A stretch of 35,274 bases of DNA from Alphaproteobacteria bacterium. GTDB taxonomy: Bacteria; Pseudomonadota; Alphaproteobacteria; Caulobacterales; Parvularculaceae. Under the pieces are notes generated by a model that searched no databases, was not told where the DNA came from, and worked only from the letters and a program-made list of their open reading frames with translations. Positions 1 through 35,274 of this stretch are shown here, one piece after another (the first letter of the stretch is position 1; each line of letters opens with the position of its first letter). The translations under genes were made by a program, and so were the position numbers. The DNA is taken from positions 1 through 35,274 of the forward strand of contig JAADIQ010000110.1 in NCBI GenBank assembly GCA_013151255.1, given 5' to 3'.

Positions 1-117
1 GCGCTCGCTTTCATAGCGGCCAGAAGCGTTAGACCGCGCGCCGCGCCCTTTCCCCGGGAGGGGCGGTCCCTTGGGCGAAGGGCTGTCCTCATTTGGGCTC
101 GGAGGACGAAGGGAAAG

Positions 118-375
118 ATGCGCGGCGCGGGCCATACGCAAAGCTATCACCACGACAGAACAAATCAAGAACAAAATTTCACCAGGTCGGAGCGGGTGAG
201 TTTTTTGACAAGCGTGCTTGAGATTATGCGCTTGAGATACCAATCCCTAAATATAAGGATTTCGTTATATGCTAGAGGCTTGCTGCGGCCTCTTTCAGAG
301 GAACAAATAGCGCACAAAACGTCCTCTAGAAGGCTCTTGCAGAGTCAGGCTGAACATGCCAGAAGGGCTGCATGA
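118..375 (+). CDS. Possible small protein, unknown function (85 aa)
   Basis: Doubtful but not dismissed. The ATG follows a purine-rich GAAGGGAAAG stretch that could be a ribosome site. The stop codon overlaps the start of the next gene in an ATGA arrangement at 372-375, typical of translational coupling. The product is basic and rich in Arg, Gln and Ser, with no domain, signal peptide or membrane segment that I recognise. A GCCTC/GAGGC-type hairpin lies inside it near 285-302, so the stretch could instead be an untranslated leader of the 372 gene. The overlap is the main argument in favour. Confidence 0.3.
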   Translation: MRGAGHTQSYHHDRTNQEQNFTRSERVSFLTSVLEIMRLRYQSLNIRISLYARGLLRPLSEEQIAHKTSSRRLLQSQAEHARRAA

Positions 376-878
376 GCAATGATACTGTCATAGAAAAAGC
401 CCGCACTAAAATCGCTTGGCATTACGCAGAAGCCAAGCGTTTGCAGGCATTTATCGAGGTTGCTGTGGAGCTTCTAGGTGACGTTTCTCCCGAATCACAG
501 GCCTCTAAAATTGTTAAAGTAGGGGCCGTCCGTAATCCTTCAGTTCGGCAAGTAACAACATCAACGCCTGAAATTCTCCACCTTACCCATCAGCTACTTT
601 CCTCGCATGGGCCTATGACGGCGGCGGAAATCTTCGATCGGCTAATTTCTCGCGGCGTCAGCATTGGCGGCAAAAATCCTAAGGGAAATCTTTCTGCGAA
701 ATTCGCCACCGATAAGACCCTTCGGCACAATAAAGACACAGGTCGTTGGAACCAAGTAGGTCCAACCGACAAAGGCTCCGCCGAAACGGAGCCTTCATCA
801 GTCACCGGTGAGGTTAGAGCCTCACCAAACGCCGGGTCGCGCCCGGTAACCCCGCCCAATTTTACAAGGGCCAACTGA
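372..878 (+). CDS. HARE-HTH-like winged-helix protein (168 aa)
   Basis: Residues about 65-128 resemble the HARE-HTH (HB1/ASXL/restriction endonuclease) winged helix: a helix from TPEILHLTHQLL, then the PMTAAEIFDRLISRGV helix-turn-helix, then GGKNPKGNLSAKFATDK and a final GRWNQ strand. In this family the NP-x-x-x-LSA segment is the hallmark, and the domain is linked to DNA recognition in restriction and chromatin proteins. The N-terminal 40 residues look helical; the last 40 are low-complexity and polar. An AGAAGGG site lies just before the ATG. Base composition is lower in GC than the genes after 2250. The fold assignment is by eye; a role as phage or island regulator is inference. Confidence 0.6.
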   Translation: MSNDTVIEKARTKIAWHYAEAKRLQAFIEVAVELLGDVSPESQASKIVKVGAVRNPSVRQVTTSTPEILHLTHQLLSSHGPMTAAEIFDRLISRGVSIGGKNPKGNLSAKFATDKTLRHNKDTGRWNQVGPTDKGSAETEPSSVTGEVRASPNAGSRPVTPPNFTRAN

Positions 879-1021
879 AAGCGAGGTGATATAAGTGCGG
901 ATGAACCGCGCATTATTAGTCTAGCGTGACGATTTACGTCCAGAAGGTCGCTCCGTTTGGGCGTAATCGTTGCCGACTTTTTATAGACGGCAGGCGAATC
1001 TGTCAAGAATTTCACAGGCTT

Positions 1022-1192
1022 ATGGCTAAGAAGACACCCTCTGATAAAGCCGAACTAGATCAACAAGATAGAGTCGATGAGCGGCGCGATAGGGTTATAA
1101 AGCGGATGTTAAATACAACGCCCAAGAAACACCCTACGCCAAAACCTGGGAGGAAGCCGGGGCGACCAATCCATAGCGAGGAAAGAGAATGA
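1022..1192 (+). CDS. Small basic hypothetical protein (56 aa)
   Basis: A short, highly charged protein beginning MAKKTPSDKAELDQQD, with a central helix (DERRDRVIKRMLN) and a Lys/Pro-rich tail ending in GRKPGRP, an AT-hook-like motif. A longer reading from a GTG at 926 is possible, but its extra 32 residues look unlike this protein, so I prefer ATG 1022. Small proteins of this style recur in alphaproteobacterial genomes and prophages without assigned function. Its stop overlaps the next start (ATGA, 1189-1192), so the two are probably translated together. DNA binding through the GRP motif is only a guess. Confidence 0.5.
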   Translation: MAKKTPSDKAELDQQDRVDERRDRVIKRMLNTTPKKHPTPKPGRKPGRPIHSEERE

Positions 1193-1404
1193 CAGAATGG
1201 AAAGAGGTAAGAAATACTGCCGGCCTGGCCGGTTTGGCGGAAAGGTTTTTAGGCCGTTTCGATGATGGACAAGAGCTAGTTCTGAAGTTCGTTAGAGACA
1301 ACGAAAAGCCACATCTGATCTCCAAAGATGGCCGTAGATTTGAAATGGGGAAAGACGCTTCACCAAAACTAGTGAGCTGGCAAGAATTACCAGCTCAAAA
1401 ATAG
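1189..1404 (+). CDS. Small hypothetical protein (71 aa)
   Basis: The ATG at 1189 overlaps the stop of the preceding gene by four bases. The predicted protein is compact and mixed alpha/beta (MTEWKEVRNTAGLAG, then ELVLKFVRDNEKPHLISKDG and a C-terminal WQELPAQK). There is no signal peptide, membrane segment or motif I can name. Its pairing with the 56-residue protein and the HARE-HTH-like gene suggests one small transcription unit, perhaps the end of a genomic island or prophage remnant. No integrase, terminase or other phage gene is visible here. Confidence 0.5.
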   Translation: MTEWKEVRNTAGLAGLAERFLGRFDDGQELVLKFVRDNEKPHLISKDGRRFEMGKDASPKLVSWQELPAQK

Positions 1405-1582
1405 CGATTTTTAGTCCGCCACCGGGCTTTCTTGTTTGGCCCTTTAAGCTTGCGCGGCTCCCCGTCCAGCAGTTGAGCAATATAAAAGGCGCTTCCCGAC
1501 GGTGGCTTTGATGGCCTTTGTTGTGCGTTGTTCGTCGTCGATGCCAAGCCCAATCCGATAGAAATGATGAATGGGGAAAGTG

Positions 1583-2155
1583 ATGAAAACTGTTTGGACC
1601 AAAACCTGCGCCGTTGGGCTGGCGATTGCATTTTTAGGCGCCTCTCAATTGGCGGCGGCGCAACCGGAGGCGTCTTGCGACGGGATTGTTACGTCTGACC
1701 CCAAGCACATGTATGATTTTAAAATCGGCACATGGAACCTTCGCTGGAAAAATCAGTATAGAGATGGGTTCGCTGAGTTTGATGCGGTCTCGAAGGTCTA
1801 TACGATGATGGATGGCGACATTGTTATGGACGAGCAAGTTGCGCAATACTTCAAGGGCGTAACCTTTCGCACCTATGATAAAAACCTGGGGGAATGGGTG
1901 GTGCGTTGGCTGCCGGCAAACTCAACCTGGTATCCGCCAATCTCAGCCAGTCTTGAAGATTGCACGCCGGTGGAGCGACATGTGATGGCGACCCCTACCG
2001 GCGAGAACGCCAAGGTGAGGACGCGCTTTACCGACATCACCGCGAACAGCTTTGCGTTTCATCAGGACTGGTCGACAGATGGCGGCAAGAGCTGGAACCG
2101 GGACGTGCTCTATTATGAGGCGACGCGGGTGGATGCGCCGGAAAGCGCCCAATAA
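1583..2155 (+). CDS. Exported DUF1579-like protein (190 aa)
   Basis: The N-terminus is a clear signal peptide: MKTVWTK, then a hydrophobic stretch (VGLAIAFLGASQL) ending in AAAQ. The mature part opens with a Cys and carries F-K-I-G-T-W-N-L-R, a repeated strand pattern and paired Trp residues. This resembles small secreted beta-rich proteins annotated as DUF1579 or similar, whose role is unknown. ATG 1583 is preferred over ATG 1571 because GGGGAAAG sits just before it. It is likely periplasmic. Its relation to the glycosyltransferase pair downstream is unclear; about 100 bases separate them. Confidence 0.7.
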   Translation: MKTVWTKTCAVGLAIAFLGASQLAAAQPEASCDGIVTSDPKHMYDFKIGTWNLRWKNQYRDGFAEFDAVSKVYTMMDGDIVMDEQVAQYFKGVTFRTYDKNLGEWVVRWLPANSTWYPPISASLEDCTPVERHVMATPTGENAKVRTRFTDITANSFAFHQDWSTDGGKSWNRDVLYYEATRVDAPESAQ

Positions 2156-2255
2156 GCCGCCGGCACAGTTATTTTCACGAGGACTTGAAAGCAATCCGCA
2201 GGGGATTGCCGCTTTAGGCGCTGTAACGCGTGCAAAATAAAGCTAAGACAAGGCC

Positions 2256-2942
2256 ATGCTCTCGGTCGTCATCCCCAGCCTCAATGCAGCCGCGCGGTTG
2301 CCCATGTGCCTTGAGGCGCTGGTGGCGCCGGCGGTTAGCGGGTTGGTGACCGAGGTGATTGTCGTCGATGGCGGCTCGCAAGATGCGAGCATGGCGATCG
2401 CCGACGGTTTCGGTGCGAAAGTCCTGACGGCGCCGCCGGGCCGTGGCGGGCAGTTGAAGAAAGGCGCTGAGGCGGCGCGCGGCGCCTGGCTGCTGTTCCT
2501 GCATGCCGATACGGTGCTTGAGGCCGGCTGGGCGGATGAGGCGCGCGGGTTCATCTCCGGCGATGATGCGCGCGCGGGCGTCTTCACGCTGGCGTTTGAC
2601 GCGTCGGGGTTTGCCCCGCGTCTGATTCGCGCCGGCGCGATGGCGCGCACGCGCATATTCAAAATGCCGTATGGCGACCAGGGATTGCTAGTCTCGCGGG
2701 CGCTTTATGACGCTGTCGGCGGCTATAGCGACATGCCGCTATTTGAAGACGTCGATATCATCCGGCGCATTATCGCGCATGAAAACCGTGCGGCGCTGCA
2801 TATTTTCAAATCCAAAGCCGTCACGGATGCGGCGCGTTATCAACGGCGCGGTTATTTCCGGCAGGCAGTGACAAACTTGTGGCGTTTGATGCGTTATCAT
2901 GCCGGCGTTGCGCCGGAACAGCTTGCGAAATCCTATCGCTGA
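2256..2942 (+). CDS. Family 2 glycosyltransferase, TIGR04283 type (228 aa)
   Basis: A GT-A fold glycosyltransferase: MLSVVIPSLNAA at the start, DGGSQD at residues 38-43, GRGGQL near 62-67 and LHADT at 82-86, which supplies the metal-binding Asp. These match the TIGR04283 group, named for its link to arsenosugar biosynthesis. Many members occur, as here, without arsenic genes nearby, so the substrate is not known. Length is normal for the group. The stop overlaps the next start by one base (TGATG), and the partner is the usual TIGR04282-type protein, so the two form a coupled operon. Confidence 0.85.
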   Translation: MLSVVIPSLNAAARLPMCLEALVAPAVSGLVTEVIVVDGGSQDASMAIADGFGAKVLTAPPGRGGQLKKGAEAARGAWLLFLHADTVLEAGWADEARGFISGDDARAGVFTLAFDASGFAPRLIRAGAMARTRIFKMPYGDQGLLVSRALYDAVGGYSDMPLFEDVDIIRRIIAHENRAALHIFKSKAVTDAARYQRRGYFRQAVTNLWRLMRYHAGVAPEQLAKSYR

Positions 2943-3544
2943 TGCGCGGGAGCGTCATCATATTCGTCAAGGCGCCGCGCGCCGGCGCGGTCAAGACGCG
3001 GCTTGGCGCTGAGATCGGCATGGGCCGGGCCGCGGCGTTGTTCCGTATCATGACGGAACGGACCATCGCCGAGGCGGTCAAAGGCGATTGGCGCACATGT
3101 CTGGCGGTCGACCCGCCCTCGGCGGTAACCGGCTGGGACAGCCTGTGGCCGCCGCGCCTGTCGCGAATGGCGCAAGCGCCGGGCGATCTCGGCGCGCGCA
3201 TGGCGCACGCCTTCAATGCCGCGCCGCCGGGACCGACCCTCATTATCGGCGCTGATGCGCCGGGGTTGCGCGCGCGCCATCTGCGCCAGGCTTTTAAGGC
3301 GCTTGGCCGCGCCGATGCGGTGTTCGGCCCGGCCGAAGATGGCGGCTATTGGCTGATCGGCCTCGCGCGGCGGCGGCCGGCGCCAAACTTATTTGAAGGC
3401 GTGCGCTGGTCAACCAAACACGCGCTTGCCGACACGGTAAAAACCCTGCCGGGCGGCTTTCAGGTTTCGCATCTGGAAACCCTCGCTGACATAGATGAAG
3501 CGCGCGACCTTAAACAATTCGGGCTCTGTGCAACAGCGCATTGA
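2942..3544 (+). CDS. DUF2064 / TIGR04282 nucleotidyltransferase-like protein (200 aa)
   Basis: The start is ATG 2942, sharing its first base with the upstream stop. Motifs fit the DUF2064/TIGR04282 family, distant relatives of CofC and MobA-type nucleotidyltransferases: FVKAPRAGAVKTRLG at residues 8-22, GADAPGL in the middle and GPAEDGGYWLIGL. In this family the first motif corresponds to the nucleotide-binding loop. It nearly always accompanies a TIGR04283 glycosyltransferase, as here, which suggests that one activates a sugar or acid that the other transfers. This role is inferred from pairing and has not been shown for this locus. Confidence 0.85.
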   Translation: MRGSVIIFVKAPRAGAVKTRLGAEIGMGRAAALFRIMTERTIAEAVKGDWRTCLAVDPPSAVTGWDSLWPPRLSRMAQAPGDLGARMAHAFNAAPPGPTLIIGADAPGLRARHLRQAFKALGRADAVFGPAEDGGYWLIGLARRRPAPNLFEGVRWSTKHALADTVKTLPGGFQVSHLETLADIDEARDLKQFGLCATAH

Positions 3545-3596
3545 CCTATGCGGGCCATAACCGCCACAGTCGCCTATCGAGGATGGGAGAGGCGGC

Positions 3597-4751
3597 ATGT
3601 TGAAATGGATTGGCGGCGGCATATTAATTCTTGCAGCGATAGGCGCGGGGTTGTTTTTCTTTGTCATTCCCGCCCGGGTCGATGCGCGGATGAATGTTGT
3701 GATCGCGCATGAACCCTTTGAAATCAGTGCTGCGGCGCGTGCGCTTCATGCGACGATTGGCGTCGCTGATCTCCATGCCGACACGATGTTATGGATGCGC
3801 GACCCGCTCAAACGTCACGCACGCGGCCATGTCGATCTGCCGCGGTTGAAAGACGGCGGCGCGGCGTTGCAGGTGTTTACTGCGGTAACGAAAACGCCGA
3901 GCGGGCTTAATTATGACGGTAATGATTCTGATACGGATGACTTGACTGCGTTAATGATTGCCGAACGCTGGCCGGTCGCCACATGGGGCTCGTTGTTTGC
4001 GCGCGCGGATTATCAGGCGGGCCGTCTTGCCGATCTCGAGCGCCGCGCCAACGGCGCATTCATCTATGTAAAGACCGCACAACAATTGCGCGGCGCTCTC
4101 GCCGCCAACGCGCTTGCCGGGATTTACGGCATTGAGGGCGCCCATCCGCTGGAGGGTGAGCTCGACAATATTGACCGGCTTTATCAATCAGGAATGCGGG
4201 TCATGGGGTTGCAGCATTTCTTCGACAACGCACTTGGCGGATCGCTGCACGGCCGTAGCGGCGCCGGGCTGACGCCGTTTGGCCGCGACGCTGTGAAAAG
4301 AGCGATTGCAACGGGCGTCATCATCGATGTTGCGCATTCCTCAGAGGCGGTGGTGCGTGATGTTCTGGCGATTAGTGCCAGGCCGCTGATTGTCTCCCAT
4401 ACCGGCCTTAAAGGCCATTGCGACAGTCCGCGCAATATTTCCGATGCACTGATGAAAGAGGTCGCCGATGCTGGCGGATTGGTTGGCGTCGGTTTCTGGG
4501 AGGGCGCCATTTGTAATCCGACGCCGGACGGCATTGCTGGCGCAATTGTCTATGCGGTGGGCCTTCTGGGGACGGAGCATGTCGCGCTCGGCTCTGATTT
4601 CGACGGCGCGGTGACCGCGCCATTCGACGCCTCAGAGCTTGCCGCGTTGACCCAGGCGCTGATCAATGCAGGCCTCGACGACCAGACCATCCGCGCCGTC
4701 ATGGGCGAAAACGCCATACGGTTCTTTCTGGAAAACCTGCCGGCGGAATAA
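3597..4751 (+). CDS. Membrane-anchored M19 dipeptidase (384 aa)
   Basis: Peptidase family M19 (renal dipeptidase type), a two-zinc hydrolase of dipeptides, often including D-residue substrates. The metal ligands are visible: H60-x-D62 (DLHADT), bridging E180 (YGIEGAH), H247 (IDVAHSS), H268 (VSHTG) and D334 (GSDFDG). Residues 5-25 form one hydrophobic segment, so the enzyme is probably tethered to the inner membrane facing the periplasm. A GGGAGAGG-like site (gatgggagaggcggc) precedes ATG 3597. It follows the glycosyltransferase pair by about 50 bases on the same strand. A second, soluble M19 enzyme lies at 15063. Confidence 0.92.
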   Translation: MLKWIGGGILILAAIGAGLFFFVIPARVDARMNVVIAHEPFEISAAARALHATIGVADLHADTMLWMRDPLKRHARGHVDLPRLKDGGAALQVFTAVTKTPSGLNYDGNDSDTDDLTALMIAERWPVATWGSLFARADYQAGRLADLERRANGAFIYVKTAQQLRGALAANALAGIYGIEGAHPLEGELDNIDRLYQSGMRVMGLQHFFDNALGGSLHGRSGAGLTPFGRDAVKRAIATGVIIDVAHSSEAVVRDVLAISARPLIVSHTGLKGHCDSPRNISDALMKEVADAGGLVGVGFWEGAICNPTPDGIAGAIVYAVGLLGTEHVALGSDFDGAVTAPFDASELAALTQALINAGLDDQTIRAVMGENAIRFFLENLPAE

Positions 4752-4755
4752 GGCT

Positions 4756-4950
4756 TCACTGCGCCGCGCAGATTTCCGCCGCCGCAAAGCACTCGTCAAA
4801 CAAGCCGACATCGGCGGTCATGATCGCTGCGGGGATAGCGAAGGCCATAGCGATCAGGCCAATCACCACATAGAAAACGGCGCGCGACGTCGTCGGTCCA
4901 AATTTGATTTCCGGGGCTGTAAAATCGCCCGGATGCGAAATAGCCGCCAT
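4756..4950 (-). CDS. Small single-span membrane protein (64 aa)
   Basis: A 64-residue protein with one transmembrane helix (about residues 24-45, AVFYVVIGLIAMAFAIPAAI) and a short acidic C-terminal tail containing two Cys. The start is backed by TTAGGAGT about eight bases upstream, and a promoter with a perfect TTGACA is visible at 5024-5053. It is convergent with the M19 dipeptidase, the two stops being four bases apart. I do not recognise a family. The strong start signals argue that it is real despite its size. Confidence 0.65.
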   Translation of the reverse strand: MAAISHPGDFTAPEIKFGPTTSRAVFYVVIGLIAMAFAIPAAIMTADVGLFDECFAAAEICAAQ

Positions 4951-5023
4951 GAGATTACTCCTAACACCCTGTTCTTTTAGCGATATACTCGCGAGGAGAA
5001 CGGGCAGTCACAAAACTGTCATA

Positions 5024-5053
5024 CTAATATGCGCACTCATTGCGCAATGTCAA
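5024..5053 (-). promoter_or_regulatory. Promoter of the small membrane protein
   Basis: On the minus strand, TTGACA (complement of 5048-5053) is followed after 18 bases by TATTAG (complement of 5024-5029), a good sigma-70-like match. Transcription would start near 5017 and give a leader of about 65 bases. The spacer holds two TGCGCA hexamers at 5030-5035 and 5041-5046, which could be an operator. Confidence 0.5.
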
Positions 5054-5077
5054 GAGAAAAGCGCAAAAAATGCGCTT
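5030..5077. repeat. Two pairs of TGCGCA-like hexamers
   Basis: TGCGCA occurs at 5030-5035 and 5041-5046, AGCGCA at 5060-5065 and TGCGCT at 5071-5076. Members of each pair start 11 bases apart, about one helical turn. The second pair also forms a perfect 7-bp stem with a five-A loop at 5059-5077. The first pair lies inside the promoter spacer, the second just upstream of the -35 box. Confidence 0.45.
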
Positions 5078-5178
5078 GTTGCCGCCAGGGCTGGGCGCAG
5101 CTCTAACCGGGAAGGGCTGGTAACGCTCCAAGGCAAGGCGATGAACTGATGGCGTTCTCAGGCAGGAGATGAAGGTTT

Positions 5179-5387
5179 GCGTTAGTGTATTAATACATCG
5201 AGATGCTGGGCGATTAATAGGAAGCATACGATGGTCCAGATCCTTTGCTTGTCGTAAGTCTACTGGAGTTGAATGCGAATAGCTTTCAACGCGGCGCGCC
5301 TATTCGGAAATGCCCTATCGGGGATGAACCGATAGCCTTTCATCTGTAGCAACAATGTTGTGTATTCGTGTATTAATACAGTAACGC
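5179..5387. repeat. Inverted repeat pair with TGTATTAATACA cores
   Basis: The perfect 12-bp palindrome TGTATTAATACA occurs at 5186-5197 and 5369-5380. The flanks match in inverted orientation: GCGTTAG before the first copy, and the complement of GTAACGC after the second. This gives 19-bp arms at 5179-5197 and 5369-5387 that differ at one base. They enclose 171 bases with no gene. They may be operators for an unseen regulator or the ends of a small miniature element. Confidence 0.6.
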
Positions 5388-5503
5388 GGCGGTGTTGCGA
5401 TATATATCAATGGGGTTTCGCGTTTTTGCACTCTTGGGTTGGCGCGGGCGTTGAGAATTTCATCTGATCACAATCGGCGCCATCATGCATTTCAACCAGC
5501 GCG

Positions 5504-6085
5504 TCAGATTTTGCCGCCCCGCCGGTAAATGCTCATCGTCGCGCCTGTCGATGTGGTGTCCGCTTTCACGAGCGTCAGGTCATTCGGCATGGCGCCCTCG
5601 CCAAACAGGCGCTTGCCGGCGCCGACAATGACGGGGAATGTCCAGATTCTGAATTCATCGATTAAATCATTGGCCAGCAAAGTCTGGATCAATTGCCAGC
5701 TGCCGTGAACTTGCAATAACGGGCCGTCTTGACCCTTGAGGCGAGAGACTTCTTCTGTGATGTCGCCTGACAAGATGACGGAGTTTACCCACTCAAGTTT
5801 CGTCAACGTCGAGGTGGCGACAAATTTTGTCGCGCTGTTCATCGGGTTCTCGTCGCCGGCGGTGGAAAAATGCGGCGCAAATAATTCGTAGGTTTTTCGG
5901 CCGAGCAAAATATCGTAAGGCGCAGCCATTGCCTCTTTGGCGACCTGCTCCATCACGCCGTCCCAATGCGCCGCCGCCCAGCCGCCATGCGTAAACCCAC
6001 CCGAAGGGTCTTCCTGCGGCAGTTTTGGCGATTGCATGACGCCGTCAAGAGTTTGAAAAGTTAAAACGGCGAGGTCTCTTTTCAT
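5504..6085 (-). CDS. DHFR-like / RibD C-terminal domain protein (193 aa)
   Basis: A member of the dihydrofolate-reductase-like family (RibD_C, YyaP type). It opens MKRDLAVLTFQTLDGVM, has LLGRKTYELF around the middle, then LLQVHGSWQLIQTLLANDLIDEFRIWTFPVIVGAGKRLF, the typical C-terminal core. Such proteins keep the NADPH-binding fold but usually lack known DHFR or riboflavin activity; the substrate is unknown. ATG 6085 is chosen because AAGGAG lies directly upstream and the family begins there; the open frame extends to 6250 with unrelated residues. It is third in the ArsR / SRPBCC / DHFR-like operon, a common bacterial arrangement. Confidence 0.9.
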   Translation of the reverse strand: MKRDLAVLTFQTLDGVMQSPKLPQEDPSGGFTHGGWAAAHWDGVMEQVAKEAMAAPYDILLGRKTYELFAPHFSTAGDENPMNSATKFVATSTLTKLEWVNSVILSGDITEEVSRLKGQDGPLLQVHGSWQLIQTLLANDLIDEFRIWTFPVIVGAGKRLFGEGAMPNDLTLVKADTTSTGATMSIYRRGGKI

Positions 6086-6155
6086 AATGTACTCCTTGTT
6101 CTGTGTTGTGTGGCGGTAATGTCTGCGGCCTGCCGAAGGTATGATACCGGCCAGC

Positions 6156-6632
6156 TCAGCCAGAAGCTTCACGCATGGCGTTGGCCAAACGGTCGAGACA
6201 CTCTTTTCCGCCGTCATCGGCGCCGAGGTCCCTGGCGTGATCAACCGCATCCGTTGAAGGAAAAATCATCCGCAAGGTGAGTTGCGTCTTGCCGCCGACG
6301 TTCTCGAACGTGACAATCATTTGACAGGTTAGATGCGGGTCATCCACCTTGCCGCCGGCATTGGAAAAAACCAATCGTCGAGGTTTTTCAACTTCGGTAT
6401 AAACGCTCTTGTTCGGGTAATCCTCGCCGTCGGGGCCGTGCATAACATATTCCCAACGGCCGCCGACTTTGACCTCCATCACCTTCGTCGTGGTGGTGAA
6501 GCCTTTCGGCCCCCACCATTTCCCGATGCGCTTCGGGTCCGTCCACGCATCGAACACAAGCGCGCGCGGCGCATCATAGATGCGGGTGAACACTAGCTCA
6601 TTTTCGGTGTTTATTTTTGCGTCTGCCGGCAT
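6156..6632 (-). CDS. SRPBCC / AHSA1-family protein (158 aa)
   Basis: An AHSA1 (activator of Hsp90 homologue-like) START-fold protein. Diagnostic stretches are VFTRIYDAPRALVFDAWTDP near residues 13-32, KWWGPKGFTT, WEYVMHGPDGEDYP and the C-terminal LDRLANAM. These form a hydrophobic-ligand cavity in known structures; the ligand here is unknown. The start at 6632 gives the family's normal length and lies inside the last 35 bases of the ArsR gene, so the two are translationally coupled. Partnership with an ArsR regulator upstream and a DHFR-like gene downstream is a recurring set in bacteria. Confidence 0.9.
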   Translation of the reverse strand: MPADAKINTENELVFTRIYDAPRALVFDAWTDPKRIGKWWGPKGFTTTTKVMEVKVGGRWEYVMHGPDGEDYPNKSVYTEVEKPRRLVFSNAGGKVDDPHLTCQMIVTFENVGGKTQLTLRMIFPSTDAVDHARDLGADDGGKECLDRLANAMREASG

Positions 6633-6966
6633 GTTTTGTTCCCGTTGGTTGAAGGCCTTGCAGGTAACCACCCAGCCGATCCAGGCTCTCTTCCCAGGAC
6701 AGCCGATAGTCTTCGACCCAGGCGGAGACCTCTTTGAGCGGTGCCGCTTGCAGCCGGCATGGCCGCTTTTGAGCATCTCTGCTGCGCTCAATAAGGCCGG
6801 CTTTCTCCAACACTTTGAGATGTTTGGTGACGGCGGGCAGGGTCATTTCGAACGGTTCGGCCAAATCGGTGACGGTTCGCTCGCCCGATGTCAGCTGGGC
6901 CAGAATCGCCCGCCGTGTTGGGTCCGCTAATGCGTAGAGCGTTGTGCTGAGCGGGTCTGCCGCCAT
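6598..6966 (-). CDS. ArsR-family regulator (122 aa)
   Basis: A winged-helix ArsR/SmtB-type repressor: LYALADPTRRAILAQLTSGERTVTDLAEPFEMTLPAVTKHLKVLEKAGLIERSR covers the HTH and wing. The metal-sensing ELCVCDL motif is absent and no Cys cluster is present, so it is probably not a metal sensor. The C-terminus is basic (GRRKNKHRK). It heads the SRPBCC / DHFR-like operon and overlaps the next gene. A perfect inverted repeat nine bases upstream of its ATG (6975-7000) is the likely site of autoregulation. Confidence 0.92.
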   Translation of the reverse strand: MAADPLSTTLYALADPTRRAILAQLTSGERTVTDLAEPFEMTLPAVTKHLKVLEKAGLIERSRDAQKRPCRLQAAPLKEVSAWVEDYRLSWEESLDRLGGYLQGLQPTGTKHAGRRKNKHRK

Positions 6967-6974
6967 GGAATTAA

Positions 6975-7000
6975 ACCATCTAGTTAATTTACTAGATGGT
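6975..7000. promoter_or_regulatory. Operator palindrome upstream of the ArsR gene
   Basis: ACCATCTAGT (6975-6984) and ACTAGATGGT (6991-7000) form a perfect 10-bp inverted repeat separated by TAATTT. It lies between the ArsR start (6966) and the upstream YaaA gene, where an autoregulatory operator is expected. Binding by this ArsR is inferred from position. Confidence 0.7.
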
Positions 7001-7155
7001 AAAATAAGGCCGAAAACTTGTCAACGGCCAGAAGAAGCGTCGGGGCTTTCGCTTGCGGCCAACCCGGTTGGCGCGCATTGCCGATGGCGGGATATAAAGC
7101 CCCTCGAATCGGATGACAGCGCGGCCGGCTTTCACCGCATGTCCGAAGGATTGGC

Positions 7156-7944
7156 TTACCCCTTCTTCGGCGCCGGTTGTGGTCTGGTGAAAATCCATTC
7201 GTCGTCGGAGGAAAGGGCTTTTGAGAATTTGTATCCGCCAACTTTGAATTTTTTCAAGTCGCCCGCCTTCTCGATATGGTTTTCTATCGCCCAGCGCGCC
7301 ATCATGCCGCGGGCTTGTTTGACGTAGAGCATGATTGCGCGGGCTTTGCCGTCTTTGACTTCCTTGAAGTTAAACATGATGAACGGCGCGGCGAGCGCTT
7401 TGCGGTCAACCGACTTTGCGTATTCGTTTGACGCGAGGCAGACAATGGTTGGGTCGCCATGGGTTTTCACCGCCTTGTCGAGCGCGGCGGCGATCACCGG
7501 GCGCCAGAAGGCGTGGAGATTGTCCCCGCGCGGATTTTTTACCCGCGAGCCCATTTCAAGCCGGTAGGGCTGGATCGCATCGAGCGGGCGCAGCAATCCG
7601 TAAAGACCGGACAGGATACGCAAGTGGTCTTGCGCGAATTCGAGATCGACGGGGGCGAGAGTGTTGGCGTCGAGCCCGCGATAGACGTCGCCGGCAAAGG
7701 TGAGCGCGGCTTGCTTGGCGCCGGGCGCCTTGCCGGATGTCTTTAATGCTTGCAACCGCTGGTAATTCAATTCAACCAACTTATCGGAAATCCCCATCAG
7801 TTTTTTGAGCTCAGCCGGTTTCAGCTTTTTCGCAACCTCGGCAATCTCAGCGATGTCTTTCGCCAGCGCCGGGCGGGTGGCTTTCGGCGCACTAGGGGCC
7901 GGGTCGAAATTCATCATCTTCGCTGGCGACAATAACATCAGCAT
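7156..7944 (-). CDS. yaaA: YaaA family peroxide-stress protein (262 aa)
   Basis: A full-length YaaA/DUF328 protein: MLMLLSPAKMMNF at the start, then LNYQRLQAL, ALTFAGDVYRGLDA, LRILSGLYGLLRPLD, QPYRLEMGSR and the C-terminal GYKFSKALSSDDEWIFTR. In E. coli YaaA lowers intracellular free iron and protects against peroxide; the same role is likely here but not shown. AAGGAAG precedes the ATG. It lies 21 bases downstream of the FAD-linked dehydrogenase on the same strand, so both may be co-transcribed. Confidence 0.93.
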   Translation of the reverse strand: MLMLLSPAKMMNFDPAPSAPKATRPALAKDIAEIAEVAKKLKPAELKKLMGISDKLVELNYQRLQALKTSGKAPGAKQAALTFAGDVYRGLDANTLAPVDLEFAQDHLRILSGLYGLLRPLDAIQPYRLEMGSRVKNPRGDNLHAFWRPVIAAALDKAVKTHGDPTIVCLASNEYAKSVDRKALAAPFIMFNFKEVKDGKARAIMLYVKQARGMMARWAIENHIEKAGDLKKFKVGGYKFSKALSSDDEWIFTRPQPAPKKG

Positions 7945-7965
7945 AGGTAGTAACTTCCTTGTGGG

Positions 7966-9387
7966 TTAAAGCATCTTGCCGGGGTTCATAATTCCTTGCG
8001 GGTCGAGCGCGGCTTTTATCGCCCGCATCATATCCAGTTCAACCGCGCTTTTGCGTTTGGCGAGTGTTGCGCGGCGGTGACGGCCGATGCCGTGTTCGGC
8101 GGAAATCGATCCGTTGAACCCGTCGATGATGTCATAGACCGCTGTCTCGATTTCGGTGCGTTTATCATCAAGCGCGTGCTTGCCGGCGCCTTCTGGCGCG
8201 ACCACATCATAATGGATATTGCCGTCGCCAATATGGCCGAAGGCGACGACGCGGGCGCCGGGCGCGAGGCGCTCAACGGCGGCGTCGGCCTTGTCCAGAA
8301 AGGCGGGGATGTCGCTGGTCGCCACCGAAACGTCGTGGCGTGCGCCCAGACCCTCGCCGTTTATCGCCTCGGAAATTGAATGACGGATGCGCCACAACAT
8401 TTGCGTTTGCGCCTCGCTCTGGGCAATCATCGCGTCTTTGACGATGTCTTGTTCCAGCGCCGAAGCCAGCATCGCCTCGATTGCGCCATCAAGCGCGCCA
8501 GTCTGTCCCGATGAGAATTCCATCAGCACATACCAGGGATGCGGGCTCTCCAGCGGATCGCGCACGTCCGGAATATGCTTTAGCGCCAGGTCAATGCAAC
8601 GCCGGCCCATCAGTTCAAAACTCGTCGCGCCGCCACCGGTCGCGGCTTGCGCATGAGCGAGCAGCGCCACTGCATCCCCGGCGCTGGAAACACCGGCGCA
8701 AGCGGTGATTTTTTCCGCCGGCAGCGCGAACAGTTTTAACACCGCGCCGGTGACAATGCCGAGCGTGCCCTCGCCGCCAATAAACAGTTGCTTTAAATCA
8801 TAACCGGTATTGTCTTTTCGCAATCGGCGCAGCCCGTTCCAGATATCGCCATTCGGCAACACCGCCTCCAGCCCCAAAACCAGATCGCGCATATTGCCGT
8901 AGCGCAAAACATTGACGCCGCCGGCATTGGTGGAGATGACGCCGCCGATCTGGCACGAGCCTTCCGACCCGATCGATAGCGGGAACAAACGGCCCGCCTC
9001 CGCCGCCGCGGTTTGCGCGGCGGCGAGCGTTATCCCGGCGTCGACGGTCATGGTGTTGTTCAGGGGTTCAATCTCGCGCACCCGGCGCATCCGCCCCAAC
9101 GCAAGCAAAATCTCGTCGCCAAACGGAATTTGCCCGCCGACAAGGCCGGTATTGCCGCCTTGCGGGGTGATCGCGACATTGTTTTGCGCGCAGATTTGCA
9201 CCACTGCGCAAACCTCTTCCACACTCGCCGGCGCAACGATCAGCGCGGCTTCGCCAGGCCAGCGCCCGCGCCATTCCGACAGGAACGGGGCGGCGTCATC
9301 GCCGGTCACCACGCCCTTGGGCCCGACGGCGCGGGCGATTGCGTCAAGTGTTGCCTGATCGGGGGAGGGGCGTTTTGTGGTGGTCAT
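7966..9387 (-). CDS. FAD-linked D-2-hydroxyacid dehydrogenase, D2HGDH/GlcD type (473 aa)
   Basis: A PCMH-type FAD oxidoreductase of the GlcD / D-lactate / D-2-hydroxyglutarate dehydrogenase group. The FAD-binding loop is PQGGNTGLVGG (residues 75-85). GSEGSCQIGGVISTNAGG and GEGTLGIVT follow, then metal-binding FGHIGDGNIH (383-392, with H385 and H392) and SAEHGIG (429 onwards). The last two patterns and the overall length favour D-2-hydroxyglutarate dehydrogenase, which oxidises D-2-hydroxyglutarate made in serine synthesis; D-lactate remains possible. It is probably cytoplasmic and precedes yaaA. The gap to the divergent lipoprotein gene at 9576 is 188 bases. Confidence 0.9.
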   Translation of the reverse strand: MTTTKRPSPDQATLDAIARAVGPKGVVTGDDAAPFLSEWRGRWPGEAALIVAPASVEEVCAVVQICAQNNVAITPQGGNTGLVGGQIPFGDEILLALGRMRRVREIEPLNNTMTVDAGITLAAAQTAAAEAGRLFPLSIGSEGSCQIGGVISTNAGGVNVLRYGNMRDLVLGLEAVLPNGDIWNGLRRLRKDNTGYDLKQLFIGGEGTLGIVTGAVLKLFALPAEKITACAGVSSAGDAVALLAHAQAATGGGATSFELMGRRCIDLALKHIPDVRDPLESPHPWYVLMEFSSGQTGALDGAIEAMLASALEQDIVKDAMIAQSEAQTQMLWRIRHSISEAINGEGLGARHDVSVATSDIPAFLDKADAAVERLAPGARVVAFGHIGDGNIHYDVVAPEGAGKHALDDKRTEIETAVYDIIDGFNGSISAEHGIGRHRRATLAKRKSAVELDMMRAIKAALDPQGIMNPGKML

Positions 9388-9575
9388 GAAAGCTATTATG
9401 GGGCTTGCAACTGTCGGCGCCTAGGCTGGCGCTAGTATAGTGCGAGCCAATGTCAGGAGAGAAGCCGCCGATGGGTTGTTTTTGGCGCCGGTTTTTTGCA
9501 CGTCGCCAATATTACTGATAAAAGAACGGGCCGGATTTCACTTGGCCCGCTTCGGGGAAAATCGAGAGAGAAACA

Positions 9576-10400
9576 ATGAACCATTTTGCAACATGTAAAA
9601 CTGCGCTTGTCGTTTGCGCGGCGCTTGGCTTGCTCGCCTGTGCGCCAAAGGCGGAAACCGAAGCGGCCGACGCCGCCAGCGATGAGACGGCGGCGCCAGC
9701 GCCTATGGATTATGCAGCACTTGCCGCAGCCAGCGTCGCCAACCCGTCGCGCCCGGATGCAGATGCGGCCGATGATGCGATGCGTAAGCCGGTCGAGGTT
9801 TTAACTTTTATGGCGCTTGAACCGGGCATGAGCGTTTTTGAAATGGAAGCAGGCGGCGGTTTTTACACCGAGCTTTATTCTTCAATTGTCGGTGACGATG
9901 GCGAAGTGGTCATGCAAAACCCGCAAAGTTTCGACAATTTCCTTGGCGACGCGCTTGAGGTGCGCCTTGCCGATAACCGGCTTGCCAATGTGCGTTCTTC
10001 GCGCACCCTGTTTGACAATCTGGATGCGGCCGATGGCTCGATGGATATCGTCACCTGGATATTAGGCCCGCATGAGCTTTATTTTACGCCGGCTGGCGGT
10101 GACGGCTTTGGCGATGTTGAGGCGAGTTATGGCGAAGCGATGCGGATTTTAAAATCTGGCGGAACGTTCATTATTCTCGATCACGCGGCGGCGGCGGGCT
10201 CGCCTGAGACGACCGGCGATACGCTGCACCGGATTGACCCGGCTATCGTTAAGGGGCTGGCGCAGGCTGCCGGTTTTGTGCTGATTGACGAAAGCGACAT
10301 ATTGGCCAACCCCGACGACATGTATGACATGGGCGTGTTCGACCCTGCGGTTCGGCGCAAGACCGACCGGTTCTTGTTGAAATACCAAAAGCCGCAATAG
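9576..10400 (+). CDS. Lipoprotein with COG4798-like methyltransferase fold (274 aa)
   Basis: Begins with a lipoprotein signal: hydrophobic residues 9-21 then L-L-A-C22, with no Asp after the Cys, so probably outer-membrane sorted. An acidic Ala/Glu/Asp linker follows, then a class I methyltransferase-like domain: PVEVLTFMALEPGMSVFEMEAGGGFYTE (motif I region), GEVVMQNP, DIVTWILGPHEL and GGTFIILDHAA. Similar exported predicted methyltransferases (COG4798) are common in Alphaproteobacteria. S-adenosylmethionine is not expected in the periplasm, so the true activity is uncertain. GAGAGAAAC lies before the ATG. It is convergent with tsaC, stops 18 bases apart. Confidence 0.8.
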   Translation: MNHFATCKTALVVCAALGLLACAPKAETEAADAASDETAAPAPMDYAALAAASVANPSRPDADAADDAMRKPVEVLTFMALEPGMSVFEMEAGGGFYTELYSSIVGDDGEVVMQNPQSFDNFLGDALEVRLADNRLANVRSSRTLFDNLDAADGSMDIVTWILGPHELYFTPAGGDGFGDVEASYGEAMRILKSGGTFIILDHAAAAGSPETTGDTLHRIDPAIVKGLAQAAGFVLIDESDILANPDDMYDMGVFDPAVRRKTDRFLLKYQKPQ

Positions 10401-10417
10401 CTTGCTGCGAAGCGCTG

Positions 10418-11380
10418 CTAACCTCTCGGCGCTGATGCGCGGGCGAGCCGGTCGTTGATGGCTTCGCCGAGGCCTTCCCCGGGGATCGGCGCGACGGCGA
10501 TGCGCGATAGTCCGTGTTCGGTGCATAGCGCATCGAGCCTGCGCAAATAGGCAAACAGATTAGCCGCCGCTTCAGTGGTATCGCCGCTGGCGCTGAGATT
10601 GAAGGCATACGGCCCTTCGGTGCTGATTTTTCCGAAACCAAGGAAGGCCTCGCCGGGTTCCGGCGCAGCGGCGTTGAGGCGCAGTAGTGCGCGCGGCGCA
10701 TAATGGCTGGCGAGCATGCCGGGCGCCTGCGGATTGTCTGTATGCGGCGGGTTTGAAAGCGTTTTGCCGACAACACGCTCAATCGCTTCGCGCGCAACGC
10801 CGCCGGGCCGCAGGAGAAAAACCGCGTCGCCCTCAATTTTTACAATCGTCGATTCAACTCCAACCGGGCATGGCCCGCCGTCAAGGATGATATCGACCTT
10901 GTCGCCAAGCCCGTCTTGGACATGCTCGGCGCAAGTCGGGCTGATGGCGCCGGAAGGATTGGCGCTTGGCGCGGCGAGCGGGCCGCCGACGGCGCGGATC
11001 AAGCTTTGCGCGATGTCATGGTTCGGTGCGCGCACGCCCAGCGTATTGAGCCCGGCGCTGGCGAGGAGAGAAATCGTGCAACCGGCTTTGCGCGGCAGGA
11101 CCAGCGTTAACGGCCCGGGCCAGAATGCGGCGGCGAGCCGTTCGGCGACGGGCGGAAATTCCACATAGCGCGCCGCCATGCCGGCGCCTGCCACATGAAC
11201 GATTAGCGGATTGAACTGCGGCCGGCCTTTTGCTTCAAAAATCCGCGCAACCGCGGCGTCACTGGTCGCGTCCGCCGCCAGCCCGTAAACTGTCTCGGTC
11301 GGCATCGCCACGAGCCCGCCAGCGCGGATTATCGCGGTGGTGTCAAGCGTCGAGCGTTCAGCTATAGTCTTTTGCGTCAT
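10418..11380 (-). CDS. tsaC: L-threonylcarbamoyladenylate synthase, Sua5 type (320 aa)
   Basis: Makes threonylcarbamoyl-AMP from threonine, bicarbonate and ATP, the first step of the t6A modification of tRNAs reading ANN codons. The YrdC domain fills about residues 10-205: GGLVAMPTETVYGLAADAT, KGRPQFNPLIVHV, FWPGPLTLVLPRK, LGVRAPNH, APSANPSG and GVESTIV. A shorter C-terminal Sua5 domain follows, joined by the conserved PGMLASHYAP linker, so this is the long Sua5 form. The gene is normally essential. It is divergent from the acyl-CoA dehydrogenase, with about 135 bases between starts. Confidence 0.95.
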   Translation of the reverse strand: MTQKTIAERSTLDTTAIIRAGGLVAMPTETVYGLAADATSDAAVARIFEAKGRPQFNPLIVHVAGAGMAARYVEFPPVAERLAAAFWPGPLTLVLPRKAGCTISLLASAGLNTLGVRAPNHDIAQSLIRAVGGPLAAPSANPSGAISPTCAEHVQDGLGDKVDIILDGGPCPVGVESTIVKIEGDAVFLLRPGGVAREAIERVVGKTLSNPPHTDNPQAPGMLASHYAPRALLRLNAAAPEPGEAFLGFGKISTEGPYAFNLSASGDTTEAAANLFAYLRRLDALCTEHGLSRIAVAPIPGEGLGEAINDRLARASAPRG

Positions 11381-11516
11381 AGGGCCGACAAATATGCCGG
11401 GGTGTCTGCTAAAGCTAGGGGTGGGACATTACGCCGTCTGCACTATCGTCTGGCGTCATCGCCAGTTGAGCGGCATAAGGCGGTAGTTCGACATTTCTGT
11501 TCAAAGGAGCGCTTGG

Positions 11517-13316
11517 ATGACTTTCGCAACGCCGGTCCGCGATATGCGGTTTGTTCTTGATCATATGGCGGGGTTTGGGGCGCTGGCAAAAACCGGCGGG
11601 TTTGACGATCTCTCTGACGATCTGGTCTCGGCGATCCTTGAGGAGATGGGCAAGTTTTGCGACCAGGTGGTGGCGCCCCTGAATGAGGCGAGCGACGCCG
11701 ATGGCGCGGCGCTGGAAAACGGCGTTGTGCGCACCACGCCCGGCTTTGCCGACGCCTATCGCCAGTATGTCGCTGGCGGCTGGAATGCGCTGGCATTCCC
11801 GGAAAAAGTTGGCGGCCAGGGCCTCCCGACGACGCTCGCGGTGGCGATGGTTGATGCGCTCAACGGCGCCTGCATGAGCTTTGCGATTGGCACCACTTTG
11901 ACCACTGGCGCCGTTAAAGCGGTGATGCATGCGGGGACCGACGCGCAAAAACGGCTCTATCTTGAAAAGATGGTTTCCGGGGAATGGACCGGCACCATGA
12001 ACCTCACCGAGCCGCAGGCGGGCTCTGACCTTTCCGGCATCCGCACCAAGGCCGAGCCGATGGATGATGGCCGCTATAAAATCAGTGGGCAGAAGATTTT
12101 TATCACCTATGGTGATCATGACATGACCGACAACATCATCCATCTGGTGTTGGCGCGGTTGCCGGATGCGCCCGAAGGCGCCGGCGGCATCTCAATGTTT
12201 ATCGTCCCGAAAGTGCATGTCGGCGAGGACGGAACGCTCGGCGCGCGCAACGATGTTCAGTGCGTTGGGCTGGAAGAAAAGATGGGCCTGCATGGCAGTC
12301 CGACTTGCGTGATGGCGTTTGGCGAGAACGGCGAATGTTACGGCACGCTACTTGGCGAAGAGCACAAAGGCTTGCGCAATATGTTCGTAATGATGAACGC
12401 TGCGCGGCTTGATGTGGGCATGCAGGGCGTCGGCGTTGCGGAGCGCGCCTATCAGCGTGCGCTGGCTTACGCACAAGAGCGCAAACAGGGGCGCTTGCCG
12501 GGCGTAAAGACTGGTGAGCAAGTGGCGATTTTTGAACATGGCGACGTCCGCCGCATGCTTTACTCCATGAAAGCGCTGACCGAGGCGTCGCGCGCAATCT
12601 GTTACGCCAATGCCGTCGCCTATGATTTAGCGCACCATGCGCCCGATGAAGAGGCGCGCAAAGCCGCTTCCGCGCTGGAAGGCCTGCTAACGCCAATCTC
12701 CAAAGCATGGTCCACAGACCGCGCCAATGACGTCGCCTCGCTCGGCGTCCAGGTGCATGGCGGCATGGGTTATATCGAAGAGACCGGCGCCGCACAGCAT
12801 ATGCGCGATGCGCGCATCGCCGCGATCTATGAAGGCACCAACGGCATTCAGGCGATCGATTTGGTCGGGCGCAAATTGCAGGGCGATGGCGGCGCGGCGG
12901 CGCACGGGTTCATCCAGAAAGTCAAAGATGAAGCAGCGCTCGCCAAAGCCGCCAAGCGCCCGGAAGTGGCGGCGATTGGCGCCAGGCTCGCCGAGGCGGC
13001 CGATGCGCTGGGGGCGTCCACCGATTGGCTGCTGGCGGCTGCAAAACGCAACCAGGAAGATGTGCTGGCGGGCGCAACGCCCTTTCTCAAACAATTCGGC
13101 AATGTTGCCGGCGGTTATTACCTCACGCGCGGCGCCCTGGCGGCGGCAATTGCCGCCAATGAAGAAGGCGACGATCAAGGCTATTTCGAAGCCAAAATCG
13201 CCATCGCAAAATTCTTCGCCGACAATTATCTGGTGGAAGCGGCGGGCCTGACACCAACCATCACGGCCGGCGCAGAGACGGTGGCGCGGATTGATCCGGG
13301 ATTGCTGAGTGCGTGA
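11517..13316 (+). CDS. Acyl-CoA dehydrogenase with extended C-terminal domain (599 aa)
   Basis: An FAD-dependent acyl-CoA dehydrogenase of the long class (about 600 residues) that has an additional C-terminal domain. Visible landmarks are NLTEPQAGSD (162-171), GQKIFITYGDHD (191-202), KMGLHGSPT (255-263), VQVHGGMGYIEE (411-422) and the catalytic Glu at 439 in YEGTNGIQ. This class includes DmdC, which oxidises 3-methylthiopropanoyl-CoA, and FadE-like enzymes; the substrate cannot be told from sequence. No other dmd genes are here. AAAGGAG sits eight bases before the ATG. The gene appears to be transcribed alone. Confidence 0.93.
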   Translation: MTFATPVRDMRFVLDHMAGFGALAKTGGFDDLSDDLVSAILEEMGKFCDQVVAPLNEASDADGAALENGVVRTTPGFADAYRQYVAGGWNALAFPEKVGGQGLPTTLAVAMVDALNGACMSFAIGTTLTTGAVKAVMHAGTDAQKRLYLEKMVSGEWTGTMNLTEPQAGSDLSGIRTKAEPMDDGRYKISGQKIFITYGDHDMTDNIIHLVLARLPDAPEGAGGISMFIVPKVHVGEDGTLGARNDVQCVGLEEKMGLHGSPTCVMAFGENGECYGTLLGEEHKGLRNMFVMMNAARLDVGMQGVGVAERAYQRALAYAQERKQGRLPGVKTGEQVAIFEHGDVRRMLYSMKALTEASRAICYANAVAYDLAHHAPDEEARKAASALEGLLTPISKAWSTDRANDVASLGVQVHGGMGYIEETGAAQHMRDARIAAIYEGTNGIQAIDLVGRKLQGDGGAAAHGFIQKVKDEAALAKAAKRPEVAAIGARLAEAADALGASTDWLLAAAKRNQEDVLAGATPFLKQFGNVAGGYYLTRGALAAAIAANEEGDDQGYFEAKIAIAKFFADNYLVEAAGLTPTITAGAETVARIDPGLLSA

Positions 13317-13461
13317 GGCGAGGTTGAACGCCGCCTCAAAATTTAAATCCCAGGAATTTATATCCGCCGTTGTTAAAGTATATAATTGTGATATAGTGTA
13401 TGTATAGTAATATTAAACAAGGTTATTTAAGTTAATAAATAATATTTTAGGAATTCAAATA

Positions 13462-14115
13462 ATGATTGAAAAATTTGAATTGAAACCAAGAGGAACAATC
13501 TGGTTTGGGGGAGTTTTCGACGTTGAATTTAATTGCGAACATCCTCCATCAATTGTCTCGAGCCCAAAATTCCAATATACTAAATGCAAACAATTGGGAT
13601 TCATTATATCGCAGGAATACGATGTCCCTGCGATATACATAGAGAAGATACGCAAACTCAGATGTGATCATCCAGAATGTAACGATGCAATATATTATGA
13701 AATAGATATATTATATCGCGTGAGTGAAAAGATTGGCTTGGGTTTTGGTCTTGGTGGCGGCACTGGGACGGCTGGTTGGACATTCAACCCGAAGGATTAT
13801 AACCATACTGTTTCAACGCGTTGTATTTGTTGTGACGCTGGGCCATTAGGGGACCTCTTCGATGTTCAGTTAATGCCGATTATAGTCAATCAAGATAGCA
13901 CTGCAATTGCGAGTGTCTTATTCGGCATTGCATTGTTAATAGTAATTCTTATTTCCGCATTTAATCCTCACGCGTTGTTTTCGTTACCACTTCTTTATAC
14001 TCTGAGTAGCTTAACAGTTGTTGCCGCAGCCTCTGCGCTGGTCAGGCATGTAGTCTTCACGCGCGTACCATCGGTCAATAACCATCTTGATCATGAGGAG
14101 GGATTGGAGCTTTAA
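13462..14115 (+). CDS. AT-rich orphan membrane protein, unknown function (217 aa)
   Basis: I do not recognise this protein. The first 140 residues look soluble and beta-rich, with Cys residues in paired settings (CDHPECND near 68-75 and CICCDAG near 119-125) that could bind zinc or form disulfides. A glycine-rich stretch (LGFGLGGGTG) lies between them. Two hydrophobic helices follow at about 147-168 and 176-198, then a charged tail. Codon use and base composition are far more AT-rich than the neighbours, and the 145 bases upstream are extremely AT-rich, so recent horizontal acquisition is likely. It stands alone, between a plus-strand metabolic gene and a minus-strand gene. Confidence 0.7.
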   Translation: MIEKFELKPRGTIWFGGVFDVEFNCEHPPSIVSSPKFQYTKCKQLGFIISQEYDVPAIYIEKIRKLRCDHPECNDAIYYEIDILYRVSEKIGLGFGLGGGTGTAGWTFNPKDYNHTVSTRCICCDAGPLGDLFDVQLMPIIVNQDSTAIASVLFGIALLIVILISAFNPHALFSLPLLYTLSSLTVVAAASALVRHVVFTRVPSVNNHLDHEEGLEL

Positions 14116-14272
14116 GTGCGGCGAGGTTTTCGACTTTGGTGCTCAATTCGCTAGCTGTTTAGTGTAGCATTGGCGCCAAGTCTACCATGGTTGTCGATTC
14201 TTACTTTAGACCACCTTGATTTGTGCGATTTCTACACTCTTGCAGAAGCAAAACCCAAATCACCTGCCGCCC

Positions 14273-14926
14273 CTAAAACACAAACCCCAGCGCATCAATT
14301 TCCCTTTTATACCAGCGTGCAACCCGCTCACGGGTCGCGTCTGAATAATGTTTGCGGTAGTCTTTGTCGTCGCGGAAGCCTGAGCGCAGGCTCGGCATGT
14401 TCAGCGCGGCCTTTAAACCGACATGGGCGAAAACTTTTTCCAAACCGCCCGCCAAATCTTCATAGCGGACGATTTCATCGGCGACGATGTCGTTGTTGAT
14501 CGTATAAATTGACCAGTTGTTAAGCCGCACATATTCGGTTGAACGAAACAACAGCGATTTCATGTCGCGGTCAAAATTTGCGTCATCGCCCTGGCCGCGC
14601 TTGTTCTTGCGCTGGAAATAGAGCGACACCTGCCGGTCCCACGGATTGCGCTCGACGGCGAATTTCAAATAGCTGTTGAATTTTGCAGCGCCAATCACGG
14701 CTTTGGCTTGCGCGGCGGTGGCGTGAACATGCAGTCCGAACAACTGCGGCAATTTGCGTTTGAGGCCCCCGTGATGGACCGGCGAGAATTTCGCCCAGCC
14801 CGGCCGGCTCATATCCGCGATCATGTCGTCGGGGGCAAGCATCACCGCAAGCGCCTCTGTCAGGCTGGTGCCGGCGGTCTTTTCGGTGCGCAGAAAGATG
14901 AACTTATATTTATGCGAGATGATCAT
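14273..14926 (-). CDS. Sulfotransferase family 2-like protein (217 aa)
   Basis: A compact PAPS-dependent sulfotransferase. The 5'-phosphosulfate loop is at the N-terminus (FIFLRTEKTAGTSLTEAL, residues 9-26) and the 3'-phosphate motif is FAVERNPWDRQVSLYF, with the expected Arg and Ser. The middle HATAAQAK and C-terminal YEDL-type segment also fit the family. The acceptor (polysaccharide, lipid or protein) is unknown. I set the start at 14926 because the family begins at the first beta strand; the frame runs upstream to 15166 but would overlap the divergent M19 gene. No strong ribosome site is visible. Confidence 0.82.
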   Translation of the reverse strand: MIISHKYKFIFLRTEKTAGTSLTEALAVMLAPDDMIADMSRPGWAKFSPVHHGGLKRKLPQLFGLHVHATAAQAKAVIGAAKFNSYLKFAVERNPWDRQVSLYFQRKNKRGQGDDANFDRDMKSLLFRSTEYVRLNNWSIYTINNDIVADEIVRYEDLAGGLEKVFAHVGLKAALNMPSLRSGFRDDKDYRKHYSDATRERVARWYKREIDALGFVF

Positions 14927-15062
14927 GGACGGTTTTCTGGTCAAAAATGCGTGAACACGCAAGGGCTGGAGCCGATCGGCGCGATAGGATAACGTCGCCG
15001 CAATCTGCCGCCGTAACATCTGGTTCCGGTCAGGCAAAACCAGCAAACAGGGGCGCGCCGCA

Positions 15063-16256
15063 ATGAATAAAGCACTTCTCACCTTTCTCTTACTGTTGAC
15101 ACCGGGGCTCGCCGCCGCCGAACCGTCCGAGCGCGCCATGGCGCTGGCGCAGTCGATGCTGATCATTGACGGTCACATCGACGGCCCCTCGACCATCGCC
15201 AATGACGGCGCCGATATCGCTGCGGGCGACAAGGTGATTGATTTTGATTATGCGCGCGCCAAAGCCGGCGGGCTCGATGCGCCGTTCATGTCGATTTATG
15301 TCGCCGCCGCCTTTGAAGAAAAAGGCGGCTCGCGCGCCCGCGCCGATATATTGATCGGCCTGATGGAGGGCGTCGCCGCGCAGAACCCGGACAAGTTCGA
15401 AATCGCCTATTCGCCCAAAGATGTCCGCCGCATCGCCGGCGAGGGCAAAATCGCCCTGCCGCTGGGGATGGAAAACGGCGCGCCGATTGAGGGCGACCTC
15501 GACACGCTGAAACATTTCTATGATCGCGGCATCCGCTACATCACGCTGGCGCATTCCAAAGCCAACCATATTTCAGACTCGTCCTATGACGAGAACGAGA
15601 AATGGGGCGGGCTGTCGCCGTTTGGCTTTGAGGTCGTGCGCGCCATGAATAATCTTGGGGTGATGGTTGATGTCAGCCACATCACCGATGCGGCGATTGA
15701 AGATGTTTTGTCGGTCGTGCGCGCGCCGGTCATCGCATCACATTCCTCGCTGCGACATTTCACGCCGGGGTTTCATCGCAACCTGCCGGATGATCTGGTC
15801 GTGAAGATTGGTGAGAATGGCGGCGTCATCATGATCAATTATGGCTCGCCGTTTTTGACCGCGGAAGCCAACACCTATTCCATACCGCGCGACGCCGCGC
15901 GTGTGGCGCAAGAGGCAAAAGACGGCCGCGCAATGACCGACGAAGAGCGCGACGCCTTTAACGACGCCTGGCGCGAGAGCCACCCCTATCCTTATGCCGG
16001 GCTCGATGATGTCCTCAACCACATTGACCGCGTGGTCGAGCTTGCCGGCGTCGATACGGTGGGCATCGGTTCGGACTATGACGGCGTCGGCGATAGCCTG
16101 CCTGTGGGCCTGAAAGACGTCTCATCCTACCCGGTGCTGATCCAGGGCCTGATAGACCGTGGCTATGACGAGGCGGCGATAGAAAAAATCCTCGGCAGCA
16201 ATGCGATGCGGGTCTGGGAAGCGGTGGAAGACGCCCGCAAACGCCGCTGGCGGTAA
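15063..16256 (+). CDS. Secreted M19 dipeptidase (397 aa)
   Basis: Second M19 zinc dipeptidase in the window. A signal peptide is clear (MNKALLTFLLLLTPGLAAAE, cleavage after AAA). Zinc ligands are H38-x-D40 (DGHID), E137 (GMENG), H206 (VDVSH), H227 (ASHSS) and D338 (GSDYDG). It is longer than the 3597 enzyme because of an insertion at about 265-312 before the GSDYDG strand, and it has no membrane anchor. It is probably periplasmic, cleaving dipeptides possibly from peptidoglycan turnover or diet. Divergent from the sulfotransferase. Confidence 0.93.
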   Translation: MNKALLTFLLLLTPGLAAAEPSERAMALAQSMLIIDGHIDGPSTIANDGADIAAGDKVIDFDYARAKAGGLDAPFMSIYVAAAFEEKGGSRARADILIGLMEGVAAQNPDKFEIAYSPKDVRRIAGEGKIALPLGMENGAPIEGDLDTLKHFYDRGIRYITLAHSKANHISDSSYDENEKWGGLSPFGFEVVRAMNNLGVMVDVSHITDAAIEDVLSVVRAPVIASHSSLRHFTPGFHRNLPDDLVVKIGENGGVIMINYGSPFLTAEANTYSIPRDAARVAQEAKDGRAMTDEERDAFNDAWRESHPYPYAGLDDVLNHIDRVVELAGVDTVGIGSDYDGVGDSLPVGLKDVSSYPVLIQGLIDRGYDEAAIEKILGSNAMRVWEAVEDARKRRWR

Positions 16257-16388
16257 GGCGCATCATTAGGGGCCGAGGCGCTAATAAGATTAGTTGATAA
16301 TCAAAACTGTCCGAACGATGGAAGATCATCAACAAGTGATCTGAATTTTGCCATTCGTCGGCCCAGTTCGGGCCTTAGGCATTGAGCC

Positions 16389-17322
16389 ATGATTGGCATC
16401 GGCTCCATGGAGTGGATCAAACTGGCGATATACTACGCCAGCTATCTATATTTTATCGCCGCGCCGCTGGCGCTTTGGCTGGTAGTGCGGCGTCGCGGGC
16501 TGGCGCGTTATGCGTGGGCGGGGTTTGCAACTGTAATAACGCTGCTGGCTTATGCGCGCTTTGTTGAGCCGCGCATCTTGTTGACGGCCGAACATGAGGT
16601 TGTACTCAATCGGTGTTTTGAGCGCGCCGGGACGGTGCGCATTGCGGTCTTTTCCGACACCCATAACGGATTGTTTGGCAACGCAATGCCGATCGCGCGG
16701 ATCGCCGCAGCGGTGAATGCGGCGCGCCCGGACATGGTGCTCGTGCCTGGCGATTACATTTATTTCCTGCACCCGGATCGCTTTTATAAGACCTTTGCGG
16801 CGTTCGCCGATATCAAGGCGCCGATCTATGCGGTGCTTGGCAATCACGATCTCGGCCTGCCGGGGCCGGATTTGAGCGCGCCGCTGAACGCGACTTTGCC
16901 GGTGCTTGGCGTCCGGTTGATCGACAATCAGCCGTTAAGGCTATCTTGACAGCGGTTTCGCGATTGAGCTGGTTGGGCTGTCCGAGCAATGGGCGGGGCG
17001 CCAGAAACTGTCGCTGCTCGAAGCCCCGTCGACGCGCCCGCTGCTTGTCCTCACCCATAATCCGGCGACATTGCATGATTTCCGGCCCGGCATGCACGCC
17101 GATTTGCTGGTCGGCGGCCACACCCATGGCGGGCAGATCCAAATACCGATCGTCACCTGCATGATGACCGGCGTCTGCGGCGACATCGCCTATGGCTTGC
17201 GCGAAGAAAAAGGCGTTCAGGTTTTTACCACCTCCGGCACGGGCATGGTCGGATTACCGATGCGGTTTCGCGTGCCGCCGCGCGTGGATGTCTTGAATGT
17301 CGCCTGGCGGCGCTGCGGCTAG
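16389..17322 (+). pseudogene. Metallophosphoesterase interrupted by a frameshift
   Basis: A calcineurin-like phosphoesterase with two N-terminal membrane helices (about residues 10-32 and 40-56), similar to YkuE-type enzymes. The first frame (16389-16949) supplies SDTHNG, PGDYIY and GNHD. It stops at TGA 16947-16949. The remaining motifs, THNP and GGHTHGGQ, are in another frame that continues from GAC 16948 to the TAG at 17320-17322. Read through, the product would be about 310 residues, normal for the family. One extra base or two missing bases near 16941-16950 explain it. There is no homopolymer there, so a true mutation is at least as likely as a sequencing error. The final stop falls inside the adjoining repeat element. 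Confidence 0.85.
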
Positions 17323-17419
17323 ACTGCGTTTACTTTTTGTCGAATCGGGAACGCAGTCTAAATTCTTTAGTGGTCGCGTGTTCGAACCCAAAAACCGCCC
17401 ACACTTTTTGTGAACACGC
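17321..17419. repeat. Two-hairpin intergenic repeat, copy 1
   Basis: Hairpin 1: AGACTGCGTT (17321-17330) pairs with AACGCAGTCT (17350-17359). A linker AATTCTTTAGTGGTCGC follows. Hairpin 2: GCGTGTTC (17376-17383) pairs with GAACACGC (17412-17419), enclosing AAAAACCG and CACTTTTT. The layout matches copies at 23123 and 25682, although the stems differ in sequence. It abuts the 3' end of the phosphoesterase and could act as a transcription end point. Confidence 0.75.
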
Positions 17420-17643
17420 TCTAGTAATCAGCATTTGATTCAAATTATTTTGTACTCTTTACCAAGATTAATTCTTGTTATTGCGCCTGCACGGCGCCAT
17501 GTTGCGCTCAACCGGAAGCTGTTTCAATAAATCAAGTAACGCCGCCGGTTTTATTGTGGTCTATCAGTATCGCCCCAATGTATCGGGCCAAGAAGGCCGA
17601 AATATAGATTTTGGTCGCTTCGAAGTAGTGTGGAAATTTTGAA
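17420..17643. other. Intergenic stretch, no convincing gene
   Basis: Together with the repeat before it, this makes about 320 bases between the phosphoesterase and the next small ORF. It is moderately AT-rich. An open frame on the minus strand (17551-17862) lacks a ribosome site and opposes the 17644 ORF. I see no RNA gene or clear promoter. Confidence 0.5.
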
Positions 17644-17880
17644 ATGGACGCGTTGGAAAGGATTAAACGGCATGTCGATGAGATGGGCGTCGGATGCGTG
17701 GTGGTGGGCGATCATGTGGCGATCTATCAGGCGCGGATAACCCGCGCGGCGGACGGCGCCTTGCAGCGTTCCGAGACGGTGCAGCGGGTGCGTACGATGC
17801 AGGAGGCCTGCGGCGTGTTGGGTTGCGATTGCAGCGAGCCGCATCACCTGGATGGGGTGCAATGTCCGCTGATAGAGTGA
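17644..17880 (+). CDS. Small hypothetical protein (78 aa)
   Basis: A modest candidate gene. The protein starts MDALERIKRHVDEMGVGCVVVGDHVAIY and has four Cys residues, three of them in the last 30 residues (CGVLGCDCSE and QCPLIE). It has no signal peptide and no membrane segment. There is no strong ribosome site before the ATG, only GGAAA. It ends 76 bases before the SDR start on the same strand. The composition looks coding and more natural than the frames overlapping it, but I know no family. Confidence 0.4.
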   Translation: MDALERIKRHVDEMGVGCVVVGDHVAIYQARITRAADGALQRSETVQRVRTMQEACGVLGCDCSEPHHLDGVQCPLIE

Positions 17881-17956
17881 TTTGCAAGACCCGCGCAGCC
17901 GTCTATGGTCGCCTCAGCGCCGCATTAGACGGGCGCTGCATCAAGAGGAGAGCCCC

Positions 17957-18838
17957 GTGTCGTCACTCAAAGGCAAAACCCTTTTCATCACCGGCGCCTC
18001 GCGCGGCATCGGCCTTGCGATCGCCAAACGCGCGGCGGCCGACGGCGCCAATATCGCCGTCGCAGCAAAAACCGCTGAGCCCCACAAACACCTGCCGGGA
18101 ACGATTTATACGGCGGCCGAAGAGATTGAGGCGGCCGGCGGCAAGGCGCTGCCGCTGATTGTCGATGTGCGCGATGAGCAATCGGTTGTTGAGGCGGTGG
18201 CGAAAACCGCAGAGCGCTTCGGCGGCATCGATATCTGCATCAACAACGCCTCGGCGATTTCCCTTACCGGGACCGAGGCGACGCCGATGAAGCGCTATGA
18301 TTTGATGCATCAAATCAACGGCCGCGGCACGTTCCTGACGTCGAAAACCTGTATCCCGTTTTTAAAAAAATCCGATAATCCGCATGTCTTAAACCTGTCG
18401 CCGCCGCTTGATATGAGCCCCAAATGGTTCGCCGGCCATGTCGCCTATTCGATAGCCAAGTTTAACATGTCGATGTGCACGCTCGGCATGGCGGAAGAGT
18501 TCAAGCATGCCGGAATTGCATTTAACGCCCTGTGGCCGCGCACAACCATCGCCACCGCCGCCGTGCGATTTGCGCTTGGCGGTGATGCAATGATCAACGC
18601 ATCGCGCACGCCGGAGATTATGGCGGATGCAGCGCATGCGATTTTTATAAAACCAGCGCGCGACTGCACCGGTAACTTCTTCATCGACGACACGGTTTTA
18701 TATGATGCTGGCGTTACCGATTTTGAAAAATACCGGGTCGACGCCTCGAACAAGCTGTTTGTCGATTTCTTCGTGCCAGATGATGCGACCCCGCCGCCAG
18801 GCGTTGCCGAGACCCTGACGCGCAACCTCCTCGGCTGA
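17957..18838 (+). CDS. Short-chain dehydrogenase, HSDL2-like (293 aa)
   Basis: An NAD(P)-dependent SDR oxidoreductase. Cofactor motif TGASRGIG (residues 12-19), NNAS (97-100), S148 and YSIAK with Y164 and K168. The AKTAEPHKHLPGTI segment after the second strand is characteristic of hydroxysteroid-dehydrogenase-like protein 2 (HSDL2) and its bacterial relatives, whose substrates are poorly defined. The start is GTG 17957, six bases after AAGAGGAG; the frame extends upstream to 17882 with unrelated residues. The next gene, a MOSC protein, begins immediately after the stop, so the two form an operon. Confidence 0.9.
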   Translation: MSSLKGKTLFITGASRGIGLAIAKRAAADGANIAVAAKTAEPHKHLPGTIYTAAEEIEAAGGKALPLIVDVRDEQSVVEAVAKTAERFGGIDICINNASAISLTGTEATPMKRYDLMHQINGRGTFLTSKTCIPFLKKSDNPHVLNLSPPLDMSPKWFAGHVAYSIAKFNMSMCTLGMAEEFKHAGIAFNALWPRTTIATAAVRFALGGDAMINASRTPEIMADAAHAIFIKPARDCTGNFFIDDTVLYDAGVTDFEKYRVDASNKLFVDFFVPDDATPPPGVAETLTRNLLG

Positions 18839-19684
18839 ATGATGATGCGGGTTTCTTCACTTCACATTTACCCAGTCAAAGGCGCGCGCGCCGTCAATTG
18901 CGATCAGGCGACGACGCACGCGCGCGGCTTTTGCAATGACCGGCGCTGGCTGGTGACCGACGCCGACTATAGATTTCTCACTCAACGGGAATGTCCGGCT
19001 CTGGCGCAGTTGATCGCCTTGCCCGGCACACAAGATTTGTCTTTGTCATTTGAGGGGTGCGGTGAGTTTACCGTCGCAAGCCCAGAGAGTGGCGAGCGGA
19101 GCAGCATCACGATTTGGAAAGACCGGGTCGGTGCACTGCGTGCGAGCGCTGACGCCGATGCGTGGCTGTCAGATGCGTTGGGCCGTGCGGTGCGGCTATA
19201 TTATATGGATGACGCCGCTACGCGCGACACCTCCGGGCGCTGGGGCGCGCCCGCGCCGGTGAGTTTTGCCGACGGTTATCCGTTTTTAATCACCACCACG
19301 CAGTCGCTGGAAGCGTTGAACCAGGAAATCGCCTGCGGTGGCGGCGCGGCGGTTGGTATGGAGCGGTTCCGCCCCAATATCGTTATCGACGCTGATAGAT
19401 CGTGGGCGGAGGATTATTGGAAGGTGATAAAAATCGGCGATGTTACGTTTGACCTCGCCAAACCCTGCGTGCGTTGCGTGGTGACGACGAAAGACCAGAG
19501 GACCGGCGAAAGCCTTGGCAAAGAACCACTCAAAAGCCTCGGCAGAATCCGCCGCTCGACGCATCCAGAGCTTTCCGGCGCCCTGTTCGGCTGGAATGCG
19601 ACGCCGGGTAACCAGGGTGAAGTTAGGGTTGGTGATGCGGTTGAGGTGGTTGAAGACCGTCCGGAGGGTTGGCCGCTGGCTTAA
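18839..19684 (+). CDS. MOSC-domain protein, YcbX-like (281 aa)
   Basis: An N-terminal MOSC beta-barrel domain (VSSLHIYPVKGARAV) followed by a MOSC domain. The key Cys is in KPCVRCVVTTKDQRTGE (C210 and C213); in YcbX and mARC relatives a Cys here binds the molybdenum cofactor. MERFRPNIVI is also typical. Relatives reduce N-hydroxylated compounds using a flavin/ferredoxin partner; no such partner is adjacent. It starts directly after the SDR stop, with three in-frame ATGs to choose from. Its stop overlaps the stop of the convergent M20 gene by two bases. Confidence 0.9.
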   Translation: MMMRVSSLHIYPVKGARAVNCDQATTHARGFCNDRRWLVTDADYRFLTQRECPALAQLIALPGTQDLSLSFEGCGEFTVASPESGERSSITIWKDRVGALRASADADAWLSDALGRAVRLYYMDDAATRDTSGRWGAPAPVSFADGYPFLITTTQSLEALNQEIACGGGAAVGMERFRPNIVIDADRSWAEDYWKVIKIGDVTFDLAKPCVRCVVTTKDQRTGESLGKEPLKSLGRIRRSTHPELSGALFGWNATPGNQGEVRVGDAVEVVEDRPEGWPLA

Positions 19685-21171
19685 GGCGCGGCTCCCGCCA
19701 CCCGGCGCATCAGCGCCTCATACCAGGCCGCCGCACGGCTGAGGTTTTCAATCTTCACCCGCTCGTCGGTGCCGTGAATGCGCTGCAAATCATCGGGCGT
19801 ATAGACGAACGGCGTGAAGCGGTAATTGTCGTCGGCGATGTCTGCGTAATGGCGGCTGTCCGTACCCTGAAGGGTGAGCGCCGGGGCGAGCACAACATCG
19901 CCGAATATGGCCATGGTGGTCGCAGCGATGGCGCGATAGCCCTCGCCCGAGGCCGATGATTGCGGGCTCGGCTCGCGCCCGCCGGCGATCTCTACCGTCA
20001 CCCGGTCGTCATCGATCAGCCGCACCGCCCGCTCGCGCACCGCCTCAACATTGTCGCGCGGATGAATGCGATAGTTGACAATCGCCACCGCCTGCTGTGG
20101 CAGGATGTTTGACTTCTCCCCGCCGCGGATAATGGTCGGCGCCGTCGTCGTATGCAGCGACGCCGCGGTCAGCGCATCGGCTTTGAGTTGGTTTTTCACC
20201 AGCGGCCCGGTGAGCCATAGGTTGGCCATAATGAGACGCCGGGAAAACGGCATTTCACCGGCCAGCGCATGTAAGAACGCAACCACATTACCGTCGAGCT
20301 TTAAGGGGTAGGGATTATCGGTTACCGCAAGAACAGCGCGCGCGAGAATGCTGACGGCGGTGTCCGGCGCCGGGGTTGAGGAATGCCCGCCCTGACCGCG
20401 CGCGGTAAAGCGCAACGTCACCGAGCCCTTCTCGGCGGTGGAGATGAGGGCGACCGGTTTTTCAATCCCCGGGACAATCCCTTGCGCTAGCCCTGAGCCC
20501 TCATCAATAGTCCAGGCGAGGCTGACGCCGCGGTCCTTCAGATGGCTGATGATTTTGCCCGCGCCATTGCCGCCGCCAAGCTCTTCATCATGGCCGAACA
20601 GAAAATATATGTCGCGCGCCGGCGCGAAGCCCTCGCCGGCAAGCCGCTCAGCCGCTTCCATCAGCGCGATAACCTGGCCTTTATTGTCGAGCGCGCCGCG
20701 CCCCCAGACCGAGCCGTCATAGACGGCGCCGGAAAATGGCGGTCGCGTCCATTCATCTTCCGTACCCGTCTCAACTGGCACAACATCAAGATGCGCAATG
20801 AAGCCGATCGGTTTTTGCGCGTTGGCGCCAGAATCCGCGCCAGAATCCGTTCCGGGCCATTTATAGACCAGCGAATAATCGCCAACCACTTCGCGCTCCA
20901 TCACCGCATGCGCCGCCGGATAAGCCTCGCTTAAGAATTGCGCAATGCCGGCAAAGGCTTGCGCGTCGGGCGTCGCTTCAAGGCTTTTGGACACCGTCTG
21001 TAGCCGGATCGCAGCCCCAAGCCGCGCAGCGATAGCGTCGCCGTCGTAAACAGCAAAGCTGGCGCGCGTGACGGCTGTTTCAGAGCCGCCGCCCATCATA
21101 GCCGTGCGTGCAACCATTACCAACACCAGCGCTGTGAGCCCGCCGGCAACGACAATCAAGAATTTTTTCAT
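19681..21171 (-). CDS. M20 family peptidase, PM20D1/carboxypeptidase S type (496 aa)
   Basis: A di-zinc M20 peptidase with an N-terminal membrane segment (KKFLIVVAGGLTALVLVMV). Motifs in order: IAHLDVVP, GRGALDNKG, GHDEELGG, IDEGS, GQGGHSSTP (dimerisation domain) and GTDSRHY. These match the carboxypeptidase S / PM20D1 branch, which cleaves or forms N-acyl amino acids and dipeptides. The linker GTDSGADSGAN contains a short repeat. ATG 21171 is preferred over the in-frame GTG at 21186. It is probably anchored and periplasmic. The tail-to-tail overlap with the MOSC gene leaves no room for a terminator. Confidence 0.92.
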   Translation of the reverse strand: MKKFLIVVAGGLTALVLVMVARTAMMGGGSETAVTRASFAVYDGDAIAARLGAAIRLQTVSKSLEATPDAQAFAGIAQFLSEAYPAAHAVMEREVVGDYSLVYKWPGTDSGADSGANAQKPIGFIAHLDVVPVETGTEDEWTRPPFSGAVYDGSVWGRGALDNKGQVIALMEAAERLAGEGFAPARDIYFLFGHDEELGGGNGAGKIISHLKDRGVSLAWTIDEGSGLAQGIVPGIEKPVALISTAEKGSVTLRFTARGQGGHSSTPAPDTAVSILARAVLAVTDNPYPLKLDGNVVAFLHALAGEMPFSRRLIMANLWLTGPLVKNQLKADALTAASLHTTTAPTIIRGGEKSNILPQQAVAIVNYRIHPRDNVEAVRERAVRLIDDDRVTVEIAGGREPSPQSSASGEGYRAIAATTMAIFGDVVLAPALTLQGTDSRHYADIADDNYRFTPFVYTPDDLQRIHGTDERVKIENLSRAAAWYEALMRRVAGAAP

Positions 21172-21274
21172 AGCCAGAAATCGCACCCCAATTTGCCCCC
21201 ATATATTTAGAGCGCTTTATAGACTGCGCCGTAGCGGCGGTCGAGCTTGGGGCTGCGAATCCTCGCAATCGTGG

Positions 21275-22027
21275 CTATTTCGCTGATAATGGCCGCAGGA
21301 ATTGCGCCGGGTCGACCGGCTCATTGATGCGCCGCGAGGTAATCTGAACGGTCTGCATTATGTCCCCAGAATCAAGATTTTGTTTTTTTGATGTCTCAGA
21401 AAACATCACGCCGGCCGTCTTGCGATAATCCGTATGAAATGTTTCTTGCCGCACCTCTGTGGCGTCGAGGTCTGGATGTAATGCGCTGGTCTTGATTTCT
21501 CTGGCGATGAGGTGAGTTTTTTTGTCGAGAAAAATATGTTTGGAAAATCCGTCAGGGGCGATTTGCTCTATCTCCCAGAATGCGTTGTCATTGCGGGTTG
21601 CAGAGCCAACCAGCGTCAGCGAATATCCGTGTGCGCCGAGTTCATGCAATCCATAAAGATTGCTGGCGACGCCGCGCGCCAGTTTTTGGGCGCCGTCTGG
21701 AGACAGATCCGTCACGGTTGCGTCGCCGAACATTTGCCAGCCGCCATCGGGGCCAAGCGCTTCGGTGAAAACACGGGCGCCGTCGGCAAATATGTCAACG
21801 CGCATCCAGCCGTCGCGGGTGGCGACATAGGCGCCCGTGACGGTGAATTCCGGTTCGACAACCGTCATTTCGAGTTGAATGGAGTTGATATTTTCAATCG
21901 CCGCCGCGCCGCCGCGCGCATCAGTGTGCGCCTTAAGAACGGTTTCAAGACCGGCGTCGGCGGAAGGTTGTGCGCAGGCGAATAAAAATAGCGCAACCGC
22001 GCCTGATACGGATAGTCTGATAGTCAT
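21275..22027 (-). CDS. Lipoprotein with LolA/LolB-like fold (250 aa)
   Basis: Signal peptide with lipobox L-F-A-C18, then a mature domain beginning LETVLKAHTDARGG, a phrase common in outer-membrane lipoprotein-sorting-like proteins. Alternating strands (MRVDIFADGARVFTEALGPDGGWQ, HIFLDKKTHLIAREIKT) fit an open beta-barrel of the LolA/LolB type. Its ligand is unknown, and the genuine LolA is normally elsewhere. AAGGGGCG precedes the ATG. It is divergent from the HDAC-like gene, with a CRP/FNR-type site between them. Confidence 0.75.
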   Translation of the reverse strand: MTIRLSVSGAVALFLFACAQPSADAGLETVLKAHTDARGGAAAIENINSIQLEMTVVEPEFTVTGAYVATRDGWMRVDIFADGARVFTEALGPDGGWQMFGDATVTDLSPDGAQKLARGVASNLYGLHELGAHGYSLTLVGSATRNDNAFWEIEQIAPDGFSKHIFLDKKTHLIAREIKTSALHPDLDATEVRQETFHTDYRKTAGVMFSETSKKQNLDSGDIMQTVQITSRRINEPVDPAQFLRPLSAK

Positions 22028-22058
22028 AATCGCCCCTTATGGATTTGTGATATTCTGA

Positions 22059-22074
22059 TGTGACACATGTCGCA
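22059..22074. promoter_or_regulatory. CRP/FNR-like site between divergent genes
   Basis: TGTGACACATGTCGCA fits TGTGA-N6-TCACA with one mismatch. It lies about 32 bases from the lipoprotein start and 72 bases from the HDAC-like start, so it could serve either promoter. No experimental support; one such match in this length of DNA is not rare. Confidence 0.35.
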
Positions 22075-22145
22075 TTGCACGACGCCAAAATTCTGACAAG
22101 CCTTGACGCGACAAGCTGCGGCGAAGCGTTTATATGGAGCGATCA

Positions 22146-23099
22146 ATGACAACTTTGCTATTCTCTCATCCCGTCTTTCAGCGCCATGAAGTTCCGCCCG
22201 GTCATGTGGAGCATGCCGGCCGCTATACGGCGGTTGAGGAAGCTTTGCAGGCGGAGGAATATGCCGCGCTGGACCGGCGCCTGGCGCCGCTGGCGACGCC
22301 GGCGCAAATTGAACTTGTGCACACGGAACAATACCGCCTGGCGATTGAGGAAGCCGCGCCCGAGGCGGGCCTGGCGCAACTTGACGCCGACACGTTTATG
22401 GGACCGTCCTCGCTGGAGGCGGCGTTGCGTGCAGTCGGCGGCGCCTGCGCCGGCGTCGATGCGGTGTTTGCCGCGGGCGCCAAGGGCGAGGCCGCTAGCG
22501 GCGCCGCCGCTAACGCCTTTGTCGCATCGCGCCCGCCCGGCCATCATGCCGAGCCGCAGCGGGCAATGGGGTTTTGCCTGTTCAACACCGCCGCCATCGC
22601 CGCCATCCATGCCCGCACGCATGACGCAAAACGCGTCGCGGTGCTCGACTTTGACGTCCATCACGGCAATGGCACGCAAGCGGCGTTCTGGGACGATGAA
22701 AATGCGTTCTACGCCTCGTCCCATGAATGGCCGCAATATCCGGGCACCGGCCGGGTCGAAGACCGCGGCGCGTTCGACAATATCGTCAATGCGCCGCTGG
22801 CGACCGGCGCAGGGAGCGAGGCGTTCCGTCGCGCCTGGGGAGAAATACTTCTGCCGGCGTTGTCCGACTTCGACCCCGATTGCATCGTCATTTCCGCCGG
22901 GTTTGACGCCCATCACGCCGACCCGGTGGGCCGGTTAAAGCTCAATGAGGCTGACTTTAGCTGGGCCACCACTGAGATTGCCGCGATTGCGAAAGACAAG
23001 GCCGGCGGGCGTCTGGTCTCGGTGCTGGAGGGCGGTTATGAGCTTGCGGCCCTGGCGTCGAGCGCGGCCGCCCATGTTAAAGCCTTGATAGCAGCTTAA
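22146..23099 (+). CDS. HDAC-family deacylase (317 aa)
   Basis: A class II-like bacterial histone-deacetylase-family enzyme (acetylpolyamine amidohydrolase/HdaH group), a zinc hydrolase of acetyl-amides. Catalytic pair H133-H134 (PPGHHAE), zinc ligands D170 and H172 (DFDVHHGNGT) and D254 (AGFDAHH), and Y298 in EGGY. Length is standard. ATG 22146 has GGAG five bases upstream; the upstream ATG 22134 does not. Likely substrates are acetylated polyamines, lysines or secondary metabolites. In many Alphaproteobacteria this gene lies next to xseB; here xseB is 7.7 kb away. Confidence 0.93.
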   Translation: MTTLLFSHPVFQRHEVPPGHVEHAGRYTAVEEALQAEEYAALDRRLAPLATPAQIELVHTEQYRLAIEEAAPEAGLAQLDADTFMGPSSLEAALRAVGGACAGVDAVFAAGAKGEAASGAAANAFVASRPPGHHAEPQRAMGFCLFNTAAIAAIHARTHDAKRVAVLDFDVHHGNGTQAAFWDDENAFYASSHEWPQYPGTGRVEDRGAFDNIVNAPLATGAGSEAFRRAWGEILLPALSDFDPDCIVISAGFDAHHADPVGRLKLNEADFSWATTEIAAIAKDKAGGRLVSVLEGGYELAALASSAAAHVKALIAA

Positions 23100-23122
23100 A
23101 AACTGCGCCATAAAGCGCTCCC

Positions 23123-23222
23123 CTAGAGCTGGATCGCTTTTCGTTGAGTAAGATCCAGCTCTAGGTTCTTTGTAGTCGCGTGATCGAACCGGAAAACCGG
23201 TACCCACTTTTCCTGATCACGC
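23123..23222. repeat. Two-hairpin intergenic repeat, copy 2
   Basis: Hairpin 1: CTAGAGCTGGATC (23123-23135) pairs perfectly with GATCCAGCTCTAG (23152-23164). Linker GTTCTTTGTAGTC. Hairpin 2: GCGTGATC (23178-23185) pairs with GATCACGC (23215-23222), enclosing GAAAACCGG and CCCACTTTT. It sits between the HDAC-like stop and the histidine phosphatase start, so it may be part of the latter's leader RNA. Confidence 0.8.
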
Positions 23223-23242
23223 TCAGGAGACAGAAAGAATTT

Positions 23243-23851
23243 ATGACGGGCCGGATCATCACCGTGCGCCACGGACGCCCAGACCTCTCGCGTGATCTGA
23301 AGATCACGGCGGCGGAATTTGGCGACTGGTGGACGCGTTACGACCGCGCCGGGCTGCACCCCGATGAGCGCTCGCCGCAAGGTCTGATTGATTTGGCGGG
23401 CGAGGCGCATACGGTCCTGTCCTCAACCCTGCCGCGCTCCATAGAGACCGCGCGCCAGGCGACCGGCGGCAAGCGCGAGGCGCCGGCCGATCCGATATTT
23501 GTCGAAGCGCCGCTACCGCCGCCGCCGGCGCCGTCATTTATAAAGCTGCACCCGGCCGCATGGGGCGTCATCTCGCGCACATTCTGGTTTTTAGGCTATG
23601 CGCCCGGCGGCGTTGAAACCCACGTTGAGACCTGGGACCGTGTACGGAACATCACCGCAAGGTTGTCGCGCCACGCCCATGACGGCGACGTGATGTTATG
23701 CGCCCATGGCTATCTCAACTGGATGATAGACCGGCGCCTGCGCCGCGAGGGCTGGCTGCAAACCAGCAGAGCCGGCGGCAACCGCTACTGGTCCTGGCGG
23801 ATATATGAAACCCCGCGCGCGCCGGACAAGACGGCGATTGAGGCGACGTAA
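23243..23851 (+). CDS. Histidine phosphatase family protein (202 aa)
   Basis: A branch 1 histidine phosphatase (phosphoglycerate-mutase-like). The phosphate-accepting His is H10 in VRHGRP, followed by the SSTLPRSIETA segment and the second His in LCAHGYLNWMI near the C-terminus. Substrate unknown. ATG 23243 gives the family's N-terminus; the open frame extends back to 23180 inside the repeat element, with residues that do not fit. An AGGAG stands 13 bases upstream, a little far. Same strand as the HDAC-like gene, but separated by a two-hairpin repeat. Confidence 0.85.
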   Translation: MTGRIITVRHGRPDLSRDLKITAAEFGDWWTRYDRAGLHPDERSPQGLIDLAGEAHTVLSSTLPRSIETARQATGGKREAPADPIFVEAPLPPPPAPSFIKLHPAAWGVISRTFWFLGYAPGGVETHVETWDRVRNITARLSRHAHDGDVMLCAHGYLNWMIDRRLRREGWLQTSRAGGNRYWSWRIYETPRAPDKTAIEAT

Positions 23852-24022
23852 GCGCGCGGCGGCGCGTCGGAAAAGGTGACGCTGTGGCGCCATTGCATCC
23901 ACGCAAGCAGCTGAAGCGGCTTAATTTTAAAAGTCTGCATTCCCTCAGGCGCGAACCAAACATAGCCCATGCAGCCAAACACAGCTCATGCAGAATGGCT
24001 GCTTTTGCGCCTGTCGCAGGCC

Positions 24023-24424
24023 TCACAAAGTCGATTGAAGGCGGTATTTTACAAGCGCGAAAGCGCAAGTCAGGCCAACCGTCATTTCCAGTATCCCAAC
24101 CAATAAAAGCTCTTGGCTCGGCATTCCATCAAGCGCGATGCTAAGCAGCCGAGAAGCGGCGTATGACAGGTAGAACACAGTTGAAACGACGGTCGCGGTA
24201 AAGCTTAGCTTCGCGATGAAGACGCCTGAAATCACAAGTAAGCCAACAGCAAATATGGCGCCGCCAGCCGCCCTTGTCTCATTCAGTAAGCTGACATTAT
24301 TGCCGAGCTCAATACCGGATGTTGCATGAAAGGCGATCGGGGCGATCAAAATTGCGCCGCCTACGCCAATCGCGATAATGCCGGAGACAAACAATATTAC
24401 TTTCAAGATGATTGAACGTTCCAT
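24023..24424 (-). CDS. DUF4345-like membrane protein (133 aa)
   Basis: A four-helix membrane protein, with spans at roughly residues 6-30, 52-70, 72-92 and 103-124. The N-terminal FVSGIIAIGVGGAILIAP and central ETRAAGGAIFAVGLLV match the DUF4345 pattern. Function unknown. It follows the DUF1772-like gene by 44 bases on the same strand, forming a two-gene unit divergent from a TetR regulator, which is its likely repressor. Confidence 0.75.
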   Translation of the reverse strand: MERSIILKVILFVSGIIAIGVGGAILIAPIAFHATSGIELGNNVSLLNETRAAGGAIFAVGLLVISGVFIAKLSFTATVVSTVFYLSYAASRLLSIALDGMPSQELLLVGILEMTVGLTCAFALVKYRLQSTL

Positions 24425-24468
24425 GGTCTCGGTCTTTCTATTTTGAGTGTAAAATTAGCCGGGCGCGG

Positions 24469-24966
24469 CTACAGTTGCGTCAACCAGATGGAGCCAAGCA
24501 AGAAACAAGTTGCGGCCACGGCGGATGCAATTGTGCGAATGTGGTTCCAGGCTGTCCAACGGGGATAGTATCTGGCCGCCCAATAGGCTGAGGCTTCCGG
24601 ACTGGCGGGGTCGTAGGCGTCAAGGCGATTATTCATCGGCACATTGAACGCAAGAGTGACCGCAAACACGCCGAAAATGTAACTGGCGCCGGCGCTGATG
24701 ATAAACAATGAGGCCAGCCCCGATACGTTGAAATATGTATAACCAATGAGCGCGAGTGAGAGCGGCGCCATGCCGATCAGCAAGACCATGAAGACCGTCC
24801 TGAAGACTTCACGGTTGATAATTTGCATCACCTCAACGCCAGCAATGCCGTCCGCTTTATTCAGCGAGCGCATCACAAAATCTGAAAATGTCAGAAAGAC
24901 ACCGGCGATTATTGCGCACGCAATGGCTGAGAACGCGCACAGAACTATGTACCAAGTCGCTATCAT
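24469..24966 (-). CDS. DUF1772 family membrane protein (165 aa)
   Basis: A four-span membrane protein of the DUF1772 (anthrone oxygenase-like) family. Features are the first span with AIIAGVFLTFSDFVMRSL, the conserved GVEVMQIINREVF and the later FNVPMNNRLDAYDP, then YYPRWTAWNHIRTI. Some eukaryotic relatives oxidise anthrones; bacterial members are uncharacterised. ATG 24966 is supported by GGAGG eight bases upstream, so the longer reading to 25026 is rejected. First gene of a unit with DUF4345, divergent from TetR. Confidence 0.85.
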   Translation of the reverse strand: MIATWYIVLCAFSAIACAIIAGVFLTFSDFVMRSLNKADGIAGVEVMQIINREVFRTVFMVLLIGMAPLSLALIGYTYFNVSGLASLFIISAGASYIFGVFAVTLAFNVPMNNRLDAYDPASPEASAYWAARYYPRWTAWNHIRTIASAVAATCFLLGSIWLTQL

Positions 24967-25021
24967 CTTTGCCTCCAAAAACGGGCGTCCGAGTTGATTC
25001 TTCACGGCCGCTTTACACCGT

Positions 25022-25031
25022 GTCAATTGAC
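25022..25031. promoter_or_regulatory. Likely TetR operator between divergent genes
   Basis: GTCAATTGAC is a perfect 10-bp palindrome, overlapping TTGACA on the minus strand (complement of 25021-25026) and TTGACT on the plus strand (25027-25032). A regulator bound here would block -35 regions of both directions. The -10 boxes are weak, so promoter assignment is tentative. Confidence 0.4.
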
Positions 25032-25060
25032 TGGATGGTTCATATGTGCGACTTTACATC

Positions 25061-25678
25061 ATGTCAAGTGATGCGCCTGAAACCCGAACACGCATTTTGC
25101 AAACGACCTTGAACCTGCTGGAAGGCGGGACGGAGCGCGGCGTGCGCATGGCTGACATCGCCAAGCAGGCCGGGATCACGCGCCAGGCGCTCTATTTGCA
25201 TTTCAGTACAAGAGCTGAGTTGCTGATTGCCGCCACCCGCCATCTTGATGACCTCAAAGCCGCAAATGACAGGCTCATGCCGAGCCGGAAAGCCAAAAGC
25301 GGGGTTGAACGCCTCAACGCCTATATTGCAGCCTGGACGGCCTATCTCCCAGAAATCTATGGAACGGCAAAAGCGCTTCTGGCCATGAAAGATACCGACC
25401 AGGCGGCGGCGATCGCGTGGAACGAACGCATGCAGGACATGAAAGAGGGCTGCGAGGCTGCCATTAATGCATTGTCCGCAGACAAACGGCTGCTGCCCGA
25501 CTATACGCCCGATCAGGCTACGGACATTTTGTGGACGATGCTGTCGGTTAGAAACTGGGAACAGTTGACGCTTGAATGTGGCTGGTCGCAGGAGAAATAC
25601 ACCAACACTATATCGCGCATGGCGCACCGTCTGTTGGTATCAGATGAGGCGCGCGTTGAAGGGAATGCCCGCACCTAG
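25061..25678 (+). CDS. TetR-family regulator (205 aa)
   Basis: N-terminal TetR HTH: RILQTTLNLLEGGTERGVRMADIAKQAGITRQALYLHFSTRAELL. The rest is a helical ligand domain without named features. ATG 25061 (MSSDAPETRTRIL) is preferred over 25046, since the family usually starts about ten residues before the first helix; no strong ribosome site precedes either. It is divergent from the DUF1772/DUF4345 pair, with about 94 bases between starts and a palindrome in between, so it probably represses both directions. A 17-bp hairpin starts four bases after its stop. Confidence 0.9.
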   Translation: MSSDAPETRTRILQTTLNLLEGGTERGVRMADIAKQAGITRQALYLHFSTRAELLIAATRHLDDLKAANDRLMPSRKAKSGVERLNAYIAAWTAYLPEIYGTAKALLAMKDTDQAAAIAWNERMQDMKEGCEAAINALSADKRLLPDYTPDQATDILWTMLSVRNWEQLTLECGWSQEKYTNTISRMAHRLLVSDEARVEGNART

Positions 25679-25681
25679 CGC

Positions 25682-25945
25682 CTAGACCACCGGGCGATAA
25701 ATAAGAATCGCCCGGTGGTCTAGATTCTTTGTTACGCGCCGGCCCGCGCGCGAAGGCGCGCTGATAATGATCTGACCGCCTTCGCGGCCCGCGCGCGAAG
25801 GCGCGCTGGTAATGATCTGACCGCCTTCGCGGCCCGCGCGCGAAGGCGCGCTGGTAATGATCTGACCGCCTTCGCGGTCGGGGGCGAAAAACCGGCATCA
25901 TCCTGAGCTTGTCGAAGGGCCCACTTTTTCGCCCGGCGCTGTAAG
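25682..25945. repeat. Composite two-hairpin repeat (copy 3) carrying two insertions
   Basis: Hairpin 1: CTAGACCACCGGGCGAT (25682-25698) pairs perfectly with its complement at 25707-25723, followed by the linker ATTCTTTGTT. Hairpin 2 is split: left arm GCGCCGG (25736-25742), resumed as GGGCGAAAAACCGG (25882-25895); right arm TTTTTCGCCCGGCGC (25925-25939). The first break holds three 45-bp tandem units; the second holds CATCCTGAGCTTGTCGAAGG (25899-25918), a repeat found widely in Alphaproteobacteria. With the sequence up to 26045 this fills the 367-base gap after TetR; no gene is present. Confidence 0.7.
25741..25875. repeat. Three 45-bp tandem repeats
   Basis: Units start at 25741, 25786 and 25831; unit 1 differs at one base (CTGAT against CTGGT). 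Each unit contains GCGCGC-GAAG-GCGCGC, and also a longer 10-bp pairing of CGCGAAGGCG with CGCCTTCGCG, so two alternative hairpins are possible. The unit is 15 codons long, which creates a spurious open frame on the minus strand (25608-25901). Confidence 0.9.
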
Positions 25946-26045
25946 CAGGGTTTTCATTTTCCGATCCTTTGGGTTGCCTTCTGGGGCCATGCAGACATCC
26001 CCCTCAAACAATCTGCCAGATCGACGCCTCGATTGGGATACCCCC

Positions 26046-26915
26046 TCATGGCTCGAATGATTTGCCAATCTCATGCGTTTCAGGGGGCTCTAAACCCTCG
26101 CTAGAGTATTTCGCTTTGGGCAGGCGAAATAGAGGCCACCAGAGTTGTTGATGCCATTTGCTGTTATCTTCCGCGATAGTGCCGTATTTTTCAGGAACTT
26201 TATCACCCAGGAATGTCGCCGTTCCAAACAGTTGATCCCAGATAAACAGGGTTTGCGCGTAATTACCAAACGGCACGCCATTTTCGCCAAGGCCGTGATG
26301 TCCTCTGTGTAATGAAGGTGTGTTAAAGATGCGCTCTATACCCCTCATAACCGAGCGGATGCCCGGCATTCGGTATAGTTTCCTGTCCCATTCAAGGCCG
26401 TAATGGACGACAACATTATGCACGCCAATGACCATAGTAGAGACAATGACCACATTGCCTAACCCTAGATGGATCATCAGCCCCATCCACCAAAACCCCG
26501 GCATGAAGAACAGCCATGACCAGTTTTCCCGAAAGGCGATCGTCACCTGATATTGTTGCGGCGTATGATGGGTGCGGTGCATGGGCCACATCCAATCCCA
26601 CTGATGCGCCATGCGATGATACCAATAATGCATAAAATCATCTGGGATAAAGACAATTAAAAACGCCGCCCAAAATGGCAGACCTGCCAACGCGCCGTGA
26701 CCGGCGGGCCAGAAATAAGACGCTGCAGCAACAGATAAAAATAGTGCCGCCGGCTTTAATACAAGGGCCAGCTGGGCGAGGCTAACGAGGTCAATTATCC
26801 AGTCACGACCAAACCGGTTTTCACTCTTATAAAGGCCTAACAAAAACTCCAGCAGAGCCAGACCGGCAAACACGCCAGCAACGATTAGAGATGAATAAAT
26901 TTCATCAGCATGCAT
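26046..26915 (-). CDS. Sterol desaturase / fatty acid hydroxylase family protein (289 aa)
   Basis: A membrane di-iron oxygenase. Histidine boxes: HYWYHRMAH (96-104), HRTHH (113-117) and HRGHH (203-207), with several hydrophobic spans around them. The family hydroxylates or desaturates sterols, fatty acids, carotenoids or hopanoids; the substrate here is unknown. A 19-bp element upstream of the start (26950-26968) is nearly identical to one upstream of the neighbouring ArsR gene, so it is probably controlled by that regulator. Confidence 0.92.
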   Translation of the reverse strand: MHADEIYSSLIVAGVFAGLALLEFLLGLYKSENRFGRDWIIDLVSLAQLALVLKPAALFLSVAAASYFWPAGHGALAGLPFWAAFLIVFIPDDFMHYWYHRMAHQWDWMWPMHRTHHTPQQYQVTIAFRENWSWLFFMPGFWWMGLMIHLGLGNVVIVSTMVIGVHNVVVHYGLEWDRKLYRMPGIRSVMRGIERIFNTPSLHRGHHGLGENGVPFGNYAQTLFIWDQLFGTATFLGDKVPEKYGTIAEDNSKWHQQLWWPLFRLPKAKYSSEGLEPPETHEIGKSFEP

Positions 26916-26949
26916 TTTATTGTCCTTGTGGTTGGCTCACAAGAACATA

Positions 26950-26968
26950 TGCATATATGCGCAAATAT
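26950..26968. promoter_or_regulatory. ArsR operator, desaturase side
   Basis: TGCATATATGCGCAAATAT, 35 bases upstream of the sterol-desaturase-like gene. It matches 27342-27360 (TGCATATACCTGCAAATAT) at 16 of 19 positions, differing only in the three central bases, as expected of two half sites with a free spacer. Confidence 0.6.
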
Positions 26969-26991
26969 GCAATAATTAAATACAGCCGGCG

Positions 26992-27321
26992 CTATTTTGA
27001 TAAGGCCTCTAAAATATCAGAAAGCCCGTGCAGCGATGATGTAATCTTGTCCGCATCAAGCGCGTAATAGGTTTTACGGCCCTGTTTTTCGGCGGTTACA
27101 ATTCCGGCTTCCCGTAATATTTTCAAATGCCGGGACACGCCTGAAAAATCGACGCCGCAGCAGCCTGAGACTTCCGTGACTGTGGACGGCTTTCCCAGAT
27201 GCGCTAAATAAGCGACGAGCGCCAAACGCACAGGATCGCCAAGGGCTTTGAAAAAATCTGGGTTAAGCTCTCCAAATTGCGCGGGGTCGGGGCCTAGGGG
27301 TATGGAAATCGTGCGGGCCAT
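26992..27321 (-). CDS. ArsR-family regulator (109 aa)
   Basis: Winged-helix ArsR protein: FFKALGDPVRLALVAYLAHLGKPSTVTEVSGCCGVDFSGVSRHLKILREAGIVTAEKQGRKTYYALD. The adjacent Cys pair in SGCCGVD lies just before the recognition helix, where some ArsR proteins sense metals or oxidants, so a thiol-based signal is possible. ATG 27321 is chosen over TTG 27363. It lies upstream of the desaturase-like gene on the same strand, separated by about 75 bases, and a shared operator-like element precedes both genes. Confidence 0.9.
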   Translation of the reverse strand: MARTISIPLGPDPAQFGELNPDFFKALGDPVRLALVAYLAHLGKPSTVTEVSGCCGVDFSGVSRHLKILREAGIVTAEKQGRKTYYALDADKITSSLHGLSDILEALSK

Positions 27322-27341
27322 GAAGTCTGTATAGTCACACT

Positions 27342-27360
27342 TGCATATACCTGCAAATAT
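27342..27360. promoter_or_regulatory. ArsR operator, autoregulatory side
   Basis: TGCATATACCTGCAAATAT, beginning 21 bases upstream of the ArsR ATG. It is the partner of 26950-26968 in the same orientation. Binding is inferred from the pairing. Confidence 0.6.
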
Positions 27361-27400
27361 CAAGCTTTATCTTTTATGCAGGCTTTTATTGTCCCCCGCC

Positions 27401-28579
27401 TCAAACTACCTGCCCGGCGGCCCAGCCACTGGCCCAGGCCCATTGGAAATTATAGCCGCCGAGCCAGCCGGTGACGTCTATGGCTTCGCCGATGAAATAG
27501 AGGCCGGGCGTGTGCTTGGCTTGCATGGTTTTTGACGAGAGGGCGTCTGTGTCGACGCCGCCTAGCGTGACTTCGGCGGTGCGATAGCCTTCCGAGCCCG
27601 CCGGTTTGATGCGCCAGTGATGGACCGCATCGGCGAGGGCTTTGAGGTGCGCATCGGAATGCTCGCCGATTTTACCACCGACACGCGCGCGCGCCGTTAT
27701 CGCTTCGGCGAGGCGCTTTGGAAGGCTATCCGACAACACCGTGTGCGGAGCAAGCTTGCCGCGAGACTGGCGCGCATCGCGCAATGTTTTGAATATGTCG
27801 ATATCGGGCGCGAGGTCGATTTCAATCTCCTCGCCCTCGCGCCAGTACGACGAAATTTGCAATATGGCCGGCCCGGAAATCCCGCGATGGGTGAACAGCA
27901 GCGCCTCGCGAAACGTCGCCCCGCCGCACTGGACTTGCGCCTCGACGGAAACGCCACTCAGCGCTTTGGTCTCGCCCAGCAAGTCTTGTGTGAATAGCAG
28001 CGGGACCAGCGCCGGCCTTGTCTCGATAAGTTTGAGGCCAAACTGTTCGGCGATGCGGTAGGCGAAGTCCGTCGCGCCCATTTTCGGGATTGATTTACCG
28101 CCCGTGGCGATCACCAGCGCGTCGCATTCGAACCGATCGTTAGCAGTCGTGAGTTGAAACCCGTGCCCGACTTTTTCGACCGCATCAACCGTCACCGACA
28201 AGCGCAAATCAACGCCTGCCTCGCGGCATTCATCCACCAGCATCGCAACAATCTGCTTTGCCGACTGGTCGCAAAACAGTTGCCCAAGGGTTTTTTCATG
28301 CCAGGCGATGGCGTGGCTGTCGACTTTGGCGATAAAATCGGCGGCGGTGTATCGCGACAGTGCGGACTTACAAAAATGCGGATTTTGCGACAGGAAATTG
28401 CCGGCGCCAGCGCCAGTATTGGTGAAATTACACCGCCCGCCGCCGGAAATCCGGATTTTCTCGCCGGGCGCTGAGGCATGGTCAATCAGCAACACGCGCC
28501 GCCCGCGCCGGCCGGCCTCAATCGCACACATTAACCCCGCAGCGCCGGCGCCGATAATCGCCACATCGAATTTTTTCAT
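27401..28579 (-). CDS. BaiN/HI0933-type flavoprotein (392 aa)
   Basis: An FAD-containing oxidoreductase of the HI0933 / YhiN / BaiN family. FAD-binding IIGAGAAGLMCAIEAGRRGRRVLLID at the N-terminus, then the family signature RISGGGRCNFTN, ALVIATGGKSIPKMGATD, and the C-terminal GLYFIGEAIDVTGWLGGYNFQWAWASG. BaiN of gut bacteria reduces bile-acid intermediates; most members have no known substrate. Length is normal. The gene stands alone, close to the minus-strand ArsR unit that follows it. Confidence 0.93.
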   Translation of the reverse strand: MKKFDVAIIGAGAAGLMCAIEAGRRGRRVLLIDHASAPGEKIRISGGGRCNFTNTGAGAGNFLSQNPHFCKSALSRYTAADFIAKVDSHAIAWHEKTLGQLFCDQSAKQIVAMLVDECREAGVDLRLSVTVDAVEKVGHGFQLTTANDRFECDALVIATGGKSIPKMGATDFAYRIAEQFGLKLIETRPALVPLLFTQDLLGETKALSGVSVEAQVQCGGATFREALLFTHRGISGPAILQISSYWREGEEIEIDLAPDIDIFKTLRDARQSRGKLAPHTVLSDSLPKRLAEAITARARVGGKIGEHSDAHLKALADAVHHWRIKPAGSEGYRTAEVTLGGVDTDALSSKTMQAKHTPGLYFIGEAIDVTGWLGGYNFQWAWASGWAAGQVV

Positions 28580-28677
28580 GATGCGGGGTTTATTGGGTTA
28601 TGACGCGAGGTCAATGGGGGTGGAATATGGCGCCACGCCAGAACAATCGAACGCGGCGCCGTCCTGACACGGAACAA

Positions 28678-29220
28678 TTACGCGGCTTTGGTTAACACCA
28701 CCGGGAAATCAATGTCGGTATGGGCGACATGATTGATGTAGTTGGTGAAGATGTTGGCGACAACATTGGCGACGGTTTCGACAATTTGCGCGTCATCAAG
28801 GCCAGCCTCGCGGGCGAGGGTCAAATCATCGTCGCTAACAAAGCCGCGCTTTTTAACCACCGTCACCGCGAAGGTTAAAATCGCCTGCAGCTTGGCCTCG
28901 GATGATTTGCCGATGAGACGCGCTTCGATTTCCGCGGCCTCGACTTTCAGGCTTTTAGAAATGGCTGTGTGGGCGGAGGCGCAATAATCGCATCCATTAG
29001 CGCCAGCGACCGCCAGGGCAATCGCGTCTCTGGTCGCGGCGTCAAAATCGCCTTCGTCCAAATTCTCATTCAGGCTTAATAGCCCTTTTAGCGCTGCTGG
29101 CTGGTTGGCGAGCACGCGGTAAACATTCGCAGCCGCGCCAACTTTTTCTCTTATGACGCCGAACAGTTCCGCCGCCTCGGGACTGGCGTCCTGGTTGGTC
29201 ACTTGCGTCAGTCTCGACAT
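28678..29220 (-). CDS. AhpD-like carboxymuconolactone decarboxylase family protein (180 aa)
   Basis: An alkylhydroperoxidase-like protein. The redox motif C77-D-Y-C80 with H84 (GCDYCASAH) lies in the expected helical context after ATRDAIALAVAGANG. Members of the peroxidase-related branch reduce peroxides through this CxxC pair; the electron donor here is unknown. The start is ATG 29220 (AAGGAC upstream); the frame extends to 29364 with Arg-rich residues that do not fit. Divergent from a TetR gene whose operator region (29370-29415) lies between them. Confidence 0.9.
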   Translation of the reverse strand: MSRLTQVTNQDASPEAAELFGVIREKVGAAANVYRVLANQPAALKGLLSLNENLDEGDFDAATRDAIALAVAGANGCDYCASAHTAISKSLKVEAAEIEARLIGKSSEAKLQAILTFAVTVVKKRGFVSDDDLTLAREAGLDDAQIVETVANVVANIFTNYINHVAHTDIDFPVVLTKAA

Positions 29221-29369
29221 TTCAATTCGTCCTTTTCTTCGGGCGGTTTTTGTCTGCCCGCTTGTTGTTTTTCGTGTAGACCGTCCGGAGCGCCGCCCTT
29301 GGGGGATGGGCGTCGCTCCGAAAGGCCTTCTCGCCGCGCCTTGACCGGTGCGGCGGAGTTGCATATAAT

Positions 29370-29415
29370 GTTACGGAACGGTCAGTCAACAATTAATTCT
29401 TGACTAATCGGTAAC
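29370..29415. promoter_or_regulatory. Nested dyad between AhpD-like and TetR genes
   Basis: Outer arms GTTAC (29370-29374) and GTAAC (29411-29415); inner arms AGTCAA (29384-29389) and TTGACT (29400-29405). The arms are not spaced symmetrically, so two overlapping half-site pairs are possible. The location between divergent genes suits TetR autoregulation and control of the AhpD-like gene. Confidence 0.45.
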
Positions 29416-29437
29416 ATATGTGCGGGGGCGTTAAACG

Positions 29438-29995
29438 GTGGCGAGACCAAGAGGGTTTGAGCCCGATGATGCGCTGACGGCCATCAAGGAAGCGTTCTGG
29501 CGCGGCGGCTATGACGCGACGTCAATGCGCGACATTGAGCAGGCGACCGGCCTCAACAAGCAGAGCCTTTATCGTCTTTATGGCGACAAGCGCGGCATGT
29601 ATCTGAAGGCGATTGACCATTATTCGGCCCATGAGGCGACGGCGGCGGGCGTCTTGCTCGGCGACGGCGAGGAAGGCTCGCGGGCGCGGTTTGCGCGGTT
29701 GTTTGGCCTCGTGGATATCGCTGTCGCCGGCGACCGGCGCGGGTGTTTTTTCTGCAATGCCAGCATCGACCAGGCGCATCGCGACGCGCGGGTGCGCGCC
29801 GCGGCGATGCGCGGCATGGAGGCGATGCGGGCGACATTTGAAGAAGCGTTAGGTGCGCAAGGCGAGGCCGCCAACATAAGACAAAAAGCCGCCGGGCTAC
29901 TCACCGCCTATCTCGGCCTCAGGGTCATGGTCCGCGCCGGCTTCGACGAAGCAGCGCTGCGCTGCGCCGTAGACGACGCCCTGGCGGGGATTTAG
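29438..29995 (+). CDS. TetR-family regulator (185 aa)
   Basis: Start is GTG 29438 (GARPRG-type beginning, read as MARPRGFEPDDAL). The HTH is ALTAIKEAFWRGGYDATSMRDIEQATGLNKQSLYRLYGDKRGMYLKAI. The ligand domain has a Cys-containing stretch GCFFCNASID that recurs in the TetR subgroup with C-terminal TetR_C_16-like domains. It is divergent from the AhpD-like gene, which it probably controls, perhaps in response to an electrophile or oxidant; the last point is a guess from the Cys pair. Confidence 0.88.
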   Translation: MARPRGFEPDDALTAIKEAFWRGGYDATSMRDIEQATGLNKQSLYRLYGDKRGMYLKAIDHYSAHEATAAGVLLGDGEEGSRARFARLFGLVDIAVAGDRRGCFFCNASIDQAHRDARVRAAAMRGMEAMRATFEEALGAQGEAANIRQKAAGLLTAYLGLRVMVRAGFDEAALRCAVDDALAGI

Positions 29996-30053
29996 GGCGC
30001 GGGCTGGGTGCGGCGGCGCTCATTGCGAAAAAATCGTACTAGGGATTCATCCG

Positions 30054-30664
30054 TTAACGGATATTTTCAATTTTCCCGGCGGCATGGATCGCGGCGCCGG
30101 GCGCTGCGCCTGCTAATGGTGTGGAAAGTCCGATGGACCGGTTTTTCAATGAGATTTCCAGCGTCTGGAGCGGTTTGGGCGCCGGGCTTAGAAACTTGAC
30201 CTGCACCGGACCGGATTCAACATTTTCTGGGGTGACGAAAAATCCAAGCAGTTTCCATTGGTCGTTACGTTTGACGAGAGTGAGCTTATAACCGGCCGCG
30301 CGTGGGTTGCGCGCGCCGTACACGCCGCCAAAACAAGTTCGCCAGAATCCGTATTAAACTGGTAATTTGTAATCTGGCAGGCGGCGTTCTCATAGGCTGT
30401 CATCTCGCCAAGCAGGCGCGAGCCTTCAGCCATAATGGTTTCAAGAGCGCCGTTCTTTAAAAGGTCCGCGAGTTCAGGCGCGGCCCGGCTGGAAAGCGCG
30501 GCGCCATCCCATTTGGTTGCGACGGCGGGAATGGCGTCATCGGCATAGTCATGGGCCTCTTGCAGGAGCGGGCCTGCCTTTTGAAGACCGATAAAAAATA
30601 AAACAGCGATTGATCCGACGATCAATAACGCCAGTGCGCCAACGATGGCGAGAAATGTTTTCAC
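30054..30664 (-). pseudogene. Membrane-anchored hypothetical protein with a frameshift
   Basis: Starts at GTG 30664, supported by GGAGGGG five bases upstream, with one N-terminal membrane helix (TFLAIVGALALLIVGSIAVLFFIG). The first frame runs to the region of 30330; the continuation VYGARNPRAAGYKLTLVKRNDQWKLLGFF is in another frame, ending at 30054. The second part looks like the strand-rich end of an NTF2-like domain. One missing T (A on the plus strand) in the four-base run 30330-30333 would restore a product of about 203 residues. A homopolymer slip in sequencing is as likely as a real mutation. I cannot name the family. Confidence 0.7.
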
Positions 30665-30778
30665 GACGCCCCTCCAAGAACAACCCCGCCAAAAGCGTAG
30701 CAGTTTTGTGGTCAAACATGGCCATGCTCGCTCAGGACATACTTGCGTTTAGGCGTGGCGGGAGGTTAAAGAGGCCTT

Positions 30779-31024
30779 ATGGCTAAAAAACCTGACGACA
30801 TCAAAACTCTGTCCTTCGAAAAAGCGCTTGGCGAGCTTGAGGAAATTGTCCGTAAGCTGGAAAGCGGTTCGGCGGAGCTTGAAGCCTCAATCGCGCTTTA
30901 TGAGCGCGGCGCGGCGCTGAAAGCCCATTGCGAGGCGAAGCTGAAATCAGCGCAGGAAAAGATTGAAAAGATTGTCGTTGACGGGAATGGCAAGCCAGCA
31001 ACGCAAGCAGCGCGTTTCGACTAA
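30779..31024 (+). CDS. xseB: Exodeoxyribonuclease VII small subunit
   Basis: Full-length XseB (81 residues): SFEKALGELEEIVRKLESGSAELEASIALYERGAALKAHCEAKLKSAQEKIEKI is the complete helical hairpin that binds several copies to each XseA. The complex degrades single-stranded DNA to acid-soluble oligonucleotides. GGAGG lies 12 bases upstream, with a second AGAGG closer. xseA is not in the window. In many Alphaproteobacteria xseB is followed by ispA and dxs; here a beta-propeller gene follows. Confidence 0.95.
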   Translation: MAKKPDDIKTLSFEKALGELEEIVRKLESGSAELEASIALYERGAALKAHCEAKLKSAQEKIEKIVVDGNGKPATQAARFD

Positions 31025-31047
31025 AAATTTATCGTGGGGGGCATGGG

Positions 31048-32304
31048 ATGCGCATAGCGGTTCTTATTATTGCCGGATTGGTCGGACTGTTCGGGGCCTG
31101 GTGGATGGCCAGCGCGCCGCCTGCCGCGATTGTTGTCGGCGAGGCGGTGGAATTTGCAGCCCCGCCCGCATCGCTCGCCGCGGTTATGCCTTCAAGCGAT
31201 TATATTTCCTTGAACACTGAGCGCGTAGCGTTGACGCTGCCTGCCTATGACGAGGTGGTGTTGAACGCCGCCGAGAACCGGGCTTATGTAACGGCCGTAG
31301 ACGGATGGTTTTGGGAAGTTGATCTGGACGCCGGCACAGCGGCGCAGTTTGTTGACGTCCCGCTGATGCCGGCTGGCGCGCGCCTTGCGCCGGACAATGA
31401 CGGTTTGATCTATTTTTGCGCCTCGCGGCTCTATGGCGCCGATTATCCAGCGTCTGACCGGGTTGGTCTCTATCAGCTGGACGTCAATACCAAAGAGGTC
31501 ACACCGCTTGTCCTCGATGTGCCGCAGGCGCCGGCGCCGGGCGGCGCGGCGGTGGTGTATTTGCACGATGGCGGGCCGCGGCTCGGGCGCAATGAGGCGA
31601 GCGATGAAAATTCCCGGCCGGTGGCGTTTTGCAACGATCTCGATGTTAGTGCTGACGGCCGACGGATCTATTTCACCGAGCCTTTTGCCTATGACAATCC
31701 CAGCATGGGCGGGGCGGGCACCTATCGCGAGGCCATCGCGCTAGGGCGCAATGGCTATATCTGGCGATATGATATGGATACGGATGAAGTCAGCCTGGTT
31801 GCGCGAAATTTTACCTTTCCCGACGGTATTCTGGTCGAAGATAACCCCGCGGGCGGCGTAGAAGAGAGCCTTCTGGTCAACGAGACCGTCAAGTTCAAGT
31901 TGGTGCGGATATTTACCGGCGGCGCGAAGGCGGGGCGCCATGAAACGGTTTGGGAGAACCTGCCCGGCATGCCCGACGGCCTCGACCGCGACGGCGCGGG
32001 CCGGATTTGGGTTGGGATGATCAAACAACGCTCGCCGGTGATCGACTGGATTCATAACAACCCATGGATAAAGCCGTTATTGCTGCGCCTGCCCTACAAT
32101 CTGATGCCGTCGGATAGGGCGACAAGCCTTTTGGCGCTCAGCCCGGATGGGGCCCAGCCGCTGTTTTACTCAGAGCATGACGGCTCGGTCCTGACCGAGA
32201 TATCCGTCGTCATCCCCGGGCGGACGGGGCTATATATCGCGACGGTCGGGCACGATTCCAAAGGGCTATACAGCGTTCCGTATCCGGATGAATTGACGCC
32301 TTAG
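31048..32304 (+). CDS. SMP-30/strictosidine-synthase-like beta-propeller protein (418 aa)
   Basis: N-terminal hydrophobic segment (IAVLIIAGLVGLFGAWWM) acts as signal or anchor. The rest has the repeated strands of a six-bladed propeller: AYVTAVDGWFWEVDLDAG, GLIYFCASRLYG, FCNDLDVSADGRRIYFTEPF, FPDGILVEDN, LLVNETVKFKLVRIF, GMPDGLDRDGAGRIWVGM and IATVGHDSKGLYSV. This pattern matches the SMP-30 / gluconolactonase / strictosidine synthase superfamily; most bacterial members are calcium-dependent lactonases or esterases. Substrate unknown. A GTGGGGGGC purine run precedes the ATG. Same strand as xseB, 23 bases away. Confidence 0.82.
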   Translation: MRIAVLIIAGLVGLFGAWWMASAPPAAIVVGEAVEFAAPPASLAAVMPSSDYISLNTERVALTLPAYDEVVLNAAENRAYVTAVDGWFWEVDLDAGTAAQFVDVPLMPAGARLAPDNDGLIYFCASRLYGADYPASDRVGLYQLDVNTKEVTPLVLDVPQAPAPGGAAVVYLHDGGPRLGRNEASDENSRPVAFCNDLDVSADGRRIYFTEPFAYDNPSMGGAGTYREAIALGRNGYIWRYDMDTDEVSLVARNFTFPDGILVEDNPAGGVEESLLVNETVKFKLVRIFTGGAKAGRHETVWENLPGMPDGLDRDGAGRIWVGMIKQRSPVIDWIHNNPWIKPLLLRLPYNLMPSDRATSLLALSPDGAQPLFYSEHDGSVLTEISVVIPGRTGLYIATVGHDSKGLYSVPYPDELTP

Positions 32305-32338
32305 GGCGTAATCGGCCTCATCTGACGAGCGCTTCTAT

Positions 32339-32496
32339 AGCGCCGGGCGATTATACTGATTCAAAAATCACTCCTTCTCTCCGCTCTTCCCCGCGAAAGC
32401 GGGGATCCAGCTGCGACCCCTGTCTGGATCCCCGCTTTCGCTTTCGCGGGGAAGAGCGGTGTGGGAGGTTTTGTTCGCAATTAATCGCCCGGCGCT
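32339..32496. repeat. Nested inverted repeat: two-hairpin module (copy 4) holding a long hairpin
   Basis: Outer arms AGCGCCGGGCGATTA (32339-32353) and its perfect complement (32482-32496) resemble hairpin 1 of the 25682 element. Inside is a second hairpin: arms 32381-32401 and 32439-32459, perfect over 21 bases, then GGGGATCCAG (32401-32410) with CTGGATCCCC (32424-32433); the right arm carries one additional CTTTCG. CCCCGCGAAAGCGGGGATCC hairpins are common in alphaproteobacterial genomes. It fills most of the 262 bases between the propeller and PadR genes. Confidence 0.8.
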
Positions 32497-32550
32497 CTAA
32501 TGCGGTAACTAGTCCAAACGCATCGGCGCATTGACAGTGTTCAGTACACT

Positions 32551-32566
32551 ATTCTAGTACTAGAAT
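32551..32566. promoter_or_regulatory. PadR operator palindrome touching the start codon
   Basis: ATTCTAGTACTAGAAT is a perfect 16-bp palindrome ending at the base before ATG 32567. A TTGACA lies at 32531-32536 and a second small dyad AGTGT-TCAGT-ACACT at 32536-32550. Position suggests PadR autorepression. If transcription starts inside this segment, the second ATG (32582) may be the real start. Confidence 0.6.
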
Positions 32567-33103
32567 ATGAAGCTAGAGACAATGACAGATGCGGAGCTAC
32601 TGCTGCTGGGGCTGGTCGCTGAAATGCCGCGCCACGGCTATGAGCTGGAGCAGGTGATTGAACAGCGCGGCATGCGCGAATGGACGCAAATTGGCTTTTC
32701 TTCGATCTATTTTGTGCTGGGAAAGCTCGAAAAAGCCGGGTTCCTGGCGGCCGAAACGCCTGCCGGGAGCAAGGCCAGAAAATCGTTTTCAATTACACCA
32801 GCCGGCCGGGCGGCGTTGGTTGCGCAGACGATAGAGGCTCTGAGCAGCTTTCGTCCAACCCACTCATCTGCATTGCTCGGCATGGTTCATTGGCCGGTGC
32901 TGTCGCGTAAGGCGGCGCTCGCGGCGCTCAAAACCCGAGGCGCTGCGGTTGCCCACGAAATGGAACGGTTGGAGCGCATCCGCTTTGGGCGCCAGCCTCT
33001 GCCCGACTTCATCGAAGCGCTGTTTGACTTTTCGGCTGGCCAGTTGGCGGCGGAAAAGACGTGGGTCGCCAACACCCTGGATTACATGACAACAAAGCCC
33101 TGA
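32567..33103 (+). CDS. PadR-family regulator (178 aa)
   Basis: PadR winged helix: LLLLGLVAEMPRHGYELEQVIEQRGMREWTQIGFSSIYFVLGKLEKAGFLAAE, then a C-terminal helical region (HEMERLERIRFG) used for dimerisation. The N-terminus MKLETMTDAELLLL leaves two possible starts, 32567 and 32582; a perfect palindrome directly precedes the first. It is followed after 15 bases by a GyrI-like gene, a partnership common for PadR regulators, in which the small-molecule-binding protein may sense or sequester a ligand. Confidence 0.92.
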   Translation: MKLETMTDAELLLLGLVAEMPRHGYELEQVIEQRGMREWTQIGFSSIYFVLGKLEKAGFLAAETPAGSKARKSFSITPAGRAALVAQTIEALSSFRPTHSSALLGMVHWPVLSRKAALAALKTRGAAVAHEMERLERIRFGRQPLPDFIEALFDFSAGQLAAEKTWVANTLDYMTTKP

Positions 33104-33118
33104 AAGGCGCAGACCGAC

Positions 33119-33733
33119 ATGGACCTCACCAAAGACCGTAAAAAACTTATGGAACTTTATCGGCCCGGTACGGAGGAATTCACCCTCGTTGATGTGCCCG
33201 CGCTGCCGTTCGCGATAATTGACGGGCAAGGCTCGCCGGACCATGGCGCGGGCGCCGATGCGGTAAAAAACCTCTTCACCGCGATTTATCCAATTCGCCG
33301 GCAAGCCAGAGAGCGCATGGGTAAAGCCTTCGTCGAGCCGCCGGTGGAAATGCTCTATTGGGCTGACGACATGCGCGATCTGACTACAGGAAACAAGGAA
33401 AACTGGAAATGGCGGGCGATGGTTACGCTGCCCGTATGGGTCGATGAAGAGATGTTTTCAAACGCCGTCACCCAGGCAAAGGGGCACATGGACGCGGTTC
33501 CAAATACGCTACGTATGGAAACATTCTGTGAGGGTCAATGCACCCAGATCATGCATGTCGGGCAGGCGCAAGAAATCCCCACACTGTTAGAACGGCTCTA
33601 TACGCAATTCCTGCCACGCAACAATCTGGAGCCAATTGGCGCGTATCACGAAATTTACCTTGATGACTGGAGCCGGACGCCCCCGGAGCAGCGCAAGATA
33701 ATATTGCGGCAGCCCGTTCGCCCCAAGCGCTGA
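33119..33733 (+). CDS. GyrI-like small-molecule-binding protein (204 aa)
   Basis: A GyrI-like/SHS2-type domain protein: DLTKDRKKLMELYRPGTEEFTLVDVPALPFAIIDGQGSP, then AVKNLFTAIYPIRR, PPVEMLYWAD, WRAMVTLPVWV and C-terminal GAYHEIYLDDWSRTPPEQ. Such proteins bind hydrophobic or cationic molecules; many are encoded next to MerR, AraC or PadR regulators. The function here is unknown. AAAGGC precedes the ATG. It is the second gene of a PadR operon and is convergent with a TetR gene. Confidence 0.88.
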   Translation: MDLTKDRKKLMELYRPGTEEFTLVDVPALPFAIIDGQGSPDHGAGADAVKNLFTAIYPIRRQARERMGKAFVEPPVEMLYWADDMRDLTTGNKENWKWRAMVTLPVWVDEEMFSNAVTQAKGHMDAVPNTLRMETFCEGQCTQIMHVGQAQEIPTLLERLYTQFLPRNNLEPIGAYHEIYLDDWSRTPPEQRKIILRQPVRPKR

Positions 33734-33810
33734 CGCTCAGCCTGACAAGGAACGGGCCTATGGCTTCGGCCATTATACCGTATACAAACAATAACCATGT
33801 CGGACCGCTA

Positions 33811-34398
33811 TTAATTTTTCTGTAGTTGCAGATTGAGCCGCGGCAGGATATCTGCAAAAGGCGTTTCGCTCGTGTCTATGGTTCCGGCGCGCGCCAGGCT
33901 GGCATAACCCTCCACCAGCGACCAGATTAAAACCTCAACGCCCTTTGGCCCGGCAGAGCCAGTATTGAACGGCGCACAGGCCTCGGCCAGCACTTGATAG
34001 GCGGCGGCCGATGCGGTTTGAAATTCCGGGTCGCAGGAGAAGATCTCATCAGTCATATACATCAGCGCGGCCATCGCCTGGTTGTCTTGGGCAAAGGCCA
34101 GATAGCCATTACAGACCGCCACAAGGCGCGCATGCGGGGTGTTGCTGGCGGCGTCGCGATGTTCAATCATCGTCTGTGTGAAGAGTTTAAACCCTTGCGC
34201 GACAATCGCCGTCATCAACCCCTTAAGGCCGTTGAAATGATGCGCGGGCGCAGCGTGAGAGACCCCGGCCCGGGCGGCGCATTTGCGCAACGTTAAAGCG
34301 CCGTGTCCGCCTTCGGCCAACAGCGCGACGCCAGCCTCGACCAAAGCGGTTTTCAAATTGCCATGATGGCGCGGTTTTGCAGGCTGGCTTGCCGTCAT
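33811..34398 (-). CDS. TetR-family regulator (195 aa)
   Basis: N-terminal HTH: NLKTALVEAGVALLAEGGHGALTLRKCAARAGVSHAAPAHHFNGLKGLMTAI. The C-terminal domain includes EIFSCDPEFQTASAAAYQVL and resembles TetR_C_13/WHG-type ligand domains. ATG 34398 (MTASQPAKPRHH) is chosen over 34494: the longer reading would place a perfect operator palindrome (34419-34435) inside the gene. It is divergent from the DUF2306 membrane gene at 34966, and a second palindrome lies toward that gene, so it probably regulates both. Confidence 0.9.
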   Translation of the reverse strand: MTASQPAKPRHHGNLKTALVEAGVALLAEGGHGALTLRKCAARAGVSHAAPAHHFNGLKGLMTAIVAQGFKLFTQTMIEHRDAASNTPHARLVAVCNGYLAFAQDNQAMAALMYMTDEIFSCDPEFQTASAAAYQVLAEACAPFNTGSAGPKGVEVLIWSLVEGYASLARAGTIDTSETPFADILPRLNLQLQKN

Positions 34399-34418
34399 GG
34401 GGCCGGTGATAGCACCTC

Positions 34419-34435
34419 GCTTGACACTGTCAAGC
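34419..34435. promoter_or_regulatory. TetR operator 1
   Basis: GCTTGACACTGTCAAGC is a perfect 8-1-8 palindrome, 20 bases upstream of the TetR ATG. Its core CTTGACACTGTCAAG recurs at 34533-34547. TTGACA within it may also be a -35 box. Confidence 0.7.
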
Positions 34436-34531
34436 AAGGTGCGCTCGCGTGGCATAGTCAAGCAAATGCAGGCCACTTGATGCTGCCAAGCCAATGCGGG
34501 CCCGCTTGGTACTTTCTAGCAAGCGCAGGTG

Positions 34532-34548
34532 ACTTGACACTGTCAAGT
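34532..34548. promoter_or_regulatory. TetR operator 2
   Basis: ACTTGACACTGTCAAGT is a perfect 8-1-8 palindrome with the same 15-base core as operator 1, starting 113 bases away. Single half sites (TGTCAAG or AGTCAAG) also occur near 34456 and 34583. Confidence 0.7.
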
Positions 34549-34619
34549 TAGTGTGAGATTGAGCATGACATGAACTTTACATTGTCAAGCTGGGCCATTA
34601 TCCGACACGCCACACCATC

Positions 34620-34720
34620 TGGCCCGGCGCATTTCCGACCCGGCGCATTTTCGACCTGGCGCCCCCTTCTACCCGGCGTCTCCTCCGACCCGGCGCCTTT
34701 TCCGACTGGTGCGATCTTTC
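34620..34720. repeat. Imperfect 17-bp tandem array, six units
   Basis: Units begin at 34620, 34637, 34653, 34670, 34687 and 34704; all are 17 bases except the second, which is 16. Consensus is about GACCCGGCGCNTTTTCC. The units are degenerate, so the array is old or under little constraint. Rotated, the unit resembles CTTTTTCGCCCGGCGC, the right arm of hairpin 2 at 25924-25939. Confidence 0.7.
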
Positions 34721-34786
34721 GACAAACGCAGCGCGAGACGGCCCTGCGCCACAGTGAGACCGGTACGGATGAATACGGCCGCTTAG

Positions 34787-34809
34787 AGCGCCGGGCGAAA
34801 AAGCGGGCC
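34787..34809. repeat. Partial two-hairpin repeat (copy 5)
   Basis: AGCGCCGGGCGAAAAAGCGG at 34787-34806, continuing to GGCC, is the complement of GGCCCACTTTTTCGCCCGGCGCT at 25918-25940 with one change. Only one arm is present here, in opposite orientation to the 17-bp array upstream. Confidence 0.55.
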
Positions 34810-34965
34810 TTTTGACAGGGGCAGGGCGAGGCTGGTTTTCGGCTTCGCCGCCAAACTTACAGGTCGGATGCGGCGAGACAGCGCCGAATGTGACGACAAA
34901 CAAACGTGCGTAAAATCCGTATTGGTGCAATCCGATATGGCCAAAAAGAACAGGGAACAACGTCG

Positions 34966-35274
34966 ATGCAGTACGTGTCTAAAGTAAGAGTATTTCTATT
35001 GTGGTTTTTTTCGCTCGCCATTGCGCTCGTCTCCTACCGGTTTGTGGCGCTCGGGCTGGAGCCGGCGTTTCCGGATATGCTGGGGCATATCACCGCTCGG
35101 CGCTTGGCGTTCGTGTTGCACATATCAGCCTCACCCATAGCGCTGGCGCTCGGGCTGTTGCAGTTCCTGCCGCGATTGCGTGGGCGTTATCGCGCTCTCC
35201 ACCGCTGGACCGGGCGCATCTATGTTTTGGCGGTTCTGGTTGGCGGCGTGGCTGCGCTGGTGATGGCGCTCGGC
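34966..35274 (+). CDS. DUF2306 membrane protein, 3' end outside window
   Basis: The frame is open from ATG 34966 to the last base (103 codons, no stop). The protein starts MQYVSKVRVFLLWFF and has membrane spans at about residues 9-30, 48-72 and 85-103. The stretches FVLHISASPIALALGLLQFLPRLRGR and LHRWTGRIYVLAVLVGGVAALVMAL are the DUF2306 pattern, a multi-span family of unknown function. AGGGAAC lies eleven bases upstream. Divergent from TetR with two operators between, so probably repressed by it. At least one more span is expected beyond the window. Confidence 0.82.
   Translation, partial: MQYVSKVRVFLLWFFSLAIALVSYRFVALGLEPAFPDMLGHITARRLAFVLHISASPIALALGLLQFLPRLRGRYRALHRWTGRIYVLAVLVGGVAALVMALG

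Follow-up and report, generated by a model that had tools for sequence, protein, structure and literature searches.

The window, that is, the whole stretch of DNA analysed here, is the entire contig C102 (35,274 bp) of a 3.12-Mb assembly in 131 contigs (G000, here referred to as the own genome). Two convergent genes, whose names are readings of their sequences, stand on either side of a palindromic element that is a copy of a dispersed two-hairpin repeat, here called E105. In this copy the second hairpin carries two modules, namely a tandem array of a palindrome of about 50 bp (P50) and a short unit at its tip (CATC module). The features are as follows.

25046..25678, + strand: TetR-like regulator gene (open reading frame; name from a reading of the sequence)
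25682..25943, + strand: E105 copy with two hairpins, from TA to TA, with three P50 units and a CATC tip module
25682..25723, + strand: hairpin 1, with 17/17 arms and an 8-nt loop; the terminal repeat of E105 is formed by the left arm
25724..25735, + strand: conserved linker ATTCTTTGTTAC
25736..25742, + strand: left outer arm of hairpin 2, GCGCCGG
25743..25787, + strand: P50 unit 1, 45 bp
25788..25832, + strand: P50 unit 2, 45 bp
25833..25882, + strand: P50 unit 3 including the terminal GGTCGGG, 50 bp
25884..25891, + strand: left inner arm of hairpin 2, GCGAAAAA
25896..25921, + strand: CATC tip module CATCATCCTGAGCTTGTCGAAGGGCC, replacing TTTCC or similar
25925..25932, + strand: right inner arm of hairpin 2, TTTTTCGC
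25933..25939, + strand: right outer arm of hairpin 2, CCGGCGC
26046..26915, - strand: fatty-acid-hydroxylase-like gene, convergent with the TetR-like gene (open reading frame; name from a reading of the sequence)
34781..34839, - strand: degraded right half of a second E105 in the same window, with a CATC-like tip

Three nucleotides separate the stop codon of the TetR-like gene (25676-25678) from E105. The hydroxylase-like gene has a 97% identical relative in a Marinicaulis MAG, and two of the 27 relatives searched have it at E <= 1e-60; its closest relative (locus L106) has different neighbour genes, and TetR matches in the relatives reach at most 62% identity. No exact orthologue of the window junction was found among the relatives through these two neighbours, so the comparison of joined and split forms was made at other sites. 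A degenerate tandem repeat of 16-17 bp lies at 34623-34706, near the degraded E105 half.

The preliminary description spoke of a palindromic element split by a tandem array and a second repeat, and all of these pieces were confirmed, beyond chance. The arms of hairpin 1 are perfect over 17 bp (25682-25698 and 25707-25723), and this hairpin is followed by the linker, GCGCCGG, the array of three 45-bp repeats, GCGAAAAACCGG, the CATCCTGAGC unit and CACTTTTTCGCCCGGCGC. The array (score 269, span 25740-25877) has a spacing of 45/45, with one base different between copy 1 and copies 2 and 3, and CATCCTGAGCTTGTCGAAGG lies at 25899-25918 in the CATC region. When the array and the CATC unit are taken out, the halves rejoin, as had been proposed, into nested stems of GCGCCGG with CCGGCGC and of GCGAAAAA with TTTTTCGC, but the uninterrupted form is not exactly recreated, as it mostly has a 5-nt spacer and a TTTCC-like tip at these places. 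Single-strand folding gave z = -9.4 as DNA and -7.4 as RNA, each against 200 shuffles. The right arm TTTTTCGCCCGGCGC has 20 exact occurrences in the 3.12-Mb own genome and, at two mismatches or fewer, 96 matches versus 44 for the reversed pattern. In Rfam nothing reached the gathering score, and a Thr_leader match (36.9 bits, cut-off 55) was taken as chance.

Hairpin 2 is not an element of its own, as previously described; the two hairpins and their linker are a single dispersed element of 105 bp. Using window 25724-25950 as query, we obtained 52 matches in the own genome at E <= 10, and the copies of E105 appear as one unit of about 105 bp, running from CTAGAGCATCGGGCGATT... to ...CGCCCGGCGCTCTA(G). 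A search with the 105-bp consensus returned 13 uninterrupted copies in the own genome, of full or nearly full consensus length, which are the joined pieces that had been called for. The uninterrupted copy at C47:18824-18927 is identical to the window copy at element positions 2-61, hairpin-1 arms included, and both have the right end GCTGTA; the joined form of the window sub-lineage is thus present in the same genome. Uninterrupted copies mostly have a 5-nt spacer (GTTTT and variants) at the P50 slot and TTTCC or similar at the CATC slot. E105 matches are present in 21 of 40 genomes, the own one included (19 of the genus and two others). Homologues covering most of the element at 77-82% identity occur on five Hyphomicrobiales plasmid records (three Martelella, one Allorhizobium and one Agrobacterium), and three more records hold parts. 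At locus L069 (G000:C113, element 1501-1605) E105 seems to run straight on into another two-hairpin element, built on different stems, with one CTAG belonging to both.

E105 inserts as a whole unit, since its sites are found empty in relatives. We searched the joined flanks of five insertion sites against 28 genomes. For the C55:2438 site, a continuous match over the junction, of about the query length, was present in 23 of the 27 relatives, with the same element in G006 and an unreadable junction in the remaining three. The C120:11939 site reads CTAA when empty (in G020) and CTA[GAGCC...GGCGCT]TAG when filled, which is a clean TA duplication. The duplication is clean at this site only, and the other junctions are off by a few bases. 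The C55:18178 site is empty in G020, and G006 has there an E105 with two P50 units, 4 bp off and with one flank in common; at the C48:38051 site the element is present in G010, and G006 has an empty site; at the C67:7202 site G007 is without the element, in a noisy alignment. Among 34 copies, TA stands at the left end in 30 and right after the right arm in 25 by script, plus one by eye. TA ends together with a TA target duplication, clean at C120:11939, are the marks of an IS630-type MITE.

The ends of E105 are TAGAGCATCGGGCGATTAA and TAGAGCGCCGGGCGAAAAA, and E105-type ends resemble those of IS630 in two genomes, so that matching ends are present in the lineage. First, a G021 IS630 transposase gene is flanked by the TA-bounded inverted repeats TAGAGCATCGGACGGTCT / TAGCGCATCGGATGGTCA, which came from a search independent of E105. 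Second, a G010 IS630 transposase gene is flanked by TAGAGCATTTCC / TAGAGCGTTTCC (TAGAGCATTTCCGATTTA / TAGAGCGTTTCCGAGCTT), which were first spotted with an E105-based motif. Around the G019 transposase gene TA-bounded inverted repeats were looked for and none were found. By NCBIfam, the G021 protein is IS630 above the cut-off and two G010 fragments are IS630 below it. DDE_3 (IS630) matches occur in 4 of 28 genomes, far fewer than those with E105, and the own genome has none at E <= 1e-8; many of the assemblies are fragmented, and insertion sequences may therefore be hidden in them. Judged from these ends, an IS630-family transposase that recognises ends like TAGAGC(AT/GC)CGGGCGA most likely moves E105 in trans, which we regard as a good lead rather than proof. 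A CTAGAGCG end in G017 was also spotted with the E105-based motif, in a copy near a contig end.

The array unit of the window, P50, is palindromic, with a length of about 50 bp and the sequence CCCGCGCGCGAAGGCGCGC...GACCGCCTTCGCGGTCGGG. Its pattern was found in 26 of 28 genomes, with reversed controls of 0 in 25 genomes and 1 in three, and in low-count genomes a few matches may be chance. We compiled a curated set of 86 P50 sites (27 in G000, 35 in G010 and 24 in G017), with host labels assigned by eye; it draws on 35 of the 36 sites matched in G010 (C85 left out) and 24 of the 32 in G017. Places were taken from among the matches listed, those of G020, G006, G014 and G021 being left out. Three weak reverse-strand matches of counted units and one single-unit match in L162 were dropped; L165 was missed by the P50 profile, L159 holds two sites, and the E105 label of L010 was based on the right half alone. 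The sites of G020 and G007 came via E105, and they stand outside the host fractions and inside the nearest-neighbour test described below.

The curated sites can be divided into two types. First, 73 of the 86 lie inside other palindromic repeats, at fixed slots, the hosts being E105 (35), an E105-type family with other stems in G017 (8), CTCCCCC (10), GTCATCCCG (8), TCATTCCGGC (6) and GCCTGCGCGG (6). Second, 13 stand alone. The fetched loci also contain hairpins without an insert: 19 of the CTCCCCC/TTCCCCC type, nine of the CATYCCGGC type and one of the GTCATCCCG type. Multi-unit arrays numbered 22 in five genomes, 14 of them in E105-type elements, seven alone and one in TCATTCCGGC; the longest, at a contig start (L190), has seven profile matches. 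In E105a, arrays of 1, 2, 3, 4 and 6 units occur, together with copies that have none. Arrays stand at contig ends in the G017 contigs C3, C9, C22 and C28, and array lengths in these assemblies may therefore be wrong. L162 and L165 (G010) and L187 (G000:C47) contain GCGCGAAGGCGC(G/A)C repeats that resemble P50 except in their second half; these may represent a separate repeat family. A second E105-type family, with arms GGGCGTTTC/GGAAACGCCC, has P50 in the equivalent slot (G017 loci L191, L193, L201 and L207-L211).

P50 variants follow their host family. In a nearest-neighbour test, with alone-standing sites left out and the two E105 families merged, the closest P50 relative came from a host of the same family at 62.9 of 72 sites within genomes, where 500 label shuffles averaged 35.2 and reached 45.4 at most. 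Between genomes the count was 45.1 of 73, against a shuffle mean of 24.9 and a maximum of 35.5. By family, the link between genomes was 33.9/44 for E105, 6.7/10 for CTCCCCC, 3.2/6 for GCCTGCGCGG, 1.3/6 for TCATTCCGGC and 0/7 for GTCATCCCG. As the variants track the host family overall, most copies seem to be inherited with the host; on this comparison there seem to have been few entries of P50, followed by spread of the composites, with separate entries possible in some hosts. The earlier suggestion that the hairpin arm is a preferred target therefore holds in part: P50 occupies a constant slot and its hosts include several unrelated palindromes, but the variants cluster by host family. The proposed check, a search for uninterrupted copies at the orthologous site, came out in favour at a site different from that of the window, where the flanks match and E105 is with P50 in G007:C44 and without it in G000:C31. 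The hairpin-1 arms differ there too, so the two states may also reflect gene conversion, or a further insertion into that TA.

The fetched loci, most of which were obtained through E105, P50 or CATC, contain 12 distinct CATC-type units (11 flagged by script, L179 by eye), and each of them sits in the hairpin-2 tip of an E105-type element. The CATCCTGAGC unit is not generally dispersed here: its 20-mer has three own-genome matches at one mismatch or fewer, all in E105-type tips, and weaker 15-mer matches to the CATC unit lie at C27 and C115 of the own genome. CATC occurs with P50 in the window and at C13, and without P50 at C110, in an E105-type element with other stems. In the own genome there are copies with neither module, with P50 only and with both, plus the one with CATC only at C110. 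Because all four combinations exist, the window copy alone gives no order of the insertion events, and the relative order first read from it was abandoned. Two G017 loci (L198 and L206) have other small palindromes, GTTTGGCGGCGAAGCCGCCAAAC and CCCCGACTTTCGTCGGGG, at or near the tip of E105 hairpin 2.

We hold it to be quite probable that the window contains a composite non-autonomous mobile element, with E105 as a chassis moved by IS630, plug-in modules, and P50 that entered a few times and was then carried by its hosts. The chassis, a two-hairpin repeat of 105 bp that is probably of the CIR/Bru-RS/RIME kind, enters TA as one unit. Its second hairpin holds optional modules at two fixed places, with P50 next to the inner stem and CATC in or close to the tip. 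A small number of events would have brought P50 into E105-type elements and into several further palindromic repeats, after which composites with P50 would mostly have spread along with their hosts. Dispersion, insertion of the whole unit, presence and absence of a module at one shared site, P50 variants linked to the host and covariation are observed here, and the IS630 transposase, slippage and the way in which the modules entered are inferred. Local multiplication into tandem arrays may have come about by slippage, and compensatory change would keep both hairpins. In the window, a copy of the C47:18824 sub-lineage presumably gained three P50 units and CATC, either because these inserted there or through recombination with a composite copy.

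Alternatively, the modules may not be insertions, and a long form with P50 would be ancestral, the uninterrupted copies having arisen by deletion or gene conversion. P50 occupies the same E105 slot in five genomes (G000, G010, G017, G020 and G007) and is found in the differently stemmed G017 family as well, which fits an old common part, as do variants that follow the host. However, P50 also stands alone at 13 of the 86 sites and lies in four other palindromic repeats, three of which occur as uninterrupted hairpins in the fetched loci. Moreover, the 5-nt spacer in the slot of uninterrupted E105 is not what a simple deletion would leave, and three plasmid homologues (two Martelella and one Allorhizobium), found with an uninterrupted query, are without P50. 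We consider this explanation rather unlikely.

It is also doubtful that P50 acts as an independent plug-in palindrome, entering the tips and arms of other palindromes and thereby becoming common to several unrelated repeats of the genus. It would then spread with no transposase of its own, perhaps being copied where cruciforms or hairpins are extruded as the DNA replicates. A search for Y1_Tnp in 28 genomes gave no transposase for P50. Flank-duplex energy was rejected as proof of P50 targeting, most host classes being indistinct from controls: 8 of the 90 sites scored fell below the 5% control quantile, namely 5/8 in GTCATCCCG, 1/10 in CTCCCCC, 1/6 in GCCTGCGCGG and 1/12 of those alone, with none in E105a (41), E105b (7) and TCATTCCGGC (6). 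Exact complementary runs of at least 6 were present at 15 of 80 P50 sites versus 191 of 6540 random controls, a weak difference in which related copies were counted separately.

Still less do we favour P50 as a mobile REP-like hairpin moved by a RAYT/Y1 transposase, with palindrome tips and arms as preferred targets. The six host classes (two E105-type and four other), each with P50 at a constant position in a palindrome arm or tip, the two-hairpin design of the unit and the weak between-genome host link of two host families would all suit such an origin. Nevertheless, six of the 28 genomes have Y1_Tnp, by which REP/RAYT systems were judged, and the own genome, G014 and G021, all of which are P50-rich, are not among them; six loci around the Y1 genes found hold no P50 core; and overall the variants follow the host family both within and between genomes. 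A RAYT origin of P50 thus found no support from the distribution of Y1 or from the Y1-gene loci, and was rejected. Finally, chance, or mis-assembly of GC-rich palindromic DNA into an array, is hardly credible even for a 131-contig source in which, as for the G017 arrays at contig ends, array length may be wrong, since 26 of 28 genomes show the pattern against reversed controls of 0 or 1 and flanks align between genomes.

E105 is probably of the CIR/Bru-RS/RIME kind, and the closest known systems also include RUP, BOX and Correia. CIR repeats of Caulobacter, present also in Brucella, are described in a 2007 review as about 110 bp long, with two inverted-repeat arms, a linker, TA termini and GANTC, and the review states that more information is needed on their mobility mechanism (PMC2229807). 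By description these alphaproteobacterial repeats are nearest to E105, which has two inverted-repeat arms and a linker in a consensus of 105 bp, with covariation mostly in hairpin 1; it differs from them in its optional plug-in modules and IS630-like ends. In CIR, GANTC is expected at or near the terminal loop of one stem; among 34 copies of E105, 17 have it close to the hairpin-1 loop, 26 where the linker starts and 15 at both places, with a window average of 0.82 per kb. Bru-RS1 is given as a 103-bp palindromic repeat and putative IS711 insertion site, with TA duplicated at YTAR by new IS711 copies (PMC3163539), and the RIME repeat is mentioned in PMC2573895. Again by description, Bru-RS1 is similar to E105 in size and palindromic nature, and the E105 homologues on Hyphomicrobiales plasmids (77-82%) may be RIME; the plasmid gene table consulted lists no repeats.

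The same TA/IS630 model applies to RUP of Streptococcus pneumoniae, for which a length of 107 bp, TA targets, IS630-type ends and IS630-Spn1 as proposed mover are given (PMC2229807, PMC3049150); RUP is described as simple, unlike the modular E105 with its two distinct hairpins. BOX of S. pneumoniae is modular, with a variable number of inner boxB modules (PMC3049150). E105 likewise has fixed ends around variable inner modules (0, 1, 2, 3, 4 and 6 P50 units), a likeness by description, and P50 is in addition common to other repeat families. The boxB module is about 45 bp long. Correia/NEMIS elements of Neisseria come in two lengths, a short one of about 107 bp and, where an internal sequence of 50 bp is present, a long one of about 155 bp (PMC2229807), a pair that resembles E105 without and with one P50; their insert has an IHF site, whereas P50 is a palindrome and forms tandem arrays. 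In the literature searched we found no description of E105 or P50 and no occurrence of the string TTCGACAAGCTCAGG, and the search for nested palindromic elements returned only unrelated work. RIME, Rhizob-, IS630, Brucella and nested are absent from the main text of a 2024 MITE review (PMC10969869). The empty sites, one of them with a clean TA duplication, together with the IS630-like ends offer a direct test of how CIR-type alphaproteobacterial repeats move. Empty, plain and P50-bearing states at shared sites within one genus would allow the assembly of mosaic palindromes to be timed, and P50 is a case of one small palindrome serving as a part for several repeat families.

The stems of E105 are conserved by matched changes. 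In 34 uninterrupted copies (31 from the genus and three from plasmids), 94.2% of cells pair and 16 of the 35 pairs are changed on both sides, 12 of these 16 in hairpin 1. Double-changed cells numbered 50, compared with a shuffle mean of 11.9 and 10 or fewer in slid-partner controls. At the orthologous site G020:C22/G000:C107, hairpin 1 has matched changes and the second hairpin is identical. Either selection on structure or arm-to-arm correction could account for this conservation. We think E105 most likely a selfish element that tolerates plug-in hairpins and is varied by them, and a putative role in transcription termination or mRNA stability is possible.

Around the copies of E105, 7 gene arrangements are convergent, 9 are in the same direction and 4 are divergent, with no strong bias. 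The stop codon of a neighbouring open reading frame (chosen by length) coincides with or overlaps the end of E105 in 7 of 20 own-genome copies; such an overlap would permit harmless landing there. The stop-codon overlaps in G000 are at L014, L069, L074, L077, L082, L085 and L087, and at the L077 site both convergent open reading frames terminate at E105.
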